Source: Bacteroidales bacterium
Lineage (GTDB): Bacteria; Bacteroidota; Bacteroidia; Bacteroidales; Marinilabiliaceae
Direction: 5' to 3'
Assembly (NCBI GenBank): GCA_024401355.1
Contig: JAKSLF010000004.1
Coordinates: 62,001-126,000 of the forward strand
DNA length: 64,000 nt
The translations under genes and the position numbers were made by a program. The notes below the pieces were generated by a model. It was not told the origin of the DNA, did not search any database, and was given only the letters and a program-made list of their open reading frames with translations. This document shows positions 1 through 64,000 of this stretch, piece after piece (the stretch's first letter is position 1; the number at the start of each line of letters is the position of its first letter).

Positions 1-1100
1 TCGGACAGACGGTTATTGCTGTTGACAACTACGAAGGTGCCCCAGCACAGCAGGTCGCCGATGCCTATGAGGTCATCAACATGCTCGACGGCAACGAACT
101 CGACCGTATCGTGGCTAAGCACAAGCCAGACATTATCGTGCCTGAAATCGAAGCCATACGTACAGAACGTCTCTATGACTACGAAAAGAGTGGCATACAG
201 GTTGTCCCTTCTGCAAAGGCAGCCAACTACACTATGAATCGTCGCGCCATTCGCGAACTCGCTGCCAAGGAGCTCGGCCTCCGTACTGCAAAATATCTCT
301 ACGCTTCTTCTCTTGAAGAAATGCGCGAAGCTGTTAAGGCTATCGGCATCCCTTGCGTTGTCAAGCCTCTCATGTCTTCTTCTGGTAAGGGACAGTCTTA
401 CATTAAGAAGGAGGAAGATATCGACAAGGCATGGACTTTCGCAGAAAAGGGACGTGGCGATGCTCACGAGGTTATCGTTGAGGCTTTCGTTCCATTCGTA
501 AGCGAAATAACTCTCCTTACTGTAACTCAGAAGAACGGACCTACCCTCTTCTGCAAGCCTATCAGCCACCATCAGGAACGTGGCGACTATCAGGAAAGCT
601 GGCAGCCTGCAGCTATTCCAGATAAGTTCACAAAGCAAGCTCAGGAAATGGCAGCTAAGGTTACTGAGGCTCTCGGTGGAGCTGGTATCTTTGGTGTAGA
701 ATTTTTCATCTGCGAAGATGGCGTTGTTTTCTCAGAACTTTCACCTCGCCCACACGATACAGGTATGGTAACTCTTGCCGGGACACAGAACCTCAACGAG
801 TTCGAACTCCATGCTCACGCCGTTCTCGGTCTACCTATTCCTGAAATAGAGTTCATCCGTCCAGGTGCTAGCGCAGTAATCCTTTCTAAGGGTGAATTTG
901 CAACACCTGACTATGTTGGAGTCGAGAATGTCCTCTGCGAAAAATGGTGCGATGTACGTATCTTTGGCAAGCCTAACGCACGTGTCAACCGTCGTATGGG
1001 TGTCGTCGTGGCATGGGACAAGGAAGGTACCGACCCAAGCGTCATTAAGGAACGCGCACGCCAACTCGCCGACCGTGTAACAGTTATCGAAAAGAAGTAA
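1..1100 (+). CDS. purT: Formate-dependent phosphoribosylglycinamide formyltransferase PurT (5' truncated by window edge)
   Basis: This ATP-grasp enzyme makes formyl-GAR from GAR, formate and ATP in purine synthesis, in the cytosol. The reading frame is already open at base 3 and runs to a TAA at 1098-1100, so the true start lies left of the window. Visible family signatures are INMLDGNEL and [10 protein letters not shown] near the N-terminal nucleotide-binding domain, the ATP-grasp segment [14 protein letters not shown], and the Mg/ATP and substrate motif [18 protein letters not shown]. About 366 residues are present, against roughly 390 for full-length PurT, so only the first few dozen residues are missing. 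A strong hairpin terminator follows 24 bases after the stop. Identification is secure because PurK lacks this [12 protein letters not shown] block. Confidence 0.95.
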
Positions 1101-1123
1101 TCACACGACTACTTTCAAATAAT

Positions 1124-1160
1124 AAAGGATGCCGACCTATGGTCAGCATCCTTTTATTTT
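1124..1160. terminator. Bidirectional intrinsic terminator between purT and the DUF4861 gene
   Basis: The arms at 1127-1137 (GGATGCcGACC) and 1141-1151 (GGTCaGCATCC) pair around a TAT loop with one mismatch. The hairpin is flanked by A's on the left and TTTTATTTT on the right. It sits between convergent genes and can serve both purT (+) and the gene ending at 1181 (-). Confidence 0.85.
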
Positions 1161-1180
1161 GCCTTTTTAATCGTTTTCTG

Positions 1181-2077
1181 CTATTCCTGCTCGAGCATCT
1201 TCAAGCCACTTTTCTTGATCTTTTTTACATATCTGAAAAATCGCTTTTCATTGTTCACCTTCTTCTCCCTCGAACAAGCCGCTGTGACTACTGTCTGTAC
1301 CTTTGTTGTAGCATTCGACACTATCTGAAGCATGTCGTCTGTCTTGACAATCTCTGTCCACTTGCTACGGTCGAATATCATGCCACCACCTATTGGAAGC
1401 GGATGCTCAATGATGTCCGCAGGATGAATGCCCCATACTGCTATTCGACCACCGCAATAATCCATTGTCTGCCCCTTGTGATAGTTTACACCTGTCAAAA
1501 ATTGAACTTTCTGACCACTCACACATTCAGCCGATATAAGAGCTTCGCGTTTCTCGTTAAACATCTCGATTGTCACTTTCACGTCTATCGTGTCTCTATT
1601 GTAAACAACACCTCGATGCAACATCTCAGCTACAGCACCACCTTTGGTCTTATATACTTTGGAATCTCTACCCTTGGTCGCAACGAGCTTCACTTCTTTC
1701 TCGCCATCCCACAAGGCTATTCCACCAAGACCAACTGTCTTGCCAACTCTATATTCGTCACATCCTGCACCACCCTTTTCGATGGCTTCGTTCGACGGAT
1801 ACCAATGGTATTTTGCAAGCTCCAGACCCTTGTTCGCTTTCGAATAAAGGTCAATGGCACCACCATCCCTATAGTAAAGACGCAATATCATATACTGGTT
1901 CTCTACCGCCGGACCATGATGCCCCACCAGTTTATATAGGTATGGTTCGTCCGACTTCAATTCTGTCAACTGCACGCTGTCCTTACGCCAAAACAGACTA
2001 ACATCCGTCTGAGCTTTTGCCGACATCGCCATTAATGACATGAACGTCACTACGAGATATTTCGTCATCCGAACCAT
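1181..2077 (-). CDS. Secreted DUF4861-family protein
   Basis: The 298-residue product starts with a signal peptide (hydrophobic core VVTFMSLMAMS, cleavage after AKA). A start three codons downstream (ATG at 2068) would give an equally good signal peptide. The central part matches the DUF4861 pattern: KYHWYPSNEAIEKGG, then YRVGKTVGLGGIALWDG, then VNYHKG and GGRIAVWGIH. Members of this family are secreted proteins often found near pectin or other polysaccharide-degradation genes, and their biochemical function is not established. It is shorter than many members (around 400 residues). It lies 14 bases downstream of folD on the same strand, so it is probably the last gene of an ffh-folD-DUF4861 transcript, although its role looks unrelated to the other two. 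Confidence 0.7.
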   Translation of the reverse strand: MVRMTKYLVVTFMSLMAMSAKAQTDVSLFWRKDSVQLTELKSDEPYLYKLVGHHGPAVENQYMILRLYYRDGGAIDLYSKANKGLELAKYHWYPSNEAIEKGGAGCDEYRVGKTVGLGGIALWDGEKEVKLVATKGRDSKVYKTKGGAVAEMLHRGVVYNRDTIDVKVTIEMFNEKREALISAECVSGQKVQFLTGVNYHKGQTMDYCGGRIAVWGIHPADIIEHPLPIGGGMIFDRSKWTEIVKTDDMLQIVSNATTKVQTVVTAACSREKKVNNEKRFFRYVKKIKKSGLKMLEQE

Positions 2078-2091
2078 CGTCTATACCTTTT

Positions 2092-2967
2092 TTATTTATA
2101 TATAGCTTTCTTTCCTGCCAAGAGTGTATTCTTCATCAACGACACAATTGTCATCGGTCCAACTCCACCTGGAACAGGAGTTATATAGCTGCACTTTGGA
2201 GCTACGTTCTCAAAGTCTACATCTCCCTTCAAGCGCCAACCACGTGCCGCTGTCGCATCAGTAACTCTTGTTGTACCAACATCGATGATTACTGCACCAG
2301 GCTTAACCATGTCTGCTGTGACAAATCCTGGCTTACCTATGGCTGCCACAATTATATCCGCCTGAAGACAAAGCTCCTTCATGTTAGGTGTTCGGCTGTG
2401 ACATACCGTAACTGTACAGTCGATTCCCTTCTGCGAAAGCAATATGCTCATCGGACGACCAACTATGTTGCTTCGGCCTATCACAACGGCATGCTTGCCC
2501 TTTGTGTCTATATGATAACGTGTGATAAGGTCTACTATACCCTGTGGAGTTGCCGAGATAAACGCTGGAGCACCTATCGTCATTCTACCTACGTTTGCTG
2601 GATGGAATCCATCTACGTCCTTTCTTGGGTCTATAGCTTCCGTTACTTTCTCCTCAGAAATATGCTTTGGCAATGGCAACTGAACGATGAATCCGTCAAC
2701 ATCAGGATCGTTGTTCAACTCATCCACTACCTTCAACAACTCTGCCTCTGTAATGTCACTCTCAAAGCGCTTGAGTGTCGAGGTAAAACCGCACTCTTCA
2801 CATGCCTTGACTTTGTTCGCAACGTATGTTTCGCTACCACCATCATGACCTACAAGTACTGCTGCCAAATGAGGACGCTTCTCGCCTCGCGCAACCATCT
2901 GCTCTACTTCGGCTGCTATCTCCTGACGTATCTCGGCCGATACTTTCTTTCCATCTATCAGTTCCAT
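2092..2967 (-). CDS. folD: Bifunctional methylenetetrahydrofolate dehydrogenase/cyclohydrolase FolD
   Basis: FolD interconverts 5,10-methylene-, methenyl- and 10-formyl-tetrahydrofolate using NADP, in the cytosol. The 291 residues contain all family signatures: [13 protein letters not shown] at 48-60 with the catalytic Lys54, VQLPLP at 95-100, the nucleotide-binding loop [10 protein letters not shown] at 164-173, and [10 protein letters not shown] at 264-273. Length is normal (about 285-300). The ATG at 2967 lies 30 bases after the ffh stop, so the gene is probably cotranscribed with ffh. No separate TAnnTTTG element was found directly upstream. Confidence 0.97.
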
Positions 2968-2997
2968 GGATATATTGCTTTATTGTTTTCCTTATAT

Positions 2998-4332
2998 TTA
3001 TTTGTGACGACCACCCAAGAATCTCGACATCTTCTTGCCTGCATTTGTATGCATGAATTTCATCATCTTACGAGTGTCCTCAAACTGCTTCAACAGACGG
3101 TTGACATCCTGTATCGACGTTCCACTACCATCTGCTATACGCTTACGACGCTTTCCATCTATGATATTCGGATTCTCTCGCTCTGTAGGTGTCATCGAGA
3201 AGATTATCGCCTCTACCGACTTGAATGCATTGTCGTCAATGTCTATATCCTTTATCATCTTGCCAACGCCTGGTATCATCGAAGCTAAATCCTTCAGGTT
3301 ACCCATTTTCTTGATCTGCTGAATCTGAGCCATGAAGTCGTTGAAGTCAAACTGGTTGTTCGCTATCTTCTTGCGCAACTCACGCGACTCCTTCTCGTCA
3401 AAGCTCTCCTTCGCACGCTCAACAAGTGACCTAACGTCACCCATTCCAAGGATTCGGTCTGCCATACGGTTTGGATGGAACACATCAAGTGCATCCACCT
3501 TCTCACCTGTACCGATAAATTTAATTGGCTTGTTGACTACACTTCGTATTGATATTGCCGCACCACCCTTGGTGTCACCATCAAGCTTCGTCAATACAAC
3601 ACCATCAAAATCAAGACGCTCATTAAACTCCTTCGCCGTGTTGACTGCATCCTGACCTGTCATCGAGTCAACAACAAACAATATTTCGTGAGGCTGCAGA
3701 GCCGACTTCAATGTTGCGATTTCGTTCATCATCTCCTCGTCTACCGCCAGACGACCTGCTGTATCGACTATCACAACGTCATTGCCATTCGACTTGGCCT
3801 GCTTGATCGCGTTCTGAGCTATCTCTACCGGATTCTGATTTCCCTCTTCGCTATATGCCACTACTCCTATCTGCTCTGCAAGCACTTTCAACTGGTCTAT
3901 GGCCGCAGGACGATATACGTCACACGCTACTACCATAGGATTCTTGCCTCGCTTTGTCTTGAGGAGATTTGCTATCTTACCTGTGAATGTTGTCTTACCA
4001 GAACCCTGAAGACCCGACATCAAGATGACTGTCGGATTTCCCTTCATATTGATGTCCTGAGCCTCACCACCCATCAAGGATGTAAGCTCATCATATACTA
4101 TCTTGACAAGCTGCTGACCTGGCTTTACAGATGTCAACACTTGCTGACCTATCGCCTTCTGCTTTACATCTTCTACAAACTGCTTCGCTACCTTATAGTT
4201 CACATCGGCATCAAGAAGAGCCTTTCGAACCTCCTTAAGTGTCTCTGCTATATTGAGTTCTGTGATTTTACTTTCACCCTTAAGGGCTTTAAACGAGCGC
4301 TCTAATTTTTCGCTCAGGTTCTCAAACATCAT
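2998..4332 (-). CDS. ffh: Signal recognition particle GTPase Ffh
   Basis: Ffh binds signal peptides and 4.5S RNA and docks ribosomes at FtsY for membrane insertion. Its order is an N-terminal four-helix bundle (1-90), then the G domain with GLQGSGKTT (107-115), DTAGRL (190-195) and TKLDGDTKGG (248-257), then the M domain (about 325-435). At 444 residues it has normal length. The C-terminus ends in KKMSRFLGGRHK rather than a long Met-rich tail. Two adjacent ATGs (4332 and 4329) are possible starts. A TAnnTTTG element at 4387-4394 gives this gene its own promoter, which heads an ffh-folD-DUF4861 unit. Confidence 0.97.
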   Translation of the reverse strand: MMFENLSEKLERSFKALKGESKITELNIAETLKEVRKALLDADVNYKVAKQFVEDVKQKAIGQQVLTSVKPGQQLVKIVYDELTSLMGGEAQDINMKGNPTVILMSGLQGSGKTTFTGKIANLLKTKRGKNPMVVACDVYRPAAIDQLKVLAEQIGVVAYSEEGNQNPVEIAQNAIKQAKSNGNDVVIVDTAGRLAVDEEMMNEIATLKSALQPHEILFVVDSMTGQDAVNTAKEFNERLDFDGVVLTKLDGDTKGGAAISIRSVVNKPIKFIGTGEKVDALDVFHPNRMADRILGMGDVRSLVERAKESFDEKESRELRKKIANNQFDFNDFMAQIQQIKKMGNLKDLASMIPGVGKMIKDIDIDDNAFKSVEAIIFSMTPTERENPNIIDGKRRKRIADGSGTSIQDVNRLLKQFEDTRKMMKFMHTNAGKKMSRFLGGRHK

Positions 4333-4386
4333 AATATCTTTCCTTTATCGTTTTATCGACTTTATTCTGTGTTTATTAATTGACTG

Positions 4387-4394
4387 CAAATATA
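4387..4394 (-). promoter_or_regulatory. Bacteroidota -7 element (TATATTTG) upstream of ffh
   Basis: The minus strand reads TATATTTG, a perfect TAnnTTTG, and it is followed by C. It lies about 55 bases upstream of the ffh ATG and just beyond the stop codon of the neighbouring gene. This indicates that ffh is not dependent on fabD operon transcription. Confidence 0.75.
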
Positions 4395-4405
4395 ATAAAA
4401 GATAA

Positions 4406-5296
4406 CTAAAACACAAACAACTCTTTCAACTTTCCAGACAGCACTACTCCGTCCACTTTCTCATATCGCGAATCTCCACATCCATCCACTACTCTGATAC
4501 CATCACTCGTGCTGCAAACAAAGCATTCCCTCGCTTTTTTCACCATGCTCATTGGCAGTCCAGGCATGTATTTCAAACTATACCCCATTCCCTTCGCAGC
4601 CTCTTCCATCGACGCCTCTATTGGGTCTCTCCTAGCTCCATCCGAATGACCTACACCAACTATATTATTTCCTGTTATAAGATATATGTTGCCCAACGTT
4701 GTCGTAACAATCTTCCCCTCATTATTCAACAAACAAGCACCTCCACAATCTTCCTTCAACGCACTTCGATGAGCCAGGGTCTCCAACGCCCGTGGCATCT
4801 CTATCCAAGAAAGGGGCGACGCACTTAGCATCGCCCCATCATATATCGATAGGAATAATTTTCCACTCGTCACACCGTATGGCATCACACCAAGACGATG
4901 CTGAGCTATCATATAATGCAATTCTTCCGTATCAGTATCTAGCCATACAAACACTCTCATCAGCGAATACGCCGGATAATGATTCTTCTGGCTCAACACC
5001 TGAATGCGTCGCAATAGTTCGTCTGCCGACGGAAAGGCCAGCTTACCCAGTCCCATCACTACCAACGCATCCACAATGTTCATATAATGACCACGCCATA
5101 AATACGGGTCATTACCCTTCAATAGCATCGTCTCCGAAAATGACAATCCATTCGTCAACATCGACGATGTCAATGTCCCGACTGGCTCCGACGACAACAC
5201 CATCTTTCCATCCAGACACATCTTTTCACACCAGTACGCCACCTGTTTCGATTTCTCGGCGTCCTCCGGAGGATAAAAACTGTCTAGAAGGTCCAT
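4406..5296 (-). CDS. Aminotransferase class IV (PabC/IlvE-fold)-like protein lacking PLP-binding residues
   Basis: The 296 residues align over their length with 4-amino-4-deoxychorismate lyase and branched-chain aminotransferases. The N-terminal block NGLSFSETMLL resembles the GlfETmr motif. It is followed by LWRGHYMNIVDALVVMGL, then CLLNNEGKIVTTTLGNIYLI near 189-207, and the closing DGIRVVDGCGDSRYE. However, the Arg of HxxR (phosphate binding) is Asn73, the Schiff-base Lys position falls on Ile165 in a gapless alignment to E. coli PabC, and the Glu that contacts the PLP ring nitrogen is Thr199. It is therefore probably a pseudoenzyme, or an enzyme with altered chemistry. The gene starts 11 bases after fabD and is likely cotranscribed with it. 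The fold assignment is by eye and moderately certain. Confidence 0.6.
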   Translation of the reverse strand: MDLLDSFYPPEDAEKSKQVAYWCEKMCLDGKMVLSSEPVGTLTSSMLTNGLSFSETMLLKGNDPYLWRGHYMNIVDALVVMGLGKLAFPSADELLRRIQVLSQKNHYPAYSLMRVFVWLDTDTEELHYMIAQHRLGVMPYGVTSGKLFLSIYDGAMLSASPLSWIEMPRALETLAHRSALKEDCGGACLLNNEGKIVTTTLGNIYLITGNNIVGVGHSDGARRDPIEASMEEAAKGMGYSLKYMPGLPMSMVKKARECFVCSTSDGIRVVDGCGDSRYEKVDGVVLSGKLKELFVF

Positions 5297-5307
5297 AGTC
5301 TCTTTGC

Positions 5308-6198
5308 TTAGATCTGCTCAAGTGTGCTCACTCCTGCTGTAGCAACTCCACGATTTGTCTTCTTGACAAGTCCCTGAAGTACCGAACCAGGACCAACTTC
5401 TGTAAATGAGTCAACACCAGCCTCTATCATGTTCATTACGATCTGTGTCCATTTTACTGGTGCTGTCAGCTGAGCAACAAGGTTCTTCTTGATCTCCTCT
5501 GGATCCGACACTGGCTGCGCACATACGTTCTGATATACAGGACACTTTGGAGCCTCAAATTTTGTGTTCTCTATGGCTGTAGCAAGCTGTGCTCTAGCTG
5601 GCTCCATAAATGGAGAATGGAATGCACCACTAACCGAAAGCTTCAACGCACGCTTCGCTCCCTTCGCTGTCAACTGCTCACATGCAGCATCTATTCCTTC
5701 CATCGAACCAGAGATAACAAGCTGGCCCGGACAGTTGTAGTTCGCTGGCACTACTTTATCAATACCTGCACATACATCCTCAACTGTCTTGTCATCAAGG
5801 CCAATGATAGCAGCCATTGTCGATGGAGCCATCTCGCAAGCCTTCTGCATCGCCTGAGCTCGCTGCGAAACAAGCTTCAAACCATCCTCAAAGCTCATCG
5901 CTCCAGCAGCCACCAATGCCGAAAATTCACCAAGCGAATGTCCCGCTACCATGTCAGGCTGGAACTTATCACCCATCACCTTTGCCAATATTACCGAGTG
6001 AAGGAATATTGCTGGCTGTGTTACTTTTGTCTGCTTGAGGTCCTCGTCTGTTCCAGCGAACATCAAGTCTGTTATATTGAATCCAAGAATCTCATTGGCC
6101 TTATCAAACATCGCCTTAGCCTCTGCTGAGTTCTCATAAAGGTCTTTGCCCATTCCTACGAACTGTGCACCCTGACCAGGAAATACGAATGCCTTCAT
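5308..6198 (-). CDS. fabD: Malonyl-CoA:ACP transacylase FabD
   Basis: FabD loads malonyl groups onto acyl carrier protein for fatty acid synthesis. Starting at MKAFVFPGQGAQFVGMG, the product is 296 residues, the usual length. The nucleophile motif GHSLG is at 86-90 (Ser88), the substrate-binding Arg is in SQRAQAM (Arg113), and the catalytic His is in GAFHSPFME (His194). The frame stays open 18 codons further upstream to an ATG at 6252. That ATG lies inside the TAnnTTTG promoter element at 6250-6257, so it cannot be on the mRNA, and 6198 is taken as the start. The gene heads a two-gene unit with the class IV aminotransferase-like gene. Confidence 0.96.
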   Translation of the reverse strand: MKAFVFPGQGAQFVGMGKDLYENSAEAKAMFDKANEILGFNITDLMFAGTDEDLKQTKVTQPAIFLHSVILAKVMGDKFQPDMVAGHSLGEFSALVAAGAMSFEDGLKLVSQRAQAMQKACEMAPSTMAAIIGLDDKTVEDVCAGIDKVVPANYNCPGQLVISGSMEGIDAACEQLTAKGAKRALKLSVSGAFHSPFMEPARAQLATAIENTKFEAPKCPVYQNVCAQPVSDPEEIKKNLVAQLTAPVKWTQIVMNMIEAGVDSFTEVGPGSVLQGLVKKTNRGVATAGVSTLEQI

Positions 6199-6249
6199 TG
6201 TATATCTTTTTATTTTGTTTCTGTTTAAGTGTTTTTTATACAACCGACG

Positions 6250-6257
6250 CAAAGATA
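6250..6257 (-). promoter_or_regulatory. Bacteroidota -7 element (TATCTTTG) of fabD
   Basis: The minus strand reads TATCTTTG followed by CG, a perfect TAnnTTTG. Transcription would start near 6243, which places the ATG at 6198 about 45 bases into the message and rules out the longer open frame as coding start. Confidence 0.75.
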
Positions 6258-6322
6258 AGAATAAAATTCCGCCAAGTTAGTTAAAAGAGGTTAACTGGCG
6301 ACAGTAGGTAAATAATTGTACA

Positions 6323-6330
6323 TATATTTG
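6323..6330 (+). promoter_or_regulatory. Bacteroidota -7 element (TATATTTG) of trkH
   Basis: TATATTTGC on the plus strand ends 35 bases before the trkH ATG. No clear -33 TTTG was found at the expected 19-21 base spacing, so the call rests on the -7 box and its position. Confidence 0.65.
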
Positions 6331-6364
6331 CATCAACAACTTTAATTTAAACATAGGGTTTCGT

Positions 6365-7816
6365 ATGATCGCAAACCGTGGTCTTGCACTATATATTATA
6401 GGTTTCCTGCTCATCGTCGAGGGCGTTTTTATGCTTATGCCCGGACTGATGTCACTCACCTATGGCGACTCCGATAGTTCAGTTTTTTTCCTGAGCGCAG
6501 CCGCCACAATGGTATGTGGTGCCCTGATGTTTTTCCTCTTCCGCAACCATCCCAAGGATGTCTCCAAACGAGATAGCTATATCATCGTGACTGGAGTCTG
6601 GATTTCGTTCACTATATTTGGTACTATTCCAGTATGGCTCTCCGGAGCACTTCCTCTCGTCGATGCTTGGTTTGAAACTATGTCCGGATTCTCCACCACA
6701 GGTTCTACGATGCTCCGCGACATTGAGGCTTCTTCTCACGGACTTCTCTTCTGGCGAGCTATTCTCCAATGGATGGGAGGCATGGGTATCATCGCTCTCT
6801 CTATCGTCCTCGTCCCTGCTCTTGGAATGAGCAGCATGCAGACGTTCACCGCCGAGGCTTCCGTGACTCGTTCCGACAAAATCCACCCTAAGGTAACCGA
6901 AATGGCTAAATACATGTGGTATATATATATCGCTATGACGTTCATTGTAATAATACTGTTCATCTTTGGAGGAATGAATGTCTTCGATGCATCATGCCAC
7001 GCACTTTCTACTGTATCAACAGGTGGTTTCTCCACCCACACCGATAGTATTGGCACTTTCCACTCCGCCTACATCGAATATGTAACCATCATCTTCATGT
7101 TCCTCGGCGGTGTCAACTACGCTCTCTACTATTCTATTATGGTAGGCAAAGGCGAACGACTCATCAACGACGACGAGTTCCGCTCCTACACCAAGATTAC
7201 CGCCATTTTCGCCATCATCATCTCTCTCGTACTCTATTTCGATGGCTACTCCAACTCTTTCGAAATGTCTTTCCGAAGCAGCCTCTTCCAGGTTGTCTCC
7301 GTCATCACCGGCACCGGATTCACTACATGCGACTATATGAAGTGGCCTGTCCAGACTATCACTATCATCGCTTTCATCATGTTCTGCGGAGGCTGCACCG
7401 GTTCAACTACAGGCGGCATCAAGTTCATGCGCCTACGCATTATGTATCTCAACATCAAGAACGAACTCAAGCGTGCCATGCACCCTACTGCTGTCGTACC
7501 TGTCAAGTATAATAACAAGTCACTCATGCCGGCCGACACGTCCAGCGTCCTTACGTTTATCGTATTCTACGTCATGATTCTCGCCATCGGCATCCTCATA
7601 ATTTCAATGACTGGTTGTACTCTCGAAGATTCATTCGGACTAGCAGCCAATAGTCTTGGCAATGTCGGCATCAGCATTGGCAATTACGGACCTAGCGGAT
7701 GTATCTACGAACTCCACCCTATAGCAAAAATCACGATGTCCATCCTCATGCTCGTCGGACGACTCGAGATTTTCACCGTAATCCTCCTTTTCATGCCGTC
7801 TTTCTGGAAAAGATAG
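6365..7816 (+). CDS. trkH: Potassium uptake transporter TrkH
   Basis: TrkH is an inner-membrane K+ transporter subunit that usually works with the NAD-binding regulator TrkA. The 483-residue product is strongly hydrophobic with about ten or more membrane segments. It shows the four selectivity-filter repeats: FSTTGSTML, STVSTGGFST, VITGTGFTTCDY and SLGNVGISIGNYG. The loop GGCTGSTTGGIKFMRLR is also typical. The C-terminus ends at a normal place (MPSFWKR). No trkA is adjacent on either side, so its partner must be encoded elsewhere. Confidence 0.95.
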   Translation: MIANRGLALYIIGFLLIVEGVFMLMPGLMSLTYGDSDSSVFFLSAAATMVCGALMFFLFRNHPKDVSKRDSYIIVTGVWISFTIFGTIPVWLSGALPLVDAWFETMSGFSTTGSTMLRDIEASSHGLLFWRAILQWMGGMGIIALSIVLVPALGMSSMQTFTAEASVTRSDKIHPKVTEMAKYMWYIYIAMTFIVIILFIFGGMNVFDASCHALSTVSTGGFSTHTDSIGTFHSAYIEYVTIIFMFLGGVNYALYYSIMVGKGERLINDDEFRSYTKITAIFAIIISLVLYFDGYSNSFEMSFRSSLFQVVSVITGTGFTTCDYMKWPVQTITIIAFIMFCGGCTGSTTGGIKFMRLRIMYLNIKNELKRAMHPTAVVPVKYNNKSLMPADTSSVLTFIVFYVMILAIGILIISMTGCTLEDSFGLAANSLGNVGISIGNYGPSGCIYELHPIAKITMSILMLVGRLEIFTVILLFMPSFWKR

Positions 7817-7885
7817 CATCTCTAACAATTGTTCTATTTTTACTTTCACTCTCTTTTTCCACACTCTCAATTCTCCCGAGGGGTC

Positions 7886-7918
7886 AACGGAGGGATAACG
7901 TAACCATAACGTACCCTT
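7886..7918 (+). repeat. Array of three 11-bp tandem repeats (AACGTACCCTT family), copy 1
   Basis: Three contiguous 11-base units run AACGGAGGGAT, AACGTAACCAT and AACGTACCCTT in the 237-base gap between trkH and the PorE-like gene. Bases 7891-7919 match 56050-56078 at 26 of 29 positions. The period is about one helical turn. Related arrays lie at 24059-24091 and 56045-56088. The function is unknown. Confidence 0.75.
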
Positions 7919-8053
7919 AGAACAGCCCAATTACGACTATTTCTTCTTTTTAACAACTACCCCATTCGTACTATTTGATTTTTAGGAGCAACCTTTTTAC
8001 AACATCCATCGTAAAAAATATCGAGGCGGATTTTTCAACCCCTCCTAAAATAT

Positions 8054-10093
8054 ATGAAATATAGTTCATTCGCTTGCCGGACACTAAGCATCATTGCTGT
8101 CCTCCTCCTCATATTCACCTTCTCAGCTCCTGTCACATGTAACGCACAGAGTAAAAGCAAGGCCAAGTCAAGCAAAAGCTCACCCAAATACAGCTCGAAG
8201 TCAAAGAAGGCTATCGAATATTACGAAAAGGGTGTCCTCGAATACCAATACCAGCGTTTCCAAGCTGCAAAACTCAATTTCGACCAATCTCTCAAGGCCG
8301 ACCCAAATTTCATCGAAGCACATTTCATGCTCTCCGAAACCTATCGCGACATGGGCGACTACGAACATCAGGTTGAGTCTATAAGCAATGCTGTCGCCAT
8401 CGATTCAACAACATTCGTAACCGCATATTATCTTGCCGGCGAGGCTCTACTCAAACTCAACCGCTTCTCAGAGGCTACCCAATGGTTCGAGAAATACAAG
8501 CAGATGAATGCCGGAAAGAAGAACCAGCGAAATGTCGACCAACTCCTCGCCAAGGCAAAAGCCATACAATACCTCATGGAGCACCCTGTACCTTACAAAC
8601 CTCGACTCCTCTCCGAAAATATCGTGATGAAGTACGACCAATACTGGCCAAGTCTCACTCTCGACGAGGAACAGATTGTTTTCACAGCTCTCCTTCCTCG
8701 CGACACAGTCGCCTTCAACCGCAACAGGGCCGCTTTCATCAAACACCCCAAAAAATGCAACGAAGACCTCTACGTCTCACGCAAAATTGACGACAAATGG
8801 ACAAAACCCGAACCTATAACATCTATCAATACTCTCTACAACGAGGGTACACAGACCATTTCGGCCGACGGACAGTTCATGTTCTTTACCGCTTGTGGAC
8901 GCGAAGATTCTAAGGGTTCATGCGATATATATTTCTGCCGTAAGACTGCCAACGGATGGACTACACCACGTAATATCGACGCTCCTGTCAACACTCCTTA
9001 CTGGGAGTCACAACCTTGCTTCGCAGCCGATGGACAGACGCTCTATTTTGTAAGTAATCGTCCTGGCGGCAAAGGCGGTATCGACATCTACAAGTCTACT
9101 ATCTGCGGAACAATGTTCGATGGTACTCCTATATTTAGTGACCCCGTCAATCTTGGCGACTCTATCAACAGCCGAGGCAACGAGGCTTCACCTTTCATAC
9201 ACCCAGACAACAAGACTCTCTATTTTTCTTCCGATGGATGGCCCGGACTTGGTAAACTCGACATCTTCGTTGCACGACGCAATGCCGATGGTAAGTGGAC
9301 TTCACCTGTCAACATCGGCTACCCTATCAACACTCACCTCGACGATGATGGTCTAATCCTCAATGCCGCTGGCGACATGGCTTACCTCGCTACCGAATGC
9401 CTCCACCCCGACGGATTCAGGAAGAAGGACGTCTTCACATTCGAAATGCCTGTCGAATCACGCCCAGAACCTGTCTCATACATCAAGGGACATGTCTACG
9501 ACGCTGTTTCACACAAGCCACTCAAGGCACAGATGGAACTCATCAACCTCTCTTCCGGCGAAAAACAAACCGACGCCACTTCCGATGCTGCAACAGGCAT
9601 ATTCATCGTCAACCTCCCAACGGGCAACGACTACGGCCTCTTCGCTACATGTAAGGGCTATCTCTACAAGTCACAAAACTTTGCACTCAAGGAAGTGTCC
9701 GCATCGTCCGAACAGATTGTCCTCGATATTCCAATGTCCCGCATAGAGAAGGGACAATCGCTCATTCTCAAGAACATTTTCTTCGACTTCAATTCCACCG
9801 AACTGAAGGAGGAATCACAAGTCGAACTCAACCGCCTCGCGTCCCTCCTCAAGTCCAATCCTTCTATGAAGGTTGAGATTGGAGGACATACCGACAATGT
9901 AGGATCTGCCGATTTCAACAAGCGTCTATCTAACGATCGCGCCAAGGCTACTGTCGACTATCTCGTCAAGCATGGCATCACATCTTCACGCATCTCTTTC
10001 AAAGGTTACGGCATGACTATGCCTATCGCGACCAACGACACAGAGGAAGGCAGGGCACAAAACCGACGCATCGAGGCTAAGGTCATCGAATAA
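8054..10093 (+). CDS. PorE-like TPR / beta-propeller / OmpA-domain protein
   Basis: The 679-residue exported protein has a signal peptide (cleavage near CNAQ) and then a Ser/Lys-rich linker. TPR repeats follow at about 55-160, then a WD40-like PD40 propeller (about 195-460; repeats such as ISADGQFMFFTA and FAADGQTLYFVSNRPGG). Next come a carboxypeptidase-regulatory-like beta domain (YIKGHVYDAVSHKPL, about 475-560) and a C-terminal OmpA peptidoglycan-binding domain (FFDFNSTEL, GGHTDNVG, NKRLSNDRAK). This exact order is the one described for PorE of the Porphyromonas gingivalis T9SS. Here it would anchor an outer-membrane complex to peptidoglycan. Two T9SS-tailed cargo proteins lie within 20 kb. 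A close lipobox was not seen (PVTC is poor), and several paralogues of this architecture exist in Bacteroidota, so a dedicated T9SS role is inference. Confidence 0.75.
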   Translation: MKYSSFACRTLSIIAVLLLIFTFSAPVTCNAQSKSKAKSSKSSPKYSSKSKKAIEYYEKGVLEYQYQRFQAAKLNFDQSLKADPNFIEAHFMLSETYRDMGDYEHQVESISNAVAIDSTTFVTAYYLAGEALLKLNRFSEATQWFEKYKQMNAGKKNQRNVDQLLAKAKAIQYLMEHPVPYKPRLLSENIVMKYDQYWPSLTLDEEQIVFTALLPRDTVAFNRNRAAFIKHPKKCNEDLYVSRKIDDKWTKPEPITSINTLYNEGTQTISADGQFMFFTACGREDSKGSCDIYFCRKTANGWTTPRNIDAPVNTPYWESQPCFAADGQTLYFVSNRPGGKGGIDIYKSTICGTMFDGTPIFSDPVNLGDSINSRGNEASPFIHPDNKTLYFSSDGWPGLGKLDIFVARRNADGKWTSPVNIGYPINTHLDDDGLILNAAGDMAYLATECLHPDGFRKKDVFTFEMPVESRPEPVSYIKGHVYDAVSHKPLKAQMELINLSSGEKQTDATSDAATGIFIVNLPTGNDYGLFATCKGYLYKSQNFALKEVSASSEQIVLDIPMSRIEKGQSLILKNIFFDFNSTELKEESQVELNRLASLLKSNPSMKVEIGGHTDNVGSADFNKRLSNDRAKATVDYLVKHGITSSRISFKGYGMTMPIATNDTEEGRAQNRRIEAKVIE

Positions 10094-10134
10094 CTCGTTT
10101 TTTTCTAGCATTTTAATTCACTTATTGTCCTCTT

Positions 10135-10169
10135 TAATTGCAGTTTCCCAATTATTTTTGCTATATTTG
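10135..10169 (+). promoter_or_regulatory. Promoter of the TPR-barrel-regulator operon
   Basis: TAATTG (10135-10140) and TATATTTG (10162-10169) are separated by 21 bases. This fits the Bacteroidota TTTG...TAnnTTTG arrangement. The expected transcription start is near 10176, with a leader of about 38 bases. Confidence 0.7.
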
Positions 10170-10213
10170 CACGTCTATTAAGATTTGTTTTAGCAAGAAT
10201 ATAAGCACACCTG

Positions 10214-13200
10214 ATGAAAAGGACAATAATAGCTTTGGCTTTGGCTGCCATGACCTCAATGGCAGAGGCACAGCAGTCCCGTGTTCACGAGACAGCACAA
10301 GCCGAATTCGACGCTGCCATGCAGCTCTACGATGCCGAAATGTGGAACGGCTCACGCACGGCATTCTCTCAGTTTATCGAACACTGGAAAGGAGAGGAAA
10401 TCCTATCTGTCGATGCTCGCTACTACCACGCAGTATCTTCCAAGCGTCTAAACAACACCGACGCACCTTCACTCATGACCGCATTTATCCGCGAATGCAA
10501 GCAGAGCGTTCATCGTCATGACATGTACTACCATCTCGGCGACTATTACCTCGTCAACGGCAGCGAAAAGAAGGCCCTCGACTGGTTCCTCAAGGCTTCA
10601 GACCGCAAGGTAGATCCTTCGTTACGCAACGACCTCCTGTTCAAGACTGGCTACTGCTTCTTCTCTACAGGAAAGCACAATAAGGCACTCTCTTATTTCG
10701 ACCGCATCGAAGGAGCAACCGAATATGCTAGCGCTGTCAAATACTACCGCGCACATGTCGACTACGAAAACGGCAATCTCAACGAAGCGCTCAATGCTTT
10801 CATCGAACTCGAAAAGGATGCCGGATTCAGCAGTGTTGTACCTTACTACATCGCACACATATTCTACCTTCAGGGCCATTATGCCGAAGCTATCCGCTAC
10901 GCCGAACCTCTCGCACAGTCCGATTCTAAGAAGGCTGCAGAAATGGTACGCATTGTTGCCGACAGCGAATTCATGCTTGGCGAATGGTCTAAGGCTATAA
11001 CCAACTACGAGAAGCTCCAGAAACTCACTAAGGACATCAGCCGTGCCGACTACTACCATACCGGCATGACATACTATAACCTTAACCGCTTCACCGAGGC
11101 TGCAAAGTCACTCTCTCAGGTTACTGGTGAAAAGGATGAGATGTCACAGAATGCTTACTACCACCTCGCAGGATGTTATATCAAGGATGGTGACAAGCAA
11201 CGAGCACGTACCGCTTTCGAGGCCGCTTCCAAATACGATTTCGACAAGGCTATCAAGGAAGATGCACATTTCAACAAACTCAAACTTGCTTACGAATTGG
11301 GCTTCACTGGCTTCAACGATATTGTGAGCGATTTCCTCGATTTTATCAACACCTATCCAAAGAGCGACAAGGTCGACGAGGCTTACGACTACATAAGCAA
11401 GGCTCTCGTTACTACTAAGAACTACAAACAGGCACTCGCTACCATGGAGAAGATTCAGCACAAGAATCTCAAGGTATTTACCGCAATGCAGCGCCTATCG
11501 TTCTATCGAGGCCTTGAACTCTATACCGACCGTAAGTTCGACGAAGCTATGGAATTCTTCGACTACAGCCTCCAATATGGCGACTATGACAAGAAACTAA
11601 AGGCTCGTGCTTACTACTGGAAGGGTGAATGCATCTATCGCGCCGACAATTCTACCGACTCAAAGACGAACAAGTACGAGGCTGCCGAAGCTGAATACCA
11701 GAAGTTCATCAACGCTTTCGGTTCAACCGAACTCGACGAGTTCACTACAGCTCACTACAATGTGGCATATACCTATTTCAACCGTCGCAAATACAGCGAG
11801 GCACGCAAGTGGTTTGTTAAGTATGTCGGACTCTACAACACCGTCGACAAGCGTCTCATCTCTGACGCCTACAACCGACTTGGCGACTGTATGTATGTGC
11901 AGCGTGATTTCAAGCCTGCTATCGAATATTACGATTTGGCGATGAAGACTTCCGCTCAGGTTGGCGACTACTCTATGCTCCAAAAGGGCATTTGTCTCGG
12001 ACTTGCACACAACTATCGCGAAAAGATCACGCAACTCAAGAAGCTTATCGAAACCTATCCTAAGTCACAGTATTGCGCCAACGCCTACTACGAGATTGCA
12101 CGAGCACACGTCAGTCTTGAAGAAATTAAGGACGCAATTTACAACTATAAGGTTGTCAAGGAGAAGTTCCCGAAAGGATCTCTCGCTGCCAAGGCTATGG
12201 TTCAGCTCGGTCTGCTCTACTACAACAACTCTGAGTTCGACAATTCTATGGCTTTCTACAAGCGTGTTATCAACGAGTATCCATCTACACCAGAAGCTAA
12301 TGACGCTCTCGCAGGTCTGCGCAATGTCTATATTGAACAGGGTGACTTCGATGGTTATCTCGCATATACCAATACTCTCGGAAGTTTCGCCCGTCTCGAC
12401 ATGCACGAGCAAGATTCTCTCATGTTCACAAGTGCTGCACGACTCTACCTTAAGGGCGATTTCGAGAATGCAAAACCTGCTCTTCAGAAGTATGTCGACA
12501 AGTTTGGCGACGGACGTTTCGTAATGGGTGCTAAGTTCTACCTCGGCGAATGCTATTATATGGATGGTGATGCCGACAAGGCTCGCGAGGCTTACCAGTA
12601 TGTTGCCAACTATTCTCGCAACGTTTTCACCGAAGATGCTCTCCTCAAACTTGGAGAACTCTACTACAAACAGCCAGACTACAACAATGCACTCTCTACT
12701 TTCGTTCGCCTAGAACAGGAGGCCGAGGTTGAGACGAACAAGATTGAGGCTATAATCGGACAGATGCGATGCATGCAGAAGCTTGGTGACACACAATCTT
12801 GCGTAACAAGTGCCGACAAGGTCATCGAGATGCCACAAACTTCACCAGAGATTCTTCGTGAAGCTAAATACCTCAAGGCAAAGTCTCTCATCACTCTTCG
12901 CCGTGCAACTGAAGCTATTCCTACTCTCAAGGAACTTGCCGAGAACACCAAGAGTATCGAAGGAGCAGAAGCGAAATATCTTGTTGCGCAGACTTTCTAC
13001 GACCAAGGGAGTATCGACGCTGCAGAAAAAGAGGTTATGGACTACATCGAAAATGGTACACCTCACCAGTACTGGCTTGCACGCACTTTCGTGCTGCTTG
13101 CTGATATCTACCACGACAAGGACGATGATTTCTCTGCTCGCCAGTATCTCGAAAGCCTCAAGGAAAGCTACAACGAGAATGACGACATCAACGAGATGAT

Positions 13201-13252
13201 TGCTCAACGTCTCGGAGCTTGGAAAATAAATAGTTCCACTTTGCCTGAATAG
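10214..13252 (+). CDS. Large periplasmic tetratricopeptide-repeat protein
   Basis: The 1012 residues begin with a short signal peptide (IIALALAAMTSMAEAQ) and then consist almost wholly of TPR and Sel1-like helical repeats. Examples are AFSQFIEHWKGEEILSVDA, ALSYFDRIEGATEYASAV, FNRRKYSEARKWFVKYVGL and YNNSEFDNSMAFYKRVINEY. There is no lipobox and no enzymatic domain. Such proteins act as scaffolds, probably on the periplasmic side of an envelope complex. The downstream neighbour, 20 bases away, is a predicted outer-membrane barrel, and a response regulator gene follows, so the three are probably made together. The specific partner is unknown. Resemblance to PorW/SprE-type TPR scaffolds is only general. 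Confidence 0.8.
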   Translation: MKRTIIALALAAMTSMAEAQQSRVHETAQAEFDAAMQLYDAEMWNGSRTAFSQFIEHWKGEEILSVDARYYHAVSSKRLNNTDAPSLMTAFIRECKQSVHRHDMYYHLGDYYLVNGSEKKALDWFLKASDRKVDPSLRNDLLFKTGYCFFSTGKHNKALSYFDRIEGATEYASAVKYYRAHVDYENGNLNEALNAFIELEKDAGFSSVVPYYIAHIFYLQGHYAEAIRYAEPLAQSDSKKAAEMVRIVADSEFMLGEWSKAITNYEKLQKLTKDISRADYYHTGMTYYNLNRFTEAAKSLSQVTGEKDEMSQNAYYHLAGCYIKDGDKQRARTAFEAASKYDFDKAIKEDAHFNKLKLAYELGFTGFNDIVSDFLDFINTYPKSDKVDEAYDYISKALVTTKNYKQALATMEKIQHKNLKVFTAMQRLSFYRGLELYTDRKFDEAMEFFDYSLQYGDYDKKLKARAYYWKGECIYRADNSTDSKTNKYEAAEAEYQKFINAFGSTELDEFTTAHYNVAYTYFNRRKYSEARKWFVKYVGLYNTVDKRLISDAYNRLGDCMYVQRDFKPAIEYYDLAMKTSAQVGDYSMLQKGICLGLAHNYREKITQLKKLIETYPKSQYCANAYYEIARAHVSLEEIKDAIYNYKVVKEKFPKGSLAAKAMVQLGLLYYNNSEFDNSMAFYKRVINEYPSTPEANDALAGLRNVYIEQGDFDGYLAYTNTLGSFARLDMHEQDSLMFTSAARLYLKGDFENAKPALQKYVDKFGDGRFVMGAKFYLGECYYMDGDADKAREAYQYVANYSRNVFTEDALLKLGELYYKQPDYNNALSTFVRLEQEAEVETNKIEAIIGQMRCMQKLGDTQSCVTSADKVIEMPQTSPEILREAKYLKAKSLITLRRATEAIPTLKELAENTKSIEGAEAKYLVAQTFYDQGSIDAAEKEVMDYIENGTPHQYWLARTFVLLADIYHDKDDDFSARQYLESLKESYNENDDINEMIAQRLGAWKINSSTLPE

Positions 13253-13272
13253 TTTTTGGAGGATTACAGAAA

Positions 13273-15126
13273 ATGAAAAACACTTTATATATAATCGCAG
13301 CAGTTGCATTGCCTATCATGGCCAACGCACAGCAGGATACACTTCGCAATACTATCAATCGCGATGTCGAGGTTGTTAACAACTACCTGCCAACCATATC
13401 CAACCCATTCAAGTTGCAGGTCGACCCGGCTATTGATGACACCATGTCATACAAGGCTACTTTCAAATACGAGACTCTCAACAAGGTACAGACTGTCAAG
13501 ACTAATCCTGATAGCCTTTCGGCAGCTTCAATGCATTTCAAACCAGAAGAGATGCCATACCATGCATGGGTCAAGGGCGGCGTTGGCAACTACGGCAATT
13601 TCATCGCCCAGCTTGTATATAATATAGGTGCACCAAACGACAAGTACCATCTCGACCTTAACCTTGGCAACAAGTCAATGCTCGGCAAGATAAAACTCAA
13701 GGAGAACGATGAGAAGGTCAAGGCACCAACTACCAATTCTTGGGTAAGAGCCGACTTCGCCACTTTCTTCGCCAAGAAGAATGCTCTCGATGTCAATCTG
13801 AAGTTCCGCAACTACACATACCGCTATTACGGATATCAGACTATCAACGATACTGCACTATACAATGTCAACTATCTGCTGGATGGTACGACAAAGAACG
13901 AATATGTCAAGGGAAATCTTCTCAAGACAAATGACAATCAAAGACAGACCACTTTCGACGGCCGTATTGGTTTCGGCAACCGCCTTGTCGACCCACGAGA
14001 CAAGTTCACATACAATGTAGCTCTCGGATTGGGAATCTTCAACAACAAGACAGGAGTACGTCAGACAGACATCCTCGGCAATGTTAATTTCCGCATTCCA
14101 TTCAAGACTCACTACTTTATTGACGGTATCGTTGATGTCAATAGTAATATTATCAATGTTGTTCCCGACGACGACTACGACCAATACATCTACAACTTCA
14201 GAGACCGCAAGCATACAGACATACAGCTCCGTCCTCATTTTGGTATCGACTACGACTTCTTCCAGCTTCGTGCCGGAGTCAATTTTATTCTCGAATTTGG
14301 AGACGACGAGGACGCTCCTTACATGCAGCCGGATATCTTTGCCGATTTCAATGTCTCAGATGGTGCTGTAACTCTATACCTCGGTCTCACAGGCAACTAC
14401 AAGGCTAATACATTCCGTCAGCTCGCTGAAGAGAATCCTTGGATTGCATCCGATGCCTCCAATTACGTATGGGTACGCGAGAATAATTCCTATGTCGAGA
14501 AGGAGATGCAAACTACACAGAATCCTATCCGCATGACAGCAGGAATACGAGCTAAGATAGGACGTGTTGTCGCATTCAACATCTGCGCTGACTACGCTTC
14601 ATTTGATGATGAACTTTTCTTTATCAACAAGGGATACTATTCTGAGAACCAGGAACTTTCATCTAAAGCCCCAGAATATTCCGACTACTCCAACATGTTT
14701 GGCGTCATATCCGAAAACGGTAAGGTTGGCAAACTTAGCTGCGAGCTCAACATTACTCCTGCTTCAAAAAGCGAAATACTCCTCAAGGGCTCTTATTATA
14801 AATGGAAACTCGACTACCTCGAGGAACCATGGTATAAGCCTAAATACGAAATGGGAGTCGATCTTCGCCTCTACCCAATAGAAAAACTCCTCCTTACTGC
14901 TGGAGTCAACTGCAAGGGCAAACGTTACGGCTATAACCACCATACACGTGCAAAAGAAGAACTTGACATGCTACTCGACATAAACCTCGGCGCCGAATAT
15001 CGCATCAACAGCCGACTGACCGCCTTCCTCAACGTCAACAACGTTGCAGCACAAGACTATCAGCGTTGGATTGGATATTCATCCGAGCGACTCAACTGTC
15101 TCGGTGGTGTAACGTTCAAGTTCTAG
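13273..15126 (+). CDS. Outer-membrane beta-barrel protein, TonB-receptor-like without plug
   Basis: The 617-residue product has a signal peptide ending NAQ, then alternating polar/hydrophobic strands rich in aromatic residues. Typical strands are VKGGVGNYGNFIAQLVYNIG, NVALGLGIFNN and LTAFLNVNNVA. The C-terminus is GGVTFKF; a terminal Phe is the usual BAM recognition signal. No plug domain and no TonB box are evident. The start ATG at 13273 is preceded by GGAGG (13258-13262), one of the few good Shine-Dalgarno sites in the window. It sits in the TPR operon and probably forms a membrane complex with the TPR protein. The substrate is unknown. Confidence 0.75.
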   Translation: MKNTLYIIAAVALPIMANAQQDTLRNTINRDVEVVNNYLPTISNPFKLQVDPAIDDTMSYKATFKYETLNKVQTVKTNPDSLSAASMHFKPEEMPYHAWVKGGVGNYGNFIAQLVYNIGAPNDKYHLDLNLGNKSMLGKIKLKENDEKVKAPTTNSWVRADFATFFAKKNALDVNLKFRNYTYRYYGYQTINDTALYNVNYLLDGTTKNEYVKGNLLKTNDNQRQTTFDGRIGFGNRLVDPRDKFTYNVALGLGIFNNKTGVRQTDILGNVNFRIPFKTHYFIDGIVDVNSNIINVVPDDDYDQYIYNFRDRKHTDIQLRPHFGIDYDFFQLRAGVNFILEFGDDEDAPYMQPDIFADFNVSDGAVTLYLGLTGNYKANTFRQLAEENPWIASDASNYVWVRENNSYVEKEMQTTQNPIRMTAGIRAKIGRVVAFNICADYASFDDELFFINKGYYSENQELSSKAPEYSDYSNMFGVISENGKVGKLSCELNITPASKSEILLKGSYYKWKLDYLEEPWYKPKYEMGVDLRLYPIEKLLLTAGVNCKGKRYGYNHHTRAKEELDMLLDINLGAEYRINSRLTAFLNVNNVAAQDYQRWIGYSSERLNCLGGVTFKF

Positions 15127-15158
15127 AACAAAACACTCAACACACACTTAAACACTTA

Positions 15159-15800
15159 ATGCACACTTTTATTATTGCCGACAACCAGGACATTACCCGT
15201 GCCGGCCTTAGACACCTCATCGGAAGCGCTTTTGCAAACAGCGCTATCATTGAGGTTGGAAACAAGAAGGAACTGACTGCACAACTCCTTGAAAACGGTG
15301 AAGTAATAGTCATTCTCGACTATACCAACACCGATTTCAACTCTACCGACGAGATACTCAACTTGTCACGCAGATTTGGAGACGCAAAGTGGATTCTCTT
15401 CTCTTACGAACTTTCCGAACCGACAATCAAGGAACTCAGTCTCTACGACTGCTTCTCCATGATTCTCAAAGAAAATAATTCGAGCGAGATAATCTCCTCC
15501 ATTCAGTATGCCACAAGAGGCGAACGCTACCTGTGTCACCAGATTTCCAATATGCTCATCAAAGGCGCACAGAAACAGGACACAATACAGCAATTAACCC
15601 AAACCGAAAGCGAAATACTGAAGCTTATCGCTCACGGTAAGACTGTCAAGGAAATTGCCGCAATGCGCAACTCTAGTTTCCACACTATTGTTACACATAA
15701 AAAGAATATTTTCCGCAAACTGGAAGTCAACACCGTCTATGAGGCTACCAAATATGCCCTCAAGGCCGGTCTTGTCGAAATTGTAGAATACTACATTTAG
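15159..15800 (+). CDS. LuxR/NarL-type response regulator
   Basis: The 213-residue product starts at MHTFIIADNQDITRAG. An upstream ATG at 15066 lies inside the preceding barrel gene in another frame and is rejected. The receiver domain has the acidic pair in ADNQD, the probable phosphoacceptor Asp54 in VILDYTNTDF, Ser in place of the usual Thr (LFSYE) and the Lys in MILKENN. The C-terminal LuxR helix-turn-helix (about 150-213) contains LTQTESEILKLIAHGKTVK and then HTIVTHKKNIFRKL. It follows the barrel gene by 32 bases in the same operon, so it may regulate this envelope system. No histidine kinase is adjacent. Confidence 0.88.
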   Translation: MHTFIIADNQDITRAGLRHLIGSAFANSAIIEVGNKKELTAQLLENGEVIVILDYTNTDFNSTDEILNLSRRFGDAKWILFSYELSEPTIKELSLYDCFSMILKENNSSEIISSIQYATRGERYLCHQISNMLIKGAQKQDTIQQLTQTESEILKLIAHGKTVKEIAAMRNSSFHTIVTHKKNIFRKLEVNTVYEATKYALKAGLVEIVEYYI

Positions 15801-15853
15801 TGGGTTTTATTCTTTTTTTTGCAAGAAAAATAATCAATTTAATAAAATTTCAC

Positions 15854-15908
15854 TATATTCGCAACGTAGTTTTACTACCAGACGACAACTATTTTATTTG
15901 CTTGTCGT
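15854..15908 (+). promoter_or_regulatory. Probable promoter and inverted repeat ahead of the GH16-like gene
   Basis: TATATTCG at 15854-15861 matches TAnnTTTG with one mismatch. Downstream, within the predicted leader, a perfect inverted repeat ACGACAA (15882-15888) / TTGTCGT (15902-15908) with a 13-base loop could be an operator or an RNA hairpin. The gene starts at 15948. Confidence 0.4.
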
Positions 15909-15947
15909 ATTGATATTATATATCACGAATAACAACGAATTTATTAT

Positions 15948-17363
15948 ATGGGATTCTTCAGTTTTCTATTTGGTGGCAAATACCCATCAACTAAAAAGTA
16001 CGAGGCACAACTCGAAAAAGAGGCTATTGACTTCGAGCGTTTCAAACAGATAGCCAGCTCAGCGAACTACGCTAAATATCTCGAACTTCAGACAGTTGTC
16101 AACTCTGCCGAATTCAAGCAGAAAGTCAACAAACTCAAAACTGAAAAGTTCAAAGATACTGAAGCATACCGCAAGGAGCAGGAGTGCAAACAGCTGAAGA
16201 ACTCTTCTGACATCAAGCAGTATCTCAAATTTAAGTCTAAGCAACTCGACCAGCGCCTATCTATGGCTAAGCAGTCTTCAGAGTACAACCGCTTCACCGA
16301 ACTCAAGCAAATTGTTTCTACTCCTGAGTTCCGTGCTGCACAGGCAAGCAAGGATTTCAAGAGCACAGCTGAATACCAAACCCTCAAAGAGTTCGAAAGA
16401 CTCAGCAAGTCAAGTGCAGTCAAGTTCATCAGCAAGACTGAGGCTTCTGACGCTTACAAGAATTTCACTCGTGTAGAAGGAAGCGACCGTCTCAAGAAGT
16501 ACGAACAGCTCGAGGAATATATCAACTCATCAGAGTTCAAGAGCTTCAAGGCCGAAATGGAAGATTCAAAGCGTTTCAACAAGAGCGCTGAAGCACAGAC
16601 TATAAAAGAGTTTGAATCACTTACCAAGAATAGCGACATTGTTTGGTACGAGAAGGCACTCAAGACAAACACCTTCGGTGAAATGTCTAAGCGCAAGCTC
16701 GTATTCAGCGACGACTTCAATGGTTTTGACAAGCAGAAGTGGAGCCTCGGCTATTTCTGGGGCAAGACTCTTGCCAATACAAACTATTCTCTCATGAATG
16801 AACGTCAGACTTTCACAGAGAAGAATATTCACGCAAGTGCTTCAGAACTCACAATCTCTACCCGCAAGGAAAGCGCCAAGGGTAAGGTTTGGAATCCAGC
16901 TATTGGTTTTGTAGATGGAAACTTCGACTATACTTCTGCACTCATCAACAATGGTGCATCATTCCGCCAGAAGTACGGACGTTTCGACTTCAAGGTAAAA
17001 ATGAGCCTCAGCACTCCTGTTGTCCACAACATCTGGATGATTGGTGAGAAGCAGGTTCCAATGATTAATATCGTTAACTTTGGTGGCGACAAGAAGAACC
17101 TTCGTGTTGGTACAGTAAGCGAAAATGGCTCTAAGACAGTTACTGTCGATGGAGCTAACTTCAACGAATACTACATCATCAGCCTCATCTGGACTGCAGA
17201 CAAACTTACTTGGCTCATCAATGGTGTTGAGGTACACACCCAGAAGAACAACGTTCCACAGGAGCCTATGTTCATCAACATCAGCAGCAACATTTCCGCC
17301 AAGGGCGATGTAGCTAATGCTGAAATGACAATCGACTGGGTTAAGGTTTACTCTCTCGAATAA
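15948..17363 (+). CDS. Coiled-coil repeat protein with a catalytically degenerate GH16-like domain
   Basis: The 471 residues have no signal peptide: the protein begins MGFFSFLFGGKYPSTKKYEA, so it is probably cytoplasmic. Residues about 20-240 are charged helical repeats of roughly 60 residues. Three copies are visible, each with EF about ten residues after YLELQ/FTELK/YEQLE, then KFKDTEAY or DFKSTAEY, then a LKNSSDIK or LSKSSAVK stretch. Residues about 250-471 form a jelly-roll resembling GH16/laminarinase proteins (LVFSDDFNGFDKQKW, RQKYGRFDFKVKMS, HNIWMIGE, MTIDWVKVYSLE). Where GH16 enzymes carry ExDxxE, this protein reads MINIVN (372-377), so nucleophile, helper Asp and acid/base are all replaced. 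It is therefore probably a binding or structural domain. Codon use is strongly biased to C-ending codons, suggesting good expression. Confidence 0.7.
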   Translation: MGFFSFLFGGKYPSTKKYEAQLEKEAIDFERFKQIASSANYAKYLELQTVVNSAEFKQKVNKLKTEKFKDTEAYRKEQECKQLKNSSDIKQYLKFKSKQLDQRLSMAKQSSEYNRFTELKQIVSTPEFRAAQASKDFKSTAEYQTLKEFERLSKSSAVKFISKTEASDAYKNFTRVEGSDRLKKYEQLEEYINSSEFKSFKAEMEDSKRFNKSAEAQTIKEFESLTKNSDIVWYEKALKTNTFGEMSKRKLVFSDDFNGFDKQKWSLGYFWGKTLANTNYSLMNERQTFTEKNIHASASELTISTRKESAKGKVWNPAIGFVDGNFDYTSALINNGASFRQKYGRFDFKVKMSLSTPVVHNIWMIGEKQVPMINIVNFGGDKKNLRVGTVSENGSKTVTVDGANFNEYYIISLIWTADKLTWLINGVEVHTQKNNVPQEPMFINISSNISAKGDVANAEMTIDWVKVYSLE

Positions 17364-17393
17364 AATTTTTGATTCTAATATCATTTAATATGG

Positions 17394-17422
17394 GGCTGTA
17401 CAAGTTAGTACAGCCTCTTTTA
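17394..17422 (+). terminator. Intrinsic terminator just ahead of the S9 peptidase gene
   Basis: GGCTGTAC (17394-17401) pairs perfectly with GTACAGCC (17408-17415) around AAGTTA, and TCTTTTATCT follows. It ends transcription of the GH16-like gene. It also lies only 20 bases upstream of the next start codon. Confidence 0.8.
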
Positions 17423-17434
17423 TCTATAATAACC

Positions 17435-19357
17435 ATGCTCCGCAACTCATTATCTTTAGCTGCCGCTTTTCTCTCTGTTTCTTTCAGCATTACTTCAATT
17501 GCTCAACAACCACTAACTCTAGAAATGACCGTCAGTGGTGGCAAAGAATTCAGAAACTATTACCCATATCCTGTCAGTGGGTACTTCGACAACAAGAATC
17601 AGTTTATCGAAGGCAGTCAGGCAAACATTCCATACGGACATGACATTGCCGAGCACACCGCATACGATGCCTTCACTGTCGACAATGATCTTTATGTAGT
17701 CATCGATCTCGACACTATTAAAGTGAATAGTGAGTCACGTGACGGTCTTCTATTCGGACAATCCGTACACCGCAACGAATTTGGCATAGACGGCGGAACA
17801 TTCTGGTCAAACAACGGACACAAGTTGGCGTTCTATCGCATGGACGAATCCATGGTCGAACTCTACCCTATTGTCGACATTACCACACGTGAAGCACAGA
17901 CTGCCTCCATCCGCTACCCAATGGCAGGAATGACTAGCCATGAGGTGAGCATTGGCATTTTCGACACCGACAGCCGTTCGGTGACGTATCTCAAGACAGC
18001 CTCACCAGTCAACCGTTATTTCACAAACATAGCATGGTCACTCGACGACAAATATATTACAGTAGCCGAAATAAACCGCGAACAGAACCACCTATGGTTC
18101 AACATATATGATGCGACAACAGGCGACCTCGTCAAGACCCTCTTCGAAGAGACTGACAACGAATGGGTCGAACCTTGCACACCGGCAATGTTTCTCAGCG
18201 CTGATAAATTGGTATGGATAAGCGAACGTAATGGCTACAAGCATCTTTATCTCTACGAACTGACAAACGGCAAATGCCACCAACTCACACAAGGTGAATG
18301 GTGCGTCACTCAACTATACTGCAACAACGGCAAAGAGATCTTCTTCCAAGGCAATGCTGAGGGCTATCTCACCCGCGACATATACAAAGTAAACCTCAAC
18401 GGCAAACTCACCCGACTAAGCACAGGCTTCGGCATACACGATGCCACATTCAGCCCTGACTGCTCACTCTTCCTTGACAACTTCAGCGCACCACAACAGG
18501 CTCTGCTTGCAACAGTCAGAAGAACAAAAGACGGTGCTCTCATACGTAATGTCAAGTCCATAGCCAATCCACTAGAAGGATTTATCTTGCCAGAAATTAA
18601 GACTGTTGATCTTCGCTCTGCTGACGACAAATTCCCTCTGACAGGACGACTTATCCTTCCTTCATCGTTCGATGCATCGAAGAAATACCCCGTAGTCGTT
18701 TACCTCTATGGTGGTCCTCATTCACAACTAGTCGATGCTTCATGGAATTATGGAGCTTCTTCATGGATGCTTTCACTTGCTGAACGTGGTTATATTGTCT
18801 TCACTATGGATAACCGTGGCACAGAGTTCCGTGGAAAGAATTACGAACACGTAATTCACCGTCACCTCGGACGATGCGAAATGGCCGACCAGATGGTAGG
18901 CATTAATTACCTCAAGTCGTTGCCATACGTAGATTCTTCACGCATCGGCATACACGGATGGAGTTTTGGTGGCTTCATGACTATTTCGATGATGCTCAAC
19001 CACAATGATATCTTCAAGGTTGGTGTAGCAGGTGGACCAGTATGCGACTGGAGCCTTTATGAGGTTATGTATGGCGAACGATATATGGACACTCCACAGG
19101 AGAACCCAGACGGTTATGCAGAAAACAATATCAGCACGCAAACAGCTAATCTCAATGGACGACTCCTCGTCATCCATGGTAACATCGACCCAGTTGTCGT
19201 ATGGCAGAATTCACTCCGACTACTACAGAATGCCGTAGACAACGACGTTCTTATCGACTATGCTGTATATCCTCAGCACGAACACAACGTGCTCGGGCAC
19301 GACCGTGTTCACCTCATGAAGAAGATATTCCAGTATTTCGATGACTTCTTGAAGTAA
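17435..19357 (+). CDS. Dipeptidyl peptidase IV-like S9 family serine peptidase
   Basis: The product (640 residues from ATG 17435) begins with a signal peptide (LAAAFLSVSFSITSIAQ). The frame is open from 17369, but that longer start would span the terminator hairpin, so it is rejected. An N-terminal beta-propeller carries the DPP IV-type blocks FGIDGGTFWSNNGHKLAFYR and MAGMTSHEVS. The C-terminal alpha/beta hydrolase has Ser510 in GWSFGG, Asp585 in HGNIDP and His617 in PQHEHNV, a complete triad. It probably removes X-Pro or X-Ala dipeptides in the periplasm or at the cell surface. It is somewhat shorter than classical DPP IV (about 720 residues). It is convergent with the T9SS cargo gene, with only 9 bases between stops. 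Confidence 0.88.
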   Translation: MLRNSLSLAAAFLSVSFSITSIAQQPLTLEMTVSGGKEFRNYYPYPVSGYFDNKNQFIEGSQANIPYGHDIAEHTAYDAFTVDNDLYVVIDLDTIKVNSESRDGLLFGQSVHRNEFGIDGGTFWSNNGHKLAFYRMDESMVELYPIVDITTREAQTASIRYPMAGMTSHEVSIGIFDTDSRSVTYLKTASPVNRYFTNIAWSLDDKYITVAEINREQNHLWFNIYDATTGDLVKTLFEETDNEWVEPCTPAMFLSADKLVWISERNGYKHLYLYELTNGKCHQLTQGEWCVTQLYCNNGKEIFFQGNAEGYLTRDIYKVNLNGKLTRLSTGFGIHDATFSPDCSLFLDNFSAPQQALLATVRRTKDGALIRNVKSIANPLEGFILPEIKTVDLRSADDKFPLTGRLILPSSFDASKKYPVVVYLYGGPHSQLVDASWNYGASSWMLSLAERGYIVFTMDNRGTEFRGKNYEHVIHRHLGRCEMADQMVGINYLKSLPYVDSSRIGIHGWSFGGFMTISMMLNHNDIFKVGVAGGPVCDWSLYEVMYGERYMDTPQENPDGYAENNISTQTANLNGRLLVIHGNIDPVVVWQNSLRLLQNAVDNDVLIDYAVYPQHEHNVLGHDRVHLMKKIFQYFDDFLK

Positions 19358-19366
19358 TCAACAAGT

Positions 19367-22300
19367 CTATTTTATCACCTTATATCTCTTGAGAGAAGCC
19401 TTATTCCTCTCTTCTACCACATAGATGCCTTTCTTCATTGTGGCAAATTTTGTCATGTCCATGCCGGAGCTTTCACCAACGACTCGACCGCTCATATCAT
19501 ATATCTTGACATGACTACAACCTTGTGGAGCCAGATCATTCATCTTCGTGACATTACCCTCATCGTTCTTCGCAACCATTATCTCAAACCTTCCATCGAC
19601 AATGCCTCCCGATTCAGTCTCAAAAGCGTATGAAGACTCTGCTGTCAGCTCTACCGTTTTGTCCATTACCTTGTCCCTTAGGAATAGTTTACCATCTACG
19701 TTCAGCTCACCAACAACTTTTATCACGCCACATCTTTCCCCATTAGCAAGCCTCATGCCTATCTCGATACTATGTCCGACCATCTTGCCTGGTTCCGGAT
19801 AAAATGGTATCGACATCTTATTTCTGTCTTTGTATGCATATATCTGGTTATACATTCCGTCCTGGTTCTCTTTCTTCCGCGAGTCAACATTGGTCACGTC
19901 CATGCTACCACCTTCTCTCATTACTATCGCCATCTCGTCTTCAATACCATTGCCGCTCACTATTTCAAGCCTTAAGACACCACCCTGCTCACGTCCGTTC
20001 TTCAACCTCGACCTACTGCCGTAGCATACATCTGTCTCCCTATTGATTTTCACATACGGATCGTCTGCCGACACAGACAAAACAAAGAAACCCTGCTGAG
20101 GTGCCAAGACACTCTCTGTTTCGCCCTGATGTCTGCCTTCACTGACTCCTATATTCGCTGCAACGTTGTATGTCGTACATATATATGCCCCGCCACAATA
20201 TTTCCTAAACCATACAGTCTCATACGCCTCATTGAATTCCTCAAATCCGTTCTCGGCCATGTCTATGCCATACATATACGGATTGATTATCAGATTCCAC
20301 ACTTCAACACCCTTCGCCAGCTCTATCTTTCCATCACCACCATAAAGTCTTCCCGTCTGCGTAATCACCGTCTTCTCACCATTGCTTCCACGTATGCCCA
20401 GTGTTCCACCTATACCATGTCCGTCCATCTTCTCTCTCTCCTCATACGTCCACTTCAATGCATTATATACTGTCAGTCGCCCAATAAACATGTCATCGTC
20501 TATCTTGAATGTGCCTTCTTCTGTCGCTGAACCAGTGTAATATAAAATCTCAGTCATCAACTCTCTGTTAACTACTGCCCCGCCATAGTCCATCTCGCCA
20601 TATTTCAAAGCAGAATTACCGTCCGTCATATTATTTATCACAATATGGCCAGTCTCATCGTCTTCCACAACTATCTCGCCTTCTACAACTAGCGCACCTC
20701 CATCAAGAGTTACCACGACACCATCACCGCCGATCACTAACTGACCGGCATGCGCTATTTCGTCATCTCCACTTACTATCGGATAATCTCGACCCTCTAT
20801 TCTTTGTCCCACTATGTCATACTCATCTTTCACCATCACTTCATCTACGCTTGTAGGCACTCGCCACCATAGCCAGTTCTTACCATTGTGCCATTTGTTG
20901 TCTCCTGCACGTCCAGTCCAGATACACGGTCCACTTTCTCTTCGTTCTTCTATAATCTTGTCTATCACTTCGCTCTTTGCACCTATTGCGAAACATATCG
21001 CCTTACCTTCGTCATGTCTGCCTGGTAATATCTTCAGTCCCTTTTCTATGCCGACAAGTTCGCCGTCATACAGAGGATGGGTTAACTTTGTGGCACCATC
21101 TATCTCAACCCATGTGGCATTAGCATCGCCATTGTCATATCTATACAAAGCAGATGTAGTCGCGTCATCATCTAGGAAGTTATCTCTAGCCTCGTCCGAC
21201 AGACGTAACTCTATGCCTCTTGAATACGACAAGTCACCATAATTACAGGTCTCCATCGACACTTCCCAGTATTCATCGCTCAACATCTCATAGGTCACCA
21301 TATCTTTCAGGCTGTTCAACTCTCTTCCGGTCATGGCAGGCTTCTCGTTCCTGTATCTTATTCCCCATGTATCCTCATAGTTCGAATCCATCACCACGAA
21401 AGCAGATTTGCCGTTGTTACCGACAGGAAAAAGGAACCTCCTGTTAGTGTTCACCGTCCTCATGAAGAGGCCATCTACATAACTCTCTTTGTTATCGGCT
21501 TCCAATACTGTACGCGACTCCAAGTCGACCAAGTCTTTCTTGTAGATTCCTGCAGCTACTAGGTTGAGATACTTATCGTCGTCCACATAGACTACTCCAC
21601 GCGCCAGAGTCAACTTCTTTTTGACAACGACGTTGCCTCCTTCAAAGCGTACACCCTGACCAATCTCTGATGTATTATTTATCACGAGGTAATTAAACAT
21701 CAAATCCCTGGTCGTGACGAATCTCTGCATATTATTACCAACAAATCTACATATACGGTCGTCTACACGTGGCTCCATCGAACCTTCGTTATAGACATTG
21801 CCATATATGTCCACCGTTCCTGCAAGTCGTCCATAGTTCCTCAGACACTCATTACCATCTCCATCCATCACACTTCTCAGACTTAGCAGGCCTCCACCTC
21901 CAAGCTCGCCCGACACCTCTATCGTCAGCTGCTTCAATACATCAGTCATTCCACGATTGTTGTTATACATGGCACCACTTATGGTCATCACATCAGATGT
22001 CACCTTGCTATCTTCACTGCTGTTGCTCCAACTGCCCCCACTGATAGCAATGTTCTTTGTGGTTATACTTTTAGCATTGTCCAGATTTCCGCCACTCACG
22101 ACAACCATAGTCGAACTTATCTCTCCCTTGTTTGTCAAGGTTCCATTAGAAAGAGTTATATTATCTGAGACTATTTTCCCATGACTTTCAAACGAACCAT
22201 TGCTCATCAAGATAGTGCCAACAGCTACAGTACCATTGTTAACACACTTGTGGTTTAGGTTGGTCATTTCAATCTTATTCGCCGTCAACTTCCCACCATT

Positions 22301-22567
22301 AGCTACAGTCAGAAAACCATAGTGTGGTGAATTGTTGCTCGTTTTCCTAAAGCTTATCTTGACAGAACCAGCTTCTGCGTCTTCCGTGTCCACTGTTATA
22401 TCATGCTTAATCTCTACGGCATCACCCTTTGCCGGCACCCGACCGCCAGCCCATACAGCCGCATCGGCCCACCTTCCCTTGCCTATGCTCTCTATAGTCT
22501 GCGCTGTAGAATTTGATGTCATCATAATGACAAGGATAAAAATAACTGACTTTACGATTTTTTTCAT
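19367..22567 (-). CDS. Large secreted beta-rich protein with T9SS C-terminal sorting domain
   Basis: The 1066-residue product starts at MKKIVKSVIFILVIMMTS and has a signal peptide ending STAQ. GGAGA eight to twelve bases upstream supports ATG 22567 over the GTG at 22582. Two stretches have the pattern GxWxxxxxWxGGxVPxxxD: GKGRWADAAVWAGGRVPAKG near residue 28 and a second around IWTGRAGDNKWHNGKNW. Between them runs a Gly/Asn-rich beta-helix-like region. The last ~75 residues fit the type A T9SS sorting domain (VKIYDMSGRVV, MKKGIYVVE, LKRYKVIK). It should be exported by Sec, then secreted and anchored or released by T9SS. There is no catalytic signature, and the function is unknown (adhesin or surface polymer suspected). 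Confidence 0.75.
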   Translation of the reverse strand: MKKIVKSVIFILVIMMTSNSTAQTIESIGKGRWADAAVWAGGRVPAKGDAVEIKHDITVDTEDAEAGSVKISFRKTSNNSPHYGFLTVANGGKLTANKIEMTNLNHKCVNNGTVAVGTILMSNGSFESHGKIVSDNITLSNGTLTNKGEISSTMVVVSGGNLDNAKSITTKNIAISGGSWSNSSEDSKVTSDVMTISGAMYNNNRGMTDVLKQLTIEVSGELGGGGLLSLRSVMDGDGNECLRNYGRLAGTVDIYGNVYNEGSMEPRVDDRICRFVGNNMQRFVTTRDLMFNYLVINNTSEIGQGVRFEGGNVVVKKKLTLARGVVYVDDDKYLNLVAAGIYKKDLVDLESRTVLEADNKESYVDGLFMRTVNTNRRFLFPVGNNGKSAFVVMDSNYEDTWGIRYRNEKPAMTGRELNSLKDMVTYEMLSDEYWEVSMETCNYGDLSYSRGIELRLSDEARDNFLDDDATTSALYRYDNGDANATWVEIDGATKLTHPLYDGELVGIEKGLKILPGRHDEGKAICFAIGAKSEVIDKIIEERRESGPCIWTGRAGDNKWHNGKNWLWWRVPTSVDEVMVKDEYDIVGQRIEGRDYPIVSGDDEIAHAGQLVIGGDGVVVTLDGGALVVEGEIVVEDDETGHIVINNMTDGNSALKYGEMDYGGAVVNRELMTEILYYTGSATEEGTFKIDDDMFIGRLTVYNALKWTYEEREKMDGHGIGGTLGIRGSNGEKTVITQTGRLYGGDGKIELAKGVEVWNLIINPYMYGIDMAENGFEEFNEAYETVWFRKYCGGAYICTTYNVAANIGVSEGRHQGETESVLAPQQGFFVLSVSADDPYVKINRETDVCYGSRSRLKNGREQGGVLRLEIVSGNGIEDEMAIVMREGGSMDVTNVDSRKKENQDGMYNQIYAYKDRNKMSIPFYPEPGKMVGHSIEIGMRLANGERCGVIKVVGELNVDGKLFLRDKVMDKTVELTAESSYAFETESGGIVDGRFEIMVAKNDEGNVTKMNDLAPQGCSHVKIYDMSGRVVGESSGMDMTKFATMKKGIYVVEERNKASLKRYKVIK

Positions 22568-22666
22568 AGGAATTATCTCCACTTAAATTTATATGTAAAA
22601 GTACATCTTTTTATATTAAATATCCAAATTTTTTATCATAAATTTCTACCTATCAAATAAGTTTTT

Positions 22667-22674
22667 TAGATTTG
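22667..22674 (+). promoter_or_regulatory. Bacteroidota -7 element (TAGATTTG) of the HAD gene
   Basis: TAGATTTGC is a perfect TAnnTTTG and ends 20 bases before the ATG at 22695. The message would have a very short leader of about 14 bases. Confidence 0.65.
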
Positions 22675-22694
22675 CATTACGAACTACTACAAAC

Positions 22695-23393
22695 ATGACA
22701 TCTAATATACGACTCATCATATTCGACCTGGGCAACGTAATCGTCCCTATCGACATGAATAGGACCATCCAGCAAATGGAAGCCCTTGGCATTACAAATA
22801 TACAGCGTCACGTAACGCAGAGCCACTCCATTGGGGGTGTATTCACCGACTTTGAGCAAGGAATGGTCTCTCCATCAACCTTCTGCGAGTCGCTACGACA
22901 GATGACGTCAATCAAAGCAACCGATGAAGAACTATGCCATGCGTGGAACGCCATGATAGGGCCTCTATCCGAGCGTACTGTCCGCCTTGTCGAACAGCTT
23001 AAGAAGAATTATACTGTGGTCATCCTCAGCAACACAAACCAGATACATAAGGAATATTTCGACACTCTAGCGTCACCATGGGGCTACCCATCGCTTGCAG
23101 ATCTCTTCGATCATGTGTGGTATAGCCACGAGATGCATCTCAGTAAGCCATCTGAAGCCATCTTCCGCAGCGTCCTCAACCATCATGGCGTATTGCCATC
23201 CGAAGCACTCTTCTTCGATGATTCAAAGGTCAATATCGAAGCTGCCCATACTCTTGGAATCAACACATGCTGGGTGGACCCTCACGCACACATCCTCGAA
23301 ACAGACGGTAGCACTGAGTTCTCGCTCCAAATCAATATCAATGGAGCAGCTTGTGACGAGGTAGAAGCGACCCTTGCGCAGATTATAAAATAA
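22695..23393 (+). CDS. HAD-superfamily phosphatase (YihX-like)
   Basis: The 232-residue cytosolic protein has the HAD motif I FDLGNVIVPID (Asp12 nucleophile region). This is the DxGN variant seen in YihX-type sugar phosphatases rather than DxDxT. Motif II is VVILSNTNQ, the conserved Lys is in MHLSKPSEAIF, and motif IV is EALFFDDSKVNIEAAH. The cap is helical and of the C1 type. A substrate such as glucose-1-phosphate is plausible by family but not shown. It is transcribed alone, divergent from the T9SS cargo gene and convergent with rplS. Confidence 0.85.
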   Translation: MTSNIRLIIFDLGNVIVPIDMNRTIQQMEALGITNIQRHVTQSHSIGGVFTDFEQGMVSPSTFCESLRQMTSIKATDEELCHAWNAMIGPLSERTVRLVEQLKKNYTVVILSNTNQIHKEYFDTLASPWGYPSLADLFDHVWYSHEMHLSKPSEAIFRSVLNHHGVLPSEALFFDDSKVNIEAAHTLGINTCWVDPHAHILETDGSTEFSLQININGAACDEVEATLAQIIK

Positions 23394-23414
23394 AAAAGTG
23401 GAAACAATCTCTAT

Positions 23415-23452
23415 AAAACAAAAAAAGTCCGTCGGGCTGTTGCCCAACGGAC
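23415..23452 (-). terminator. rplS terminator
   Basis: GTCCGTcGGGC (23427-23437) and GCCCaACGGAC (23442-23452) form a long stem with a TGTT loop. On the minus strand the stem is followed by a run of seven T's. Confidence 0.9.
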
Positions 23453-23483
23453 CTGTGAGTCTTTGTTGCTCTGTCGAATCTGA

Positions 23484-23831
23484 CTAACGTCTCTTCTCCT
23501 TGATACGAGCCTTCTTACCAGTAAGGCCACGGAGATAGAACAAACGTGCACGACGTACCTTGCCAAGACGAAGTACCTCAACGCTGTCGATGAATGGAGA
23601 GTTCATTGGGAAGATACGCTCAACACCAATGTTGTTAGAGATCTTGCGAACAGTGAAACGCTTGTTTGCGCCCTCGCCCTTGATCTGGATAACTACGCCC
23701 TTGAACAACTGGAGACGTTCCTTGTTACCCTCGATGATCTTGTAAGAAACAGCTACGGTGTCACCGCTCTTGAATGAAGGCATCTCGATGCCTGACTTGA
23801 ATGCTGCTTCAGCAACTTTAATTAAATCCAT
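23484..23831 (-). CDS. rplS: Large ribosomal subunit protein bL19
   Basis: The 115-residue protein is a standard bL19, which sits at the 30S/50S interface. Family blocks are [20 protein letters not shown], the [10 protein letters not shown] strand, [20 protein letters not shown] and the Arg/Lys-rich tail [20 protein letters not shown]. The start ATG at 23831 is unambiguous. Its own TAnnTTTG promoter (23911-23918) and terminator make it a single-gene unit, not attached to rpsP-rimM-trmD as in E. coli. This is common in Bacteroidota. Confidence 0.98.
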
Positions 23832-23910
23832 TTTACTTATAAGTATTAAATTCCACTACGCAACATTCACCATAACTCTTCCGGCCAGAGGTTACGTAAT
23901 TCTTCGAGTG

Positions 23911-23918
23911 CAAAATTA
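23911..23918 (-). promoter_or_regulatory. Bacteroidota -7 element (TAATTTTG) of rplS
   Basis: The minus strand reads TAATTTTGC, a perfect TAnnTTTG, which gives a leader of roughly 75 bases before the rplS ATG. Confidence 0.7.
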
Positions 23919-24058
23919 CTAACTATTTTTCTTTCCACAAAATTATCAACAAGCCTTTATAGTCATTTCGCTGCCAATTATCAATTATTAACCTTCAAAA
24001 GGAAATGAAAGTTGCAAACGGAGAGTTGGTTTCATTTTGTCAGTGTGGAATGGTTCTT

Positions 24059-24091
24059 AATAGTCCGTTAAGGGTCCGTTTGTCCTCCGTT
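24059..24091 (-). repeat. Array of three 11-bp tandem repeats, copy 2
   Basis: On the minus strand the units are AACGGAGGACA, AACGGACCCTT and AACGGACTATT, exactly contiguous. They share TCAACGGAGG and the AACG phasing with the array at 7886-7918. On the plus strand each unit contains TCCGTT. Confidence 0.7.
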
Positions 24092-24176
24092 GAAATGGAG
24101 GTATCAGTAGATTAATAAAATGACAGAACAAAATGGACAAGCAGTTTCAATTTGTCAGATAACAAATTTCGATCAT

Positions 24177-26258
24177 CTATATTCTTATTTTTCGAATTAT
24201 TACCTTTCCACTGGTAACCACACGAACAATGTATATACCATGCTGCAGATTAACGGTTGGAATGGTCTCAACATTGTGCAGCATGCTAATCAGGCTGCCA
24301 TTCAGACTATAAATATAGACATTCGAAGCCATATCGGGCAAAAGTATTTCTTCGCCATGTGGGAATACGGCAAGGTCGTTATTGACAGCATCGGTCATAG
24401 ATGTTGCATACTCTTGTTTTTCAATGATGGCCACACAACCGCCATTTGAGGCTAAACTGAACGTCAAGCAGCTTTGTCTAGTCAGATTGTCCACCGTGCG
24501 CTTCGATATTCCATTGTTGCCATTGTCCTCGTAAAGTGTTGCGGTGTATAGTCCCCCATCAAGAAACCCGAGGTCAATATCCTTATTCCGCTCTGCAGCA
24601 TCTGTTGCCGATGCCAGAAACCACCTATCCTTACTGTTGCGTGCAATGGTAAAATATTTGCCTGGTTCACCGTCTATTATCTTATAGTCGTCCCATACTG
24701 TCTCAAGACTCTTGAAGAACTCGGTCTCGACAGGATGAGTTAGATACATCCAGTATTTGCCATACCAGAAAATGTGCTGAAGCGGACTGAAATAGATGAC
24801 CGACAACGCCAGTTGATGACCTTTAGTCGTCCTTAGTTGTGTGATGGTGGTAGGGACATCAGAATATCCAGGATAGATGATAGTATAGTCAGCGGGGCCA
24901 CTCATAAAGCGAGTGAATGGCAACAACATATCATGCGTTGAAGTGAACGTAGCTTCACGGAAATGCTCATCGCCACGTATGCCTTCGGTTGTCATCAAAT
25001 TGGGCAATGCACGCTCTACACCTGTAGGGCGCATATTGTCATGCACGTTGAGTAGCATCTGTCTGTCAAATGCCCTCCTGGCATTAGTATAGATACGCTT
25101 CAGACCTCCTTCGGACAAGCCATCCATAAATCCCATTTTGACACCTTGAATTCCCCAGTCACTATAAGTGTTGATAATCTGCTCATTGTCATAGCCATAC
25201 CAAGCAGCCTGATTGACGTAGGCGATAATGCCTATATCCTTATCACGAGCATGGTTGACGGTCTCCTCAATATCAAATGTAGCAACAGGCTGTAACGGAT
25301 TGGAAGCAGCGGACGATTCATAGGAATACCCCAGTCCATACCATCCGGCATCGAGCAACACATACTGAAAATTCATATCGGCAGCAAAGTCAATGGCACC
25401 AGCTACGCTATCTGTAAAAAAAACATTGGTATCTTGAGAAAGACTACGAAAAACCTTGCCTGGCACTATCCAGTCGGCCGATTCGCTACACTCTTCGTTG
25501 AGCGAACGTAGAATGTATTTGCCCTCTATCATCTCTATCGGAGTCTTGCCCCACACTACATAACGCCATGGAGTTGACCATTGTATACCACCATTATTCT
25601 TCTGTACAAGGCTCACGATACCATTATTACATATAACGGATGCCTTTTCAGCTATTCCATCGTTTGCGGCCTCATTAAATGTAAACGACCAATCGTTGCA
25701 CGTAGCAAAAAACGGAGTCAGCGATTTGATTGTTTCGCCATCTGCATCTTTCAGGAAGTAGCCCGACTCGGTTCCTGTCTCGGCATAAACCTGGACATTA
25801 TGGGCAGATATGTCAAACGTTGTATTATCACTATTCATAGCCACAAAACAGCTACCACATACCTCATACTTGATGGCCAAACCCTCGTCATACAACCGAA
25901 TAGTGACAACAAAGTCGTTGCCATTATTGCAAGCCTTAATAACTAGCTGACTATAATTATCAACCTGCTCGGCCCGTTCACTCAGTCGACTGCTTATCAC
26001 ACCTTGATGTGCCGACTCCTCGACCTCTGTCACATCATCGTTGACGCCTATTTGTGTATTATCATTCAGACTGATACCCAGCAACGAACGGCCTATTAGC
26101 AGATCTTCGCCATTAAAGACCTCATACTCCATACATCCCGATTCACAATACACAACAAGTCGCTTCGACAGGTCGGGCGACAGCATATCGGCAATATTAC
26201 TCTGTGCGAAAATAGTAGATTCGCACAACAAAAAAAGACTGGCGAAAACTATCCTCAT
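24177..26258 (-). CDS. GH97 family glycoside hydrolase with T9SS sorting domain
   Basis: The 693 residues start with a signal peptide (IVFASLFLLCESTIFAQ). The order is an N-terminal GH97 beta-sandwich, a (beta/alpha)8 barrel (FQYVLLDAGWYGLGY, GVKMGFMDGLSE, then LPNLMTTEGIRGDEHF), a C-terminal sandwich, and finally a T9SS type A tail (VYIYSLNGSLISML, LQHGIYIVRVV, KVIIRKIRI). GH97 enzymes cleave alpha-glucosidic or alpha-galactosidic bonds with calcium. Where retaining alpha-galactosidases of the family carry an Asp nucleophile on strand 4, this protein has Gly (KMGF). That would suit the inverting, SusB-like alpha-glucosidase group; this is from memory of the family. The T9SS tail suggests surface display rather than the periplasmic site of SusB. 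It has its own promoter at 26310-26317. Confidence 0.85.
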   Translation of the reverse strand: MRIVFASLFLLCESTIFAQSNIADMLSPDLSKRLVVYCESGCMEYEVFNGEDLLIGRSLLGISLNDNTQIGVNDDVTEVEESAHQGVISSRLSERAEQVDNYSQLVIKACNNGNDFVVTIRLYDEGLAIKYEVCGSCFVAMNSDNTTFDISAHNVQVYAETGTESGYFLKDADGETIKSLTPFFATCNDWSFTFNEAANDGIAEKASVICNNGIVSLVQKNNGGIQWSTPWRYVVWGKTPIEMIEGKYILRSLNEECSESADWIVPGKVFRSLSQDTNVFFTDSVAGAIDFAADMNFQYVLLDAGWYGLGYSYESSAASNPLQPVATFDIEETVNHARDKDIGIIAYVNQAAWYGYDNEQIINTYSDWGIQGVKMGFMDGLSEGGLKRIYTNARRAFDRQMLLNVHDNMRPTGVERALPNLMTTEGIRGDEHFREATFTSTHDMLLPFTRFMSGPADYTIIYPGYSDVPTTITQLRTTKGHQLALSVIYFSPLQHIFWYGKYWMYLTHPVETEFFKSLETVWDDYKIIDGEPGKYFTIARNSKDRWFLASATDAAERNKDIDLGFLDGGLYTATLYEDNGNNGISKRTVDNLTRQSCLTFSLASNGGCVAIIEKQEYATSMTDAVNNDLAVFPHGEEILLPDMASNVYIYSLNGSLISMLHNVETIPTVNLQHGIYIVRVVTSGKVIIRKIRI

Positions 26259-26309
26259 ATTAAAGTCGGAAAGAAATCAAAGATTCAATCAGTAGTTAAT
26301 AATCCAAGA

Positions 26310-26317
26310 CAAAATTA
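26310..26317 (-). promoter_or_regulatory. Bacteroidota -7 element (TAATTTTG) of the GH97 gene
   Basis: The minus strand reads TAATTTTG, a perfect TAnnTTTG, 52 bases upstream of the ATG at 26258. It lies in the gap shared with the divergent lactonase gene. Confidence 0.6.
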
Positions 26318-26382
26318 AACTCTTTAAATCAAAAACACAAGGAATAAATAGTCCAATACGAAAATCAAAGAAGAATAATGTG

Positions 26383-26390
26383 TATCTTTG
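26383..26390 (+). promoter_or_regulatory. Bacteroidota -7 element (TATCTTTG) of the lactonase-like gene
   Basis: TATCTTTGGG is a perfect TAnnTTTG. The leader to ATG 26443 contains GACTC...GAGTC...GACTC (26395-26435), which can form alternative small hairpins. Confidence 0.65.
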
Positions 26391-26442
26391 GGAAGACTCA
26401 TTTTAGAGTCAGTATATGAAACACAGTTAGACTCTAGTAGAA

Positions 26443-27540
26443 ATGAAAAAAATAATGACATTGGTAGCGACATCTATTGCGATGAGTGCATGTATGCATA
26501 AGGCGGAGACTCTTCCGTCAACCGACAATGAATGCGTAAGGATGCTGCTGGGCAGCTATGGTCCGTCCGATAATGATGGCATACGCCTGTATGAGTTTAA
26601 CCAAGAAACAGGTGAGGCGAGGATGGTATGCGGACTGCGAGGTGTGGCAGATCCTTCGTTTGTGGAGATAGCGAGCGACGGACGGCATTTCTATGCAGTA
26701 AGCGAGGAAGACGACTCGACAGCTGCTCTAGTAGCGGCCGAGATTGTAACAGATGGCGACTCGACAAACATGCGCATCATCAATTCACAAACGACGGATG
26801 GTACAGCGCCATGCCACGTAAAAATCATCGAAAGCAGGGGCAAGGTGTTCACATCGAACTATAATGGCGGCAGTTTTACACAATTCTCCATAGACAAACA
26901 GACTGGGGCGCTACTACCCGAAAAGAGAGTTAGACACTTCGACTCCAAGTCGCACATACACTGCGTAGAGACAACACCAGACATGGCATACTACGTAGTT
27001 GACGACCTAGGGATGGACAAAGTGATGTTGTTTGATATAGACGACGAAGAGTTGTGGGCGGTGGAGAATGACGTAGAGAAGGGCTCGGGGCCACGCCATA
27101 TAACCTTCGGTCCCGACGGACGCTTTGCATATCTGATAAACGAGCTATCTGGCACGGTGACGGTATTCAGATATACGGGTAAGCCACAGATGGAAATTGT
27201 GCAATATGCAGCATGCGACAGTGTAGGTGGACATGGAAGTGCCGACATACACATTTCGAATGACGGACGTTTCCTCTATGCCTCAAATCGCTTGAAAGAG
27301 GATGGGATATCAATATTCAGCATAGACCGTGAAAGTGGGAAGATAACGAAAGTGGGGTATCAGTTGACGGGCATACACCCACGCAACTTTGCCCTTAGTC
27401 CCAACGGGAAGTATCTGCTGTGCGCATGCAGAGACAGCAACTGCATAGAAATATTTACCCGTGACGCCGAGACAGGAATGCTCCACGACACGGGAAAGAA
27501 GATAGAGATGTCGAAGCCGACATGCGTAAAATTCCTATAG
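26443..27540 (+). CDS. Lactonase-family seven-bladed propeller lipoprotein (6-phosphogluconolactonase-like)
   Basis: The 365 residues start with a probable lipoprotein signal (TLVATSIAMSAC, Cys17). The remainder is a YncE/Pgl-type propeller with repeats such as FVEIASDGRHFYAVSEE, HITFGPDGRFAYLINEL, IHISNDGRFLYASNRL and NFALSPNGKYLLCAC. It shows the family signature LTGIHPRNFALSPNG. Pgl-type enzymes hydrolyse 6-phosphogluconolactone in the cytosol. A lipoprotein signal would put this copy outside the inner membrane, where another lactone substrate is more likely. It is divergent from the GH97 gene. Confidence 0.8.
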   Translation: MKKIMTLVATSIAMSACMHKAETLPSTDNECVRMLLGSYGPSDNDGIRLYEFNQETGEARMVCGLRGVADPSFVEIASDGRHFYAVSEEDDSTAALVAAEIVTDGDSTNMRIINSQTTDGTAPCHVKIIESRGKVFTSNYNGGSFTQFSIDKQTGALLPEKRVRHFDSKSHIHCVETTPDMAYYVVDDLGMDKVMLFDIDDEELWAVENDVEKGSGPRHITFGPDGRFAYLINELSGTVTVFRYTGKPQMEIVQYAACDSVGGHGSADIHISNDGRFLYASNRLKEDGISIFSIDRESGKITKVGYQLTGIHPRNFALSPNGKYLLCACRDSNCIEIFTRDAETGMLHDTGKKIEMSKPTCVKFL

Positions 27541-27570
27541 ACCTACAGACAAAAAGGACGGAACAATGCC

Positions 27571-28200
27571 CTACTCTGTGCGCAGACGGACAGGATCGGG
27601 AAAAAGCCCGTAGAGACTGTCGTTCTTGAATACCAGCGTTTTTGAGACGACAGGTATGGAGTCACACGAGAGATACGAACAAGTGCTGTCAACAAGCATG
27701 ACAATAGAGTTGTCAGAATCCTTAGAGTAGGTACCACAAATAACGCCATAACTACAATCTTCGCTACGACGGAAGATGCAGTACTGCAGTTCTGGGTTTT
27801 TGCAAACATGACCATCACCGGCCTTGAGGAAACACTCGGACATATAACGCATGTACTTGTCACCATGAAGATCAATCTGATAACGATGGTCATTATGATA
27901 GAAAAAATAGGACACATCATCGCCATAAACCTTCTCGTTCCACATAGTATAAGAGAGTTTGGATAATTCGAGAGTAAGCGGTGCGGCGATAAGCGAATTG
28001 CAAAGGAGAGCATTGCCTATCATACGCGTCTTAGGAATGAGACCAAACACAGCACCCCAAAAGATGTTAACAACAAACGACGCAACCATCAAATAGAGGT
28101 CTGTCAAGGCATCGCGATGTTCGCAAAAAGGCCAAAAGACAACACACCCGACAATGATGTCGAGGATAAAGACTATTAGAAGAGCACGCGAGAAAGACAT
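27571..28200 (-). CDS. Membrane protein of unknown function
   Basis: The 209-residue product was not recognised. Three hydrophobic segments lie in the N-terminal half: LLIVFILDIIVGCVVFW, LMVASFVVNIFWGAVFG and GNALLCNSLIAAPLTL. A soluble, Cys- and Tyr-containing C-terminal part of about 110 residues follows. A competing overlapping frame on the same strand (27543-28013) has no protein-like features. The gene follows the double esterase by 28 bases on the same strand, so it may be cotranscribed with it. Its stop is 30 bases from the convergent lactonase stop. Confidence 0.55.
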   Translation of the reverse strand: MSFSRALLIVFILDIIVGCVVFWPFCEHRDALTDLYLMVASFVVNIFWGAVFGLIPKTRMIGNALLCNSLIAAPLTLELSKLSYTMWNEKVYGDDVSYFFYHNDHRYQIDLHGDKYMRYMSECFLKAGDGHVCKNPELQYCIFRRSEDCSYGVICGTYSKDSDNSIVMLVDSTCSYLSCDSIPVVSKTLVFKNDSLYGLFPDPVRLRTE

Positions 28201-28228
28201 GACTACTAAGAATGTTTAGACTGTTGGA

Positions 28229-30874
<2,646 letters not shown>

Positions 30875-30910
30875 CTATTGGTAGATTTGGTTTCCAACGT
30901 GCAATTTAAG

Positions 30911-30950
30911 AAAAAAAAACATAGGGAGGACAGTCCTCCCCATGTTTTTA
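30911..30950 (-). terminator. Terminator of the GH9 gene
   Basis: GGGAGGA (30924-30930) and TCCTCCC (30934-30940) pair with a CAG loop, extended by ACAT/ATGT. On the minus strand a run of nine T's follows. A shorter T-run on the plus side may allow bidirectional use. Confidence 0.85.
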
Positions 30951-30963
30951 TCCTTGTACCCCT

Positions 30964-33468
30964 TTATTTAACAGTCATCTTGAATGCTGAACCGAAAATG
31001 AGGTATGTAGTATTACCAGCGATAGTACCTTCGTTCTGTCCCCAAAGGAATGGCCAATCGTCATAGTTCTCAAAGTGGTCAGGCTTACGGAAGAGAATAC
31101 CAGGAGCCATGTTGCCAGGAATGAACGAGAAGTCGGCACGGTTATTACCATAGAAGACCGCCTTAGGACGAGTAGCGCCAACGGTAGCCACAAGCGAATA
31201 GTTGTGGTATGGATGACATCCAAAGAGATAAGCAGAAGCCTTAAAGGCATCATTCTTGTCGACTATATCAGGGAAATACTTATGTGCATAGCAGATAGTA
31301 GTACCGAAACTTGCCACCTGTGGGCTGGCTGCCCAGTTGCCAAGTCCGATAGGCACACCATAAGGGTTGTCATTTTCAAGCGACTTGAGATATTCGTTGT
31401 ACTTGACAATGTATGGACGAAGCTTCTCGCGATAGTCGTCATCCATATAAGGGATGGCATCGAGAGCCGTCTTGACAGTATAAGTCACATTATGATCGAG
31501 AGCCTTCCAAATCTGTGCATTAAAGGCATCAAGATACTGCTGCTCGTGAGTCGAAGCGTAGAGCTGGAGGTTAGTAGGCATATTGCCAAATCCAGAAAGC
31601 GAGAGGCTGTCGCGTTCGCCATTCATGCGTTTAGGGTCGTTGGCAAGAAGCGTTGTAGCCTCGGCGAGGAGACGCTTAGACTGTGTGAGGGCACGGTGAG
31701 CAAGATTGTCGTTGTAACCTTCGAGCACACGGCTGGCAGCAGCAAGCATAGTCGCAGCACGGAAATCGAGCATTGGGTTGCGTGTAGTGAAAGCCCACAT
31801 ATCATCGCGAGTACCAGTTATGCCATCTGTGATGGCCGAGATGTCACCAAGATGGTGATAGTTGTCGAGCACACCATTAGAGAGAGTAGATGCCATGTGG
31901 CCAATCTTTTCAGCCTGAGCAACAATGTTGAGTGTGCCATGTTCGATATATTGAAGGATGTCTGGCTTACCGTCAGGACGATGAAGGTCTACGTAGCGCT
32001 GTTCTTGGCTTATGAAAGTCTCGTCACGCTCGGAACGGAAGAGTTCCCATGCGTCAACAAGATTCTGTATCACATTGATGTTGGAACCTGTCTCGATGTC
32101 ATAGTCGCCGGCATCGAAGAAACCACCAACATTGAGTCCAGGGATAAGCTGGAAAGGCTTATACTTGGTGTCGGTAGTAGGTCCCTGGTAATGGAGGTCG
32201 AAATGATCGCTTGGTGGCGCCTGAACATAGCCGTCCTTGAATGGCTCGCCATGCCAGAGTCGGTAGCCTTCGTTGACAGCCATGTGGTTCATGTGGATAG
32301 GAATCCACACGTCACTTGTAGCATCGGTTATCTTGTCATAGACAGAAGCATCGATGAGGAAATTGTTGGTCTTAGTGTCACCATACTGGATAAAATAGAC
32401 GCCAGGTTCGGTAACAGCGGAGAAGTCGAACTTTACGTAGTTGTACTTGAAATAACGTCCCCAGACAGTGACCTTACCACCGAAAGCCTCCTTAACAGAG
32501 CCATCAGGCATAATGCGCTGGAGAGTGGCCGAAGCAAGTGGCTTGTCTACTTTATCTAGTTCGATGACTGCAACCTTAGGTTGCTCAGGAAGATAGCCCA
32601 CCTGTGAGAAACCGATGTTTGGCTCGCGTACCCATCCACTGATGGCGTATGGCTCAACAGTCCATGTAATGACCTTACCAGTCTTGCCGGCTGGGAGAGC
32701 ACTATGCAACACAAACCATCCGTTTTGCGCAAGCATACGTCCGTCGTAGAGTTCGAGTTCAGCGTCGTCTGACGTCACTTTGATCATACGCTCAGGGGTG
32801 TCTTGTGCCATAATAATAGAATGTCCTTTCTCAAGTGGCAGCGGATCGACGAAACGATCTGTTCCTCGGTCATCATAAGTCTTGAACCCCTTGAACTGCT
32901 TTGCCTTCTCGGAATTAGGACGAGTGACAGTCTCGCTCGCAGCAATACGAGGGAAACGGTTGAGACGGCCGTCCATGGTATATGTCTTAGCCCAATATTG
33001 TGAAGGGAGGAACTCAAGGTTGAATCCGGCATCTCCTACCAAATTTTCTGGAACCGGCTTATCGAGGTAAACGGCAATTTCTACTGCATCGCCCTTACCT
33101 GACACGACAACACGCGAGTCAAAATCGTAGTCTTCATAACGGAGACATACCTCGATAGAATTGTCATCCTTATTGACTGTACGGCTTGTCGTCTTAGGCA
33201 CAAGGTCCCATTGTTCTGGAGTCTTATTAAGACGCACTGCACCACCCTGCACGGTGCGGACACCATGATGGATAATTTCGATGCCAGAATTCTTTTCGTC
33301 GTTGAAACCACCATTGAAGTCGTTGCTATAGACAAGGACGTTGACGCCCTGCTCCTCAAAATAGTCGAGTTCATTAAGATTCAAGCCTTTGTCAGAGGCG
33401 TTGTTTCCGCTACACGCAGCGAGGAACATAGCCGACGCCAGTGGAATGAAATGCAGATACCTATTCAT
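30964..33468 (-). CDS. GH9 family glycoside hydrolase, lipoprotein (endo-beta-glucanase type)
   Basis: The 834-residue product has a lipoprotein signal (PLASAMFLAAC, Cys19). After an N-terminal beta region comes an Ig-like CelD_N domain (IGFSQVGYLPEQPKVAV, about 285-375). The (alpha/alpha)6 GH9 domain follows, with GGFFDAGDYDIETG (Asp452 and Asp455, base region), LFGCHPYHNYSLVATVG, and the acid Glu in WGQNEGTIAGN near the C-terminus. GH9 enzymes cleave beta-1,4-glucans with inversion. It probably sits on the outer membrane. It is transcribed alone from the promoter at 33515-33522 and ends at a strong terminator. Esterase genes on both sides suggest joint action on substituted plant cell-wall glycans. 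No SusC/SusD pair is nearby. Confidence 0.9.
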   Translation of the reverse strand: MNRYLHFIPLASAMFLAACSGNNASDKGLNLNELDYFEEQGVNVLVYSNDFNGGFNDEKNSGIEIIHHGVRTVQGGAVRLNKTPEQWDLVPKTTSRTVNKDDNSIEVCLRYEDYDFDSRVVVSGKGDAVEIAVYLDKPVPENLVGDAGFNLEFLPSQYWAKTYTMDGRLNRFPRIAASETVTRPNSEKAKQFKGFKTYDDRGTDRFVDPLPLEKGHSIIMAQDTPERMIKVTSDDAELELYDGRMLAQNGWFVLHSALPAGKTGKVITWTVEPYAISGWVREPNIGFSQVGYLPEQPKVAVIELDKVDKPLASATLQRIMPDGSVKEAFGGKVTVWGRYFKYNYVKFDFSAVTEPGVYFIQYGDTKTNNFLIDASVYDKITDATSDVWIPIHMNHMAVNEGYRLWHGEPFKDGYVQAPPSDHFDLHYQGPTTDTKYKPFQLIPGLNVGGFFDAGDYDIETGSNINVIQNLVDAWELFRSERDETFISQEQRYVDLHRPDGKPDILQYIEHGTLNIVAQAEKIGHMASTLSNGVLDNYHHLGDISAITDGITGTRDDMWAFTTRNPMLDFRAATMLAAASRVLEGYNDNLAHRALTQSKRLLAEATTLLANDPKRMNGERDSLSLSGFGNMPTNLQLYASTHEQQYLDAFNAQIWKALDHNVTYTVKTALDAIPYMDDDYREKLRPYIVKYNEYLKSLENDNPYGVPIGLGNWAASPQVASFGTTICYAHKYFPDIVDKNDAFKASAYLFGCHPYHNYSLVATVGATRPKAVFYGNNRADFSFIPGNMAPGILFRKPDHFENYDDWPFLWGQNEGTIAGNTTYLIFGSAFKMTVK

Positions 33469-33514
33469 ATTAGAGTTTTGATTAACGTCTCATCAAAAAC
33501 AGAAGAGACATCTG

Positions 33515-33522
33515 CAAAAATA
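33515..33522 (-). promoter_or_regulatory. Bacteroidota -7 element (TATTTTTG) of the GH9 gene
   Basis: The minus strand reads TATTTTTGC, a perfect TAnnTTTG, 47 bases upstream of the GH9 ATG. Confidence 0.65.
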
Positions 33523-33613
33523 AAAAATAGATTGAAAACAGCACAGACAAAACCACCGAATAATCCCACCCCGTAGGAAAAATCATAAAATAACGTGAGT
33601 TCGATGAAATAAT

Positions 33614-33652
33614 TTATAAAAAGAAGGAGATGCGACATGCACATCTCCTTCT
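33614..33652 (-). terminator. Terminator of the carboxylesterase gene
   Basis: AGAAGGAGATG (33622-33632) pairs with CATCTCCTTCT (33642-33652). On the minus strand the hairpin is followed by TTTTTATAAATT. Confidence 0.85.
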
Positions 33653-33691
33653 CAAAGTAAAAAAGTGATTATAGACCTTTATAGACGCATA

Positions 33692-35260
33692 CTACTTAGC
33701 CCAAGCCTTGCCTTCCTCGGTGCGACGCCATGTAAAATAGCCATCGAGAACCTTAAGTGCATTCTCGCTAGCAACAGGACCGACAAATGGAGTAGGACCT
33801 GTGAGGTGCATTGCCTGTGGGGAATCACAAGTGAAAGCTGGCCACTCAGGGACACCTTCACCATTAGGATCACCTGTCTTAGCAAAGTTAGTCCAGTATT
33901 TGCCCATAGCGACAGAAAGAGGCTTATCGACATCTGGACGCTCAAACGAATCCATGTGCTGGAAGACAAAGTTGACATCCTGTCCATGATATGAGCCATG
34001 ACCAAAATTCTTGTCACCTTCTGGATAGTCAGGATGCTCGTCGAAATAGTAGAGGAAAACCTTAGACTTACCTGTCTGTGACTGCAAGCGAGCCCAGTTC
34101 CAAGTCTGCCAGCCAAATGCAGCATCTCGCATGAGGTCACGGGACTGTCTGCCGGCGTCCTCATCGGTATATGGATAAGCTTCAAGAAGCGCATCGGCGA
34201 ACTGGCCATAGCGAGCCTTGGTACTCATGGTGTAGTATTCAGGACCGGCAGGACCGAAATTAAAACTCAAGCCCTCGTCAGAATTATATCCAATAAGAAC
34301 AGGAACATCATTATACTTGCCCTCGGCATAGAGGACAGACTGATCATCAGGAATAACATAGCCGTCGACTACTGGCCAGCTGTTGCCACCAAGTCCACGT
34401 GCTGCAAACTTGGAAGCATCCATAGCACGAAGTTCTTCCAAAGAAGATGCACCCAACGACTCCATAAGTTTAACGCCATCGGCCTCGGCCTGAGCGAGAG
34501 TCTGCATATTCTCACCAGGGTAGTTAGTCGGACGTGTTGGGCCAAACGAGCCGCCACTCTGTGAAATGGCACCCGAGATAAGACCCTTGGCGAGAGGTGA
34601 GGCACAAAGCATGCTGACAGAGATGCCGCCAGCCGACTCACCAAAAATAGTTATTTTGTCGGGGTCACCACCAAACTTGGCAATGTTATTCTTTATCCAC
34701 TGCAGACCTGCGATTTGGTCAAGGAGACCATAATTGCCAGACACATGCTCAGCGTTCTCGGCCGAAAGTTCTGGCAACGAAAGGAAGCCAAGTTGACCTA
34801 CACGGTAGTTGATACTTGCAAGGATAAGTCCGTCAGTAGAACGGGCAAGCGCCTCGCAGTCGTTGTTAGGGTCGGCAGTATTACCAAACACAAAACCACC
34901 GCCATAAATCCAAACGAGTACAGGCAACTTCTCGTCGGCACTCTTGGCAGGAGTCCATACGTTGAGATAGAGACAATCTTCGCTATAGTCAGCCGAAGGT
35001 TCGCCCTGTATAGGACCAGTGGCATATTTTGTAGTATTGAGGATAGAATCCCATGGCTGAACAGGCTGAGGAGCCTTCCAACGAAGGTCGCCAACAGGAG
35101 GCGCAGCGAATGGTATGCCCTTGAAAATGGTTAGACCATCGGCATGATAGCCCTGAATTGTGCCACCTTCGACATCGACGACGGCATCGGTCAGTTTTGC
35201 TTGCTGGCATGAGACAAAAAATACAGCCATGGCAGAAAGCAAATAGTGTTGTAATCTCAT
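33692..35260 (-). CDS. Type B carboxylesterase, lipoprotein
   Basis: The 522 residues have a lipoprotein signal (SAMAVFFVSC, Cys18) and a single carboxylesterase type B domain. Motifs are FKGIPFAAPPVGDLRW, EDCLYLNVWTP, oxyanion loop VWIYGGGFVFG, nucleophile FGESAGGISV, Glu in GYNSDEG and His in FGHGSYHGQD. It is a paralogue of the N-terminal half of the neighbouring double esterase. It probably deacylates polysaccharide-derived or small aromatic esters in the cell envelope. It starts 37 bases after the LytTR regulator gene with no TAnnTTTG between, so it may be cotranscribed with the sensor/regulator pair, and it ends at the hairpin at 33614-33652. Confidence 0.88.
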   Translation of the reverse strand: MRLQHYLLSAMAVFFVSCQQAKLTDAVVDVEGGTIQGYHADGLTIFKGIPFAAPPVGDLRWKAPQPVQPWDSILNTTKYATGPIQGEPSADYSEDCLYLNVWTPAKSADEKLPVLVWIYGGGFVFGNTADPNNDCEALARSTDGLILASINYRVGQLGFLSLPELSAENAEHVSGNYGLLDQIAGLQWIKNNIAKFGGDPDKITIFGESAGGISVSMLCASPLAKGLISGAISQSGGSFGPTRPTNYPGENMQTLAQAEADGVKLMESLGASSLEELRAMDASKFAARGLGGNSWPVVDGYVIPDDQSVLYAEGKYNDVPVLIGYNSDEGLSFNFGPAGPEYYTMSTKARYGQFADALLEAYPYTDEDAGRQSRDLMRDAAFGWQTWNWARLQSQTGKSKVFLYYFDEHPDYPEGDKNFGHGSYHGQDVNFVFQHMDSFERPDVDKPLSVAMGKYWTNFAKTGDPNGEGVPEWPAFTCDSPQAMHLTGPTPFVGPVASENALKVLDGYFTWRRTEEGKAWAK

Positions 35261-35297
35261 AATTTCGACTTATAATGTTTTGGTTATTCTTTACATA

Positions 35298-36068
35298 TTA
35301 TCGCCCTACGGTGCGGTTATTTAGATAGGCCATCACCTCATCCTTGTAGGAGTCACCTATCGGCAGGTAAGTATCAGCATCCATCTTGACACGCAGACGA
35401 GCAATCTCGACCACCTGGGCCATATTGACCAGGAACGAACGATGGATGCGAACGAAACGGTCAGCCGGAAGGATCTCGGCCATACGCTTGATAGAGAATA
35501 GGAACATCAGCACTTGTCCACCAACCATATATATACGGACATATTCGCTTTGCGCCTCCATATAGCGAATGTCAGACAAAGAGATGCGCACCAGACGGTA
35601 GTCGGCCTTGACAAAGAGGAAATCGTCCTCGATGCGTCCACACTCGTCGGCATTGGCAGATGCATCCTCCCCCACCTCATCAGATACGTCAGTTGAATCA
35701 GGACGATGCATAAGATCATACTGCTGCTTCACCTTGGCTGCAGCACGCTGGAATTCGGGCATTCCGAACGGCTTGAGCAGATAGTCGACGGCATTGACCT
35801 TGTAGCCCTCTATGGCATATTGTGAATAAGCGGTAGTAAAAACCACTATAGGGTGTGTTGTCAGTGTGCGCACGAAATCGATGCCGGAAAGGTCGGGCAT
35901 ATTGATGTCTGCAAATATAGCATCTACCTTCTGCTCCTGTATGACACGCATTGCATCGAAAGCATTGGAACATGCACCAACTAGGGTGAAGAATGGAGTC
36001 TGCTCAATCATCTTTTGAAGCTGAAGCAGAGCAAGTGGCTCGTCGTCTATGGCTAGAACATTTACCAT
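35298..36068 (-). CDS. LytTR-family response regulator
   Basis: The 256-residue protein has a CheY-like receiver with the acidic triad in AIDDEP, phosphoacceptor Asp54 in FADINMPDLSG, Thr in FTTAYSQYA and Lys in DYLLKPFG. An acidic linker follows. The C-terminal LytTR DNA-binding domain (about 150-250) has DDFLFVKADYRLVRI, IRYMEAQSEYVRIY and RIHRSFLVN. LytTR proteins bind pairs of 9-bp direct repeats. It lies 29 bases downstream of the histidine kinase and is certainly its partner. The downstream carboxylesterase is a candidate target. Confidence 0.93.
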   Translation of the reverse strand: MVNVLAIDDEPLALLQLQKMIEQTPFFTLVGACSNAFDAMRVIQEQKVDAIFADINMPDLSGIDFVRTLTTHPIVVFTTAYSQYAIEGYKVNAVDYLLKPFGMPEFQRAAAKVKQQYDLMHRPDSTDVSDEVGEDASANADECGRIEDDFLFVKADYRLVRISLSDIRYMEAQSEYVRIYMVGGQVLMFLFSIKRMAEILPADRFVRIHRSFLVNMAQVVEIARLRVKMDADTYLPIGDSYKDEVMAYLNNRTVGR

Positions 36069-36097
36069 GGTATAGTGCGGATTTATGATTTATACAG

Positions 36098-37213
36098 CTA
36101 TGCTTGGAGAGTGAGACTGACCGAGAACTGGTCTGGGTTCTGGTCATCGATGACAAGATTGTGATGGTCGGCATACTGGAGTTCCAATCGCTTGCGTACA
36201 TTCTCGAGGCCGATGCCATGCGATCCATCCTGAACGGACGACGAATCGGCATGTCGGCTATTAACACAAGAAAAATGTATCTGTCGTGTGGCGTCGACAT
36301 CGATGTCAACATGAATAAAAGACTTACCACGACAGCTGACGCCATGTTTGAACGCATTTTCAATGAAAGTCGGGAACAGCAGAGGCAGTATCTGTACGTC
36401 GGGCGATACAGACTGAGGTGTCTTGCAGACTATATCGACATTGTCTCCATAGCGCAGACGCATCAGCGAAATGTAGAGATTGAGAAACTCCATCTCATGC
36501 GACAGTGGCACCATGCTGCCATTGCCCTCATAGAGTGCATAACGCATTAGGCCCGACAGTTCGACAATTGCCCTCTTGGCACGCTCCTGATCTATATCGA
36601 CAAGCACATGGATGTTGTTGAGCGTGTTCATGAAGAAATGTGGATTAATCTGATAGCGAAGATGCTGCAACTCATGCTTCAAATTCTGCTGCTCAAGCAT
36701 CATCAGGCGCTGTCTCATTCTTTGCTCGTTGGACCACGCCATGACACCCCAGTCGACACCAATCATCAAAAGAGCTATCACCAGGCGGGCCGTATCAGGC
36801 GGAGTAAGCCAAAAACGAGTGCGTTCCATGCGGCTTCTTACCTCGGGAGGCATATTCTTGAAGCGCTCTGACATCTCGGCTGTACCAAAACGGCGCTCGC
36901 GCTCGAGACGCATCTCACGGTTGCTCTGCATACGCATGAAACTGACAAAGACAAGCACGATAACAAGTACACAGACGATATACTGCCACACACGTTTACG
37001 ACCGACCAACTTTGGCACAAGGATAAAATGGTTGAGCAGAAACAGAACAAGGAAATCCGTTGTGTAAGTCCACTGCGACAGCACCCTCATCCAGTCGAAT
37101 TCGGCATCGATGGCCAGCATCGAATAGTACATGTAGAGAGGCGTAGAGGCATATATCATTACCCATCCCGCAATAATGATCAGCCATTCCCTGTTTATTG
37201 AAGACAACTTCAT
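36098..37213 (-). CDS. LytS/YehU-type sensor histidine kinase
   Basis: From ATG 37213 the product is 371 residues; an in-frame ATG at 37246 would add 11 residues and cannot be excluded. The TTG at the far 5' end of the frame (37288) overlaps the promoter and is rejected. Four hydrophobic segments lie in the first ~130 residues (WLIIIAGWVMIYASTPLY, FLVLFLLNHFILV, YIVCVLVIVLVFVSFM, LVIALLMIGVDWGVMAW). The His_kinase domain follows with the phosphoacceptor His in RYQINPHFFMNTLNNI and an ATPase domain with PLLFPTFIENAFKHGV and GIGLENVRKRLE. No extracellular sensor domain is present, so the signal is probably sensed in the membrane. It pairs with the LytTR regulator. Confidence 0.9.
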   Translation of the reverse strand: MKLSSINREWLIIIAGWVMIYASTPLYMYYSMLAIDAEFDWMRVLSQWTYTTDFLVLFLLNHFILVPKLVGRKRVWQYIVCVLVIVLVFVSFMRMQSNREMRLERERRFGTAEMSERFKNMPPEVRSRMERTRFWLTPPDTARLVIALLMIGVDWGVMAWSNEQRMRQRLMMLEQQNLKHELQHLRYQINPHFFMNTLNNIHVLVDIDQERAKRAIVELSGLMRYALYEGNGSMVPLSHEMEFLNLYISLMRLRYGDNVDIVCKTPQSVSPDVQILPLLFPTFIENAFKHGVSCRGKSFIHVDIDVDATRQIHFSCVNSRHADSSSVQDGSHGIGLENVRKRLELQYADHHNLVIDDQNPDQFSVSLTLQA

Positions 37214-37285
37214 TTTATCAGCCAGATAATATAATTTAGAAACCATAATTGTCAAAGCAAAATAAAAACATATTATTAATGCATG

Positions 37286-37293
37286 CAAAAATA
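37286..37293 (-). promoter_or_regulatory. Bacteroidota -7 element (TATTTTTG) of the kinase-regulator operon
   Basis: The minus strand reads TATTTTTGC, a perfect TAnnTTTG, which puts the transcription start near 37279. This fits a start codon at 37246 or 37213. Confidence 0.65.
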
Positions 37294-37368
37294 ATCAGCC
37301 AACAGGGAATATAACTCTGTGTAAAGCCGTTTTTTGAGGATGAAGACAATTATGAACAGAACACATCA

Positions 37369-37833
37369 TTAAACAGTTATGCTGTCAATACGCAACTTGA
37401 CAACACCGACAGGCACCTGTGCCTCGACAATGTCACCAACCTTCTTGCCGTTGAGCGCCTGGGCAATAGGCGACTGTATAGACAACTTATGCTCACTAAG
37501 GTTAGCCTCGTGAGGGCTGACAATGGTATAGGTCATCTTTGCATTATTAGCGAGATTGGTAATTTCAACCTTGCGAAACAGTCCGACAACACTGCCATCG
37601 ATGTTGGACATATCGGCTACACGAGCGTGCTCAAGTACATTCTGTTTGAAACGAATCTGTCCAAGCAGCTTGCCCTGAGCACGTTTTGCTGCATGATACT
37701 CATAGTTCTCACTACGGTCACCCTGAGCCGCTGCTTCAGCTATCGCGTCGATGATGCGTGGCAACTCCACGTTGACCATCTGATTAAGTTCTGCTACAAG
37801 TTTGTCATAGCACTCTTGTGACAAGTATTCCAT
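37369..37833 (-). CDS. greA: Transcription elongation factor GreA
   Basis: GreA rescues backtracked RNA polymerase by stimulating transcript cleavage through its secondary channel. The 154-residue protein has the N-terminal coiled coil with the acidic tip GDRSENYEYHAAKRAQ, and the C-terminal FKBP-like domain with VSPHEANLSEHKLSIQSP, IAQALNGKKVGD and the closing strand VGVVKLRIDSI. Length is normal. It is 28 bases downstream of the flavoreductase gene on the same strand. Confidence 0.95.
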   Translation of the reverse strand: MEYLSQECYDKLVAELNQMVNVELPRIIDAIAEAAAQGDRSENYEYHAAKRAQGKLLGQIRFKQNVLEHARVADMSNIDGSVVGLFRKVEITNLANNAKMTYTIVSPHEANLSEHKLSIQSPIAQALNGKKVGDIVEAQVPVGVVKLRIDSITV

Positions 37834-37861
37834 AGACTACAATTGATATACAACTGACTAG

Positions 37862-38428
37862 TTACTTTATCTTCTTGCCATCGGCAAAAGCGTTACCCAC
37901 TCGAGCACCAAGCTTGATATATCCAATGTGAACAGGGTCGAAGGTAATCAAGTTCATCTTCTCGACATCTGGCTTGCCATCTTCACCCAAGTACTTCTCA
38001 TCAACAAGTATGTTGACGATGTCGGCCACGAGATAATAGCCAGTCTCCGACTCGTCTATCTTGCGACTGATGCGACATTCAAGTGTCATCGGGAAATCAG
38101 TAAAAAGAGGAGCATTGACATTGGGAGCCTTCTCTACCGTCCAACCTGTCTTGGCTATTTTGTCAGGGACATTCTTGGCACTCACAATGCCGACGTAGTC
38201 TGAAGCTGTGGCTGTGGCTTCAGTAGCAAAGGCGACTGTCAGTTCACCGTTATTCAATTCCAAATTATCTGTTGTGGCATGCTTGCCCATGGATATCATG
38301 ATTTGTTTGGCATCCCATTCGCCACCCCATGCTGCATTCATAGCATTAGGAATACCGTTCTTGTCGTATGTTCCTATGATGAGTACAGGCTGTGGGAGTA
38401 TCCAAGGTTTTGCTTCAAATGACTTCAT
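37862..38428 (-). CDS. Flavin reductase-like (FMN-binding split-barrel) protein
   Basis: The product (188 residues from ATG 38428; the frame's TTG at 38434 is rejected) belongs to the flavoreductase family that uses NAD(P)H to reduce FMN. Family features are PWILPQPVLIIGTYDKNGIP near the N-terminus, NAAWGGEWDAKQIMISM (the FMN-binding AW/G segment), HATTDNLELNNGELTVAF and the C-terminal LGARVGNAFADGK. Cytosolic. The electron acceptor is unknown. It lies between a DUF1349 gene and greA, all on the minus strand. Confidence 0.85.
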   Translation of the reverse strand: MKSFEAKPWILPQPVLIIGTYDKNGIPNAMNAAWGGEWDAKQIMISMGKHATTDNLELNNGELTVAFATEATATASDYVGIVSAKNVPDKIAKTGWTVEKAPNVNAPLFTDFPMTLECRISRKIDESETGYYLVADIVNILVDEKYLGEDGKPDVEKMNLITFDPVHIGYIKLGARVGNAFADGKKIK

Positions 38429-38475
38429 AATCAAATCAACGTTAGGTTATTTATTATATCTATACAAAATATTAA

Positions 38476-39207
38476 TTAGTCTGGCTGCTGACCGTCATGA
38501 GCCTTCCACATGCATTCTGTAATCTGCAGGTCAGAGAATACGGCTTTGAATGACGAGTCTTCTGGTGAGCAGGCATAGATACCGAAAGTTATCTCTTCAC
38601 CACCCTTGTAGACATGACACACACGCATCTGCGAGAAGTTGACGCCATCCTGCGAACACTCGATGCAATAGTCATCCTCACGACGTGAAAGGCGGTACCA
38701 CATTACCTTGACATCAGCAGGAATAGCAGTCGTTGCCCAGTCGCTGTAGCCATTGTTTGTCACAACGCTGCCAAGATGCTGAAACTCCTCGTTCTCATAT
38801 TCCACACTACCCTTCAGCCAGTTCTCTGAGTCGAGATACATCACGACACCGCACTGGTCGAAGCGATGATGACTATCGGTAAAATCAGTCTTCACCACAA
38901 AACTGAAGAACTTTTCTGATGTCGATATCTGTAGAGCTGGAGCATTATCGTTCTGGAAATGGTAGTAAGTACGCTGCCACAAGTCGGTGCCTGGATCGGT
39001 CACTATCGTAATTATCGAATCACCAATAGTAAATGTCTTTGGAGCACGTGTCCAAACGAATTTTGTAAGGTCGAGTGACGCCTCACCTTTGATAATGTTT
39101 GTAACGTCATCCGAAACCTTGTCACATACAGCCGATGTCTGGTCGGTTTGCTGTGTGCAGGCTGCCATTGAACCAGCCATTAATGCAGTCATAATAAATT
39201 TATTCAT
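38476..39207 (-). CDS. DUF1349-family lipoprotein (concanavalin-like fold)
   Basis: The 243 residues have a lipoprotein signal (MTALMAGSMAAC, Cys17). The mature part fits DUF1349: WTRAPKTFTIGDSIITIV, TDLWQRTYYHFQNDNAP, FDQCGVVMYLDSENWLK, VEYENEEFQHLGSVVTN and FGIYACSPEDSSFKAVF. DUF1349 proteins have a jelly-roll fold and are suspected to bind or cut carbohydrates, but no reaction is established. It starts 19 bases downstream of the GH43 gene, which suggests joint expression and action on the same glycan. Confidence 0.85.
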   Translation of the reverse strand: MNKFIMTALMAGSMAACTQQTDQTSAVCDKVSDDVTNIIKGEASLDLTKFVWTRAPKTFTIGDSIITIVTDPGTDLWQRTYYHFQNDNAPALQISTSEKFFSFVVKTDFTDSHHRFDQCGVVMYLDSENWLKGSVEYENEEFQHLGSVVTNNGYSDWATTAIPADVKVMWYRLSRREDDYCIECSQDGVNFSQMRVCHVYKGGEEITFGIYACSPEDSSFKAVFSDLQITECMWKAHDGQQPD

Positions 39208-39226
39208 ATTTAAGTATTAAAGTGTA

Positions 39227-40702
39227 TTACTCACATTTCCAATAGTCAAATTCTATATCCTTGCCACGGAGGATAAACACTACGTCGGTGACTCCTTCTG
39301 CAGCCATTGCGCATGAGACAGTCTTCCACTGAGTCGATGTCGACTTAACCTTTCCCATCAGTTTGCCTGATGGAGAATTCTGGCGTATCTCTACAGTTCC
39401 TTTTCCACGCAACATGAGCGACATGCGTCTGACTCCCTTACCGAAATCTACACCACTCACTTTCAAGACAGCCATATCTCTGTCTATTACAGTCGTCTGC
39501 TTACTGCCCACTCGAGCTATCATATTTCCAGGATCGCCCATTGGAACAAAGTTTGCATTATTAGTGGCACAGACTGTTTCGGCCTCAACACGCCTAAAAG
39601 GGTCGAGGCACTTTATCTGGCTCACACCCTTACGTGTCATGTATACTTTCTTGATATCAAGATTCTTCTCATCTACCTCTATTTCATCTACCGTCATGCA
39701 ACGGAATCCACCAGTCGTTCCATGATGGCGCATTATATCTTGTGAATGATTGAACAGGTACCACCTGCCTGCATATTTATGGAGATGGGTATGATTATTA
39801 CCCCAGTCCATTCCATATTGTCCAGGATTGTCACAATAGTCGTGCTCATAGCGCCACGAATCAGTCACCAGAGGAGTCTTGCTAGTCATATATGTCATGC
39901 AGCAACGGCTTGGTGCCTCACCATGAAAATTCCACGGCTGATGTTCGCTCCAGTCCATATTGTATGTATAGACAAAGGTGCTATCGATATAGTTCAGTTC
40001 ATTGGCCTCGAAGAGGAATGATGTAGGCAGAGTCATCAAGTCTGATGCTATCGTCATCATATCTTTGCCTAGACGGGCGATACGCGAATGTCCGCCAGCA
40101 CCAAAGGCTATATATGCCAATGTATCGTTGACAACAACAACACCTGGATCGAAAGGCACCTTACAATCGCCTAGTCCTGGCGTCTTTGCATCAACAAGAC
40201 TCTGCTTAAGCGGACTTGTCCACGGACCGACAGGCGAAGTAGCAGTCAGCACACCTACACCAAAGCCACTATTGGAGAAATAGAGGTAGAAGTGGGTCTT
40301 GCCGTCGGCCTCAATACGCTTGTCGACAGAAGGAGCCCACGAGGCAATTATCCATGGTGCAATCTGCCCTGTTGGTATAAGCCCGTGATAAGTCCAGTTG
40401 ACCATATCGTCGGTCGACATCATAGCCAGCGAACGAATCTTTTCGTAAGAGTTCTTGCCATTGACGCCAACGCTGTCAAATTGTTCATGATCGTTGGTAC
40501 CATAGACATAGAGACGACCTTCGTATTCAACGGCTGTCGGATCAGCAGTAAAGAGAAAATCGAGAATCGGATTATGGTTACCGGTAGCAAGTTTCGTACT
40601 ATCAGCTAGACTCTGTGCCAACGCTCCCAACGACGTCAGCAGAGCCATGGTCAGCATAACAAGCCTCTTGCGGTAGCAAAAGATAGATCTTGATTGTTTC
40701 AT
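39227..40702 (-). CDS. GH43 family glycoside hydrolase with CBM6-like domain
   Basis: The 491 residues start with a signal peptide (LVMLTMALLTSLGALAQ). The five-bladed GH43 propeller has the three acidic residues at expected places: Asp in LFTADPTAVEYEGRLYVYG (base), Asp in VPFDPGVVVVND (pKa modulator) and Glu in FEANELNYIDSTF (acid). The His of the calcium site is in YAGRWYLFNHSQ. The last ~130 residues (RRVEAETVCATNNANF to DIEFDYWKCE) look like a CBM6 beta-sandwich. Activity is probably arabinofuranosidase or xylosidase on arabinoxylan side chains, in the periplasm or outside. A DUF1349 gene follows in the same transcript. Confidence 0.9.
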   Translation of the reverse strand: MKQSRSIFCYRKRLVMLTMALLTSLGALAQSLADSTKLATGNHNPILDFLFTADPTAVEYEGRLYVYGTNDHEQFDSVGVNGKNSYEKIRSLAMMSTDDMVNWTYHGLIPTGQIAPWIIASWAPSVDKRIEADGKTHFYLYFSNSGFGVGVLTATSPVGPWTSPLKQSLVDAKTPGLGDCKVPFDPGVVVVNDTLAYIAFGAGGHSRIARLGKDMMTIASDLMTLPTSFLFEANELNYIDSTFVYTYNMDWSEHQPWNFHGEAPSRCCMTYMTSKTPLVTDSWRYEHDYCDNPGQYGMDWGNNHTHLHKYAGRWYLFNHSQDIMRHHGTTGGFRCMTVDEIEVDEKNLDIKKVYMTRKGVSQIKCLDPFRRVEAETVCATNNANFVPMGDPGNMIARVGSKQTTVIDRDMAVLKVSGVDFGKGVRRMSLMLRGKGTVEIRQNSPSGKLMGKVKSTSTQWKTVSCAMAAEGVTDVVFILRGKDIEFDYWKCE

Positions 40703-40730
40703 ACAGTTTTCACGATTAATTATTAGTTTC

Positions 40731-41453
40731 TTATCCTATCAGTTTCAGGATCTGCTTCTCTGTAGCCTCTGGGAGCATGTGTTTCAAGTGTTCAACTATC
40801 CTTTGGAACGACTCTTCGGGTGTTCGCTGGCACTGGCATGCCTTGCGTCCATAGAGCTCTTCTGGCGTATTGAGAAGACTCCACCCCCATCCATACTCAC
40901 GGTTTTTCTTGTCACGCGGATAGACAAAGTCCTCGGTAACGATACGTGTAGCCATTTCAAGGCGAGTGACATAACCGTCGAATTTGCTTCGCATGCCGCT
41001 TCCTTCAAATCCACATGCCGCACGCAAGTCACGTGTAATCATGCTTCCGCTCATCTGCAACACTTCCAATATGGAAGCCTCAATCGAATTGGATTCAGGA
41101 ACCGGATATTTACTCCTTCGGTAGTTACACAGGTCTGGCCACCATTCCATACTGACAAAGCCAGCTTTCTTGTTGAAGAATTTGCCATAAACACATGGCA
41201 TGTCGGTCACAATCTGCCCCTTCCATTTCCACAAAGGCCAGTCCCAACCACCACCATCATACGTCACATAGCGACACTCTTCGTCAACCATCTCTTCACC
41301 TGAGAAGCCAGATATTCCACTATCGAGCAAAGGCAGGAAACCCACCTCGCGAATCAGGTCTATCAGTCGGGCTGCCGAATATATGCTTTCAGATGTAGAT
41401 TCAAGCATCGAGAAGCGGCGCTCATTGTTTATAGTATGGTTTTTGTCAGACAT
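40731..41453 (-). CDS. AlkZ-related winged-helix protein
   Basis: The 240 residues match proteins annotated as AlkZ-related: a helical start (SAARLIDLIREVGFLPLL), then WDWPLWKWKGQIVTDMPCVY and YGKFFNKKAGFVSMEWWPDL, then winged-helix-like segments (MSGSMITRDLRAACGFEGSG, FDGYVTRLEMATRIVTEDFV) and NREYGWGWSLLNTPEELYG. AlkZ/YcaQ proteins are DNA glycosylases acting on crosslinks. This shorter relative may bind damaged DNA, but catalysis is unproven. A start at 41408 (MLESTSE) is an alternative. It lies downstream of a Y-family polymerase and its small partner on the same strand, which supports a DNA-damage role. Confidence 0.7.
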   Translation of the reverse strand: MSDKNHTINNERRFSMLESTSESIYSAARLIDLIREVGFLPLLDSGISGFSGEEMVDEECRYVTYDGGGWDWPLWKWKGQIVTDMPCVYGKFFNKKAGFVSMEWWPDLCNYRRSKYPVPESNSIEASILEVLQMSGSMITRDLRAACGFEGSGMRSKFDGYVTRLEMATRIVTEDFVYPRDKKNREYGWGWSLLNTPEELYGRKACQCQRTPEESFQRIVEHLKHMLPEATEKQILKLIG

Positions 41454-41484
41454 GTCTATTATATTGGTTTTATGTTACATATTG

Positions 41485-41715
41485 TCAGTATGAGGTTTCG
41501 TCAAATGCTGGAGGCATATCCTCATCGAAACTACCGTAGTCTACATTCTCGTAGGCCTCTGCATTTTTCCGTGCGGTATCGGCAATGGCGCAGTCGTGCC
41601 CAGTCAGAGCAGCAAACGGTGCGAACTGAGCTGCACGCTGGTACATCGACATCTGCGGATGATGCTTCGACACGTGATGCGGAAGATTTATTATGTCATC
41701 GTATTCGTTGTTCAT
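41485..41715 (-). CDS. Small YolD-like partner of the Y-family polymerase
   Basis: The 76-residue protein contains MYQRAAQFAPFAALTGHD, the signature shared by YolD-like proteins encoded next to Y-family polymerases. Its ATG overlaps the polymerase stop codon by four bases (ATGA arrangement at 41712-41715), indicating translational coupling. The acidic C-terminus (ENVDYGSFDEDMPPAFDE) may contact the polymerase or compete with DNA. The function is inferred from context; the family itself is not well characterised. Confidence 0.75.
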   Translation of the reverse strand: MNNEYDDIINLPHHVSKHHPQMSMYQRAAQFAPFAALTGHDCAIADTARKNAEAYENVDYGSFDEDMPPAFDETSY

Positions 41716-43214
41716 GCTTTGTGTCCACCTATCTGGCTATTACGGTCGCGGGCTGTAGCACCCTCTTTATAACTCGTTCCCTTTAGTATGGCATTCTTGC
41801 CAAACCTTTTCTTTATACTTATCAACGCCTCCTGCATACGTCGTTCCTTATCACGTTGTGCCTTCTTCTCCTCGTCGTCGCGGCTTTTCTGTTCATAGTC
41901 GACAAAGAGGTCAAGCTGCTTCGGCTTCGAGCAATCTTTCTGTGCCTTTTCCTCAGGAATAATGCGGTTCACAGAAATATTTAACCTACGGATAAGCTGT
42001 GTACGGTCAACGTGCTTGTCGTACAGGCTCAGAACGGCATTGATAATTTCCTTGCTCGATGACGTATATTCGGCAAAGGTGAATGTACCATGTGCAGGCT
42101 TCGGAGCACGACGTCCATAATGGTCTATAACCAGTGAACCTTCATAGTTATTGGCTCCATTTGACGAAAATGCCTCATAGCCAATGGTCAGCACGATTTG
42201 ATTGGTCACCAAACGCTTGCTGACAAGGTCAAGACTCATGGCATCTGCCATCTCCATTACAACATTGCGTGCCTTGTCAAACGAATAGGGGTCATGCAGC
42301 ACTTGTCCACTACTCATCGAATTGGTTTCTGGTTTATAAGCCTTGATATAGTCTATCGTACAAGGCTCCCAACCCCAGGCATGGTCGATGATCAGCTCGG
42401 CATTAACACCTAAAAGCCTATAGAGCAGTTCTTCATTATCTATCGACATACGCGCCAGTTTGCCCATAGTGTCGATACCATAATAGGCCAGCCTGTCAGC
42501 AATACCACGTCCCAAACGCCAGAAACTGGTAAGTGGACGATGGTTCCACAACTGACGTCTGTACGACATCTCATCGAGTGCCGCAATTCTAACGCCATCC
42601 TTGTCGGCAGGTATGTGCTTAGCCACGATGTCCATGGCGATCTTAGCCAAATACAGGTTGGTGCCTATGCCAGCAGTAGCAGTAATGCCCGTATTTTTAA
42701 GCACATCACGTATCATCTTCATTGCCAAGTCGTGGGCCGACATCCTGTAGGTGTCCAGATAGTTGGTCACATCCATGAACACCTCATCTATAGAATAGAC
42801 ATGGATATCTTCTGGAGCCACATACTTAAGATAGATTTGATAGATACGTGTACTGTATTCAATATAGTAGGCCATGCGAGGCACAGCACGAATGAAGTCA
42901 ACTTCCCAATCAAGATGCTGCTTCAGTTCGATGTCGTTTGTCGACTTGCCATTGAACCTGTAGCCTGGAATATGCCTTACCCTTTCACAGTTCACCTGCT
43001 TTATGGTCTGTACGGCTTCGAAAAGACGGGCTCGTCCTCCTATGCCATACGACTTGAGTGAAGGTGACACAGCCAGACATATAGTCTTCTCCGTGCGGCT
43101 CTCATCGGCAACAACAAGATTGGTCGACAATGGGTCGAGCCCACGCTCGACACACTCGACCGATGCATAAAACGACTTGAGGTCGATAGCAATATATGTT
43201 CGGTTTTCCGACAT
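41712..43214 (-). CDS. Y-family translesion DNA polymerase (UmuC/DinB-like)
   Basis: The 500 residues carry the catalytic acidic residues in YIAIDLKSFYASVE (Asp11) and VYSIDEVFMDVT (Asp-Glu), the finger segment SYGIGGRARLFEA, the helix-hairpin-helix WRLGRGIADRLAYYGIDTMG, and a little-finger domain. QLDLF at 433-437 is a canonical beta-clamp-binding motif. The charged C-terminal tail is helical. The length is closer to UmuC-like than DinB-like enzymes. It bypasses DNA lesions. It follows a nitroreductase gene by 23 bases and precedes the YolD-like and AlkZ-related genes, making a probable damage-response unit. No umuD-like gene is adjacent. Confidence 0.93.
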   Translation of the reverse strand: MSENRTYIAIDLKSFYASVECVERGLDPLSTNLVVADESRTEKTICLAVSPSLKSYGIGGRARLFEAVQTIKQVNCERVRHIPGYRFNGKSTNDIELKQHLDWEVDFIRAVPRMAYYIEYSTRIYQIYLKYVAPEDIHVYSIDEVFMDVTNYLDTYRMSAHDLAMKMIRDVLKNTGITATAGIGTNLYLAKIAMDIVAKHIPADKDGVRIAALDEMSYRRQLWNHRPLTSFWRLGRGIADRLAYYGIDTMGKLARMSIDNEELLYRLLGVNAELIIDHAWGWEPCTIDYIKAYKPETNSMSSGQVLHDPYSFDKARNVVMEMADAMSLDLVSKRLVTNQIVLTIGYEAFSSNGANNYEGSLVIDHYGRRAPKPAHGTFTFAEYTSSSKEIINAVLSLYDKHVDRTQLIRRLNISVNRIIPEEKAQKDCSKPKQLDLFVDYEQKSRDDEEKKAQRDKERRMQEALISIKKRFGKNAILKGTSYKEGATARDRNSQIGGHKA

Positions 43215-43237
43215 CGAACCGACTTATTACAAGCCTA

Positions 43238-43852
43238 TTAGTAGAACTTTGCAATCTCGTCGAGCGGACGACGTTCTGGACGATTAGGCTCCTGGGCACT
43301 ATAGCCTAGTGAAATAACAGCCATGACTGTCTCGCTTTCAGGTATATCAAGAACCTCACGCAAACCATCGCTGTCGCGCATACCCATGATGAGAGTGTCG
43401 AAACCCATTGCACGTGCCTTAAGAACAAGGTAAGCATTGCTCAATCCGTTGTCATACGCACCCCAGCCTTCGCCAATCTCATTTGTAGCATTTCCATTGA
43501 AAAAGCCAGACTTACCACGTTCGAAAGTAGAGACGATAAGCACAGGTGCTCCTGCTATTCTATCTTTGTTTGCTCCAGTCAGATTGCGAACAGCCTCGAC
43601 TTTGTCTCGCGAAATAGCAACATAGTATTTGCTTGGCTGTTGGTTGGCCCATGATGGTGCTTCCTGAGTAGATACGAGAAGTTTTTCGACCTCTTCACGC
43701 GAAATAGTCTTAGTAGAGTCGTATGAACGAACGCTACGGCGAGTGGCGATTACATCATCAAATGCAACTTTGTCAGTTGATGTTGTCTGAGGTACATTGC
43801 ATGAGCACAGCAACATAGCTGATGCAAAAAAGGAAATAACAGTCGACTTCAT
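43238..43852 (-). CDS. Nitroreductase-family protein with lipoprotein signal
   Basis: From ATG 43852 the product has 204 residues. The longer frame to 43915 crosses the promoter at 43877-43884 and is rejected. It begins MKSTVISFFASAMLLCSC, a plausible lipoprotein signal with Cys at position 18. The nitroreductase fold follows: FDDVIATRRSVRSYD (FMN-binding Arg-rich start), APSWANQQPSKYYVA, GWGAYDNGLSNAYLVLKARA and VISLGYSAQEPNRPERRP. Nitroreductases use FMN and NAD(P)H, so a location outside the inner membrane would be unusual. Either the signal is functional and the donor differs, or the prediction is wrong. Confidence 0.85.
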   Translation of the reverse strand: MKSTVISFFASAMLLCSCNVPQTTSTDKVAFDDVIATRRSVRSYDSTKTISREEVEKLLVSTQEAPSWANQQPSKYYVAISRDKVEAVRNLTGANKDRIAGAPVLIVSTFERGKSGFFNGNATNEIGEGWGAYDNGLSNAYLVLKARAMGFDTLIMGMRDSDGLREVLDIPESETVMAVISLGYSAQEPNRPERRPLDEIAKFY

Positions 43853-43876
43853 GATTAATAAGTTTTGATTTGAATA

Positions 43877-43884
43877 CAAATATA
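43877..43884 (-). promoter_or_regulatory. Bacteroidota -7 element (TATATTTG) upstream of the nitroreductase gene
   Basis: The minus strand reads TATATTTG, a perfect TAnnTTTG, 24 bases upstream of ATG 43852. It probably drives the nitroreductase-polymerase-YolD-AlkZ unit and fixes the nitroreductase start. Confidence 0.7.
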
Positions 43885-43947
43885 CAAAGAATTTGAATCG
43901 TATCAACGAAGTCATGACTCTTTTTGGAGCACTATGAAGTATGAAGA

Positions 43948-45135
43948 CTATTTCTTCAGTCTTTTCCCGAGTCGGTAGAGTTCATACTTGTAGACCATAC
44001 AGGCTGTAACAAAGTAGAATCCACACTGAATCCATAGATTACGGTATTCCCATGCAACCTCATGAAGTGAAGCACCCGTACCCATGATGCGTGCATAGCC
44101 ATGCGTGCCAAAAGTCGAAGGGAAAAGCCATGACACATAGCGCCAGAACATAGGTTCAGAAGCAACTGGCCACGACATGCCGCTAAGGAAAAGCAGAGGC
44201 ACCGACATGAATATGTAGAGTAACATTGAATCTTCACTACGGAAAAGGAACACCGACATCGTTATACCCATAAATACACAAGCAAGAACGTATGGAACCA
44301 TGAAGTTGAGGAACGTGAGGTAGTCGCCCAACGAAAGGAGTGAGAACCACGATGTAACACCTGCATACATATAGACACCAATCAATATGAACAAAGGCAT
44401 ATAGAATGCTGTCTTGCCTATAACGATACACAACGGATTGCGATAATAAGGATTGTCTATCTCTACGCCGACTCCTCGATTAGCCTCACGTGTAACACCC
44501 ATAGATGTGCCAATGCTGAGGAAGAGCAATTGCTGTATGATAAGCATGAGGACCGCAGGAATAAGGAAGCTGGCCACGCCACTCTGAGGATTGTAGAGAG
44601 GTACGTATGAACTTGTCACCGGAGCCTTCATAATCTCAGCCTGACGATCGGTCGATGGGCGAAGATAGTTGTTGACTTTAATGTCGGCATTCATATCGAG
44701 CGAGACATTAGATGCTGCGACAAGGGCGGACTTGTAATAGAGCATGCATCGCATATCGCTATACAATCCTATATAAGTCTGCTGACCACGAGAGAGATCG
44801 GAAGCGAAGCTATGAGGAATTCGCATCACAGCAAACACTTCTTCACGACGCATGAGTTCTTGAGCCTGTGCAAGGTCGCAACGGTAGAGAACTTCGACTT
44901 CGGAACAAGCATCCACTTTGCGAATGAACTCACGGCTTAAGCTCGTATGGCTTTCGTCGACAACGGCAACAGGAACTTCTCTAACTGTTTCGCCTGTGTA
45001 GACAAACGTATACAGAAGAGGATAAGCAAGAGGCACGAGCAGAGAGAATATGATGAGGCCAAAATTGTGGCTCACCTGCATCAGTTCTGCATACCATACC
45101 TGAAATATATTACTGAGTAGTCTCATATTCTGCAT
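43948..45135 (-). CDS. ABC-2 type export permease (distal copy)
   Basis: The 395-residue inner-membrane protein has one N-terminal membrane segment (FGLIIFSLLVPLAYPLLYTF). A periplasmic domain of ~150 residues follows (VAVVDESHTSLSREFIRKVD, VFAVMRIPHSFASDLSRGQQ). Five C-terminal membrane segments come last (including AVLMLIIQQLLFLSIGTSMG and FMSVPLLFLSGMSWPVASEP). This is the YhhJ/YbhR-type ABC-2 permease layout. Its start overlaps the stop of the other permease gene (TAATG), so the two are translationally coupled and probably form a heterodimer. Confidence 0.88.
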   Translation of the reverse strand: MQNMRLLSNIFQVWYAELMQVSHNFGLIIFSLLVPLAYPLLYTFVYTGETVREVPVAVVDESHTSLSREFIRKVDACSEVEVLYRCDLAQAQELMRREEVFAVMRIPHSFASDLSRGQQTYIGLYSDMRCMLYYKSALVAASNVSLDMNADIKVNNYLRPSTDRQAEIMKAPVTSSYVPLYNPQSGVASFLIPAVLMLIIQQLLFLSIGTSMGVTREANRGVGVEIDNPYYRNPLCIVIGKTAFYMPLFILIGVYMYAGVTSWFSLLSLGDYLTFLNFMVPYVLACVFMGITMSVFLFRSEDSMLLYIFMSVPLLFLSGMSWPVASEPMFWRYVSWLFPSTFGTHGYARIMGTGASLHEVAWEYRNLWIQCGFYFVTACMVYKYELYRLGKRLKK

Positions 45136-46328
45136 TAAGGCTTATATTTGGTCTTGAGGAACGCCTTGCGATAACGAGGCATAACCACAAACGGAACGAG
45201 CATGAAGCACAAAAATGCAAATACACTAGTCCACACATAACCAATAGGATAACCATTTAGTGCCTGGTTGACATAGATGAGATAATAGTGTCGCAGAGGG
45301 AACAGATAACAAAGAGCCTGAAGGCTCGGATGCATCGCCGTTACCGGAAACGTAAAGCCCGAAAGCGAAATACCCAAGATGCCCCACAACGAACAAACAC
45401 TCATCGAGAAACGCATCTGACCCACAAAGATGCCAAAGACAAGAATGGCAATACCCTGCGAAGCCATCACACCAAGCACACCCCACACAAACATCGGGAA
45501 GATGCCACACTGGCAAGGGAACTCAAGATATTTGTAGAGGTATACATCGATGAAAAGTATGAACAGAGAATAGATAAAAGTGATAGGCAGCAGCTTGCCC
45601 GCCAAAGCGGTAGTCTGCGAACAGCCAACTTCCATATAGAGCAACTTCTGGCGTCCCTTCTTCCACTCCATACCTATGACATAGCTCGACATAAGCATCG
45701 AGAGTATGAAAATGATGCCGGGGAGAATGATATTGCTCAGATAGACCGAATAGTTGAGATATGGATTACCCAACGGGTGCTTCTCTATAACGATAGGCTG
45801 AAGAATGCCCATAGCCCGTTCGAGAGTCAGACCCTTGCCGTAGAGAGTTTCACGCGTGAGCGACAAGCCAAGAAGTTCGGCTGCCATACGCATATCTTTC
45901 ATTACAAGCGAAGCCGGAATAAAGTATATCTCGTTTGTGTAGAACGACACATGTGGCTGACGACTTGATATTGCCTCCTGAGTAGTACCTTTCGGGATGT
46001 AGAAGAATGCATAGATATCTCCCTTCTGCATTGCCTCGCGGGCATCGCTAAAGGTCTTGTAATGAACCACAATATCGGTCTGTTCCATGGCATCCATCGT
46101 GCGGAGGAACGAACGGGTCACCTGAGTGTCATCTTCATCGACCACCGCTACAGGAAGGTCGGTCGGCAGTCCGGCAAGCATCAGCGATGTAAAGAAGAAG
46201 ATGCTTATCAGCGGCGCAACAAGCAGACAGAACAACACGAGCGGACGATGTACATACTCCTTCACGTCAGAGAAGCACAGGAGTAGAATCTTCTGCCAAA
46301 TCTTCTTATGTTTTGGAAAAAGTGACAC
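45135..46328 (-). CDS. ABC-2 type export permease (proximal copy)
   Basis: The 397-residue protein has the same layout as its downstream neighbour: an N-terminal segment (LVLFCLLVAPLISIFFFTSL), a periplasmic domain (PVAVVDEDDTQVTRSFLRTM, YAFFYIPKGTTQEAISSRQP) and five C-terminal segments (IILPGIIFILSMLMSSYVIG, GILGISLSGFTFPVTAMHP). The start codon in this frame is GTG at 46328; no ATG lies before the first membrane segment, so GTG is accepted. Together with HlyD and TolC it makes a tripartite exporter, but the ATP-binding subunit is not in this operon. Confidence 0.86.
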   Translation of the reverse strand: MSLFPKHKKIWQKILLLCFSDVKEYVHRPLVLFCLLVAPLISIFFFTSLMLAGLPTDLPVAVVDEDDTQVTRSFLRTMDAMEQTDIVVHYKTFSDAREAMQKGDIYAFFYIPKGTTQEAISSRQPHVSFYTNEIYFIPASLVMKDMRMAAELLGLSLTRETLYGKGLTLERAMGILQPIVIEKHPLGNPYLNYSVYLSNIILPGIIFILSMLMSSYVIGMEWKKGRQKLLYMEVGCSQTTALAGKLLPITFIYSLFILFIDVYLYKYLEFPCQCGIFPMFVWGVLGVMASQGIAILVFGIFVGQMRFSMSVCSLWGILGISLSGFTFPVTAMHPSLQALCYLFPLRHYYLIYVNQALNGYPIGYVWTSVFAFLCFMLVPFVVMPRYRKAFLKTKYKP

Positions 46329-46372
46329 AGTCTTTTAATTATTTATTCGACACATTGTGGTATAACGATCAC

Positions 46373-47362
46373 TTATGGCTTCATGATGACACTCATGCCT
46401 GAACGCATACTCTCGAATTCTGAAGCATCAACAGGCAATGCACGTACCTCAAACATCTTGAGGTCGTAACCGTCAGAAGCTTTGGTAGCTTTCCATACAG
46501 CGAAGTTGCCAACATTCTTGATACGACTCACACGCAACTTGACGTTCTTGTCAAATGCTGGCACGTATGCCTCTATTTCGTTGCCGACTGTTATGCCAGG
46601 GAGATAATCCTCACGCACATTGAAGATGACAGACACTTTGCCGGTCATGGCAACATTCATTATTGGAGCACCCGAACCAACAAGTTCACCAAGTTCAGGG
46701 AATATCTCTGTAACCTCGCCATCGGCCATTGCAAGAAGGACTGTTTCGTTGATGTAGGAATTAACTTCCTTGACAGCACCCTTGGCCTGACGAACTTTAG
46801 CCTCGGCTGCATGCTTGTCTTCAACACGTGCACCATTGACTGCCATTTCATACTGAGCCTGTGCTGCTTTTTCGGTAGCCACCATAGCATCATACTGAGC
46901 CTTAACTTCATCGTGCTTCTGGGCCGACACTACCCCATTCTTAAAAAGATTGGCCACACGGTTATAGCTCTTCTCGGCAACCTCAAGACCAGCCTTGGCC
47001 TTTTGCCACATCTCGTAGGCTCCTTGTATCTGCTCTTTCTGAGCACCATTATGAGCTTTGTTCTCTAATGCCTGCGCAGCCTCATAGAGAGCTGTTGCCT
47101 GGTCGAGTTTTGCACTCACATCAGGAGCTTCAAGGATGGCAAGAGTATCACCCTTACGAACCACGTCACCCTCCTGAACACGTATTTCGAGAATACGTCC
47201 TGGAACTTTGCTCGAGACGCGATAATCTGTTGTTTCTACCTCTCCCTGTATTGTCTCTGCCCTTTCTGGAAGGAACAGACCAACCGCAATGACTACTACC
47301 ATGGCCACAAGAATAATGGCTGCAAAAACCATTGCTACTACCGATGAATTCTTAAGTTTCAT
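46373..47362 (-). CDS. HlyD-family membrane fusion protein
   Basis: The 329 residues start with a single membrane anchor (VVAMVFAAIILVAMVVVIAV). Next comes a biotinyl-lipoyl half (TTDYRVSSKVPGRILEIRVQ, EGDVVRKGDTLAILEAPDV), a long periplasmic coiled-coil hairpin (about 85-190, EKSYNRVANLFKNGVVSAQK), the second lipoyl half (LLAMADGEVTEIFPELGELV) and a beta-barrel domain. It links the inner-membrane permeases to the TolC-like channel. It lies 28 bases after tolC and 44 bases before the first permease. Confidence 0.93.
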   Translation of the reverse strand: MKLKNSSVVAMVFAAIILVAMVVVIAVGLFLPERAETIQGEVETTDYRVSSKVPGRILEIRVQEGDVVRKGDTLAILEAPDVSAKLDQATALYEAAQALENKAHNGAQKEQIQGAYEMWQKAKAGLEVAEKSYNRVANLFKNGVVSAQKHDEVKAQYDAMVATEKAAQAQYEMAVNGARVEDKHAAEAKVRQAKGAVKEVNSYINETVLLAMADGEVTEIFPELGELVGSGAPIMNVAMTGKVSVIFNVREDYLPGITVGNEIEAYVPAFDKNVKLRVSRIKNVGNFAVWKATKASDGYDLKMFEVRALPVDASEFESMRSGMSVIMKP

Positions 47363-47390
47363 ATATCGTATTTTTTTTATCTATAAATAA

Positions 47391-48911
47391 TCATCTTTTT
47401 CCTACTGCACGCTTAAGGTTCACCTCGGCCAGACGACGGTCTACACGGGCGCTGAGAGCTGTTGACTTGGCAGAGAGCCAAGCTGTCTGGGCCATGATGA
47501 CATTGCTGATAGGAATAACGCCTTCATTCAAACCAAGGTTGGCATATTTCAGGTTTTCTTCTGCCTCAGCCAAACTGCGCATTGCTGTCTCCTCACGATT
47601 GGCCGCCTCGATGACCTTCTGCATACATTGAGTTGTCTGAAGCTCTATCTTCTCGCGTGTCTCGTCAAGAGTAAGTTCCGACATACGGGCCTGGAGCTTG
47701 GCTGAGCGTACCTTATATACGCTTTCACCCCAGTTGACAAGAGGTATGTTGACCATCACGCCGACGTTCCACATGCCACCAAACTTGTTTTCGAAACCAT
47801 TGAAACATGAAGGATTAGTCCACATATAATTGGCACTAAGAGCTACCTTAGGAAGATATTCGGCACGAACAACTTTGACTTTCTGGTCGTTTATCTTCTG
47901 CAGGAGGTCGAGAGCTTGAAGCTCCGGACGAGATGTCTTGGCAAGCTCGACATTACCAGCAGAAAGGTCTACATTTCCAACCGGAGCACTCAAAGCATCG
48001 TCGACCGGATGAATATCGCTATTGATGTCGAGTCCGCACAACTGGCAGAGGAGCATCTTGGAAAGCACAAGACCATTGTCTATCTGTATGATAGTCACAT
48101 CGGCCTCATTCTTCTTGACCTTGACACTCAAGCCATCTGCCTTAGAGGCAAGTCCTTCTGCAATGAGCTGCTGAACATTATAGTCAAGTGTGTCAATGAG
48201 GCTCTTGTAGCTGAGTGCCAGCTCACGCTTGCTCTCGAGCGAGACTATCTGCCAATATGCTGTCTCAACCTGAACGACAAGGTCATGGACTTTAACGTCT
48301 GACTGAGCCTGAGCTATCTGTTCGGCATACTTAGTAATCTTATTATAGGCAACGATCTTGCCACCCATATAGAGAGGTTGAGTCAGCATGATTGCTGCTG
48401 CCGTCACATTACGTGTATCTGTACGAAGAGCATCGACTAGTTCCGGACCGATTCCACTTATGTTCTGAACCATTCCGTTGGCCATCTGTCCGGCCATGTC
48501 ACCAAACTGCTGAAATATTGGAGCCAACTGCTGAGCTAGCTGAGGATTCTGCTGAGCCATGCCTTGGAGCATCGCTGTAGTTTTGTCGTTCATGGTGCCC
48601 ATTGTCTGACCGACAACTCCTGCCATAGTCGAAGACATGCCATTAAGCTTGTCTTTCTGCTCGTCACTCAATAAAGAAATCTCTTTCTGATTGTGCATAT
48701 AGGTACCCATGGCCTCTATGCGAGGAAGATAATGAGTGAAAGCCTCCTTGCGCGCATACGTCGCCGCCTCCTTGTTCAGAGACGACTTCTCTAGCTCCTT
48801 GTTGTTGTGAATAGCCATGCTGATGCAACTATCAAGACTCAACTGGATAGTCTGGGCTATGGTAGATGTTGCCATCATCAGCACGAGAGCCATAATTGTG
48901 TATATTCTCAT
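47391..48911 (-). CDS. TolC-family outer-membrane channel protein
   Basis: The 506-residue product has a signal peptide (YTIMALVLMMATSTIAQ) and two OEP repeats: SCISMAIHNNKELEKSSLNK with FTHYLPRIEA, and the second with VRAEYLPKVALSANY and GVMVNIPLVNWGE. An unusual Gln/Met-rich insertion (residues ~75-130, MAQQNPQLAQQLAPIFQQFG) lies early in repeat one. This extends the periplasmic helical region and is often seen in Bacteroidota homologues. As first gene of the exporter operon, it is driven by the promoter at 48974-48981. Confidence 0.93.
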   Translation of the reverse strand: MRIYTIMALVLMMATSTIAQTIQLSLDSCISMAIHNNKELEKSSLNKEAATYARKEAFTHYLPRIEAMGTYMHNQKEISLLSDEQKDKLNGMSSTMAGVVGQTMGTMNDKTTAMLQGMAQQNPQLAQQLAPIFQQFGDMAGQMANGMVQNISGIGPELVDALRTDTRNVTAAAIMLTQPLYMGGKIVAYNKITKYAEQIAQAQSDVKVHDLVVQVETAYWQIVSLESKRELALSYKSLIDTLDYNVQQLIAEGLASKADGLSVKVKKNEADVTIIQIDNGLVLSKMLLCQLCGLDINSDIHPVDDALSAPVGNVDLSAGNVELAKTSRPELQALDLLQKINDQKVKVVRAEYLPKVALSANYMWTNPSCFNGFENKFGGMWNVGVMVNIPLVNWGESVYKVRSAKLQARMSELTLDETREKIELQTTQCMQKVIEAANREETAMRSLAEAEENLKYANLGLNEGVIPISNVIMAQTAWLSAKSTALSARVDRRLAEVNLKRAVGKR

Positions 48912-48973
48912 CTCGACAAATATTTACTAACTTTAATCAGTTAATTGGTACGTACAAACCCTTATTTTTGATA

Positions 48974-48981
48974 CAAAGTTA
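48974..48981 (-). promoter_or_regulatory. Bacteroidota -7 element (TAACTTTG) of the exporter operon
   Basis: The minus strand reads TAACTTTG, a perfect TAnnTTTG, about 62 bases upstream of the tolC-like ATG. It would drive tolC-hlyD-permease-permease as one message. Confidence 0.7.
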
Positions 48982-49099
48982 GCCCATTTTCTTTTAGATA
49001 AAAAAGACACAAAAATCGCATTGATTGTACTATTTATCCTTTTTGAGCATAAGTGAATTTATTAGAACACACCAACTTACATTTGGGACAATAAACAAA

Positions 49100-50059
49100 T
49101 CAACCAATTTGCCTCTTTATAGTCCTGATAACATCTTCGGTCTCGTCAAATACTGTCGCATCAACATTGCGATAGCGGCCATTGGCAACCATGTGGTCGA
49201 TAAAAGGCATGACTGGGACATCTTCCGTCCAGAACTTCTTTCCGACAAAAACCATAGGCGACGACACCTCATAAGTAAGATAGTGATTCTGTACGGCTTC
49301 CTGGAAAACTTCCTGAAGAGTACCAGCACTTCCAGGCATGAAAATAAGCCCACCAAAGGCTGCCGTCAAAATGAGGTCTTCTCTCTGGCTATTATCGAAG
49401 AACTTGGCTATGTGTGTTGCAAAGACTGTTGGTGGTTCATGACCATAGAAAAAGGTAGGAATAGCCAAACTCTTATATTCGGTGACAAGTGGGAAACGCC
49501 TACGAACTTTGAATGCCTGAACTAGCCACCCTTGATCTTCAAAGGTTGGAGCTTCGGATAGAATCGCTATTGCTTCGTCTACTTCTTTATCACTTCTTCC
49601 TGCCATCCAAGCACCTACATGAGTAGCCTCCATGGCACCCGGTCCACCACCACTTATCATGAAGAATCCATCCTCGGTCAGACGCTTGGCGATATCTACC
49701 ACCTGACGATAGTACGAATCGCATCGCGACAACTGATGTCCACCCATAATGCCGACAAGCCTATTGCGGTCGAATGTCTTATAATGGTTCATAAGTACTC
49801 TTCTGATGGCCGCATCATGCATAGAACGGGCTCCTATCTCATGGTCATCGAGTGGCACTTTGCCTGTCTTCACCACATGCTGAAAGACACGAGTGTCGTA
49901 GCACTCATTGAACGACGTGTCGGGATTGTCGATGTCAAACTTGTCGAACAAGTCCTCCGGACTATAAAGTTTTGTAGGGAATATATAATAAGGTACTTCG
50001 CGGCAATACTTCTCATACGCCACAAAGTCGAATTTTCTAATATTATTAATGTCAATCAT
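49100..50059 (-). CDS. LOG-family (TIGR00730-like) Rossmann-fold protein
   Basis: From ATG 50059 the product has 319 residues; the TTG at 50065 is not needed. The Rossmann fold carries RLVGIMGGHQLSRCD, FFMISGGGPGAMEATHVGAW and FMPGSAGTLQEVFQEAVQN. The last corresponds to the LOG signature PGGxGTxxE with Ser instead of the second Gly. Family members are cytokinin-riboside or nucleotide 5'-monophosphate phosphoribohydrolases, and older annotations as lysine decarboxylase are wrong. The substrate of this one is likely a purine or pyrimidine nucleotide. It has its own promoter at 50083-50090, facing away from the phosphatase gene. Confidence 0.85.
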   Translation of the reverse strand: MIDINNIRKFDFVAYEKYCREVPYYIFPTKLYSPEDLFDKFDIDNPDTSFNECYDTRVFQHVVKTGKVPLDDHEIGARSMHDAAIRRVLMNHYKTFDRNRLVGIMGGHQLSRCDSYYRQVVDIAKRLTEDGFFMISGGGPGAMEATHVGAWMAGRSDKEVDEAIAILSEAPTFEDQGWLVQAFKVRRRFPLVTEYKSLAIPTFFYGHEPPTVFATHIAKFFDNSQREDLILTAAFGGLIFMPGSAGTLQEVFQEAVQNHYLTYEVSSPMVFVGKKFWTEDVPVMPFIDHMVANGRYRNVDATVFDETEDVIRTIKRQIG

Positions 50060-50082
50060 AATCAAATCAATGAACCCAATTT

Positions 50083-50090
50083 CAAAAATA
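50083..50090 (-). promoter_or_regulatory. Bacteroidota -7 element (TATTTTTG) of the LOG-family gene
   Basis: The minus strand reads TATTTTTG, a perfect TAnnTTTG, 24 bases upstream of ATG 50059. Confidence 0.6.
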
Positions 50091-50141
50091 CAACTTTTTC
50101 ACCAAAAGCAATCACATTATATCAACAAATCAAAAATTCAC

Positions 50142-50149
50142 TATATTTG
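50142..50149 (+). promoter_or_regulatory. Bacteroidota -7 element (TATATTTG) of the HAD phosphatase gene
   Basis: TATATTTGCC on the plus strand is a perfect TAnnTTTG and ends 19 bases before ATG 50169, giving a very short leader. Confidence 0.7.
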
Positions 50150-50168
50150 CCTAAAAAACAAATAATCT

Positions 50169-51221
50169 ATGAAAAGAGTATTTATTGCGGCACTTATGAC
50201 CATGACTGTTATGGTTCAGGCCGAATCGCGAGAAGAACTGGCAAAGATTGCAGCAGGTCGCTATGGACAATTCAACTACTGGAGAGAAGGCTCGCAAGTG
50301 TTGGATAACCTGAAACACTATGTCTGTGAAGTGACTGACGAGAAGAGCGAAAAGTATATTCCGAAGGCTGACCGAATAGCGGTATTTGATATGGACGGTA
50401 CACTCTTGAGCGAGACAACACCACATTATAGTGGATGGATTCTTTGGCTCGACTACGTCAGGCAATGGCCAGACAAGGTGAGCAAGGAGAACAAGAGCCT
50501 TGCTGATGACGTGCGAGATAATATCTATCAACGCAAACCTGTAAAAGATAGCCGACTAAACAAGCAGGCTGACTACCAGAACGAATGTTTTGAAGGAATG
50601 ACACCAGAGGAATACCACAACTATGTGCGCCAATGGATGGACAACACACTGGCAACCGGAATGAACAACATGACCATGGGAGAGAGTTTCTACCTGCCGA
50701 TGCTTGAAGTGATAAGCTATCTGACGACTAACGACTTCACAATATATATAGTATCTGGAGCTGACCGTGGACTGGTGCGTGCAACTATAGATGGAGTCAT
50801 CAAGATACCAATGAGCCATTGCATAGGGTCTGACATAGTGATGAAAGCCTCGATGCAGGGAGACGCTCCAGACAACAACCACACAATAAAGGCAGGCGAA
50901 CGAGTAGAGCGAGGAGGCAAGGCAACGTCATCCAACGTGTCTTTTACTAAGATAAAGAACATCGTGGAGGAGATTGGCCAGAAACCTGTATTGGCATTTG
51001 GCAACTCAACGGGCGACTATGCTATGTTCAGATATGTCACAGACAACAATCCATATCCATCAGCAGCATTCTGCCTCTTGTGCGACGACACAGAGCGAGA
51101 CTATGGCAACACTAAGACGGCAGAATGGATGAAGAATTACTGCATAGAAAATGGATGGCATACAGTATCAATGCATGATGACTGGAAGACTATCTACGGA
51201 TACGGAGTCACGAAGAAATAA
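50169..51221 (+). CDS. Exported HAD-family acid phosphatase
   Basis: The 350 residues begin with a signal peptide (VFIAALMTMTVMVQA). HAD motif I is IAVFDMDGTLLSE (catalytic Asp pair), motif II is FTIYIVSGADRGLVRA, and motif IV is VLAFGNSTGDYAMF, so the active site is complete. The large cap between motifs I and II (about 100-190, helical) suggests a small phosphorylated substrate, as in periplasmic phosphatases and phosphoserine-phosphatase-like enzymes. It probably releases phosphate in the periplasm. Its stop codon abuts directly on the stop codon of the convergent beta-galactosidase gene. Confidence 0.88.
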   Translation: MKRVFIAALMTMTVMVQAESREELAKIAAGRYGQFNYWREGSQVLDNLKHYVCEVTDEKSEKYIPKADRIAVFDMDGTLLSETTPHYSGWILWLDYVRQWPDKVSKENKSLADDVRDNIYQRKPVKDSRLNKQADYQNECFEGMTPEEYHNYVRQWMDNTLATGMNNMTMGESFYLPMLEVISYLTTNDFTIYIVSGADRGLVRATIDGVIKIPMSHCIGSDIVMKASMQGDAPDNNHTIKAGERVERGGKATSSNVSFTKIKNIVEEIGQKPVLAFGNSTGDYAMFRYVTDNNPYPSAAFCLLCDDTERDYGNTKTAEWMKNYCIENGWHTVSMHDDWKTIYGYGVTKK

Positions 51222-55082
<3,861 letters not shown>

Positions 55083-55112
55083 TTATAATAATAGGTATTA
55101 AAAGGAAGCCTA

Positions 55113-55772
55113 TCACTTGATGGCTTCGATCAACTGCTGGCAGATTGCCTCCATGCCCTTGATGGATGGATGACCGTTCTGCTTTTCAATATCATGAAGC
55201 TCGATGAGCTGTACTTTGCTCTGAGCGCAGATTGTGCGAGTAGACTCGTTGATTTCCTCCTTGAGTTCTGAGTTGAGGATAGCATAGAGTGCTGCATTAG
55301 GATAGAGGCTCTTTATCTTGTCGAGAAGACAAGCAAGAGCTGGACGATATGACTTAAGGTCCTCATCAGTCCAGTCGGCGTATTTATATTCACCTATAGG
55401 AGCACCTGACCATGCGTCGTTGGTGCCGCCAAATACAAAGACAATGTCCGGATTACCAAGCATTTCAACACGCGAGAGGAAAGAAGATGTCGACACATCA
55501 CGCAGTCCATAACCAGTATTGCAGACTGTTGTACCACCCCACGAGTTGTTATTTTCAAGCTGGTAGCCCATAGCCTTTGTATAGAGACTCCACCAAGTCT
55601 GTGCCACTTCAGTTACATCATTACGGTCGTTTGGATAGAAAGGAGCATATCCTTCAGGATTGGCACCTGCAAAAGTAGAATATGAATCGCCAAGGATAGA
55701 TACTTTCTTGGCCTGTGCAGATACAAGAACTGTAGCACAAGACAACAGTAGAATTGAAAAGATTTTTTTCAT
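55113..55772 (-). CDS. SGNH/GDSL-like hydrolase (esterase)
   Basis: The 219 residues start with a signal peptide (FSILLLSCATVLVSAQ). SGNH blocks are VSILGDSYSTFAG (nucleophile Ser), NSWGGTTVCNTGYG (Gly), VFVFGGTNDAWSG (Asn) and QNGHPSIKGME (His). The Asp normally three residues before the His is not at that position (Gln there; an Asp lies seven residues before). The substrate is probably an O-acetyl or other acyl ester on a glycan. Its promoter at 55816-55823 probably also drives the beta-galactosidase gene downstream. Confidence 0.82.
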   Translation of the reverse strand: MKKIFSILLLSCATVLVSAQAKKVSILGDSYSTFAGANPEGYAPFYPNDRNDVTEVAQTWWSLYTKAMGYQLENNNSWGGTTVCNTGYGLRDVSTSSFLSRVEMLGNPDIVFVFGGTNDAWSGAPIGEYKYADWTDEDLKSYRPALACLLDKIKSLYPNAALYAILNSELKEEINESTRTICAQSKVQLIELHDIEKQNGHPSIKGMEAICQQLIEAIK

Positions 55773-55815
55773 GTCATATAATTTTTAGGTTAATATTATA
55801 AGTAACAAAACGAAG

Positions 55816-55823
55816 CAAAGATA
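55816..55823 (-). promoter_or_regulatory. Bacteroidota -7 element (TATCTTTG) of the SGNH-lacZ unit
   Basis: The minus strand reads TATCTTTGC, a perfect TAnnTTTG, 44 bases upstream of ATG 55772. Confidence 0.7.
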
Positions 55824-55874
55824 ACATTTTTTTTACAAGAATTCAGAAATACCACCAAAAATAATGCCCAAAAT

Positions 55875-56150
55875 CAACTTTGACCATTTGACCGCGACCA
55901 TTCCACGTTTTCTGCATTATACTCCAAACAGTCTCTGTTTTAATTAGTTAAAACGCCAGCCCACCATGTTAATTTAAGCATCATTCGCTTAACGATATTT
56001 AGTAATCTTTCACGTTTTAAGCTACCTCGACTTCTGACACTTTTAAGATAGGGATAACGGTACCTTAACGTACCCTTACCATACCTTTCTGACTCCATTA
56101 AAAATGACATTTCTTTAACTCACGTTAACAATGGTCATGGTCAAAGTTGT
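55875..56150. repeat. Inverted repeat pair CAACTTTGACCAT bounding a 276-base segment
   Basis: CAACTTTGACCAT occurs at 55875-55887 and its exact reverse complement at 56138-56150. Further TGACC/GGTCA copies extend the similarity on the inner sides. The segment encloses the 11-bp array. It could be a small non-autonomous element (MITE) or two operator sites. No target-site duplication was identified. Confidence 0.4.
56045..56088 (+). repeat. Array of 11-bp tandem repeats, copy 3
   Basis: The contiguous units are AAGATAGGGAT, AACGGTACCTT, AACGTACCCTT and ACCATACCTTT. The two central units are the clearest. Bases 56050-56078 match 7891-7919 at 26 of 29 positions. Confidence 0.75.
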
Positions 56151-56349
56151 AAAACTCGATTTCGCCCCAAATCACAACATTTTTTCACAATCAACAACCC
56201 TAAAATTGGCCATTTCTAGTCACCACCTACCCATCATTCATCACCCGTTGTCGCCAATATTTAAATAGAAACGACAAAATAAGATCTCCTTATTTTGCCG
56301 TTTGTAATATGCCATAATTCTTTGATTTTGTGACACAAATATAACGAAT

Positions 56350-56436
56350 TTTCAAAAATCCAACCCAATAACCATAAAAATCTTTCAAAAATCCAACCCA
56401 ATAATCATCAAAATCTTTCAAAAATCCAACCCAATA
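56350..56436. repeat. 33-bp tandem repeat, about 2.6 copies
   Basis: Each unit starts TTTCAAAAATCCAACCCAAT, at 56350, 56383 and 56416. The first two units are 33 bases and differ at only a few positions; the third is broken after 21 bases. There are no spacers, so it is not a CRISPR array. It lies 70-160 bases beyond the acyltransferase stop codon. Confidence 0.85.
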
Positions 56437-56508
56437 TTGAAAACATTGCAGATATCCACCACATATTATTTATGTATTATACGTTCTTTATGAACTTAGC
56501 AGGTACGG

Positions 56509-57669
56509 CTACTTAAACAACTTTTTCTTCAACCACTCACGAACCGGAACGTCATACAATCGGAACGATGCCCAAGCCATGGCTATGGCGATGCAGAACA
56601 CGCTGATGGCTACAAAGATATGCTGTTCGAGAGGTGCGTCCTGATGGGTTTCTTTCCATCCCATCTGCATATAGATAAGTGGATAATGAGTAATGTAGAG
56701 TGGGTACGAAAGATCGCCCAAGAATTTGCAGATCTTCTGTGACTTCTCGCCAACAACCTTGCTACCAGCACCCATAACAACCACCAGAGGGAAAATGACA
56801 AGGATTGCAATCGATTCATAGAGTCCGTTCATCCAGAAATTGGCAGGATCAGTACCACCTACACGTGGCATTGCCTGACAGATGATGATGAGCAATGCAC
56901 ACCACCAAAAACCGCCTTTCACCGTGATGAACTTACCGACACGACAGAGCAATAAACCCATAAAAAACGGATAGAGCAGTCGGGTAAAGCCGATGTAGAG
57001 TTGTGGTGCATCGACACCCCAACCGCCGATGACTGTATAAGCCGCATAATTGCCTTCAGGGAAGACACCGAATGGATCGAGATTGAACGTCAGCGAAAGT
57101 GTAAGTAACGCAAAGACGGCAATACAGATGCCCAATGCCACTTTGCCCAATCGACGGATGAAGAGCACATACAACAGGTTGGCAATGTATTCGAGCATCA
57201 ACGACCATGTTGCGCCATTGAGCGGATAGGTCTCACACCACCCTCTCACGTCCATGCCGGCAGGCACAGGAATCATCGTGAAGGCAATCAACAGAAGGAT
57301 GACCAGTTGCCACCATCGTGCATCTGCCATGATGCCAAAGTCAGGACCTCCACCCAAATAGAAGAGCAGGAATCCGATAAATGCACCCATGCAAACCAAT
57401 GGATGCAGACGGATGAAGCGACGCTTGAGGAAATCCCACGTCGTCATCTTTCCGCTTGCCAATCGGTCGTCGTAGGCATAACCAATGACGAAGCCCGAAA
57501 GCATGAAGAAGAAATCCACCGCCAGATAGCCGTGATTGATAATTTGGTGCGGTATGCCTGCCGAATAGGTCTCGAACAGGTGGAAACACACCACAAGGAT
57601 GGCTGCTACGCCACGGAGACCATCCAGAATCTCATATCGTGGTTTTGAAGCAAGATAATTGTTGTTCAT
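56509..57669 (-). CDS. Acyltransferase family 3 membrane protein
   Basis: From ATG 57669 the product is 386 residues. The frame is open to 57741, but the added 24 residues are not protein-like for this family. It begins ASKPRYEILDGLRGVAAILV with the conserved His in VVCFHLFETYS, followed by about ten membrane segments (LAVDFFFMLSGFVIGYAY, MTTWDFLKRRFIRLHPLV, LSYPLYITHYPLIYMQMGW). These O-acyltransferases add acetyl or other acyl groups to exported polysaccharides or lipids in the inner membrane. It is 104 bases downstream of mnmE with no clear promoter of its own. Its substrate is unknown. Confidence 0.88.
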   Translation of the reverse strand: MNNNYLASKPRYEILDGLRGVAAILVVCFHLFETYSAGIPHQIINHGYLAVDFFFMLSGFVIGYAYDDRLASGKMTTWDFLKRRFIRLHPLVCMGAFIGFLLFYLGGGPDFGIMADARWWQLVILLLIAFTMIPVPAGMDVRGWCETYPLNGATWSLMLEYIANLLYVLFIRRLGKVALGICIAVFALLTLSLTFNLDPFGVFPEGNYAAYTVIGGWGVDAPQLYIGFTRLLYPFFMGLLLCRVGKFITVKGGFWWCALLIIICQAMPRVGGTDPANFWMNGLYESIAILVIFPLVVVMGAGSKVVGEKSQKICKFLGDLSYPLYITHYPLIYMQMGWKETHQDAPLEQHIFVAISVFCIAIAMAWASFRLYDVPVREWLKKKLFK

Positions 57670-57773
57670 ATTTTTATCTGATAAAGTGCATTGGCGTCCA
57701 TGGCTCACGCTCCAGAGCATCGATGTCTCTATTCCATGCATCTTCTTAAGTTTTTATTTAATCGCTTGGCCGT

Positions 57774-59174
57774 TCACTTGCCAATGCAGAAGTGGGCAAA
57801 TATATTATTCAACACTTCCTGGCTTGACACTTCTCCCGTGATGGATGCTAGTTCGTCAAGGACGTCGTGGATATCCATGGAGACTAGTTCGCCACTGAGG
57901 TTGGAGACGAGACCTTGGCGGACACGGACGAGAGCTTCGTGGCTACGTACAAGTGCTTCGTAGTGGCGGAGGTTGGTGACAATAGTCTGGTCGGCATTGA
58001 TATTCATGCCGGCGGCTTCGATGAGCAGACGATGAAGTTCGTCTACCCCACTCTTCTGCTTGGCAGAGATGGCAACCTGGCTATGAGAACCTAGGTTACG
58101 AAGCGTCGGCTCGTCGAGTGTGACTGAGGCGCCAGGTATGTCGGCTTTGTTGAGTACGACAATCATCTGCTGGTCAGCAGACGAAACATGATGTGATATA
58201 TCGGTCAATGTAGAGACTATCTCGTCATGGTCGAGCGACGAGTCGACAACGGCAAGGATGACGCTGGCATGGGTAATCTTGTCGTAGGTGCGCTGGATGC
58301 CAATCTTTTCGACGACATCATCGGTGGCACGCAGTCCAGCTGTATCTATGAAGCGAAAGACCACGCCGGATATTACCATAGTGTCTTCAATTGAGTCGCG
58401 TGTGGTGCCGTGTACATCGCTGACTATGGCTCGTTCTTCATTTAATAAGGTATTGAGCAAGGTGCTCTTACCGGCATTGGTCGGTCCGACGATGGCAACT
58501 GGCACGCCATTCTTTATTGCATTGCCCACCTTGAAGGTGCTTGCCAAAGAAGAGACGAGCTTGTATATCTTCTCGACAAGAGAGATAAGCTGCGAACGGT
58601 CGGCAAATTCAACATCTTCCTCCGAGAAGTCAAGTTCGAGTTCGAGGAGAGTACAGAACTGAAGCAGTTCGTCGCGCAGAGAATGTAGTTCACTACTAAG
58701 TCCGCCCTTCATCTGACGCATGGCAACACGGCGAGCAGCCTCTGACTGAGAAGAGATAAGGTCGGCAACAGCCTCAGCCTGCGAAAGGTCCATCTTGCCA
58801 TTGGCAAAGGCTCGTTGGGTGAATTCGCCAGGGCGAGCAGTACGAACACCATGCTGAACAAGAAGCTGAAGGATGCGCTGCTGGATAAAGACAGAGCCAT
58901 GGCATGCTATCTCAACCATGTCCTCGCCAGTAAACGAATGAGGAGCACGATAGAGAGAGACTACAACATCGTCGACGACATCTGAGCCATCGACAATAGA
59001 ACCGAAATGGAACGTATTAGCTTTCTGGTCAACGAGACGTTTACCTTCACGAGGCGAACGGTAAAGTGTATCGACAACGGCAATGGCTTGCGGTCCTGCA
59101 ACACGGAGGACGGCAATAGCACCCATGCCTGGAGCTGTAGAAACAGCACAAATAGTCTCGTCGGTGAGAAGCAT
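57774..59174 (-). CDS. mnmE: tRNA uridine-5-carboxymethylaminomethyl modification GTPase MnmE
   Basis: MnmE with MnmG modifies the wobble uridine of several tRNAs. From ATG 59174 the product is 466 residues; the TTG two codons earlier (59180) is rejected. The N-terminal folate-binding domain has TICAVSTAPGMGAIAVLRVA and CHGSVFIQQRIL. The GTPase domain has G1 VGPTNAGKSTLLNTLL, G3 FIDTAGLRAT and G4 VLNKADIPG. The C-terminus is HFCIGK, the invariant FCIGK motif with the catalytic Cys. It lies 64 bases downstream of the phosphate acyltransferase gene and may share its promoter. Confidence 0.97.
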   Translation of the reverse strand: MLLTDETICAVSTAPGMGAIAVLRVAGPQAIAVVDTLYRSPREGKRLVDQKANTFHFGSIVDGSDVVDDVVVSLYRAPHSFTGEDMVEIACHGSVFIQQRILQLLVQHGVRTARPGEFTQRAFANGKMDLSQAEAVADLISSQSEAARRVAMRQMKGGLSSELHSLRDELLQFCTLLELELDFSEEDVEFADRSQLISLVEKIYKLVSSLASTFKVGNAIKNGVPVAIVGPTNAGKSTLLNTLLNEERAIVSDVHGTTRDSIEDTMVISGVVFRFIDTAGLRATDDVVEKIGIQRTYDKITHASVILAVVDSSLDHDEIVSTLTDISHHVSSADQQMIVVLNKADIPGASVTLDEPTLRNLGSHSQVAISAKQKSGVDELHRLLIEAAGMNINADQTIVTNLRHYEALVRSHEALVRVRQGLVSNLSGELVSMDIHDVLDELASITGEVSSQEVLNNIFAHFCIGK

Positions 59175-59238
59175 AGACAAAATTTAGTGAGTGAACAATT
59201 AATATATATAGGTATGCTCTATGCTTCGTCAGCAAACA

Positions 59239-60138
59239 TCATTTGCTTGCCACAACCGCTGCAAGAGCAATTGAATTGACCTTCGTCTCCATATCGTCGG
59301 AGCGTGAAGTAAGGATAGTTGGTGCAAGAGTACCAGTAAGGATACATCCGCTGCGGTGGTTTACCATGTGCGACATACACTTATAGGTAATATTGCCAGC
59401 CTGAATGTCGGGGAAGATGAGCACGTCGGCATCTCCGACAATCTTTCGACCTGTAGCATTCTTATGAGCCGCAGCCTCGGGAACCGTAGCAAGGTCGAAC
59501 GATAGCGGACCGTCAACAATGCATCCAGAGATAAGTCCCTCGTCATAGCGTCGGGCGAGTTCGGCCGCCTCAACCGTGCAAGACATCTTAGGGTTGACCG
59601 TCTCAATAGCTGCAAGAACAGCGACTTTAGGCAAGTCGACACCACAGGCATGGGCCACGCTGACTGCATTTTCGATGAGATGCTGCTTCTCTTCAAGGGT
59701 AGGATAAGGCACGAATGCCACATCGGAGAGGAAGAGAAGGTGGTCGTAGCCCGGAATCTCAAAGACGCACACGTGCGAGAGCATGCGGTCGGTGCGAAGT
59801 CCGACATTTTTGTCGAGCACCGTGCGGAGGAACGAACGGGTGTCCATGTGTCCCTTCATCAGCATGTCGGCTTGTCCGTCGTGAACAAGTTGCACAGCAC
59901 GAAGAGCTGCTTGAGCATCGTCTGGTTCGTCGAGAATCTCGAGTCCATCGAGAGAGATACCATTCTGAGCGGCCATATCAACAATCTTGTCGCGTGAACC
60001 AACAAGAACTGCATCGGCAATGCCACGAGTATATGCCTGAGATACAGCTTCGAGAACATAGCTGTCTTGAGCGGCAGCCACAGAAACTTTTTTCCGAGAG
60101 CCCTGACGGGCAAGATCGAGAATAGAATCGAAAGTCAT
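59239..60138 (-). CDS. Phosphate acyltransferase of the Pta/Ptb family (phosphate butyryltransferase-like)
   Basis: The 299-residue cytosolic enzyme has the Ptb-type layout: VAAAQDSYVLEAVSQAYTRG near the N-terminus, ADMLMKGHMDTRSFLRTVLD, the core IETVNPKMSCTVEAAELARR, IVDGPLSFDLAT and FPDIQAGNITYKCM. It also has NHRSGCILTGTLAPTILTSR. It exchanges acyl groups between CoA and phosphate; butyryl or a branched acyl is probable. In many Bacteroidota a butyrate kinase gene is adjacent, but here the neighbours are mnmE and aspC. Its own promoter is at 60163-60170. Confidence 0.9.
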   Translation of the reverse strand: MTFDSILDLARQGSRKKVSVAAAQDSYVLEAVSQAYTRGIADAVLVGSRDKIVDMAAQNGISLDGLEILDEPDDAQAALRAVQLVHDGQADMLMKGHMDTRSFLRTVLDKNVGLRTDRMLSHVCVFEIPGYDHLLFLSDVAFVPYPTLEEKQHLIENAVSVAHACGVDLPKVAVLAAIETVNPKMSCTVEAAELARRYDEGLISGCIVDGPLSFDLATVPEAAAHKNATGRKIVGDADVLIFPDIQAGNITYKCMSHMVNHRSGCILTGTLAPTILTSRSDDMETKVNSIALAAVVASK

Positions 60139-60162
60139 TTTTGATCGTCACTAAATTTCTAA

Positions 60163-60170
60163 CAAAGTTA
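60163..60170 (-). promoter_or_regulatory. Bacteroidota -7 element (TAACTTTG) of the phosphate acyltransferase gene
   Basis: The minus strand reads TAACTTTG, a perfect TAnnTTTG, 25 bases upstream of ATG 60138. Confidence 0.7.
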
Positions 60171-60279
60171 GTAAACGTCATCGTTTGTTAAAATAGCTTA
60201 GTGGTCAAGCAGAAAACGAGAAGTGACGAAAAATGGCCTGTTAGGGGTGAAAAAAGTGGAAATGTGGCGAGCTAAGAAT

Positions 60280-60312
60280 AAAAAAACAGGCCACACTGGA
60301 GGTGTGACCTGT
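60280..60312 (-). terminator. Terminator of the aspartate aminotransferase gene
   Basis: ACAGGcCACAC (60286-60296) pairs with GTGTGaCCTGT (60302-60312) with one mismatch and a five-base loop. On the minus strand seven T's follow. Confidence 0.88.
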
Positions 60313-60327
60313 CAAATTATCTTGAAA

Positions 60328-61521
60328 TTACTTAAGACGAGCGAGAGTCTCCTTGATACGCTTCATAGCTTCGATGATATTTTCGTCGCTTGTAGCGTAG
60401 CTGAAACGGAAGCATTCAGGAGAACCGAAAGCATCGCCACCAACTGTTGCTACATGACCAACTTCGAGGAGGAACATAGCCAAGTCGGTAGAGTTGTTGA
60501 TCTTGCGGTCGCCATCAGCCTTGCCGAAATAAGAAGAGCACTTAGGGAAGAGGTAGAAAGCACCCTGTGGGTCGTTAACCTCGAGTCCAGGAATTTCCTT
60601 AGCAAGCTTAACGATAAGGTTCTTGCGACGCTCGAAAGCCTGACGCATTGTCTCAACGCAAGTCTGGTCGCCAGCGAAAGCAGCCTCGGCAGCCTTCTGA
60701 GAAACTGAGCAAGGACCAGAAGTGTACTGACCCTGGAGCTTGTTGCATCCCTTAACGATCCATTCTGGAGCAGCGATGAAACCGATACGCCATCCTGTCA
60801 TTGCGTATGCCTTAGATACACCATTGATGATAACTACACGGTCCTTGATGTCAGCAAACTCGGCCATAGAAGCGTGCTTGCCAACATAGTTGATATGCTC
60901 GTAGATTTCGTCGGCGATGACGATAACACGAGGATACTTGAGGAGGACATTCTTGAGAGCTTCGAGCTCAGCCTTGCTATATACCGAACCAGTAGGGTTA
61001 GATGGTGAGCAGAGGACGAGGGCACGTGTCTTTGGAGTTATTGTCTTCTCGAGCTGCTCAGGAGTAATCTTAAAGTCAGCCTCGATCTTAGCTTCAACGA
61101 AAACAGGAGTACCTTCAGCGAGAAGAACCATCTGAGGGTAGCTTACCCAATAAGGAGCAGGGATGATAACTTCATCACCAGCATTGACGAGAGCCATAAT
61201 GGCGTTGCAGACAGACTGCTTAGCACCGTTGGAGCAGAGAATCTGAGATGGCTTGTAGTCGAGACCGTTCTCGTTCTTGAGCTTTGCAACGATAGCATTT
61301 TTGAGGTCTGGGTAACCTGGTACAGGAGAATAGCGAGACCAGTTGTCATCGATAGCCTTCTTGGCAGCCTCCTTGATGTGATCAGGAGTATTAAAATCAG
61401 GTTCGCCAACGCTCATGTTGATTACGTCGACACCCTGAGCCTTAAGTTCGCTGCTCCTCTGAGACATAGCGAGAGTTGCCGATGGGGCAAGTCTGTTAAG
61501 ACGATCTGAAAGGTTTTCCAT
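60328..61521 (-). CDS. Class I aminotransferase, aspartate aminotransferase type
   Basis: From ATG 61521 (MENLSDRLNRLAPSATLAMS) the product is 397 residues; an ATG two codons earlier (61527) is possible. Features are DVINMSVGEPDFNTPDHI, PGYPDLKNAIVAKL, the Tyr of IPAPYWVSYPQM, NPTGSVYSKAEL, IADEIYEHINYV, the PLP lysine in INGVSKAYAMTGWRIGFIAA and the substrate Arg in CFRFSYATS. It matches the AspC/AspB subgroup I-gamma common in Bacteroidota. It transfers amino groups between aspartate or related amino acids and 2-oxoglutarate. It is a single-gene unit with its own promoter (61601-61608) and terminator. Confidence 0.93.
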   Translation of the reverse strand: MENLSDRLNRLAPSATLAMSQRSSELKAQGVDVINMSVGEPDFNTPDHIKEAAKKAIDDNWSRYSPVPGYPDLKNAIVAKLKNENGLDYKPSQILCSNGAKQSVCNAIMALVNAGDEVIIPAPYWVSYPQMVLLAEGTPVFVEAKIEADFKITPEQLEKTITPKTRALVLCSPSNPTGSVYSKAELEALKNVLLKYPRVIVIADEIYEHINYVGKHASMAEFADIKDRVVIINGVSKAYAMTGWRIGFIAAPEWIVKGCNKLQGQYTSGPCSVSQKAAEAAFAGDQTCVETMRQAFERRKNLIVKLAKEIPGLEVNDPQGAFYLFPKCSSYFGKADGDRKINNSTDLAMFLLEVGHVATVGGDAFGSPECFRFSYATSDENIIEAMKRIKETLARLK

Positions 61522-61600
61522 TAACATTAAGTTATTGAATGTGTATATATTATAGTCTGTATTGATAACACTCCGACCATTAGGGTCAGATATATCGGGG

Positions 61601-61608
61601 CAAAATTA
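61601..61608 (-). promoter_or_regulatory. Bacteroidota -7 element (TAATTTTG) of the aspartate aminotransferase gene
   Basis: The minus strand reads TAATTTTGC, a perfect TAnnTTTG, about 80 bases upstream of ATG 61521. The leader contains a small GACC-ATTA-GGTC hairpin. Confidence 0.7.
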
Positions 61609-61701
61609 CTCTTTTTTTGGCAATTAGGAGATAAAGTGACAATATTTTTTTATAAATATACAGAGTTAAAAATTGATATATATTATATAAGGTATAATGA
61701 C

Positions 61702-61738
61702 ATAAAAAAATTAAAGCCTCAGAAACCCGAGGCTTTAA
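61702..61738 (-). terminator. Orphan minus-strand terminator
   Basis: TTAAAGCCTC (61711-61720) pairs perfectly with GAGGCTTTAA (61729-61738). On the minus strand the stem is followed by a run of seven T's. No minus-strand gene lies to its right within the window, so the transcript it would end is unidentified. It may simply insulate aspC. Confidence 0.8.
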
Positions 61739-62162
61739 TCAACAATAGACAACAACAGATGAAAAAAATCTCCGTTTCACAACAGAGTAAATATCTATCA
61801 GAACATTTAAATTCATTTTGATAATGCAAGTATAATTGTTTTTTTTTAAAAACAAATGCAAATAAGCATTAATTTTTTAAGAAAAATAAACACTAATTCG
61901 TATCTACTTGATAATCAACAAGAAAAATTTTCAGTCAAAATAGCGTCAAAAAGGCAAAAAGTGAGGCAGTTGTCTATTTTGCAGAGAGTTGTAAGAAGAA
62001 TGTCAGACAATTACCAGAGGAGAAAAGAAGAAACATTCACATAGTAAGGATAAGGTATGTGTAGGTCGAGAGTACGTGTTTCGATGAAAATATAACTTTG
62101 CAATTACAAATAAAAGAGGACAAAAAGAGGTCGCTTTTATAGGAGAAGGTGACAAAAAAGAT

Positions 62163-62170
62163 TATATTTG
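62163..62170 (+). promoter_or_regulatory. Bacteroidota -7 element (TATATTTG) facing the structured RNA
   Basis: TATATTTGC on the plus strand is a perfect TAnnTTTG. It would start a transcript near 62177 that runs through the structured RNA at 62281-62455 and possibly into the small secreted protein gene at 62552. Confidence 0.65.
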
Positions 62171-62280
62171 CGGTGTAGAAAGACACACACAAATCGATTT
62201 AATTAACAGAACAATAACCATAAACATTGTAATAAAGACAAGAAAGAACAGTAAATAACTGACACATACAGGAAAAGCGT

Positions 62281-62455
62281 TATAGCTTATTCTTGAGTAC
62301 CATCAGAATCTGGACAATTCCGAAAAATACTCTCAAGAACAAGACTCGATGACGCTCACGCTTAGGCGTGGGCTTTGTTGCGTTGTTTGAGAGTATACAG
62401 GTAGTCCAGAACCTTGATGGTGCTCAGGCAAGCAAAGAGTTCTGCGCCTTTTGTT
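62281..62455 (+). ncRNA. Rod-shaped structured RNA, 6S RNA-like candidate
   Basis: The two arms fold into one long rod. GCTT (62285-62288) pairs with AAGC (62430-62433). The next stem is 62292-62305 with 62415-62428 (14 pairs), then TCTGGAC (62309-62315) with GTCCAGA (62404-62410). A large central bubble follows (11 bases at 62316-62326 against 7 at 62397-62403), then ATACTCTCAA (62327-62336) with TTGAGAGTAT (62387-62396). An apical hairpin GCTCACGC-TTAG-GCGTGGGC closes the rod at 62354-62373. Three stem positions are G-U pairs if the plus strand is transcribed but C-A mismatches on the minus strand, so plus is favoured. A weak hairpin and TTTTGTTTTTCTT follow at 62427-62460. A closed stem, open central bubble and apical stem are the hallmark of 6S RNA. 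The name is inference, as no covariance search was possible. Confidence 0.6.
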
Positions 62456-62551
62456 TTTCTTGTGTCAAATCACAGCTACCAAGCAGGACCCCGGCAAGGT
62501 TATGTCGGTGAACGATAACCACTAAGAGATAATACAATCAGACAAATCAAT

Positions 62552-62968
62552 ATGACGCAAAAAAGATTACTACTAGTATTTATGGCACTAGCAACAGGCA
62601 CATCGGCTTTGTGGGCAGATGAGAAGCCTGCTATTGTGGTAAACCAAAACACGTCGCCACAATATGTGAAGCTAACCACTGATGCCAAGATTACTATTTC
62701 GACTGAGGGCGGAGTAGCGAAATTCGTTGTAGACGAGTCGGCAGAAAAGGCAGACATTGCAGAAGGAGAGACAATTTCCTTTGGGGTGTATGACTTTGAT
62801 GATGCAGCGACAGCGATAGAAGAGATGTCGGCTGGCAAAGAGATAGTCGGGACAGAGTACTACACGCTTCAGGGCGTGAAATTAGAAGAGCCACAGAAAG
62901 GTGTGATAATAATAAAAGTCATCTATTCTGACGGAACAAGTAAGAGCTTAAAAACAATAAAGAAGTAA
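62552..62968 (+). CDS. Small secreted protein with Prevotella-type C-terminal motif
   Basis: The 138-residue product has a signal peptide (LLLVFMALATGTSALWA), a short beta-rich middle (YVKLTTDAKITISTEGGVAK), and a C-terminal block EYYTLQGVKLEEPQKGVIII followed by a Lys-rich end (SKSLKTIKK). The block resembles the YYNLQGVRVxxPxKGxYI ending found on many secreted Prevotella proteins and recalls a shortened T9SS sorting domain. No catalytic signature is present. It precedes the FISUMP gene by only seven bases, so the two are cotranscribed and may work together at the cell surface. Confidence 0.7.
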   Translation: MTQKRLLLVFMALATGTSALWADEKPAIVVNQNTSPQYVKLTTDAKITISTEGGVAKFVVDESAEKADIAEGETISFGVYDFDDAATAIEEMSAGKEIVGTEYYTLQGVKLEEPQKGVIIIKVIYSDGTSKSLKTIKK

Positions 62969-62975
62969 AGAATCT

Positions 62976-64000
62976 ATGAAAAAAATATTACTAACGGCCA
63001 TTATGGGGTTAATGGCTGTGTGCAGCATGGCACAGGACAAAGTGTATGTGCATTCTGATGGAATTGCATATCCATTTGACATAAACAAAGTAACAGAAAT
63101 CAACTTCATCCAAGGTTCGGATATTCTTGCAGAAGAGCCATTGGTAATAACAGGAGATGTAGTAGAAGTCGGAGTAGCGCAAGCGACTATTGCAGCAAAA
63201 GCTGTTGTATCAAGTCTATCTGCAGACTATAGAGTTGGTATATTGTATTGTGAGGAGAAAGATTACGTAGCCTCAAACTTCGTATATAGCAAGTATGACG
63301 ACCACAAGGATGCAGATTGGGTTTCAGCGGAGTATTCTGTTGTCTTGAACTCATTGTCGGCAGAGACAAAGTATTACTACAGAGCATACGCATACAATGG
63401 AGAGAAGAACCTATATGGAGAGGTGAAGACATTTACGACTAACGAATTGATACTCACAGAAGGAGATTGGATAGATCTTGGTTTGTCTGTCAAATGGGCG
63501 TCATTTAATTTAGGAGCTACTGCTCCTGAATTGAGTGGATCTTTCTACGCATGGGGAGAGACAGAGACAAAGAGCAACTACTCAGAGTCTACATCTTTGT
63601 ACTATGGAGTCGAGGGCATGGAAGATATTGCAGGCATAGACGGATTGGATGTCGCTCGTACGCTATTGGGCGAAGGTTATAGGATGCCTACACAATCAGA
63701 ATTCTCAGAGTTGTACAATAACTGTGACTGGTATTGGCTAAAATACAAAGGTGTTAATGGTTATTTTGTTCAGAGTAGAAGCAATTCAAACGGCATATTC
63801 CTTCCTGCTGCTGGCTGTCGTCTCGGGGAGGACCTCTACAATGAGGGGTCGTTCGGCTACTACTGGTCGTCTACTCCTTACACGGACGATGCCGTCAGCG
63901 CGTACAACCTCTACTTCTATTCAGGCTACGTCGACCCTTACAGCGGCAGCGATAACCGTCATCTCGGGTTCCCTATCCGTCCTGTTAAAGATTTAACTAT
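62976..64000 (+). CDS. Secreted FISUMP/C-type-lectin-fold protein, 3' end cut by window
   Basis: The frame opens at ATG 62976 (signal peptide ILLTAIMGLMAVCSMAQ) and is still open at base 64000, about 341 codons. The first ~45 mature residues include the same VYVHSDGIAYPFDINKVTEI pattern seen in Prevotella surface proteins. Residues about 55-160 look like a fibronectin III-type domain (SLSADYRVGILYCEE, LSAETKYYYRAYAYNG, YGEVKTFTTN). Residues ~165 onward match the FISUMP/DUF1566-type domain: WIDLGLSVKWASFNLGATAP, SFYAWGETETKSNYSES, EGYRMPTQSEFSELYNNC, LPAAGCRLG and GYYWSSTPY. From 63801 base composition and codon use change sharply (see the variable-region entry). It probably binds a ligand at the cell surface. 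It is the second gene after the small secreted protein. Confidence 0.8.
   Translation, partial: MKKILLTAIMGLMAVCSMAQDKVYVHSDGIAYPFDINKVTEINFIQGSDILAEEPLVITGDVVEVGVAQATIAAKAVVSSLSADYRVGILYCEEKDYVASNFVYSKYDDHKDADWVSAEYSVVLNSLSAETKYYYRAYAYNGEKNLYGEVKTFTTNELILTEGDWIDLGLSVKWASFNLGATAPELSGSFYAWGETETKSNYSESTSLYYGVEGMEDIAGIDGLDVARTLLGEGYRMPTQSEFSELYNNCDWYWLKYKGVNGYFVQSRSNSNGIFLPAAGCRLGEDLYNEGSFGYYWSSTPYTDDAVSAYNLYFYSGYVDPYSGSDNRHLGFPIRPVKDLT
63801..64000 (+). other. Putative diversity-generating retroelement variable region
   Basis: In 62 codons from CTT at 63801 to GTT ending at 63986, 31 end in C and only one ends in A, whereas the preceding 275 codons of the same gene use A-ending codons freely. 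Hand-counted GC of this stretch is about 57%. Many codons are of the type TAC, GAC, AGC, GGC, CTC or AAC, each reachable from AAC by changing one or both adenines. Runs such as codons 43-52 of the stretch (63927-63956) fit this best. The stretch encodes the ligand-facing end of the lectin-like fold (NRHLGFPIRPV). Template repeat and reverse transcriptase would be to the right of the window and are not visible, so the call is inference. Confidence 0.55.

Follow-up and report, generated by a model that had tools for sequence, protein, structure and literature searches.

An internal variable region candidate, homologous to a same-genus retroelement template, in a three-domain lectin-like protein of a Bacteroidales bacterium

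Target gene, partner gene and composition

The window analysed here is a stretch of 64,000 nucleotides (G000:C34:62001-126000) from a metagenome-style assembly, G000, of 2.9 Mb in 69 contigs that is about 85% complete. At its 3' end lie a small partner gene and the first part of a target gene with a variable region (VR) of the kind found in diversity-generating retroelements (DGRs). Coordinates are those of the window, and the comparison is with a DGR in the same-genus genome G011, described below.

62552..62968, forward strand: partner gene, 138 aa; the N terminus looks like a signal peptide by eye; the homologue in the G011 DGR is flanked by avd and the target
62976..64000, forward strand: target gene, the first 341 codons of an 804-aa ORF that ends past the window, at C34 position 127390
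63459..63800, forward strand: lectin-like domain 1, framework part, not rewritten; it departs from its counterpart in the G011 target at 102/326 aligned bases
63802..63992, forward strand: VR1, internal to the ORF, delimited by homology to the G011 template (188 bases plus one 3-base insertion)
63810..63974, forward strand: VR1 core (template positions 9-170), with changes at 26/53 adenines, 7/109 non-A sites and 5/52 third-position non-A sites; the core limits were our own choice, made to exclude the edges

The composition of the target gene changes sharply near position 63800. The GC fraction is 0.570 in 63801-63986 versus 0.410 in 62976-63800, and only 39 of 21272 window stretches (186 bases, step 3) have an equal or higher value. 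Codons ending in C account for 31 of the 62 in this stretch, compared to 51 of 275 upstream (Fisher p=9e-7). These counts bear out the preliminary description, which had reported a jump to 57% GC over 186 bases with half of the codons ending in C. Its placement of the stretch at the C terminus has to be abandoned: the gene is cut by the window edge, and the 804-aa ORF continues for 467 residues beyond VR1.

The complete ORF contains three lectin-like domains, with a VR-like block at the end of each (VR1 to VR3). The whole protein matches the FISUMP model TIGR02145 (57.3 bits, cut-off 41.65, in 3 stretches) and the Lcl_C model PF07603 (56.1 bits, cut-off 34.9); the window part alone (341 aa) stays under the Pfam cut-offs. 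Both families are assigned here by family models only, and we take them to have the C-type-lectin fold. Comparison with solved structures gave a single weak match (E=0.44), which was left aside. The target protein is probably surface-located or exported. Domains 31-40% identical to the window domain are also found in large phage records, namely those of Prevotella phage Lak and an IMG/VR contig (L129).

The partner gene is identical to that of G011 contig C10 at 342/417 bases (82%), with no adenine bias in the differences (18/131 A versus 57/286 non-A, p=0.13). Five close copies of the partner, with 78-100% protein identity, are found in the genus (C34 of the present genome, C7, C10 and C42 of G011, and C45 of G010). 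Each lies immediately 5' of a target, and two of these units are cut by a contig end. Together, partner and target make up a pair of genes that is also found repeatedly outside the cassette, and both products are predicted to be probably exported. A blastn search of window positions 61001-64000 found no cassette relic upstream of the partner, homology to the G011 locus beginning only at 62552. In the further units on G011 C7 (L123) and C42 (L124), the contigs break right before the VR; C7 retains a broken avd piece upstream that marks its unit as a duplicate from the cassette. On contigs C56, C23 and C12 of the present genome (L010, L011 and L012), further genes each contain one or two VR-like blocks, and the place of the partner is taken by another small gene, which has a T9SS sorting domain. 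The five blocks on these contigs show 11% to 24% non-A differences from their best-scoring templates, the closest fit being 15/134 in the first C56 block.

The same-genus template and changes at its adenines

A search of the stretch against 15 same-genus genomes gave 31 matches in 8 genomes, the closest in G008, G010 and G011. Among the 17 matched places that were aligned, one G011 copy stood out as AAC-rich. It lies outside the target gene and represents a non-coding template (TR). The contig that carries it, G011:C10 (JAKSLD010000018.1, from a Bacteroidales MAG of horse feces), holds a complete DGR cassette:

137-670: MutS_I-like gene (PF01624, E=8e-5, over the Pfam cut-off)
683-1042: Avd-like gene (two Avd models, each below its cut-off)
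1085-1501: partner gene
1512-2306: target gene, Lcl_C/FISUMP-like (Lcl_C match below the cut-off)
about 2670-2860: template, non-coding, AAC-rich
2890-4026: reverse transcriptase (RT) gene (RVT_1 over the Pfam cut-off; motif IGNLTSQ)

The Avd-like protein scores 29.6 of 40 bits with the bAvd model and 44.9 of 80 bits (E=1e-11) with NF033474. The motif IGNLTSQ is found in all 7 related RTs examined, which were chosen by their Y-V/M/A-DD box, and agrees with the (I/V/L)GxxxSQ motif given for DGR RTs in PMC3521204. The partner homologue within this cassette upholds the earlier proposal that 62552-62968 belongs to the same system. In a search of 71 genomes of the family, template matches (E<=1e-25) occur in 5 genomes, all of the same genus, and RT matches (E<=1e-20) in 6 genomes of 4 genera.

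Small MutS domain I-like proteins are found in DGR cassettes of the genus at L037 137-670 (E=8e-5) and L083 8371-8928 (PF01624 E=0.053, below the cut-off), and might perhaps shield retrohoming mismatches against repair. A second DGR type is represented by G010:C33 (L083) and G011:C27 (L085), which come from two species and are 98-100% identical over the accessory gene, the template and the first 840 RT bases and less so in the VR. Towards the 3' end of the RT, identity per 60 bases falls to 57-78%, and an RT fragment on C22 of the present genome (L046) starts at the matching point, RT residue about 305. This pattern reflects either a cassette exchange with a junction inside the RT or an assembly effect of shared sequence.

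For the adenine counts, the G011:C10 template (56 A, 132 other bases) served as the reference. The comparison covered 29 VR-like places and four templates (two identical); one wrongly delimited stretch (labelled G011 C27b?) was left out. The eight strongest matches to this template are given below together with VR2; the remaining 19 places agree better with template type B or D, or closely with none.

VR: changed template adenines; changed non-A bases
G011 C10: 24/56; 0/132
G011 C21: 28/56; 3/132
G011 C43: 26/56; 4/132
G010 C45: 27/56; 3/132
G010 C11: 31/56; 6/132
G008 C15: 31/56; 8/132
VR1 (window): 27/56; 12/132 (p=8.3e-9)
VR3 (same ORF): 27/56; 7/132
VR2 (same ORF): 30/56; 34/129

Stretch 63801-63986 is thus homologous to the same-genus template, and its changes are concentrated at template adenines, in agreement with the earlier identification of a DGR variable region in a FISUMP/Lcl_C-type protein. 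The preliminary description had also suggested looking for a near-copy beside an RT that differs only at adenines. A template beside an RT was found in G011 and not in the present assembly. Over the cores of the eight VRs (VR2 excluded), 211/424 adenine cells are changed versus 28/872 non-A cells. The framework of domain 1, compared with that of the G011 target, has no adenine bias (30/95 A, 72/231 non-A, p=1.0).

The non-A sites of VR1 are held unusually constant. They differ from the template at 7/109 core positions, whereas the flanking framework differs from its G011 homologue at 102/326 (all bases; p=2e-8), so that the core has about five times fewer differences. This argues that the internal VR1 was refreshed from a template. 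The same holds between VR1 and VR3 (11/109 non-A versus 122/335 in the D1/D3 frameworks, p=4e-8, with 31/53 changes at A sites), whereas VR2 behaves like framework (29/106 versus 92/393, p=0.44). The last VR, VR3, is DGR-like, and the middle one, VR2, is decayed. Third-position non-A changes from the template number 5/52 in VR1, 2/52 in VR3 and 18/51 in VR2; third-position changes in framework pairs number 58/130 (D2/D3), 65/107 (D1/G011), 70/113 (D3/G011) and 69/104 (D1/D3). Since two of the three like domains retain their silent non-A sites, constraint on the protein or its fold is insufficient alone, and replacement by template cDNA fits the pattern. Third-position adenines are changed in 16/32 cells over the whole template and in 7/16 in the core, where they come from 2 sites only, too few to tell mutation apart from selection at the variable positions.

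These silent sites also bear on the reading that VR1 belongs to an ordinary paralogue of a fast-evolving lectin family, shaped by diversifying selection and GC-rich for codon reasons. Many such domains are found in the genus, and the five further blocks on C56, C23 and C12 fit no template closely. However, VR1 and VR3, unlike the frameworks and VR2, keep the same silent non-A sites in different proteins and species, only 12/416 third-position non-A core cells are changed over the eight VRs, and the non-coding template adjoins a DGR-type RT in a same-genus genome. We therefore consider simple paralogy extremely unlikely.

Internal position and downstream stem-loops

Five VRs of the VR1 template type are internal, with 47 to 467 residues behind each: 467 after VR1, 47 in G011 C21, 237 in G011 C43, 235 in G010 C11 and 223 in G008 C15. 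The G010 C45 VR, with 3 residues behind it, is terminal. Strong stem-loops are found in the 3' flanks of the terminal VRs (VR3, z -4.3; G011 C10, -5.9; G010 C45, -3.7). No stem-loop beyond chance is found 3' of VR1 (z=-0.01) or G011 C21 (z=-0.46), and a single weaker one, within coding sequence, follows G011 C43 (z -2.1), G010 C11 (-2.7) and G008 C15 (-3.3). The 3' stretches of the latter three are homologous and count as one case. Their coding stem-loop may replace the intergenic one; of the three downstream contexts of internal VRs, one may thus rely on such a coding structure and the other two do without a stem-loop. In the reconstituted BPP-1 DGR, loss of the stem-loop is described as lowering activity without abolishing it (PMC12875486).

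An internal VR could also arise from a chimeric assembly in which the three-domain ORF is an artefact and VR1 truly ends its own gene. The assembly is metagenome-style with 69 contigs, and VRs are breakpoints in this genus, both of which leave room for such an error. Against it, all 804 codons remain open, and framework 3 differs by 23% from framework 2 and by 36% from framework 1, which shows that one sequence was not read three times. Moreover, two-domain chains are found on C56 and C23 of the same assembly as well as on G011 C46 and G012 C10, and internal VRs of the same template type are found in G011, G010 and G008. A chimera is accordingly very unlikely.

The BPP-1 DGR of Bordetella is phage-borne, whereas the present system lies on a cellular chromosome and differs further in its remote targets, internal VR, extra MutS_I-like and partner genes and lack of a stem-loop after VR1. 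It shares with BPP-1, as described in PMC12875486, the A-specific transfer from TR to VR, an Avd-like protein and a template located between target and RT. Targets distant from the cassette and matched to the template by homology are likewise reported for DGRs of Treponema denticola (PMC4891356) and cyanobacteria (PMC7517822). The cyanobacterial account gives 76 remote VRs, only near 3' ends (PMC7517822), unlike the five VRs here with 47 to 467 residues behind them. According to a survey of 36,611 putative targets, VRs typically lie at the C terminus within a modular layout that is near-universal, a position that, its authors suggest, allows the cis-acting elements to be intergenic (PMC8144416). 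Of 271 multi-VR DGRs, 31 are reported to have more than one VR in a single ORF (PMC6642488), similar to the arrangement here; that account, as far as it treats such ORFs, offers no test for the refreshing of internal VRs. The closest parallel in layout is an ORF of Marichromatium purpuratum with three VRs in three tandem FGE-sulfatase paralogues, which its authors call highly unusual and possibly an artefact (PMC3521204). In contrast to that ORF as described there, the present one has a decayed middle VR as an internal control, and other internal VRs are found in same-genus genomes. What is new here is that a VR lies inside a chain of three lectin-like domains, beside a decayed sibling that serves as the control. 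Searches of the open-access literature found no paper joining DGRs with FISUMP, nor any on the FISUMP domain.

Location of the machinery and proposed rewriting

The preliminary description expected the template, accessory gene and RT just past base 64000. This is not the case: the contig continues for 5.3 kb past VR1 to its end and contains no TR and no RT. In the present assembly (about 85% complete), searches with the VR and with the G011 template found no template, the latter matching VR-like blocks only, and the G011 Avd-like and MutS_I-like proteins find nothing at E<=0.001. Contig C22 encodes a 100-aa RT C terminus in its last bases (34732-34935 of 34940), a fragment from which the motif region is missing and which is nearer the G010 C33 lineage (50/90 identical) than G011 C10 (29/70). 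The genome thus has at least the end of one DGR-like RT, and no cassette fitting VR1 was found in the assembly. Avd of the G011 kind is found in 1 of the 15 same-genus genomes, G011 itself, so that G010 and G008 also have no visible cassette despite VRs of the G011 template type. In G011, contigs C7 and C42, which carry partner-target units, stop immediately ahead of the VR, and C43 breaks off 33 bases from its own; as contigs of this genus break at VRs, an assembly gap at a DGR is expected.

Contig C69 encodes a 554-aa RT-like protein (G000:C69:9086-10750; L008 1075-2739) right after a helicase-like ORF. It was rejected as a DGR RT, having QGSEILN instead of the SQ motif, a YRDD box and no VR or TR match on its contig; as a guess, it is possibly a defence-type RT. 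Scans of viral contigs, which reach close relatives only, found no relative of the RT and one of the lectin domain, and the RT matches in phage and plasmid records (105 and 1644, respectively) are all below 60% identity.

The missing cassette suggests another reading, in which VR1 is a former target: it was rewritten in the past, but this species has since lost the cassette or the cassette can no longer act on VR1. VR1 carries 7 non-A differences in its 109 core sites, mostly silent, plus the 3-base insertion, compared to 0, 1 and 2 in three G011 VRs, and two further changes in a 3' stretch that matches the template exactly in the G011 VRs. VR1 may therefore have drifted since its last rewriting. 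Yet the assembly is only about 85% complete, C22 ends within an RT, and G011 C7, C42 and C43 end at VRs. VR3 in the same ORF has only 2/52 third-position changes, and some of the 7 differences in VR1 may be real template differences, as position 81 differs likewise in VR3 and G008 C15. A lapsed target is a possibility to be taken seriously, although on this evidence we consider it somewhat improbable.

Stretch 63801-63986 is very probably a remote, internal variable region of a DGR. In the proposed mechanism, an Avd/RT complex encoded elsewhere in the same species, outside the assembly, would copy the non-coding template into cDNA, making errors where it has adenines, and this cDNA would replace the VR through homology. 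AAC codons would become NNC codons, so that residues vary in the C-type-lectin-like domain of a protein that is probably exported. The likely role of this protein is to adhere or to recognize ligands through several binding faces that would vary independently.

With internal, template-homogenised VRs beside a decayed one in a single chain, the explanation of C-terminal VRs by intergenic cis elements becomes testable. A broader proposal, which we consider evenly balanced between right and wrong, is that one template rewrites two VRs of one polypeptide, one of them 467 residues before the stop and without an intergenic stem-loop, so that retrohoming would tolerate fully coding 3' signals; the genus would thereby build multi-paratope adhesins from duplicated partner-target units scattered over the chromosome. 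A chain whose several binding faces vary independently of one another would also be a natural case of evolving avidity.
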